DNA from: a bacterium
Lineage (GTDB): Bacteria; Vulcanimicrobiota; Vulcanimicrobiia; Vulcanimicrobiales; SCRA01
Assembly: GCA_028869325.1 (NCBI GenBank)
Contig: JAGWST010000195.1
Span: 1-5,733, forward strand
Length of the DNA: 5,733 nucleotides
Direction of reading: 5' to 3'
Shown here piece after piece: positions 1 to 5,733 of this stretch (within the stretch, counting starts at the first letter, position 1; each line of letters starts with the position of its first letter). Both the position numbers and the translations under genes were made by a program. A model generated the notes under the pieces. That model did not search any database. It saw nothing but the letters and a program-made list of their open reading frames with translations, and was not told the origin of the DNA.

Positions 1-1621
1 GGACGAAGCCCTCCTTCTTGCGGTCGATGATCTCAGCGGGAAGATAACGCCGAGCGGCGAGCTTGAGCACCGCCTTCGTGCGCCCGACGTCCACCTTCAT
101 CCGACCGGGAAGGCTGCCGGCGAACTCGATCAGCCGGTGATCCAGGAACGGCGCCCGCACCTCGAGCGAGTGGGCCATGGAGAGCCGGTCCACGTAGGTG
201 AGGACTTGATCGGGGAGCAGCGTTCGGCAGTCGACCTCCAGCGTGGCGTTCACGAGATCTCCCCGGGCATCACGGTAGAGCGGAGCCAAGAGGTCGGCGG
301 AGGATTCGATGCCGGAGTAGTCCTCGGCGAGCAAGTCGCGCTTCTGTGCGTCCGTGAACGCCGCGAAGCGCGTGCGCCAGAGATGGTCCGGCTCCTCTGC
401 CGCCCTCAGAGCAAGATCGCGCGCCTCCGCGAACGAGCCGAAGTCGGCCGCGGAGCGCGTGCCGCTGGAACGTAGATGAGCGACGACGGCGGCCATGCGG
501 TGGTCGGCGTACGAGCCGAAGAGCTCATCGGCTCCGTCGCCCGAGAGCGCGACCTTCACGTGCGCCGCGATGGCTCGCGAGAGCCAGAAGGAGGAGATCG
601 TGCCGGCGAAGGGCTCGTCGAAGGCGCGCACGACCGCCGGCAGCCCGTCGGCGATGTCGTCGATCGAGACGATGAGCTCGTGGTGCTCGGTGCCCAGCCG
701 CTGCGCCATCAGTCGCGCGAAGTCGATGTCGCTCTTGTGTGCGGGGCGATCGGCATAGCCGAGCGAGAAGGTCTTCAAGCGCGCGCCGCCCAGCTCGACC
801 ATCAGCGTGGCGATCAAGCTCGAATCGAGGCCGCCGCTGAGATAGGCGCCCACCGGAACGTCGCTCGCCAGCACCCGCAGACGGACCGCCTCGCGGAGGA
901 TCTCGATGAGGCGCTCCGCAGCCTCCTCCTCGCCGATCTCCGCTGCGCCGCCGAAGGCGGGACGCCAATACTCGCGGACCGCCAGATCGCCTTCACAGAA
1001 GACGGCCAGATGGCCCGGCGGCAGCGTACGCACGCTGGAGAAGATGGAGAGCGGGCTCGGCACGTTCTTGAAGGTCAAGTAGTGCCAAAGGGCGCGACGA
1101 TCGATCTGGCGCGAGATCCCGGCATCGGCCAACAGCGCCTTGAGCTCGGAGGCGTAGACCAAGCGCCCCGCGCGCAGGTGGTAGTAGAGGGGCTTCTTGC
1201 CGATGCGGTCCCGTGCCAGCACCACGCGCCCGCGCCGCTCGTCGCAGATGGCGAACGCGTACATACCGCGCAGCCGGTCGACCACGCTATCCCCGAAGGC
1301 CTCGTAGCCGGCGAGAACGACCTCGGTATCGCTCTGCGTGCGAAAGCGATGGCCGCGAATCTCGAGCTCCGCGCGCAGCTCGCGATAGTTGTAGATCTCG
1401 CCGTTCAGGGTCACCCAGCGGTCGCCCGCTTCGTTCGAGATGGGCTGATCGCCGGAGGCGAGATCGATGATCGAGAGGCGTCGCATCCCCTGCAGAGCCA
1501 GCGGCGATTCGTGGAGGCCCCGCTCGTCGGGCCCGCGGTGGACCAGGCGCGCATCCATCATCCGAGCGAGTGCGAGATCGCCGGCAGCGTATCTGCCCGC
1601 GACCCCGTAGATGCCGCACAT
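1..1621 (-). CDS. Glutamine-dependent asparagine synthetase-type amidotransferase (AsnB family), 3' end cut by the window edge
   Basis: Enzymes of this family hydrolyse glutamine in an N-terminal Ntn domain and pass the ammonia to a C-terminal ATP-dependent synthetase domain, which amidates aspartate or, in polysaccharide loci, sometimes a sugar acid. The frame opens with MCGIYG, so Cys2 becomes the nucleophile after Met removal. Other glutaminase motifs are HRGPDE (28-33), RLSIIDL (48-54), NGEIYNY (73-79), SDTE (97-100) and ARDRIGKKPLYY (136-147). The synthetase domain has the pyrophosphate loop SGGLDSS (262-268), FDEPFAG (334-340), SGDGADELFG (360-369) and a late conserved block LEVRAPFLDHRL (486-497). 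All catalytic motifs are therefore intact. The 540 visible residues lack perhaps 60-110 at the C-terminus compared with usual family length. The ATG is fixed by the need for Cys at position 2, and a GGGGGAG ribosome site lies just upstream. It sits 75 bp downstream of the GNAT gene on the same strand, suggesting an operon. True asparagine synthesis and sugar-acid amidation cannot be separated from sequence alone; the context favours the latter. Confidence 0.95.
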   Translation of the reverse strand, partial: MCGIYGVAGRYAAGDLALARMMDARLVHRGPDERGLHESPLALQGMRRLSIIDLASGDQPISNEAGDRWVTLNGEIYNYRELRAELEIRGHRFRTQSDTEVVLAGYEAFGDSVVDRLRGMYAFAICDERRGRVVLARDRIGKKPLYYHLRAGRLVYASELKALLADAGISRQIDRRALWHYLTFKNVPSPLSIFSSVRTLPPGHLAVFCEGDLAVREYWRPAFGGAAEIGEEEAAERLIEILREAVRLRVLASDVPVGAYLSGGLDSSLIATLMVELGGARLKTFSLGYADRPAHKSDIDFARLMAQRLGTEHHELIVSIDDIADGLPAVVRAFDEPFAGTISSFWLSRAIAAHVKVALSGDGADELFGSYADHRMAAVVAHLRSSGTRSAADFGSFAEARDLALRAAEEPDHLWRTRFAAFTDAQKRDLLAEDYSGIESSADLLAPLYRDARGDLVNATLEVDCRTLLPDQVLTYVDRLSMAHSLEVRAPFLDHRLIEFAGSLPGRMKVDVGRTKAVLKLAARRYLPAEIIDRKKEGFV

Positions 1622-1696
1622 ATCTCCCCCTCGCTCGTATCGCCTCGCGTCAGCGCCGCGGGGCTCTTACTAGGTATCGGAGGGGCGGGGGAAAGC
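1622..1696 (-). promoter_or_regulatory. Spacer between the GNAT gene and the amidotransferase gene, with the ribosome site
   Basis: This 75-bp spacer holds a strong purine-rich ribosome site, GAGGGGGAG, ending two bases before the ATG at 1621. I see no run of T after a stable stem on the minus strand that would act as an intrinsic terminator, and no convincing -35/-10 pair. Read-through from the GNAT gene is therefore the simplest reading. The bases just upstream of the ribosome site resemble the leader of the GNAT gene (see the repeat entries). Confidence 0.5.
1628..1642 (-). repeat. Leader motif, copy 1 (upstream of the amidotransferase start)
   Basis: On the minus strand this reads CGATACGAGCGAGGG and overlaps the ribosome site of the AsnB-type gene. 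The nine bases CGATACGAG recur exactly in front of the GNAT gene at 2220-2228. Each copy is followed by a GAGGG-type ribosome site, with two extra bases (GC) here. It may be a shared leader or a chance match; there is no known function. Confidence 0.45.
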
Positions 1697-2212
1697 TTAA
1701 CAGCTAAGCCGCGCCATGCGCCAGACGTCCTGGAATTGCCCGTCCCAGAAGGCTTCTCCGACCAGACGAGCCTCTTCGTGGTAACCCGCCTTCATCAAGG
1801 CGCGCCGCCCGCGGGGATTGCGCGCCATCACGTAGGCGAACACCTTGTGCAGCCCGAGCTGCTGGAAGGCGTAGACGGCGATGAGCGAGAGCCCCTCGCT
1901 GCCGGCGCCGCTCCCCCAGGCGGAGCGCTCGCCGATGAACGTCCGCACCTCCGCGCGACGGTGGCGGTTGTCGATGTTCCAGAGCCAGACGTTCCCGATG
2001 TAGCGCCGTGTCTCGGCGTCCTCGATGCCGAACCAGACCGCATGCTCGTTACCGATCACGCAGCGCTCGAAGAAGCGCTCGTGCTCGGGCGGGCTGACCG
2101 GCAGGACACGATCGAGCATGGCGGCGATCTCGGGGTCGTTGATCCATTCACGCCAGAGCTCCAGGTCGCTACGCTCTAAGGCCCGCAGGCGCACGCGTCT
2201 TCCGGTGATCAT
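1697..2212 (-). CDS. GNAT family N-acetyltransferase, RimJ/RimL type
   Basis: This 171-residue protein is full length for a single-domain GNAT enzyme, which moves an acetyl group from acetyl-CoA to an amine. The N-terminus (RRVRLRALERSDLELWREW, residues 5-23, then NDPEI) is typical of the RimJ/RimL branch. The acetyl-CoA pyrophosphate loop is GSGAGSE (100-106), followed by a helix and the LGLHKVFAYV strand (119-128). Asn132 and the KAGY turn (141-144) match the usual C-terminal CoA-binding half. The chosen ATG has the purine tract GAGAGGGAGG directly against it, a tight spacing; the in-frame GTG at codon 7 would remove part of the first strand and is less likely. RimJ/RimL-type enzymes occur both as protein acetyltransferases and as amino-sugar acetyltransferases such as PseH. 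With a sugar aminotransferase and an AsnB-type gene close by, a nucleotide amino sugar is the likelier substrate, but this is inference. It appears to lead a two-gene minus-strand operon. Confidence 0.9.
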   Translation of the reverse strand: MITGRRVRLRALERSDLELWREWINDPEIAAMLDRVLPVSPPEHERFFERCVIGNEHAVWFGIEDAETRRYIGNVWLWNIDNRHRRAEVRTFIGERSAWGSGAGSEGLSLIAVYAFQQLGLHKVFAYVMARNPRGRRALMKAGYHEEARLVGEAFWDGQFQDVWRMARLSC

Positions 2213-2295
2213 CCTCCCTCTCGTATCGGCAGCGGGGGGCGCCGCCGACAGGCCGGCTCAAATGGGTCCCCGGGCGGGCCGACAATACCCCTAGG
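2213..2295. promoter_or_regulatory. Divergent intergenic region expected to hold promoters for both gene groups
   Basis: These 83 bp separate the divergent GNAT (-) and WbqC (+) genes, so if each group starts here both promoters must lie within it or inside the flanking coding ends. The region is very G+C-rich with G and C runs. I could not find a well-spaced sigma-70 pair on either strand. A weak GACAAT element at 2281-2286 faces the plus genes but would give an almost leaderless transcript. The plus gene has only a short AGG before its ATG, while the minus gene has a strong purine tract. The promoter role is inferred from gene orientation only. Confidence 0.4.
2216..2228 (-). repeat. Leader motif, copy 2 (upstream of the GNAT start)
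   Basis: On the minus strand this reads CGATACGAGAGGG and merges into the GGGAGG tract touching the GNAT ATG. It matches the copy at 1628-1642 at every base except for a two-base insertion in that copy. Confidence 0.45.
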
Positions 2296-3027
2296 ATGGT
2301 CTCTCAGAGCCTGGCCAAACGCCTGGTGGTCTTGCAGCCGAGCTACCTGCCGTGGCTGGGCTACCTGGAGCAGATCGCCCGCGCGGATGCCTTCGTCTTC
2401 TACGACGACGTCCAATTCGACCGCCACGGCTGGCGCAATCGGAACCGGATCCGCACGGCCGGCCAGGAGGGCTGGTCTTGGCTCACCATCCCCGTGCGGC
2501 TGGAGACCGATTTCCCCTCCATTCTCGACGTCACGATCGACGCCCGAGCGCCCTGGCGCCGCAAGCACCGGCATGCGCTCCAACTGGCGTATGGCCGCGC
2601 GGGGCACCTGGAGCTGATCGAGCGCTACTTCGGTACCCTCTTCGCCGGCGACGAAGCGCGGTTGGTGGAGGTTGCCATCGAATCCGTGCGCGCTCTGGCT
2701 ACGGCCTTCGGGTTGGATACGCCCTTCTACCGCAGCTCCGAGCTGGGCATCACCGGAGATCGGAGCACGCGGCTGTTGGAGCTCTGCCGCTACTTCGGCG
2801 CCACGCGCTACCTCAGCGGCTCGGCGGCGCGCAGCTATCTGGATGTCGGGCTCTTCGAGAGCCAGGGGATCGCCGTCGAGTGGCAAGAGTACGCGCACCC
2901 GGTCTATCGCCAGTGCCACGAGCCGTTCGTCTCGCACCTCTCCGCCGTCGACGCGCTGCTCAGCCTGGGCGTCGAAGAGGCCCGCGCGCTGCTCCGGCAG
3001 GCGCCGGTCGCCTCGGGGGCGCCGTGA
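2296..3027 (+). CDS. WbqC family protein
   Basis: This 243-residue protein carries the hallmarks of the WbqC-like family, found in O-antigen and other polysaccharide loci. The opening block is LQPSYLPWLGYL (13-24), followed by FYDDVQFDRHGWRNRN (35-50) and a WLTIPV strand (62-67). LSGSAARSYLD follows at 173-183, then HPVYRQ (201-206) and a closing LSAVDALLSLG (215-225), all as expected for the family. The length is normal and there is no signal peptide or membrane span, so it is probably cytosolic. The biochemical role of the family is not firmly settled to my knowledge; transfer of an acyl or amino-acid group to an amino sugar is one proposal. The ATG lies nine residues before the first conserved strand and has only a weak AGG upstream. 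The stop overlaps the next gene's GTG start by four bases (GTGA), implying translational coupling. It is the first gene of the plus-strand group. Confidence 0.9.
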   Translation: MVSQSLAKRLVVLQPSYLPWLGYLEQIARADAFVFYDDVQFDRHGWRNRNRIRTAGQEGWSWLTIPVRLETDFPSILDVTIDARAPWRRKHRHALQLAYGRAGHLELIERYFGTLFAGDEARLVEVAIESVRALATAFGLDTPFYRSSELGITGDRSTRLLELCRYFGATRYLSGSAARSYLDVGLFESQGIAVEWQEYAHPVYRQCHEPFVSHLSAVDALLSLGVEEARALLRQAPVASGAP

Positions 3028-3407
3028 GCTCTGCCCTCGAGCGGCGTGTCGTCCTGGTGTACGACGGCACCTGCGGCTTCTGCAGGCGCGCGCTGCGTCT
3101 CTTCCTGCGCTTCGACCTGCTGCACCGGCTGGAGCTCTTCGACGGCAGCGACGCGCGGCTGGCGGAGGCGAGGTTTCCCGAGCTTGCCGGTGCCGACGTG
3201 GCGACCGCCATGTATACGATAGCCGACGGCCGGCGGTATCGCGGCTTCGACGCCTTCCGCCGCGCGATGTGGGAGAGCCCGGTACTCAAGATCGTGACCC
3301 CGCTGCTCTACGTGCCTGGCGTTCGCGCGCTGGGCGTGCGGCTCTACGACCTGGTGGCACGCAATCGCCACGCGCTGGGATGCTCCTCCGGGAGCTGCCG
3401 GCGGTGA
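3024..3407 (+). CDS. DCC/DUF393 family thiol-disulfide oxidoreductase-like protein
   Basis: Starting at the GTG that overlaps the preceding stop (GTGA), the frame gives 127 residues. The signature VLVYDGTCGFCRRAL (10-24) is the family's YDGxCxxC motif with Cys17 and Cys20 as a likely redox pair at the start of a thioredoxin-like fold. Family features continue with a YRGFDAFRRAMW segment after the central strand and a C-terminal YDLVARNRHALGC stretch. A second cysteine pair, Cys120 and Cys125, lies in the last eight residues and could be a resolving pair or a metal site. There is no signal peptide, so a cytosolic location is likely. The start is set by spacing: it lies about 12 residues before the YDG motif, and starting further upstream would mean extensive overlap with the WbqC gene. 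The stop TGA shares a base with the next ATG. Members often sit beside or fused to HTTM-type membrane proteins, as I recall. Actual oxidoreductase activity has rarely been tested. Confidence 0.9.
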   Translation: MSSALERRVVLVYDGTCGFCRRALRLFLRFDLLHRLELFDGSDARLAEARFPELAGADVATAMYTIADGRRYRGFDAFRRAMWESPVLKIVTPLLYVPGVRALGVRLYDLVARNRHALGCSSGSCRR

Positions 3408-4861
3408 TGGCCCTCTCGCCCTCCACCGAGGCCGCGTTACGCATCGCCTATGGCCTGCTGCTGGCGGCACAGCTGCTCTGGACGCTCCCGCACGCGCGCC
3501 GCTTCTTCGCGACGGAGCGCTACGGCGGCTATGCCGACTCGGGGCGGCTGGCCGACGTGTTGCAACACCCGCTGGCGGTTGCCGCCGCGATGGTGATCTG
3601 GCTGGCGGCGGCGGGCGGTATCCTCTTCGGCGTGGCCACGCTCGCCGCGGCGGCGGTGAATGTGGTGCTCTGCCGCTACTTCTTTCTCTCCACGCGCTGG
3701 CGCAGCATTCTGCGCGGCATGGGGGCGCCGGGCCACATGAGCTACTGGCTGGCCGCGCTGACGTTCTGCCTGGCGCTCTCGCGCCAGTTCGATGTGCACG
3801 GGTTCCTGCGCGCCTTGAGCGTGCTGACGTTCCGCGTCGATTTCGCGCTGATCATGATCTCCGCCGGCATCTATAAGCTGACGGCGGGATACGCTCGGAA
3901 CGAGGGCATGGAGCGCGGGCTGGTCAATCCCTGGTGGGGCTACTGGTCGCGCCTCTATGCGCAGATGCCGCCCTACTCCGCCGTCTTCTCGATGTTGAAC
4001 CACTTGGCGTATCTCACCGAGATCGGTGCCGGCGTCCTGATGCTCTCACCGGCGACCTCGCTGTGGGGCGCCGCCGCGCTGGCGGGAAGCTTCGCCTTCA
4101 TCGCGGCCAACATCCGCCTGACGTTCTTGGCCGAGATGGTCATGGCGTGCTGTCTGCTCTTCGTCAATCCCGGCGACATGGCGGATCGCCTGCTGGCGCG
4201 CTGGATCCATGCGGTCCCGCCGGCCCCGGCGGCACACGGACCCGGAGCTTGGTTCGCGCTGGGCGTCGGTGCCCTGCTCTGCGCCTATCTCGCGGCGTTG
4301 CCGCTCTCCTACGCGGGGATGTACGTCAATTTCTACGGGCGCAGACGTCTGGTGCCGCCGTTACAGCGTGCGCTGGATGGTTGGACGCGGCTCTTCGGCC
4401 TGATCATCTGGCGCGTCTTCACCATCGACGTCGTCAACTTCTACGTCGACGTCGCCGTCGAGACGCCTGGCACGGCGCTGCGCCGGCCGTACTTCCGCAT
4501 GCGGCCGTTCGATGTTGCGCGTGGCCAGCGCTACGGGCACGTGGGTGAGTTCATCTGCCTGGCGAGCATCTTCACCACGCTGAAGTACTACCCGGAGGAT
4601 CACGCGCTCTTTCGGCGCCGTCTGGTGCGCTACGCCCGCAGCGTGCCGCACGGACCGGGCGAGCGCGTCGTCTTTGCCTACATCTCCATCCTCAAGGAGC
4701 AGCGCTACGCCGAGCGCGTGGTCCGCGAGTTCACGGTCGACGCCGAGCGCGGCGAGATCGCCGAGCGTGCGATCGACGCCGCCTTCGACGTGCGCGCCGC
4801 CGGCCGGCACTCGCCCGTCCACGCGGGGTCGGTGCCCGGAAGTTACGCACCCGCCAAATAG
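3407..4861 (+). CDS. HTTM-domain (vitamin K-dependent gamma-carboxylase-like) multi-pass membrane protein
   Basis: This 484-residue integral membrane protein starts at an ATG inside the TGATG junction, so it is coupled to the DCC gene. Hydrophobic spans are visible near residues 9-27, 56-73, 75-94, 112-126, 140-158, 219-235, 238-253 and 282-302, with a further hydrophobic stretch at 329-351; 203-214 may form another. The remaining tail (about 353-484) is hydrophilic and rich in Arg and Glu. The segment at 143-158, R-x13-K-L with SAGIYKL, can be laid without gaps on the human gamma-carboxylase segment from Arg204 to Lys218 as I remember it, which puts Lys157 at the catalytic base. His110 in GHMSYW falls near the equivalent of His160. 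The later LTEIGAGVLML and ANIRLTFLAEMVM stretches also look like HTTM proteins. Vitamin K-type carboxylases use reduced quinone, O2 and CO2; what bacterial HTTM proteins do is mostly unknown. A lipase-maturation-factor relationship is the main alternative. Confidence 0.82.
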   Translation: MALSPSTEAALRIAYGLLLAAQLLWTLPHARRFFATERYGGYADSGRLADVLQHPLAVAAAMVIWLAAAGGILFGVATLAAAAVNVVLCRYFFLSTRWRSILRGMGAPGHMSYWLAALTFCLALSRQFDVHGFLRALSVLTFRVDFALIMISAGIYKLTAGYARNEGMERGLVNPWWGYWSRLYAQMPPYSAVFSMLNHLAYLTEIGAGVLMLSPATSLWGAAALAGSFAFIAANIRLTFLAEMVMACCLLFVNPGDMADRLLARWIHAVPPAPAAHGPGAWFALGVGALLCAYLAALPLSYAGMYVNFYGRRRLVPPLQRALDGWTRLFGLIIWRVFTIDVVNFYVDVAVETPGTALRRPYFRMRPFDVARGQRYGHVGEFICLASIFTTLKYYPEDHALFRRRLVRYARSVPHGPGERVVFAYISILKEQRYAERVVREFTVDAERGEIAERAIDAAFDVRAAGRHSPVHAGSVPGSYAPAK

Positions 4862-4876
4862 GAGCAGTCGAGCACC
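4861..4876 (+). promoter_or_regulatory. Short spacer and ribosome site before the aminotransferase
   Basis: GGAG at 4861-4864 begins on the last base of the HTTM stop codon and stands 12 bases before the GTG start at 4877, rather long for a ribosome site. It is the only purine match nearby. The small gap supports co-transcription with the HTTM gene. Confidence 0.5.
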
Positions 4877-5733
4877 GTGAGCGAGTTTCTGCCATTTCAC
4901 CGTCCGTGGTTCGGAGACGACGAGCTTCGCCAGCTCGCCGAGGCGCTGGAGTCCGGCTGGCTGACGCGCGGCCCCAAGACGCAGCAGTTCGAAGAGGGCT
5001 TCCGCGCCTATGTGGGCGCGGCGTCGGCCGTGGGCGTGAACTCCGCCACGGCTGGCCTCCACCTCGCGCTGGTCTGTCTGGGCATCGGCCCCGGCGACGA
5101 GGTCATCACGACGCCGATCACCTACTGCGCGACCGCGAACGAGATCGAGCATGCCGGTGCCACGCCGGTCTTCGTTGACGTCGATCCGCACACGTATCTG
5201 ATCGATCCGCGGGCGATCGAAGCGGCGATCACCCCGCGAACCAAGGCGATCCTGCCCGTCCACCTCTACGGGCAGAGCTGCGATATGGATGCGATCTGCG
5301 CCCTCGCGCGCCGTCATGGCCTCAAGATCGTGGAGGACGCCGCCCATGCCATCGAGACGACGTGGCGCGACCGCAAGATCGGCACCATCGGCGACGTCAC
5401 CGTCTTCAGCTTCTATCCCACCAAGAACATCAGCACGGGTGAGGGTGGGATGCTCACCACGATGGATCAAGAGCTCGGCGCCTACGCCATGCGCATGTCG
5501 ATGCACGGCAACTCCAAGGACGCCTGGAAGCGCTACGGCTCCGGCGGCTTTGCGCACTACTCGCTGCTCGAGCGTGGCTACAAATACCACATGTTCGACC
5601 TGCTGGCCGCCATCGGGCTTGCCCAGCTGCCGAAGCTCGAGGGCTGGTGGGAGCGGCGCCGCCGCATCTGGGAGCGCTACGACGGCGCGCTGCGCGAGAT
5701 CGCGGGGATTCGCCCTGTTCCGATCACGATGCC
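4877..5733 (+). CDS. DegT/DnrJ/EryC1 family sugar aminotransferase, ArnB-like, 3' end cut by the window edge
   Basis: These are PLP-dependent enzymes that transfer an amino group, usually from glutamate, to the keto group of a nucleotide sugar. The frame starts at GTG and reads (M)SEFLPFHRP, almost the same opening as E. coli ArnB as I recall it, which fixes the start. Landmarks are SGWLTRGPK (26-34), the phosphate-binding NSATAGLH (55-62), GIGPGDEVITTP (69-80), AITPRTKAILPVHLYG (117-132), EDAAHA (153-158) with Asp154 expected to pair with the PLP ring nitrogen, and FSFYPTKN (177-184) with Lys183 as the Schiff-base lysine, followed by GEGG. GYKYHMFDLLAAIGLAQL (583-class motif of the family) follows at the 5575-5630 region. 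The 285 visible residues are intact; about 90-110 are missing. ArnB itself works on UDP-4-keto-arabinose, but no other arn gene is visible, so the substrate is open; a UDP- or dTDP-4-keto sugar is most likely. It is the fourth gene of the plus-strand group. Confidence 0.95.
   Translation, partial: MSEFLPFHRPWFGDDELRQLAEALESGWLTRGPKTQQFEEGFRAYVGAASAVGVNSATAGLHLALVCLGIGPGDEVITTPITYCATANEIEHAGATPVFVDVDPHTYLIDPRAIEAAITPRTKAILPVHLYGQSCDMDAICALARRHGLKIVEDAAHAIETTWRDRKIGTIGDVTVFSFYPTKNISTGEGGMLTTMDQELGAYAMRMSMHGNSKDAWKRYGSGGFAHYSLLERGYKYHMFDLLAAIGLAQLPKLEGWWERRRRIWERYDGALREIAGIRPVPITM

Follow-up and report, generated by a model that had tools for sequence, protein, structure and literature searches.

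An unnamed family of predicted GGCX-fold membrane proteins recurs beside candidate amino-sugar genes in diverse bacteria

The established catalytic base of human GGCX is Lys218 (PMC12589487; PMC9146348); the side of the membrane carrying this lysine is luminal, Asn159 and His160 form the Glu pocket, Phe286, Phe294 and Phe299 form the ring pocket, and M401 contacts the quinone ring (PMC12589487). HTTM domain proteins (PF05090) occur, for example, in linaridin clusters, as described in PMC9927463. The closest described sugar systems are the 4-amino-4,6-dideoxyhexose pathways, which use a PseC/ArnB/WecE-type aminotransferase together with an acetyl- or formyltransferase. Within the open PMC literature, outside which subscription papers lie, we recognised no paper on the membrane protein family described here or on a link between WbqC, AsnB and HTTM.

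We analysed a bacterial DNA stretch of 5,733 nucleotides (the window), in which the gene for a predicted GGCX-fold membrane protein lies among predicted sugar-modification genes (Table 1). The WbqC, DCC, DegT, AsnB and GNAT proteins all passed Pfam cut-offs, while the nearest NCBIfam models for the DegT protein, ArnB (293.5 bits) and PseC (282.9 bits), were both under cut-off. The gene positions given in a preliminary description of this DNA were confirmed, as were the shared bases: the WbqC and DCC genes overlap by the 4 bases GTGA (3024-3027), and the DCC and membrane genes by 1 base, the ATG at 3407 lying within TGATG (3405-3409). The WbqC, DCC and DegT genes that it listed are real, but the minus-strand AsnB and GNAT genes went unmentioned in its finding. 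It further took the overlaps to suggest fixed stoichiometry. Such short overlaps, of 1 or 4 bases, are commonplace in bacterial operons and do not demonstrate this, and in the five other loci bearing DCC the spacing at this junction varies between -4 and +39 bases (-1 in the window).

Table 1. Genes of the window, with the evidence for each assignment
Feature	Coordinates	Strand	Evidence and remarks
AsnB-type glutamine-dependent amidotransferase	2-1621, 3' end outside window	-	TIGR01536 466.8 bits vs cut-off 267.1; MCG at start
GNAT acetyltransferase	1697-2212	-	PF13302 82.4 bits; nearest NCBIfam PseH 57.8 bits, under cut-off 93.1
WbqC-like protein	2296-3027	+	PF08889 228.6 bits, 1.1e-67; stop TGA 3025-3027
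DCC1-like thiol-disulfide oxidoreductase, CGFC	3024-3407	+	GTG start; PF04134 72.4 bits vs cut-off 27.8, 9e-20
Predicted GGCX-fold membrane protein, unnamed family, 484 aa	3407-4861	+	Fold match and profile-profile comparison; K157 and W335-R-V-F invariant
DegT/DnrJ/EryC1/StrS sugar aminotransferase	4877-5731, 3' end outside window	+	PF01041 361.8 bits, 5.5e-108

At E ≤ 1 the membrane protein had no match among Pfam and NCBIfam families. Filing it as HTTM, as the preliminary description had done, was rejected at the level of family models: PF05090 gave no match at E ≤ 10 in ten other family members (11/11 scanned without a match, including the window protein) and none in the window's own genome (82% complete). 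The name does find support in predicted fold and profile-profile comparison. Among PDB folds, human GGCX alone matched the predicted structure model (pLDDT 95.4) significantly, with a structural identity of about 13-15%, and in hhalign divergent family members aligned with varied HTTM/VKGC proteins over residues 2-267 (probability 97.7, E 1.5e-12). Against a narrow set of bacterial VKGC proteins, an earlier profile comparison gave a weak result (probability 6.4, E 0.0058) but already placed K157 near the VKGC lysine. Taken together, these comparisons support the prediction of a distant GGCX/HTTM-fold protein, and the family is one unnamed branch absent so far from Pfam and NCBIfam. PDB sequence searches with the membrane protein and its profile gave no match, as did those with DCC, and no relative appeared among viral contigs. 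In BFVD, the single fold match at E ≤ 0.001 was a giant-virus protein (Yasminevirus) named desaturase (E 7.9e-4).

For residue comparisons, 7996 candidate relatives were scored and the best 120 of 246 used as the source; the family alignment (n = 118) holds 117 of the 119 listed non-self relatives plus the window protein, with P0107 and P0113 left out. The VKGC alignment (n = 30) consists of the Bacteroidota protein L036 and 29 of 120 listed matches, and the HTTM alignment of 20 proteins from 30 control loci, omitting G139 repeats under G149 as well as loci whose reading frame was unclear. K157 is invariant in all 118 aligned family members and in 26/26 divergent locus members. By profile-profile alignment it falls on K172 of L036, itself aligned with GGCX Lys218. 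The 20 aligned HTTM proteins have a single invariant column, the one with this lysine; the residue marks the whole superfamily, including HTTM proteins with no assigned function, so K157 does not show GGCX chemistry or carboxylation. The W335-R-V-F motif falls on VKGC W337-R-V-M, and thence on GGCX W399-x-M401-M402, only in a low-confidence extension of the alignment; an identical offset follows from the VIA end point, where 341 pairs with 405.

While the transmembrane fold and hallmark lysine are shared with HTTM domain proteins, their hallmark TM7 histidine is replaced in the membrane family by an invariant F229. The Glu-pocket and ring-pocket residues of GGCX are not conserved in the family either: N159, H160, F286, F294 and F299 correspond to R103, G104, S228, I236 and L241 in the membrane protein, the alignment being gapped near H160. 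These losses make carboxylation of protein glutamate unlikely and quinone use doubtful, and together with a predicted orientation opposite to that of GGCX (below) they speak against the gamma-carboxylase chemistry first put forward. Loss of the ring pocket also favours a different explanation, that the protein works without redox chemistry, as a transferase, carrier or scaffold, and presents an anionic sugar intermediate bound at the membrane to the soluble island enzymes. The invariant arginines R97, R103 and R375 are compatible with an anionic ligand, and quinone use is only putative. However, K157 and the W-R-V-F linker occupy GGCX/VKGC catalytic-site positions, and no transporter or transferase fold matched at E ≤ 0.001, although absence from such lists proves little; we regard this explanation as possible but rather unlikely.

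Under the positive-inside rule, positively charged loops are cytoplasmic. Mean K+R in the membrane family is 12.7 in the lysine-side loops and 1.4 on the other side, the sign being uniform in 118/118 aligned members and the same in 26/26 divergent locus members; the rule thus predicts a cytoplasmic lysine side. The bias is reversed relative to GGCX and bacterial VKGC (PF05090 plus PF22777), from which the family also differs by its presence in sugar islands. The 30 VKGC proteins average 7.3 on the lysine side and 16.6 on the other (opposite to the family in 30/30), and 19 ordinary HTTM proteins 6.5 versus 15.5 (opposite in 19/19, with loops widened by 3 residues and the C-terminus excluded), where loop borders came from the model for the family and were set by hand from sequence for VKGC and HTTM. 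Judged from these charges, the membrane protein is likely inserted the opposite way up to GGCX, with K157 facing the cytoplasm.

Alternatively, the usual orientation could be kept, with the lysine side periplasmic and the protein acting on an exported lipid-linked glycan or a secreted protein, like GGCX in the ER lumen. Homologues such as GGCX are so oriented, and the arginines conserved on the lysine side may serve catalysis and not topology; a large part of the charge there lies in conserved columns and could be functional, and in non-conserved loop columns only, K/R per residue is 0.044 on the lysine side versus 0.027 on the other. However, scarcity of K/R on the non-lysine side is a stronger topology sign than the lysine-side excess, at 0.037 per residue versus 0.150-0.164 in HTTM and VKGC, and this, with the uniform charge sign, leaves the usual orientation unlikely.

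Genome contigs were scanned with two family peptide patterns, blind to neighbours, giving 25 loci and, with the window and L072, a set of 27 (window, L002-L026, L072). L027-L035, L066-L070, L071 and L093-L095 were excluded because equal lengths or scores, and not a sequence comparison, marked them as repeats, and the fragment L026 was kept out of the tree and the conservation count. Profiles built from the family loci themselves detected AsnB in 14 of the 27 loci, WbqC, DegT, GNAT and a radical SAM/SPASM family (e.g. L008:8818-9951) in 10 each, the dehydratase in 9, DCC in 6 and a formyltransferase in 3. Independently of those profiles, phmmer with the window's own proteins found AsnB in 12 of the 25 loci, WbqC in 8, DegT in 7, GNAT in 9 and DCC in 5. 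As controls, 20 HTTM loci from 10 family-bearing genomes (11 loci being from 7 genomes with a sugar-type locus) were taken with flanks, leaving out L054, L060 and L063 together with matches that had no locus; all island-gene counts were 0 except for the dehydratase (2).

At least two island genes are carried by 15/27 loci, termed sugar-type, of which L003 is the weakest (AsnB and GNAT only), and none by 12/27; gene absences are weak for the window, L004, L005, L011, L023, L025 and L026, which are short or edge stretches. Besides the window, the sugar-type loci include ones labelled Acidobacteria, Planctomycetes, Melainabacteria, Verrucomicrobia and Myxococcales, where the Melainabacteria label of L013 is doubtful and may stand for a member of the window's phylum. 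The sugar label requires 3 changes on the tree, against a mean of 8.6 in shuffles (0/500 as low), and sits on deep branches (L020, L023), some tree forks being weak. AsnB, WbqC, DegT and GNAT thus recur across distant taxa, bearing out the conserved sugar context looked for in the preliminary description; neither confinement to this genome nor a scatter without sugar context was seen. With 12 loci lacking island genes altogether, however, the general job of the family may not be sugar modification.

The family is sparsely distributed. It was found in 1/61 relatives (the window genome only, with 3 congeners lacking the gene), in 8/149 genomes of the phylum, the window's own included, and in 2/396, 2/343, 1/235, 1/244 and 1/240 genomes of five other phylum samples, the centre genome always being among the matches. 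The MAG BWSM_10 has three copies (L002, L009, L014), none adjoining island genes. One gene family lies downstream of the membrane family gene at L016:11377-12480, L017:3195-4298 and L018:1577-2710; its copy in L016 has a match to adenosine deaminase (PF00962). In L016 and L017 this downstream gene and the family gene share 4 bases, and the arrangement, which has no sugar genes, represents a second operon context. Directly downstream in L006 (2379-3473) and L007 (10944-12053) is a protein of ~365 residues with no Pfam match at E ≤ 0.001. The most divergent member, L025:512-1849 (Bacteroidota), adjoins FemAB-like and methyltransferase genes, in a genome that also carries the true VKGC-type HTTM gene L036.

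The island shares dehydratase-like, DegT and GNAT or formyltransferase enzymes with the 4-amino-4,6-dideoxyhexose pathways, but most of its enzymes score below model cut-offs, and it contains in addition AsnB, WbqC, a radical SAM/SPASM protein and the predicted GGCX-fold protein. The dehydratase is nearest to dTDP-glucose 4,6-dehydratase (334.6 bits, below the cut-off of 365.1), the DegT proteins of L004, L007 and L012 to PseC (below cut-off) and the formyltransferase to PRK06988 and ArnA (below cut-off); the L020 DegT passes the cut-off for dTDP-4-amino-4,6-dideoxygalactose transaminase. GNAT and formyltransferase never occur in the same locus among the 27, which suggests interchangeable N-acylation. 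We predict that the island makes an N-acylated 4-amino sugar. AsnB is the nearest detected same-strand gene to the family gene in 10/15 sugar-type loci, and in L004, L005, L010, L020 and L023 the two are spaced by -1 to +9 bases; in the window it is divergent from the membrane gene.

The preliminary description went further and proposed that DCC could serve the membrane enzyme as its own reductant, taking the part of VKOR in a quinone-dependent carboxylation. The CxxC cysteines of DCC are invariant in 23/23 aligned proteins, which fits a redox role, and wherever DCC is present (6/6 loci) it lies immediately upstream of the membrane gene at the spacing given above. A PF04134 protein is found in 16/17 family-bearing genomes, so that one could act from elsewhere in the genome. 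Nevertheless, 9/15 sugar-type loci and all 12 others lack an adjacent DCC, and the Glu and ring pockets are lost; the proposal appears very doubtful, and DCC was discarded as the defining partner. Among 22 DCC relatives besides the window's own, 4 have a longest contig equal in length to that of a listed membrane relative, which hints at linkage. Profile comparison of DCC with the membrane family gave no similarity, as expected, contact lying beyond such a comparison. VKOR was likewise set aside as a partner, being found in only 7/17 family-bearing genomes; VKOR and the family gene are on different contigs in the window genome, G155, G158 and G520, the only cases compared. Overall, the preliminary description was right about the fold and the sugar context, but made too much of the DCC pairing and of the shared bases.

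The most likely reading, which we hold tentatively, is that the membrane protein performs a lysine-centred, cytoplasm-facing change of a sugar-island intermediate. Its computed basis is the fold match, the recurrence of the neighbouring genes, the inverted charge bias and the placement of the invariant K157 on GGCX Lys218; the chemical steps are ones that we infer. A dTDP-glucose-dehydratase-like enzyme and DegT would generate a 4-amino sugar, which GNAT, or a formyltransferase in some loci, would N-acylate. K157, probably with reduced membrane quinone, would alter the sugar itself or a nucleotide- or lipid-linked form of it at the cytoplasmic face, AsnB would amidate a carboxylate on the sugar unit so altered, and DCC, where present, would keep the K157 site or the quinone reduced. 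It is quite improbable, by our estimate, that a cytoplasm-facing carboxylase driven by quinol and O2 adds a carboxyl group to the 4-amino-sugar intermediate, which AsnB converts to a carboxamide while DCC, where present, feeds electrons; if true, this would extend carboxylase chemistry from proteins to sugars.

Among bacterial relatives of the clotting-enzyme fold, this unnamed branch offers a pathway context, a steady partner in AsnB and a sharp topology prediction. Because that context is repeated, the substrate becomes searchable, as an amidated N-acyl amino sugar.
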